Positions 1 through 12,281 of a stretch of DNA of 12,281 bases are shown piece by piece. Numbering within the stretch: position 1 is the stretch's first letter; each line of letters opens with the position of its first letter. The notes beneath the pieces are model-generated. The model had not been told where the DNA came from and made no database searches. It worked only from the letters and a program-made list of their open reading frames with translations. The position numbers and the translations under genes were made by a program. This DNA is from Candidatus Sulfopaludibacter sp. SbA3. Its GTDB lineage: Bacteria > Acidobacteriota > Terriglobia > 20CM-2-55-15. The stretch spans positions 1 to 12,281 of the forward strand of contig CAMAWS010000045.1 of the NCBI GenBank assembly GCA_945861845.1, read 5' to 3'.

Positions 1-2064
1 AACGTTGACGGGCCCACTCGAGAACACGCGTGCAAAACCCGAAGTGAGCGTGCCCTTGTTGTGGAGATTGAACGTGGCGGATCCCGACGGCGGAATCATG
101 AACGCGCTCACGGGATCAGCGAGGCTCTCCGGCATTGCAGAGCCGTTGCCCTGAAAACTGTTCACAGTTCCCTGAACCGAACTGGTAGCCGACGGATTCC
201 TGACTGTAATCGACGTGATCCAGTCGCCGCCACCCGCAGTCTGAGCAACCGTGTTCACCACCGGCAACAACTGCGAACGAATGAGACCGCCCGGTGAAAC
301 CGCCGTGTGCATGTTCACGTAAGCGCCTTCCGGATTGCTGATCAGCGTGTTGAGCGTTGCAAGTCCCGTGGCGCTCGTCGAGTCCACGGTAACAGTTCGA
401 TACACGTTGCCGGATCCTGTCGTGCTCTCCACGGCGTTCGCGCCTGCGGCAATCCCGGTATTGATGGTCACGCCTGCGTTGATGCCCGCCGATCCGGGAT
501 GGTGAATATGCAACCCGGTTATCGTCATGGCCTCGTTGTTAGCGTAATTGATGTCGAATATAACGGTGGCGCCGTTGATCGCGCCGTTCGTGTCTCGGTT
601 GATGCGGGCCGTAAGCCATCCGGTTCCCGAAGCGCTCGAGGCCACCGGAGGCACTTCGTTCCCCGTGGTCATGTTTGTCTTGAAGTGATACGTCTCGCGC
701 GCAAGTTGTGAGCGGACGTAACCGGCCGTGTTCGTCGTTGTGTGTAGATTCACGTAGTAGGCTTCGGCATTGTCGACGAGCCCCCTAAGCGAGTCCAGGG
801 CCACGGCGTTCGCCGACGTGATGTCGACAACTCGGCCGATATAGCCGATTCCGTCATTGTCGGATACGGAATTGGTGGCGCTGATCCCGCTATCGATAAC
901 GACGCCACCGTTGGCGCCCAGCTTGCCATTGTGAATGTGCATGCCCGTGAACTGGAAGGCTCCGGAACCCAGGCTGTACCAGACATTGAAACCGACGGCG
1001 CCACTGACCACGTTTCCGGTCGTGTCGCGATCGACTCGCACATACGTGAGCGATTCCGCATTGCCCGTGGCGCCCACCGCCGGCACTTCCTCGCCTCCGG
1101 TCATCAGGTTGTAGAACACCAGTCCGTTCCGATTGAGCTGCCCTCGAATAGCTCCTCCGGCATTAACCGTTGTGTGGAGATTGATGTAGAACTGCGTTGG
1201 ATCCGCCATGATGCCGGTCAATGCGGCAAGACCCGTCGTATTCGTGCTGTCGATTTCGGCGATTCGGAAGATGTTGCCCGTGCCGCTCGGAATCGTCACG
1301 GATCGAGTTGTTCCGTTCAGGCTGCTATCGATCACGACAGGCCCGTTCACGCCCGCTGCTCCGTTGTGGAGGTGCAACCCGGTAAATGTCGTATTGCCCG
1401 GAAATCGGAAGTCCACGTCGAAGGTGACAGTACCGGAGGTGATGTTTCCCGTCGCGGGATCGCGGTTCACTTCCACCTCCACGAGCGCGGCGCCGATCGC
1501 ATCCAGGCTCGTGAGCGCCGGATTCTCAGAAAGCGGGCTCATGATCGGACGAAACGACACTTTGTTCGCCATCATTTGTCCGCGCATGTATCCGCCAGGA
1601 TTGACCGTTGTGTGGATGTTGACGTAATAGTTTTCAGGAGTCGCCAGGACCCCGGTTACCCAGCGCAAACCGGCCGTATCGGTTGCTGCGTAGTTTACCG
1701 TCCTCGAAATCCGGCCGGATCCCGCCTCCACCACGACGGGGTTCGTTCCCGAAATGCCCGTATTGATAACGACCGGTCCGTTCACCCCAACCACTCCGTT
1801 ATGAATATGCAGTCCCGTAAATGTCTGTGCCGTGGAGACGGTGTAGTCGATATCGAATACGACGGTCGCCGCATTCACATTGCCGCGCGCATCGCGAGTC
1901 ACGCGCATGGTAATCGTTCCCATGCTGTTGTCTGAAGACGCAATGGGCGGGTTTTCATTCTGCGGAATCATTCGAGTGCGAAAAACAGCGGTGTCCTGGG
2001 TGTCGGCGAATAAGCCAGGCGCTGCAAGCAGGGTGAGCAGTAGAGCAACGCAGACTGTCCTCAT
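1..2064 (-). CDS. Secreted four-CHRD-domain protein, C-terminus cut by window edge
   Basis: The minus-strand frame is open for 688 codons from ATG at 2064-2062 to the window edge, so the C-terminus is missing. Residues 1-20 form a Sec signal peptide (MRTVCVALLLTLLAAPGLFA), so the protein is exported. Four CHRD-type domains follow at about residues 27-164, 169-309, 317-454 and 460-598. Each has a GLHIHNG-like motif (84, 229, 374, 517) and ends in a motif like YVNIHTTVNPGGYMRGQ. CHRD is named from chordin; its bacterial function is unknown and a structural or binding role is likely. After residue 601 comes a different module (around DWITSITVRNPSA and FMIPPSGSATFNL), a style I associate with Acidobacteriota surface proteins. 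GGGAGGAAA lies just upstream of the start, which settles it. The gene is divergent from the efflux operon, with no evident functional link. Confidence is high for gene and domains, low for role. Confidence 0.93.
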   Translation of the reverse strand, partial: MRTVCVALLLTLLAAPGLFADTQDTAVFRTRMIPQNENPPIASSDNSMGTITMRVTRDARGNVNAATVVFDIDYTVSTAQTFTGLHIHNGVVGVNGPVVINTGISGTNPVVVEAGSGRISRTVNYAATDTAGLRWVTGVLATPENYYVNIHTTVNPGGYMRGQMMANKVSFRPIMSPLSENPALTSLDAIGAALVEVEVNRDPATGNITSGTVTFDVDFRFPGNTTFTGLHLHNGAAGVNGPVVIDSSLNGTTRSVTIPSGTGNIFRIAEIDSTNTTGLAALTGIMADPTQFYINLHTTVNAGGAIRGQLNRNGLVFYNLMTGGEEVPAVGATGNAESLTYVRVDRDTTGNVVSGAVGFNVWYSLGSGAFQFTGMHIHNGKLGANGGVVIDSGISATNSVSDNDGIGYIGRVVDITSANAVALDSLRGLVDNAEAYYVNLHTTTNTAGYVRSQLARETYHFKTNMTTGNEVPPVASSASGTGWLTARINRDTNGAINGATVIFDINYANNEAMTITGLHIHHPGSAGINAGVTINTGIAAGANAVESTTGSGNVYRTVTVDSTSATGLATLNTLISNPEGAYVNMHTAVSPGGLIRSQLLPVVNTVAQTAGGGDWITSITVRNPSATSSVQGTVNSFQGNGSAMPESLADPVSAFMIPPSGSATFNLHNKGTLTSGFARVFSSGPVNV
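271..1986 (-). repeat. Four tandem CHRD domain units within the minus-strand gene
   Basis: The CHRD units recur with a period of about 145 residues: the GL/MH(I/L)H motifs sit at residues 84, 229, 374 and 517. The units are diverged in sequence, so this is an old protein-domain repeat and not a recent DNA duplication. The fourth unit differs most in its central motif (GLHIHHP in place of GLHIHNG). Confidence 0.85.
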
Positions 2065-2067
2065 GAA

Positions 2068-2076
2068 TTTCCTCCC
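2068..2076 (-). promoter_or_regulatory. Strong ribosome binding site of the CHRD gene
   Basis: On the minus strand GGGAGGAAA is followed by TTC and then the ATG at 2064. This is a near-consensus Shine-Dalgarno and fixes the start of the CHRD gene directly before a clear signal peptide. Confidence 0.8.
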
Positions 2077-2232
2077 GTGTCTGCCGCGGCAACCTGCGGC
2101 ACGACGAGTAATGCTTTTCGAGTTTTCAGCTTGATCTTCTCTTGGGGGGTGGGCGGAACGTACGTAGTTTAATGGCTCAGCCTCAAGATGCAATCTTTAA
2201 ATCGACTCCCGGTGGTAGACTTTATCGACTCC
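2077..2232. other. Divergent intergenic region between CHRD gene and efflux operon
   Basis: This spacer must hold the promoters of both divergent transcription units. I see an 8-bp perfect palindrome ACGTACGT at 2158-2165 and an AT-rich CTTTAAAT near 2196, but no convincing paired -35/-10 on either strand. No regulator binding site can be named. Confidence 0.4.
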
Positions 2233-3453
2233 ATGAACACACGAACTCTTCTCCTCTCGTTATTAGGATTACTGGCGCTTTCCGCGTGCAGTTCACCCCC
2301 GGCAGGGCCTCCCGGAGGCATGACCTTTCCGCCGACGCCTGTGCGGATTGCGCAGGCCGCGGAAGAGTCCGTCCCTGTCGAACTGAAGGCAGTTGGTACC
2401 GTGGAACCCCAGGCCTCGGTCGAAGTGAAGTCCCAGGTGGCAGGACAGCTTCTGAGCGTGCGCTTCACGGAAGGCGCAAACGTCCGCGAGGGCGACCTGC
2501 TGTTCGAGATTGATTCCAAGCCTTATCGCGATGCGCTCCGGCGGGCGCAAGCGGACGTTACCAGGGACCAGGCGCAACTGCGGCAAGCGGAAGCTCGCCT
2601 CGCTCGAGACCAGGCCCAACTGAAGAATGCGCAGGCGGATGCCGAACGATTCCTTCAGCTCGCCGCACAGGGATTGGCGCCACGCATGCAGGAAGCCCAA
2701 ATACGGACTGCGGCAGAAGTGGCCGTGCAAGCGGTTCGCGCCGATGAAGCGGAAATCGAAAGTATTCGCGCCGCGCTTGAGAGTTCTCGCTCCACCGTAG
2801 ACCGCGCCCAACTCGAACTCAGTTACTGCGAAATCCATTCGCCCATCTCCGGCCGGGCAGGCAACGTGCTGGTTCACCCGGGAAACCTGGTGAAAGCAAA
2901 TGGCGACGGTCCGCTGGTTGTCATCAATCAGATCAGTCCGATCTTTGCGACTTTCGGCGTGCCGGAGCGATACCTCGCTACAATCGCCCAGAAAAGCTCG
3001 GGCCGGAAACTCGCCGTCAAGGCGTCCATTGAGTCCTTTGGCTCCACGGACAAAGCATCCGGTCAAGGTTCAACCGGAACGCTCAGCGTGATCGATAACA
3101 CGGTGGCTCCAAACACCGGGACCATTCGCCTGAAGGCGGTTTTCAATAACGCCGATGCGCAGCTCTGGCCTGGGCAATTCGTCAACATCGTCCTGACGCT
3201 CGACCGGCGGACAGCTATCGTGGTTCCTGCGGAGTCCGTGCAGGCCGGCCAACAGGGTTCATTTGTATATGTCGTGAAGCCCGATCAGACGGTCGAACCG
3301 CGTCCTGTAACCACCGGACAGACATACTCGGGCAAGGTCATCATTGAAAGCGGCATCGCCATCGGTGAAACCGTGGTTACGGATGGGCAGTCACGCCTGT
3401 TCCCCGGCGCAAAGATTCAGCCGCAGGGCCAGCAGGGCCAGCAGGGCAGCTAG
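2233..3453 (+). CDS. RND efflux periplasmic adaptor lipoprotein (membrane fusion protein, AcrA/MdtA-like)
   Basis: This 406-residue protein links the inner-membrane RND pump to an outer-membrane channel in the periplasm. The start at 2233 is preferred over an in-frame ATG at 2188 because it puts a lipoprotein signal first: MNTRTLLLSLLGLLALSAC, with lipobox LSAC and lipidated Cys19. A Pro/Gly-rich linker follows. The first lipoyl half is at about 55-95 (SQVAGQLLSVRFTEGANVREGDLL). An Ala/Gln/Arg-rich coiled-coil hairpin spans 99-192, the second lipoyl half is near 195-220 (YCEIHSPISGRAGNVLVHPG), and a beta-barrel and membrane-proximal domain run from 235 to 395. The tail is a Gln/Gly repeat (QGQQGQQGS). 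Length and domain order match the family. The next gene starts 2 nt after the stop, so the two are co-transcribed and probably translationally coupled. The ribosome binding site is weak (GGTGG near 2212). The substrate cannot be told. Confidence 0.95.
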   Translation: MNTRTLLLSLLGLLALSACSSPPAGPPGGMTFPPTPVRIAQAAEESVPVELKAVGTVEPQASVEVKSQVAGQLLSVRFTEGANVREGDLLFEIDSKPYRDALRRAQADVTRDQAQLRQAEARLARDQAQLKNAQADAERFLQLAAQGLAPRMQEAQIRTAAEVAVQAVRADEAEIESIRAALESSRSTVDRAQLELSYCEIHSPISGRAGNVLVHPGNLVKANGDGPLVVINQISPIFATFGVPERYLATIAQKSSGRKLAVKASIESFGSTDKASGQGSTGTLSVIDNTVAPNTGTIRLKAVFNNADAQLWPGQFVNIVLTLDRRTAIVVPAESVQAGQQGSFVYVVKPDQTVEPRPVTTGQTYSGKVIIESGIAIGETVVTDGQSRLFPGAKIQPQGQQGQQGS

Positions 3454-3455
3454 TC

Positions 3456-6400
3456 ATGCATTTCTCGCGCATCTTCATCGAACGCCCCGTCATGACGACA
3501 CTGGTCACGTTCGCGATCCTGCTTTTCGGCATCGTGGCGTTCCGCGTGTTGCCGATTGCCGCGTTGCCGAGCATCGACTATCCAACAATACAGGTGCAGG
3601 CGTTCCAGCCCGGCGCCAGTCCTGAGACAATGGCTTCGTCGATTGCGACGCCGCTCGAGCGGGTGTTTTCCACGATCGCAGGCGTGCAGTCGATGAGTTC
3701 CTCGAACAACCAGGGAGCGACCACGATCACGATTCAATTCGGCCTGGATCGCGATATCGACGCCGCCGCGCAGGATGTTCAGGCCGCCATTGCCCAGGCC
3801 CAGCTGCCGCCAATGCCCCGCCCGCCTTCGTATGTAAAGTCGAATCCATCCGAATTTCCGATCCTCTTTTTCTCGCTGAGTTCGGACACCCTGCCGATGT
3901 CCACCGTTAACGAGTACGCGGAAACGATGCTGGCCCAGCGGATGTCCACCGTCAGCGGTGTATCCCGCGTGCAGATCTTCGGCCCGCAGAAATACGCCGT
4001 CCGCATAGAAGCCGATCCTGACCTGCTCCTGGCGCACAATGTCGGCATCGACGAGGTACAGCGCGCCGTGCAGCAGGCCAACGTGAACCTGCCCACGGGA
4101 AAACTCTATGGGGACAGGCAGGCATTCACGGTCCAGTCCACCGGCCAGTTGACGACCGCTGCGGCGTATCGGCCGCTGATTGTGGAATGGCGCAACGGAG
4201 TGCCGCTGCGGCTGGAACAGCTGGCCAACGTCATCGACAGCGTCGAGGACGACAAGACCATCGCATGGTTTAACGGCGAACGCGCCATGTTCCTGGCAGT
4301 GTCCCGGCAGCCGGGCACGAACACAGTCGCAATCGTCGATCGGGTCCGCGCACTGATGCCCGAACTGCAGGCGGCTCTGCCGCCAAGCGTCAAGCTTGTC
4401 GTTGCCTTTGACGGTTCGGAGACCGTTCGCGGATCGATTGGCGATGTCGAGTTCACCCTCATGCTGACGATCGCACTGGTTGTCATGGTCATCTTCGTGT
4501 TCCTGCGTAACCTGTCGTCGACGCTGATTCCGGGATCGGCCGTCGTGCTGTCCATCATCGGCACATTCGCCATGATGTACATGTTCGACTACAGCCTGAA
4601 CACGCTGTCGCTGATGGCGCTCACGCTGTCTGTGGGCTTCGTTGTGGACGACGCGATCGTCATGCTCGAAAACATCGTCCGGTACATGGAGATGGGCAAG
4701 GGCCGGTACGAAGCGGCCATGCTGGCCTCAAAGGAAATCGGATTCACGATCGTGTCGATGACCGTGTCGCTGGTGGCGGTATTCATCCCTGTACTCTTCA
4801 TGAGGGGAATGGTCGGCCGCGTCCTGCATGAATTTTCCGTCACGATCATTGTCGCCATCCTGATCTCCGGATTCGTCTCGCTGACGTTTACGCCGATGCT
4901 CGGCAGCCGGTTCCTGCCGCCTCACAACCGCAGGCATGGAAGGCTGTATCGGGCTCTTGAGCATGGCTTCGACATGCTCGCCTCCGCTTACGACTACACG
5001 CTCCGGAAGACAATGCATCACCGGATCGTAACTATGACCGTGGCAGCCGCGATGCTCGTGGGTACGGTGTATCTTTTCATGACGATGCCCACGGGTTTCA
5101 TTCCGAGCCAGGACCAGGGATTTCTTTTCGGCGTCACGATGGCCGGGCAGGACGTGTCGTTCGAATCGATGGCGGAGAAACAGAAGGCTGTCTCGGATAT
5201 TGTTCAGGCAGACCCGAACGTCGAAAACGCGATCACATTCGCCGGACAGAGTAATTCGTCGTTTCTATTTTCGAAACTGAAGCCGCGCGGCGAGCGCGCG
5301 CTTTCGGTCGATGAAACCATCGGGGCGTTGCGTCCGAAACTCGGCGCGGTCCCGGGAATGATGACGTTTCTCCAGAACCCGCCCCCGATCACCATCAACG
5401 GCCAGTTCACCAGCAGCATCTACCAGATGGTCGTCCAGAGCGTAAACCTCCAGGAAATTTACACGTGGGTGCCGCAGCTCGCCGGCAAGATCCGGACGCT
5501 TCCTGGATTCCTGGATGTGAACAGCGACGTACAGGTAGCCAGCCCGCAGGTCACCGTGGATATCGACCGCGACCGGGCTTTCGCGCTTGGCGTAACGCCC
5601 CAGCAGATTCAGGACGCACTGTATACGTCGTATGGCGATCGGCAGATATCCAGTATCTATGCGCCTGCGAACCAATATTCCGTGATTCTTGAAGTCAAGC
5701 CGGAGTATCAGAACACCCCGGATGCACTGTCGCGGATTACCATCCGGTCCTCAACCGGCGCGCTCATACCTCTCGAACAGATCACTACAACGAGGCGGAC
5801 TGTCGGCCCGCTCAGCGTGAATCATTTCGGACAGCTTCCCGCCGCGACGATTTCGTTCAACCTGCAGCCCGGGGTCTCATTGGGTGACGCCGCTGCTACT
5901 GTTGAGCAGGTTGTCCGGGACCTGCGGATTCCGGCCAGCGTGACGACGAGCTTTCAAGGAACGGTCAAGGAGTTCCAGGAGTCGTTTCAGGGAATGACCA
6001 TCCTGCTGATCGTGGCCATTCTTGTGATTTACATCGTCCTCGGGGTTCTGTACGAAAGCTTCATTCATCCGATCACGATTCTGTCAGGCCTTCCGTCCGC
6101 AGTATTCGGCGCGCTGCTCACGTTGACCCTGTTCGGAAAACAGCTCGACCTGTACGCGTTTGTAGGACTGATCATGCTTTTCGGAGTGGTGAAGAAAAAC
6201 GCAATCATGATGATCGACTTCGCCCTCGAAGCGCAGCGCGGAGGCAAGAGTGCCGAAGAAGCGATATACCAGGGCTGCATCCTGCGATTCCGCCCCATCA
6301 TGATGACCACAATGGCTGCCCTGCTCGGGACGCTGCCCATCGCCCTTGGCTATGGCGAGGGCGCCGATGCGCGCCAACCACTGGGACTGGCCGTGGTGGG

Positions 6401-6521
6401 AGGCCTCATGGTTTCGCAGTTCCTGACCCTCTATATCACCCCAGTGTTTTACCTCTATATGGAGCGCCTTCGGACGTGGCGCGCCAAACCGGCAACCGGG
6501 ATGGAACGAGTCAGCGCGTAA
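3456..6521 (+). CDS. RND multidrug efflux transporter permease (HAE1 family, MdtB/MdtC/AcrB-like)
   Basis: This is a 1021-residue inner-membrane drug/proton antiporter, full length for the HAE1 family. The N-terminus is typical (FSRIFIERPVMTTLVTFAIL, first membrane helix). Two large periplasmic loops lie at about 40-330 and 550-845. The membrane helix clusters are at about 332-480 and 848-1000. The proton-relay residues are present: Asp398-Asp399 in GFVVDDAIVMLENI (AcrB D407/D408), Lys914 in VVKKNAIMMIDF (AcrB K940) and an Arg in RFRPIMMT near 946 (AcrB R971). The pump should therefore be active. It starts 2 nt after the adaptor gene and ends 2 nt before the small HTH gene. No TolC-type gene is in the window, so the outer-membrane channel must be encoded elsewhere. 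Substrate is unknown; the loop style looks closer to MdtB/MdtC than to AcrB. Confidence 0.97.
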   Translation: MHFSRIFIERPVMTTLVTFAILLFGIVAFRVLPIAALPSIDYPTIQVQAFQPGASPETMASSIATPLERVFSTIAGVQSMSSSNNQGATTITIQFGLDRDIDAAAQDVQAAIAQAQLPPMPRPPSYVKSNPSEFPILFFSLSSDTLPMSTVNEYAETMLAQRMSTVSGVSRVQIFGPQKYAVRIEADPDLLLAHNVGIDEVQRAVQQANVNLPTGKLYGDRQAFTVQSTGQLTTAAAYRPLIVEWRNGVPLRLEQLANVIDSVEDDKTIAWFNGERAMFLAVSRQPGTNTVAIVDRVRALMPELQAALPPSVKLVVAFDGSETVRGSIGDVEFTLMLTIALVVMVIFVFLRNLSSTLIPGSAVVLSIIGTFAMMYMFDYSLNTLSLMALTLSVGFVVDDAIVMLENIVRYMEMGKGRYEAAMLASKEIGFTIVSMTVSLVAVFIPVLFMRGMVGRVLHEFSVTIIVAILISGFVSLTFTPMLGSRFLPPHNRRHGRLYRALEHGFDMLASAYDYTLRKTMHHRIVTMTVAAAMLVGTVYLFMTMPTGFIPSQDQGFLFGVTMAGQDVSFESMAEKQKAVSDIVQADPNVENAITFAGQSNSSFLFSKLKPRGERALSVDETIGALRPKLGAVPGMMTFLQNPPPITINGQFTSSIYQMVVQSVNLQEIYTWVPQLAGKIRTLPGFLDVNSDVQVASPQVTVDIDRDRAFALGVTPQQIQDALYTSYGDRQISSIYAPANQYSVILEVKPEYQNTPDALSRITIRSSTGALIPLEQITTTRRTVGPLSVNHFGQLPAATISFNLQPGVSLGDAAATVEQVVRDLRIPASVTTSFQGTVKEFQESFQGMTILLIVAILVIYIVLGVLYESFIHPITILSGLPSAVFGALLTLTLFGKQLDLYAFVGLIMLFGVVKKNAIMMIDFALEAQRGGKSAEEAIYQGCILRFRPIMMTTMAALLGTLPIALGYGEGADARQPLGLAVVGGLMVSQFLTLYITPVFYLYMERLRTWRAKPATGMERVSA

Positions 6522-6523
6522 TC

Positions 6524-6766
6524 ATGAAACCTCTGGGCCAGTACATCGAAGAGACCGGAATGAGCCTCGATCAGCTCGTCACAGCTTCAGGACTGGAGAC
6601 CAAACTGGTTAAGGCCATTGTGGAGGGCAACTACACCCCCAGTCCGTCCGAGCGTCAACGGCTCGCCGCGGCTATCGGCGTTTCGATCGACGACATCGCA
6701 TGGGGACACGCGGTCCCGGTCGACCACATCCGCGGCAACGGCCCCCAATCCGGACGCTCAACTTAA
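6524..6766 (+). CDS. Small XRE-type helix-turn-helix protein in the RND operon
   Basis: This is an 80-residue protein with a Cro/C1-type (XRE) helix-turn-helix at about residues 13-58: MSLDQLVTASGLETKLVKAI, then a turn and RQRLAAAIGVSIDDIA. ATG at 6524 lies 2 nt after the RND stop; in-frame upstream starts would sit inside the RND gene, so coupled translation from 6524 is favoured. There is no effector domain. After the HTH comes a short tail, WGHAVPVDHIRGNGPQSGRS, rich in Gly, His and Pro, that is not part of a standard XRE fold. It could be a local regulator of the pump, but efflux repressors are more often TetR, MarR or LysR proteins and usually divergent. DNA binding is a family inference and the target is unknown. 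Confidence 0.8.
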   Translation: MKPLGQYIEETGMSLDQLVTASGLETKLVKAIVEGNYTPSPSERQRLAAAIGVSIDDIAWGHAVPVDHIRGNGPQSGRST

Positions 6767-6780
6767 TACGCCTCAGTTCA

Positions 6781-6839
6781 TCCTGTCAGGTCGGACCGTT
6801 TGCGGCCCGGAGAGTCCACGTAGCGCCCTCCTTACAGGA
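6781..6839. repeat. Imperfect inverted repeat between convergent genes
   Basis: TCCTGTCAGG at 6781-6790 pairs with CCTTACAGGA at 6830-6839, with one mismatch and a loop of about 39 nt. It lies between the convergent HTH gene and the toxin gene, and the right arm includes the toxin stop codon. No U-tract follows on either side, so a terminator role is only possible and chance pairing cannot be excluded. Confidence 0.3.
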
Positions 6840-7215
6840 CGTACGGAACCACTACGAATCGGTGGCGCTTCGGGGGGAAGTCACCAACATCGCGCGTTGC
6901 CAACTTCAGTTTGTGGTGCTTTGCAATCGCCGCCTGAAAGGCATCTGGCATCTTCCAGCGGTATCGTCTACGTAACGTCGCGGCCAGATCGGCTATGGTG
7001 CGGTCAATGATCAGCGTCGGAAAGCAATCGAGCAGCGTGCGCGCAAGTTTCCTGTCCTTGCCCTCAAAACCAGCAAGGACTTCGGCGCGGGTGATGACTG
7101 AGATTGCAAGACGTCCCTGCGTCTGCGAGAGGTACTCGGTCGCAGATGTTATTCCGTTAAAATGGTCGATGAGAATCACAGAATCAGCCAGAATCTTCAG
7201 GCCTGTCTCTGCCAT
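6832..7215 (-). CDS. vapC: PIN-domain ribonuclease toxin (VapC-type)
   Basis: This is a 127-residue PIN-domain protein; VapC toxins are metal-dependent RNases that cut tRNA or rRNA. The acidic active-site residues are in the expected places: Asp11 in ILADSVILIDHF, Glu45 in VITRAEVLAGF, Asp91 in KMPDAFQAAIA and Asp109 (with Asp112) in LATRDVGDFP. The start at 7215 is chosen because AAGGGAAC lies just upstream and because the usual VapC N-terminus begins there. An in-frame ATG at 7263 would add 16 residues without family resemblance. The gene overlaps the end of the antitoxin gene by 19 bp, the usual order for a coupled pair. The protein looks complete and active. The RNA target cannot be told from sequence. 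Confidence 0.9.
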   Translation of the reverse strand: MAETGLKILADSVILIDHFNGITSATEYLSQTQGRLAISVITRAEVLAGFEGKDRKLARTLLDCFPTLIIDRTIADLAATLRRRYRWKMPDAFQAAIAKHHKLKLATRDVGDFPPKRHRFVVVPYVL

Positions 7216-7439
7216 TGTTCCCTTATGCGGCGCTGATACGCCAAGGCATCGCCTGCCTTCCACATTCCACTGGTCCGCTTCAGCAACTCATCCATCGAGG
7301 GAGACCCGCCGCTCTTCTCATCGCGATATCTTTGAACCGCAGTGCGTATGAGTTCAGCCATGGATAGTTTCTCTTCCCTGGCGCGGCGGTCCAGCCAGTC
7401 TTTGCTTTCCTGATCGAGACTTATCACGGTACGGATCAT
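7197..7439 (-). CDS. vapB: Ribbon-helix-helix antitoxin (VapB/CopG-type)
   Basis: This 80-residue protein neutralises the PIN toxin encoded just downstream and probably represses its own promoter. The N-terminus is a ribbon-helix-helix DNA-binding fold: beta strand MIRTVISL, helix 1 at about 10-23 (ESKDWLDRRAREEK) and helix 2 at about 26-40 (MAELIRTAVQRYRDE). The C-terminal part (SMDELLKRTSGMWKAGDAL) is the expected toxin-binding region. GGAAGGAT at 7446-7453 (minus strand) lies 6 nt before the ATG and supports this start. The toxin ATG sits inside the last codons of this gene, which couples their translation. Upstream are two GATATC boxes flanking a plausible -10. Family assignment among RHH antitoxins is approximate. 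Confidence 0.88.
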   Translation of the reverse strand: MIRTVISLDQESKDWLDRRAREEKLSMAELIRTAVQRYRDEKSGGSPSMDELLKRTSGMWKAGDALAYQRRIREQWQRQA

Positions 7440-7452
7440 GGTTGCATCCTTC

Positions 7453-7488
7453 CGATATCAGTTTAGCCGCAGTGATATCACCTGGCAA
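7453..7488 (-). promoter_or_regulatory. Toxin-antitoxin promoter with paired GATATC operator
   Basis: Read on the minus strand, TTGCCA (7488-7483) is followed by a 17-nt spacer and TAAACT (7465-7460), a sigma70-like promoter about 20 bp upstream of the antitoxin ATG. Two near-identical boxes overlap it: TGATATCA at 7473-7480 in the spacer and CGATATCA at 7453-7460 at the downstream edge of the -10. They are 20 bp apart, about two helical turns. This suits cooperative binding by RHH dimers on one DNA face. The promoter and operator roles are inferred. Confidence 0.6.
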
Positions 7489-7490
7489 TG

Positions 7491-7514
7491 ACTGATCCTG
7501 AGACTGATCCTGAG
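7491..7514. repeat. 12-bp perfect tandem duplication upstream of the toxin-antitoxin promoter
   Basis: ACTGATCCTGAG occurs twice in direct succession (7491-7502 and 7503-7514), then ACT begins a third copy before the match stops. It lies just upstream of the antitoxin -35 and about 115 bp before the receptor gene. It may be a slippage duplication or a protein binding site. Confidence 0.7.
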
Positions 7515-7630
7515 ACTCGGAAGTGCGTCAGGTTCGGCATCTCTTAAGAGTTTCTGAAGTTTTAGTCAGATTCCGCACTGGCCGCTGGATGTGCTCTATA
7601 TTTTCAACGACCAACAGCCAGGGGGAATGA
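7515..7630 (+). promoter_or_regulatory. Leader and promoter region of the TonB receptor operon
   Basis: The region holds a perfect 10-bp palindrome CTCTTAAGAG (7541-7550) and a possible -10, TATATT (7597-7602), 28 nt before the receptor ATG. No good -35 lies at the matching distance. The leader is too short and lacks the conserved boxes for a cobalamin riboswitch. The palindrome could be an operator, but no known Fur or B12-regulator site is recognised. Confidence 0.35.
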
Positions 7631-9886
7631 ATGCACTTCAGAGAGTTGCTGCCGCTCAGTGTTTTCCTTGTAGTCGTTAATGCCGGCGGAGAATTGTATA
7701 GCCAGGAGCAGGGGCATGGGTCCGATCCGTTTCATCCAAGGACGACGGTCGTCGTTACGGCCACAAGATCCGAAATTGAGTTGGACAAATCGCCCGTATC
7801 CACAAATGTACTGACTGAAAAGGAGCTCGCATCACGGCCGTTGCAGACGCTCGACCAGCATCTCGGACTGATGGAAGGGTTGTACGCGCATCGGACACAG
7901 GGACCGTCGGCGACGGATTCCCATGTCTCGCTGCGGGGATTCAATGGCAGCAGCCGCACGCTGGTTCTTCTGGACGGTCATCCGATCAACGATTCCTACG
8001 CAAACAGCGTTAACTGGACGGCGCTGCCGGTCAGCGAGGTGCAAAGCGTTGAGGTTGCCCGAGGCCCGTCATCCTCTCTTTATGGCGGGAATGCTCTCGG
8101 CGGCGTCATCAACATCGTCACCCGGCCGGCGGAAAAGCGCGAATTCGAGTTCAGCGGACAATACGGCCGCTACAACTCCGGGAACTACTCCGCCCGGTAT
8201 AGCGACAGGCTGTTCCAACGGCTCGGCCTCTCATTGGGATATCAACGATTTCGGACCGAGGGTTACAACAGCCGCGTCACGACGAGCACGCCTGCGGCGG
8301 CCACGGCGACGGGCATTCCCGTGTACGGCGCGATCCCCACGACGACTAGCCAGGGCGCCGCTTCCGCCATCATCGGACGGGGCGGATTGAATTGGCTTAA
8401 CAAGCAATCGTACCGCGCGAAGGGCGACTATGCGCTGAGCAACTCGACGTTCGTCTCGGCTCAATACATCCGGCAGGAGTATGGATACGGTTTCACCGAT
8501 TATCGAAGCGATTTGAGAGACGCATCGGGCAACGTTGTCGATAACGGCACGCTGCTGTTCGCCAACCCGGCTACAGGAACCGTGCAGCGGCTCACGATTA
8601 CCCCCACGAGTTTCCTTCAGGGACCGGGCGAACAGAAGTCCCACTTCTACAGCGCAACTCTTCAGCACGGAATTTCGGGCGGACGAACCATTCGGCTGGA
8701 TGGCAGTCTCTATCACATTCCCACCTACCAGTTTCGGTCGGCCTCCGCCGGCTCGAACACCGTTCAGGGACCGGGTACTGTGACGGGAGGCGAGCGGCGC
8801 GGTTATCATGCCAACGTTCAATACAAGGCCGGGCCTCCGCGGCACGCGCTCATTATCGGAGCGGAAACCCGTCATGACATGGCGGCGAACGCAAGCTTCA
8901 CCCTGGCAAACTGGCAGGTCAAAGGCAGCCGGCTCGGTCAAACTTTCTTCGCGATCGGCCGAAGCTTCAACCAGAGCGCCTACATCCAGGATCAATATTC
9001 GATCAATGACCAGATAAGCCTCACTTTTGGCGGACGCTACGATTACTGGAAGACCTATGACGGCCAGAGCAACAGCTTCATCGCACTCAGCCCCCAAACG
9101 CTCTATCCGGAGCGTTCGAGCAACAAGTTCAGCGGAAAAGTGGCGATTGCCTACGGCCTGCCTGGCGATTTGAATCTGCGCGCGAGCGTCGGCACGGCAT
9201 TCCGCAACCCTAACGTCTTTGACCTGTACGCAACGTCGGTGAGCGGGGGCGTTACGATCTTCCGCTCCAATCCGGCCCTGACGCCGGAGAACACAAAGAG
9301 TTGGGAAGTGGGAGTCCGGAAGAGGCTTGCCGAGCGAACGGATTTCGACGTGGCCTATTACGAGAATCACATCACCGATCTCATTTACCGGCAGACCGAC
9401 TTCGCGGCAGACCCGTCGGGTAACGTGCGCGTCAACGTGAACGCGGGCGGCGGAAGGACCCGCGGCGTGGAAGTTGCTTTTCGGCACGAGCTGATTACTG
9501 GCCTGCAATTCCGTTCCAGTTACACGTATACCGACGCGAGAATTACCGAGAACGATGCGAGTCCGGCAACGGTCGGCAAGCGCGTCACTTTTGTTCCGGA
9601 ACACATGGCTTCAGGACAATTTCTCTATATCCGCGACAAGTGGACCGGCTCACTGGCCGGCAGATACTCGGGTGGACTGTTCGGCACCGACACCAACCTC
9701 GACGTGAGGAAGGGAGTGCCCGGTGCTTACGATCCCTTTTTCTCGATGGATGCAATGGTCGGATACACCGTGGACTCGAGGACACAGGTATTCGTTTCGG
9801 GCGAAAACATTCTCAATCGCCGCTACTACAGCTTCTATTTATCGCCAGGCCGGACTCTCTATGTGGGATTGAGAATCCGCATATGA
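7631..9886 (+). CDS. TonB-dependent outer membrane receptor (metal-chelate / heme / corrinoid type)
   Basis: This 751-residue outer-membrane receptor imports a scarce ligand using proton-motive force passed on by TonB. The N-terminus is a signal peptide (about 1-24). A TonB-box-like segment, RTTVVVTATRS, is at 37-47, and the plug spans about 48-168 with RGFNGSSRTLVLLDGHPIND and VEVARGPSSSLYGGNALGGV. The 22-strand barrel follows and ends in RTLYVGLRIRI, with a typical penultimate-strand motif SGENILNRRYYS. A FRAP/NPNL-like pair, FRNPN (524-528) and NPALTPE (547-553), occurs as in HmuR/BtuB-like receptors, but no His lies between them. GGGGGAA directly before the ATG is the ribosome binding site. 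The stop overlaps the next start (ATGA at 9883). Context with a CobN-family protein points to heme, corrinoid or a metal chelate as ligand; sequence alone does not decide. Confidence 0.94.
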   Translation: MHFRELLPLSVFLVVVNAGGELYSQEQGHGSDPFHPRTTVVVTATRSEIELDKSPVSTNVLTEKELASRPLQTLDQHLGLMEGLYAHRTQGPSATDSHVSLRGFNGSSRTLVLLDGHPINDSYANSVNWTALPVSEVQSVEVARGPSSSLYGGNALGGVINIVTRPAEKREFEFSGQYGRYNSGNYSARYSDRLFQRLGLSLGYQRFRTEGYNSRVTTSTPAAATATGIPVYGAIPTTTSQGAASAIIGRGGLNWLNKQSYRAKGDYALSNSTFVSAQYIRQEYGYGFTDYRSDLRDASGNVVDNGTLLFANPATGTVQRLTITPTSFLQGPGEQKSHFYSATLQHGISGGRTIRLDGSLYHIPTYQFRSASAGSNTVQGPGTVTGGERRGYHANVQYKAGPPRHALIIGAETRHDMAANASFTLANWQVKGSRLGQTFFAIGRSFNQSAYIQDQYSINDQISLTFGGRYDYWKTYDGQSNSFIALSPQTLYPERSSNKFSGKVAIAYGLPGDLNLRASVGTAFRNPNVFDLYATSVSGGVTIFRSNPALTPENTKSWEVGVRKRLAERTDFDVAYYENHITDLIYRQTDFAADPSGNVRVNVNAGGGRTRGVEVAFRHELITGLQFRSSYTYTDARITENDASPATVGKRVTFVPEHMASGQFLYIRDKWTGSLAGRYSGGLFGTDTNLDVRKGVPGAYDPFFSMDAMVGYTVDSRTQVFVSGENILNRRYYSFYLSPGRTLYVGLRIRI

Positions 9887-10470
9887 ACAGCCCGCTTTTC
9901 ACCGCGCTCCTGATGCTCTGCGGCTTAGGGGCAGTGACGTTTGCGGCAAAGGCAGCCCGCAGGCGCGAGGTATTTCCCGGGCTTGCGCTGGCGCTCGCGA
10001 TACCGGCGTCCGGCATTCCGCCAGAAGCGATTCCGGACGCAAGATGGATCGGGTCCATCGCAGCCGCAGTCGCGGCAATAGAAATTTTCAGGCCGAACGC
10101 GCGTTGGATCGCATCGCTCTGTGGCGGCGCGCTTGCGGGCCTGCTTGGCCTGCTTCTTCAGGCTCAGGGACTGCCGTTTCCGGTCGGGGTTCTGCTGGCC
10201 GTTGCGGTGCCGTCCGTCGCGGCGTACTTCTCCCTGCGCCGGACCGGGTTCGCGCCTGAGGCGCTGCGCCAGGAGGCAATGCTCGCAACGCTGGCGCTGG
10301 GCGTGGCAGTGGCCGTCATTCCCGGCGTAACCTCGGGCTGGCAGTCGGCGCTCGCGTTGAATCGTGACGAAGTAAGCAGCTCGAATCATATAATTGCGAA
10401 CTGGGTGTTTCTCCTGGGCGCGGCTTCGGTGGCGCTCGGCGGACTGTACTCTCTCTTGAGGCGCCGATGA
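9883..10470 (+). CDS. Multi-pass inner membrane protein of unknown function in the receptor operon
   Basis: I do not recognise this 195-residue protein with certainty. It is very rich in Ala, Leu, Gly and Val with about six or seven hydrophobic segments: roughly 4-20, 32-46, 56-71, 76-94, 97-115, 130-150 and 170-190. It ends in a basic tail (LLRRR), so it is an integral inner-membrane protein. The start is fixed by an ATGA overlap with the receptor stop; its own stop overlaps the next ATG the same way, so three genes are translationally chained. Position between a TonB receptor and an ExbB-family channel suggests a role in inner-membrane transport or assembly of the same uptake system. Archaeal and bacterial neighbourhoods of this kind can carry a DUF2162-type membrane protein, but I cannot confirm that match. 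Confidence 0.82.
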   Translation: MNSPLFTALLMLCGLGAVTFAAKAARRREVFPGLALALAIPASGIPPEAIPDARWIGSIAAAVAAIEIFRPNARWIASLCGGALAGLLGLLLQAQGLPFPVGVLLAVAVPSVAAYFSLRRTGFAPEALRQEAMLATLALGVAVAVIPGVTSGWQSALALNRDEVSSSNHIIANWVFLLGAASVALGGLYSLLRRR

Positions 10471-11084
10471 CGTTGCTGGAAATTCTGGAAAATGGACTCT
10501 TCGCGCTCGGACAGGTGCTGCGGTTCCCTGTCATGGGCCTCCTCTAAGTATGCGTGGCAAGCGCGCTATTCATGGCCGGCAGCTGCCTGGTCGAGTTCCT
10601 TTCCCGGCAGCGCGAACGCCATGGATTCGACTTGAATCGCTGGCTGCTGGGCGGTCCCGTCCTGGATTCGACCGCCGAATGAAAGAAGGCATTGCCGGCG
10701 GAGCTGCGTGGGCTCCTGCTGGAGGTTGAGCAGGGGAAAGACAACCTCGGAGACGGCGGCGTCGAGCATACCGTCATGAAACGTGAAGAGAGTGTCCGAA
10801 GCACAGTCAATCCTTCGCGTACCCTGGTCAAAGTCGGGCCGAGCCTCGGACTTCTGGGAACGCTGATCCCCATGGGTACGTCGCTGGCCTCTTTGGCGGC
10901 GGGAAACCTGGAGGCGATGGCGGGCCAAATGATAGTCGCCTTCACGACAACAATCATCGGGCTCGCCTGCGGCACAATGGCATACATCGTCGCCGTGGTA
11001 CGGCAGGGCTGGGTCAACCAGACAATTCGCGAACAGCGGTACCTGGCGGAACGAATCGCCAGCGAGCTGGCGCGTGGAGCGTAA
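10467..11084 (+). pseudogene. MotA/TolQ/ExbB-family proton channel gene with two in-frame stops
   Basis: One reading frame of 205 codons runs from ATG at 10467 (ATGA overlap with the preceding gene) to TAA at 11082, but TAA (codon 27, 10545-10547) and TGA (codon 72, 10680-10682) interrupt it. Read through, it is full length for the family. A hydrophobic helix spans about 20-45, with the first stop inside it. A cytoplasmic stretch follows, then the signature GPSLGLLGTLIPMG (124-137) and the last helix with AFTTTIIGLACGTMAYIVAV (158-177). ExbB/TolQ/MotA proteins form the proton-conducting stator that powers TonB, Tol or flagellar work. No frameshift or deletion is seen and the motifs after each stop look intact, so inactivation is recent, or a base-call error, or the stops are read through. 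A weak restart at TTG 10692 would give a 130-residue C-terminal piece keeping the last two helices. Confidence 0.85.
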
Positions 11085-11089
11085 CAGAC

Positions 11090-11452
11090 ATGGGCAGGTT
11101 CCTGCATTTGTCCGCACCGGAAGAACCGCCAGAGGAAGATCCTCTTGCGGGAGTTGCCAATCTTTTCGACGTGTCGGTGGTGTTCATCGTTGGCCTGATG
11201 ATCACGTTGTTTTCGGTTTATCGGATGGGGGACCTCGTCGATAAAAACAGCGAGGTCACCATGGTCAAGACGAATGCCCAGGGCGAGCAATAGATCATCG
11301 TGAAAAAAGGCACAACGATCACGGCCTACAAGGTCACAGGCAAGACGATGGCGGGCGAAGGCGAACGCCTGGGTACGGCGTACCGTCTGGCGAATGGCCA
11401 GGTCATCTATGTGCCTGACGGTCCGGGAGAGAACGATGCAAACAAGGACTGA
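11090..11452 (+). pseudogene. DUF2149-type ExbD-like protein gene with an in-frame amber stop
   Basis: The frame runs 120 codons from ATG 11090 to TGA 11450-11452, interrupted by TAG at codon 68 (11291-11293). Residues 1-22 are acidic and Pro-rich (SAPEEPPEEDP). A single membrane helix spans about 26-44 (FDVSVVFIVGLMITLFSVY). A soluble C-terminal domain follows, with IIVKKG and GEGERLGTAYRLANGQVIYV after the stop; that last motif is what I recall as typical of DUF2149. Asp27 at the start of the helix matches the essential Asp of ExbD/TolR, so I infer an ExbD-like partner for the ExbB-family protein encoded 5 bp upstream. GGAG at 11076-11079 is a plausible ribosome binding site. Without readthrough, a 67-residue product would keep the helix but lose the conserved domain. 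The function of DUF2149 is not established. Confidence 0.8.
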
Positions 11453-11456
11453 AAAA

Positions 11457-12281
11457 ATGCGGATTTTCCGGGGTCTCTCTTTGTTTCTGTTGCTGTGCGT
11501 ACTGACGCCGTCAATACTCGCCGCCGAACCTGTACACCTTGCATTCGTTTATTCCGACGGGAACATCCCCGGAACAGTACGCGCGTTCAAGGCGCTGCTG
11601 GCGGAAAGGCCCGACCTGAAGGGGCAGGTCTCCATCAGCTTTCTGACGGAGTCCATGTTCGACGATGTGAATCCAGCCGACATCACGCGGGCCGACGTCC
11701 TGCTGCTGGACATCATGAACCAGCAGATGCTGGAGCGCTTCAACGAGAAGCACAAGATCGACATCATCAAGGCCGTTCGCTCGCATGGGGGCAAAGTCCT
11801 GGCCATTGGACAGGGCCTGGTTCCGAAAGAGAAGTACATCGAACAGGGCGCCCTCTGGGAAGACCTGCCCCGGGCGTACTGGACGTATTCGGGTTTCGCA
11901 AACCGGCTGGCTCTCATGAAGTATGGCTTCAGGGAAGGCGGCGTCTCCGGCCTGACACTGCCCGATCCTCAACCCAGCCTGGATTTCGGTTACTACTACT
12001 CTGATGGCAACACCGGCCGCGTGTTTGCCAGCTGGGAGCAGTTCGATTCATGGCGGCAGGCAAACGGCAAACGCAAGCCCGGAGCTTTACGCGTCGCGAT
12101 TGGGTTCTACAAAGCGGCCTATTATGGCGGCGAGACCGACCTGCTTGATGCGCTCATTGCGGAAATCGAGAAGCAGGGCGCGGAAGCGATTCCTGTGTTC
12201 GGCTATCCCGGCGGCATCGCCTTCGAACGATTGTTGATCGACTCCGAGGGACGCCGGCGCGCGGATGCCGGTCTCGGCTTC
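11457..12281 (+). CDS. Exported CobN/HmuS-like chelatase-family protein, N-terminal part
   Basis: The frame is open for 275 codons to the window edge; CobN/ChlH-family proteins usually exceed 1000 residues, so most of it lies outside. Residues 1-23 form a Sec signal peptide (MRIFRGLSLFLLLCVLTPSI, then LAAEP), unlike cytoplasmic CobN of cobalamin synthesis, so it acts in the periplasm or at the membrane. The rest matches the N-terminal CobN/BchH region in style: HLAFVYSDGNIPGTVRAFKA, DVLLLDIMNQQMLERF and GALRVAIGFYKAAYYGGETD. CobN inserts cobalt into a corrin. The related HmuS of Bacteroidota hmu operons works on heme, and I recall a proposed iron-removing reaction. AAGGA at 11444-11448 supports this start; an in-frame ATG at 11436 behind GGGAGAG would add seven residues. 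The metal, ligand and direction of reaction here are unknown. Confidence 0.88.
   Translation, partial: MRIFRGLSLFLLLCVLTPSILAAEPVHLAFVYSDGNIPGTVRAFKALLAERPDLKGQVSISFLTESMFDDVNPADITRADVLLLDIMNQQMLERFNEKHKIDIIKAVRSHGGKVLAIGQGLVPKEKYIEQGALWEDLPRAYWTYSGFANRLALMKYGFREGGVSGLTLPDPQPSLDFGYYYSDGNTGRVFASWEQFDSWRQANGKRKPGALRVAIGFYKAAYYGGETDLLDALIAEIEKQGAEAIPVFGYPGGIAFERLLIDSEGRRRADAGLGF

Follow-up and report, generated by a model that had tools for sequence, protein, structure and literature searches.

Three in-frame stop codons in the putative energizer pair of an acidobacterial heme-uptake-like operon point to probable recent gene loss

The stretch of DNA analysed here (the window) is an entire contig of 12,281 bases (C45), taken from a genome that lies in 496 contigs and is 81.46% complete. 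Its right-hand part holds the following genes and features, all on the forward strand.

7631..9886, + strand: TonB-dependent receptor, open, in HmuR-like position, with plug and barrel domains
9883..10470, + strand: 195-aa protein, open, in the place expected of the membrane protein HmuT from its position in the operon
10467..11084, + strand: MotA/TolQ/ExbB-type channel gene (HmuU-like; Pfam PF01618, MotA_ExbB) with two internal stops
10545..10547, + strand: in-frame TAA at codon 27 of 205 of the channel gene, in a column invariant in 30 aligned relatives
10680..10682, + strand: in-frame TGA at codon 72 of the channel gene, in a column invariant in 30 aligned relatives
11090..11452, + strand: DUF2149 gene (HmuV-like) with one internal stop; Pfam PF09919 matches both halves
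11291..11293, + strand: in-frame TAG at codon 68 of the DUF2149 gene, in a column invariant in 25 aligned relatives
11394..12281, + strand: start of a CobN-like gene (HmuS-like; PF02514), open to the contig end

The description given by the first-pass annotation, two neighbouring genes that between them hold one stop of each type without a frameshift, was borne out: the stops are the TAA at 10545, the TGA at 10680 and the TAG at 11291, and both genes align at a single constant offset to those of G001, except for the variable last ~9 codons of the DUF2149 gene. G001 (contig CAMBFR010000006.1) is Candidatus Sulfopaludibacter sp. SbA3 isolate TH-08apr19-233, of the phylum Acidobacteriota and the same genus as the window. 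In both energizer genes the frame is broken relative to the orthologues, and the alignments in which the affected columns are invariant cover, of the 120 proteins listed for each gene, 30 for the channel and 25 for DUF2149. The genes on both sides were correctly said to be open. The CobN-like gene runs into the contig end and resumes on contig C55, with residues 1-297 of the 1354 in G001 matched in the window and residues 312-1354 on C55, where the matched stretch contains zero stops once 15 codons are trimmed from each end; PF02514 was found in the full-length G001 gene as well. An antisense open reading frame at 10544-11290 was rejected as a real gene because G001 has a stop inside it. Searches against solved structures gave weak matches only, to PomA for the channel and to an unrelated S100 protein for DUF2149.

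The gene set resembles the hmuYRSTUV operon of Bacteroidota, with which it shares a TonB-dependent receptor and CobN-like, hypothetical, MotA/TolQ/ExbB and DUF2149 genes (PMC10434189, PMC12583661). In that system HmuR is said to act with HmuU and HmuV, and HmuS is said to strip iron from heme (PMC12583661). The receptor stands beside the set, the CobN-like gene corresponds to HmuS, and the adjoining MotA/ExbB-type and DUF2149 partners are present, intact in G001 and interrupted here; the differences from the Bacteroidota operon are this interruption, the acidobacterial host and the position of the CobN-like gene, which comes last, and HmuY is not among the genes identified here. The top NCBIfam score of the receptor is to the TonB-hemin family, under the cut-off of that family, and the 195-aa protein has no family match in Pfam or NCBIfam. 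Relatives of the 195-aa protein adjoin the same gene set in the four further acidobacterial loci whose layout we compared (L191-L194); the window's gene order (HmuT-like, channel, DUF2149, CobN-like) recurs in L192 and L193, while L194 has the CobN-like gene in reversed orientation. On this likeness, the channel and DUF2149 proteins would form the inner-membrane energizer of an hmu-type heme-uptake operon, with heme transport and de-metallation as its putative functions.

The interruption is restricted to one lineage in the class sample that we searched. The window is 90.3% identical to G001 across 4,748 aligned positions, and G001 carries both genes open; with the stops omitted, protein identity to G001 is 97.0% for the channel and 97.3% for the first 112 DUF2149 codons. 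The channel gave 39 matches in 32 of 399 genomes and DUF2149 gave 43 matches in 36 of 399 (5 of the 43 fall under the family cut-off), and in each case a single match, the one in this genome, contains stops. Among the other 38 channel matches, that of G306, which belongs to another family, spans residues 3-53 only. There (L191, 6440-8078 on contig C35), channel residues 1-53 are joined to CobN-like residues 1071 onward, followed by a frame shift, and the HmuT-like gene is intact upstream of the fusion. L191 thus appears to be the remnant of this operon after a deletion that removed the rest of the channel gene and the DUF2149 gene. Together with the stops in the window, this would mean that the segment has been lost twice in the class sample, if the G306 assembly is right. 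Three other channel relatives, P0090, P0034 and P0040 (130, 122 and 164 aa), are without the N-terminal part, whether because the start was miscalled, because a contig ends there or through some other break.

The first-pass annotation had called for dN/dS of the two genes against close relatives. Compared with G001 and with stops omitted, the ratio is low for both, 0.098 for the channel and 0.063 for the first 112 DUF2149 codons; these values, like those of the neighbouring genes, average both lineages and mostly reflect the time before the stops. By eye, with the direction of change taken from P0002 and other relatives and the last ~9 DUF2149 codons omitted, each gene has two missense changes that are private to the window, four in all. 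It had been argued, from a count of 23 stops among 549 single-base changes from sense codons, that three nonsense changes would need to come with many missense changes. We reproduced the count, and the direction of the argument holds, with nonsense making up 3.4-5.3% of nonsynonymous opportunities in these genes and a chance of 0.0012-0.0044 for three nonsense changes in seven. Its strength is reduced, since once a first stop is given the chance of two further stops in six changes is 0.016-0.037. The excess of stops is unusual but not impossible for a window that was picked because it was odd.

Each stop also lies within a cluster of three substitutions in five bases. Where 0.47 such clusters would be expected in the two genes, there are four (P 0.00055), three of them containing the stops. 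Across 20 conserved genes of the genome pair, the channel included, we counted 114 clusters against 73 expected, so multi-base changes are common in this pair, and the clustering is strongest in the channel gene (3 against 0.35). One multi-base event can explain one stop together with its neighbouring changes; that three events should all yield stops is somewhat surprising under every reading except selection or function. In a literature search of titles and abstract openings, we found nothing on point about multinucleotide mutation giving rise to nonsense changes or pseudogenes in bacteria.

Of the explanations put forward in the first-pass annotation, recent loss is the best supported, and we give a probability of roughly 65% to the channel and DUF2149 genes being a recently inactivated, lineage-specific pseudogene pair. 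A first nonsense change would have abolished the energizer pair, and with selection lifted, further nonsense changes could have accumulated while the receptor, HmuT-like and CobN-like HmuS genes stayed open. The receptor could then be driven by a separate TonB-ExbB-ExbD cluster on contig C191 of the same genome, where an ExbB-type gene lies, in an open cluster, between frames read by eye as TonB and two ExbD. What we infer from these observations is that function was lost, in what order the events came and that another energizer took over. Recent loss is favoured because G001 and all the other matches (38 of 39 for the channel, 42 of 43 for DUF2149) are free of stops, because the stops hit columns invariant in the aligned relatives, and because a second, longer contig also carries the pieces bounded by the TGA and the TAG. 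It is further favoured by the open receptor, HmuT-like and HmuS genes, with dN/dS against G001 of 0.138, 0.233 and 0.122 (the last for the window part of the gene), by the open ExbB-type cluster on C191, and by G306 appearing to have deleted the same segment.

The young pseudogenes of Salmonella described by Kuo and Ochman (PMC2916853) offer a likeness in their lineage-specific disruption, their intact counterparts in close relatives and their high residual identity. Nonsense is common there as a single lesion, accounting for 131 of 346 cases, which again favours recent loss. What speaks against it is that a single lesion is typical of those pseudogenes (346 of 378), whereas here there are three nonsense changes in two adjacent genes with no indel and just four private missense changes. 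The three-substitution cluster around each stop also counts against recent loss, as does the fact that relaxed selection is not yet visible in dN/dS averaged over both lineages. If reads confirm the stops, the window would show a heme-uptake operon shortly after the loss of the energizer pair dedicated to it, with the receptor and the CobN-like gene still open. It would then allow a natural test of whether a genome with a TonB-ExbB-ExbD cluster can do without HmuU and HmuV. The mechanism is most likely ordinary gene loss and not a new reading of the genetic code.

It is also conceivable, though unlikely, that the living cells have intact genes and that the stops were made by clustered base-call errors or by mixed strains in a fragmented metagenome-assembled genome. 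The number of contigs and the incomplete genome are in keeping with such an artefact, and so is the tight cluster of substitutions around each stop. Against it, each of two pieces, the 130 aa that follow the TGA and the 67 aa that precede the TAG, is recorded on two contigs, of which the longest has 47,897 bases. That longer contig may have been assembled from the same reads, and the TAA could not be confirmed on it: a search for the middle piece gave no protein there, which is uninformative either way as gene callers skip short frames. We also surveyed internal stops in 61 stretches per genome, keeping matches with at least 80% identity and at least 80 residues. Among the 93 G001 open reading frames matched in this genome (40,951 aligned residues), the channel gene alone has internal stops, and no match split between frames is listed; the DUF2149 gene falls under the 150-aa limit for open reading frames and so outside the survey. 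The 11 stops listed comprise two in the channel gene, seven within the first 45 codons of frames that had been chosen mechanically, one in the last nine codons of a frame, and one in L064, where the pattern of variation is unlike that of a coding frame. The reverse survey, with G001 as the target, lists 10 stops in 98 open reading frames, and therefore we take the edge stops as background. The genome-wide check of in-frame stops that had been proposed, run here on the 93-gene sample, thus turned up no premature stops besides those of the channel gene, and a genome-wide poor assembly is not supported. Random errors would moreover produce stops far more rarely than missense changes. Both the second contig and the sample, in which other internal stops are lacking, weaken the candidate of a consensus error, and in its plain form it is disfavoured by these comparisons; the doubt that remains is an artefact common to the two contigs.

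Selection may have played a part in the loss if a leftover piece of the channel without its partner were harmful, for example through a proton leak, so that more stops in the pair were favoured. Stops do exceed expectation relative to missense changes, both partners are hit, and selection can remove inactive bacterial genes according to the work on Salmonella (PMC2916853). Yet the excess depends on three stops, dN/dS cannot reveal selection of this kind, and the harm from a channel piece is hypothetical. We consider such a selected stepwise loss improbable.

Even less probable is a functional interruption, whether by readthrough of the stops or by a restart of the pieces at GTG or TTG codons shortly behind them, that still yields a working energizer. 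The protein behind the TGA remains 96.2% identical to that of G001, and an in-frame GTG or TTG follows the stops by 3, 4 and 3 codons, with a chance of 0.025 that all three would lie within four codons. On the other side, the recent origin of the stops accounts for an intact frame without function, and the stops occur in no relative found, while conservation of the stops among relatives would be expected of readthrough. A single suppressor would be insufficient for three stop types, and the 25 tRNAs found by homology, an incomplete set from an incomplete genome, include no suppressor anticodon. The window has no Rfam match at E values of 1 or below, and all three stop codons also terminate other sampled genes. 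Regulated readthrough, which had been offered as a candidate, is accordingly left unsupported by the relatives, Rfam and the tRNAs, and recoding appears disfavoured on the sequence comparisons. The narrower proposal of a three-piece channel gene and a two-piece partner gene, with each piece restarted at GTG or TTG and the pieces still assembling into a working energizer, is slightly less probable again, and little speaks for a functional interruption of either kind.

A reassigned genetic code was rightly judged unlikely and is rejected, since all three stop codons terminate other genes, both in the window (TAG for 2188-3453, TAA for 3456-6521 and TGA for 7631-9886) and in 98 sampled open reading frames, which end in TGA (38), TAA (32) or TAG (23), with 5 open at contig ends.

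Upstream of the operon, a VapBC-like pair of PIN-domain and ribbon-helix-helix genes lies at 6832-7439 on the reverse strand, with AcrB-type efflux genes on one side and the hmu-like operon on the other. Just past this pair, at 7542, the match to G001 sets in, which is where the G001 contig starts. At the far end of the window, positions 1-2067 on the reverse strand encode a protein with four CHRD-domain stretches that runs off the contig start.
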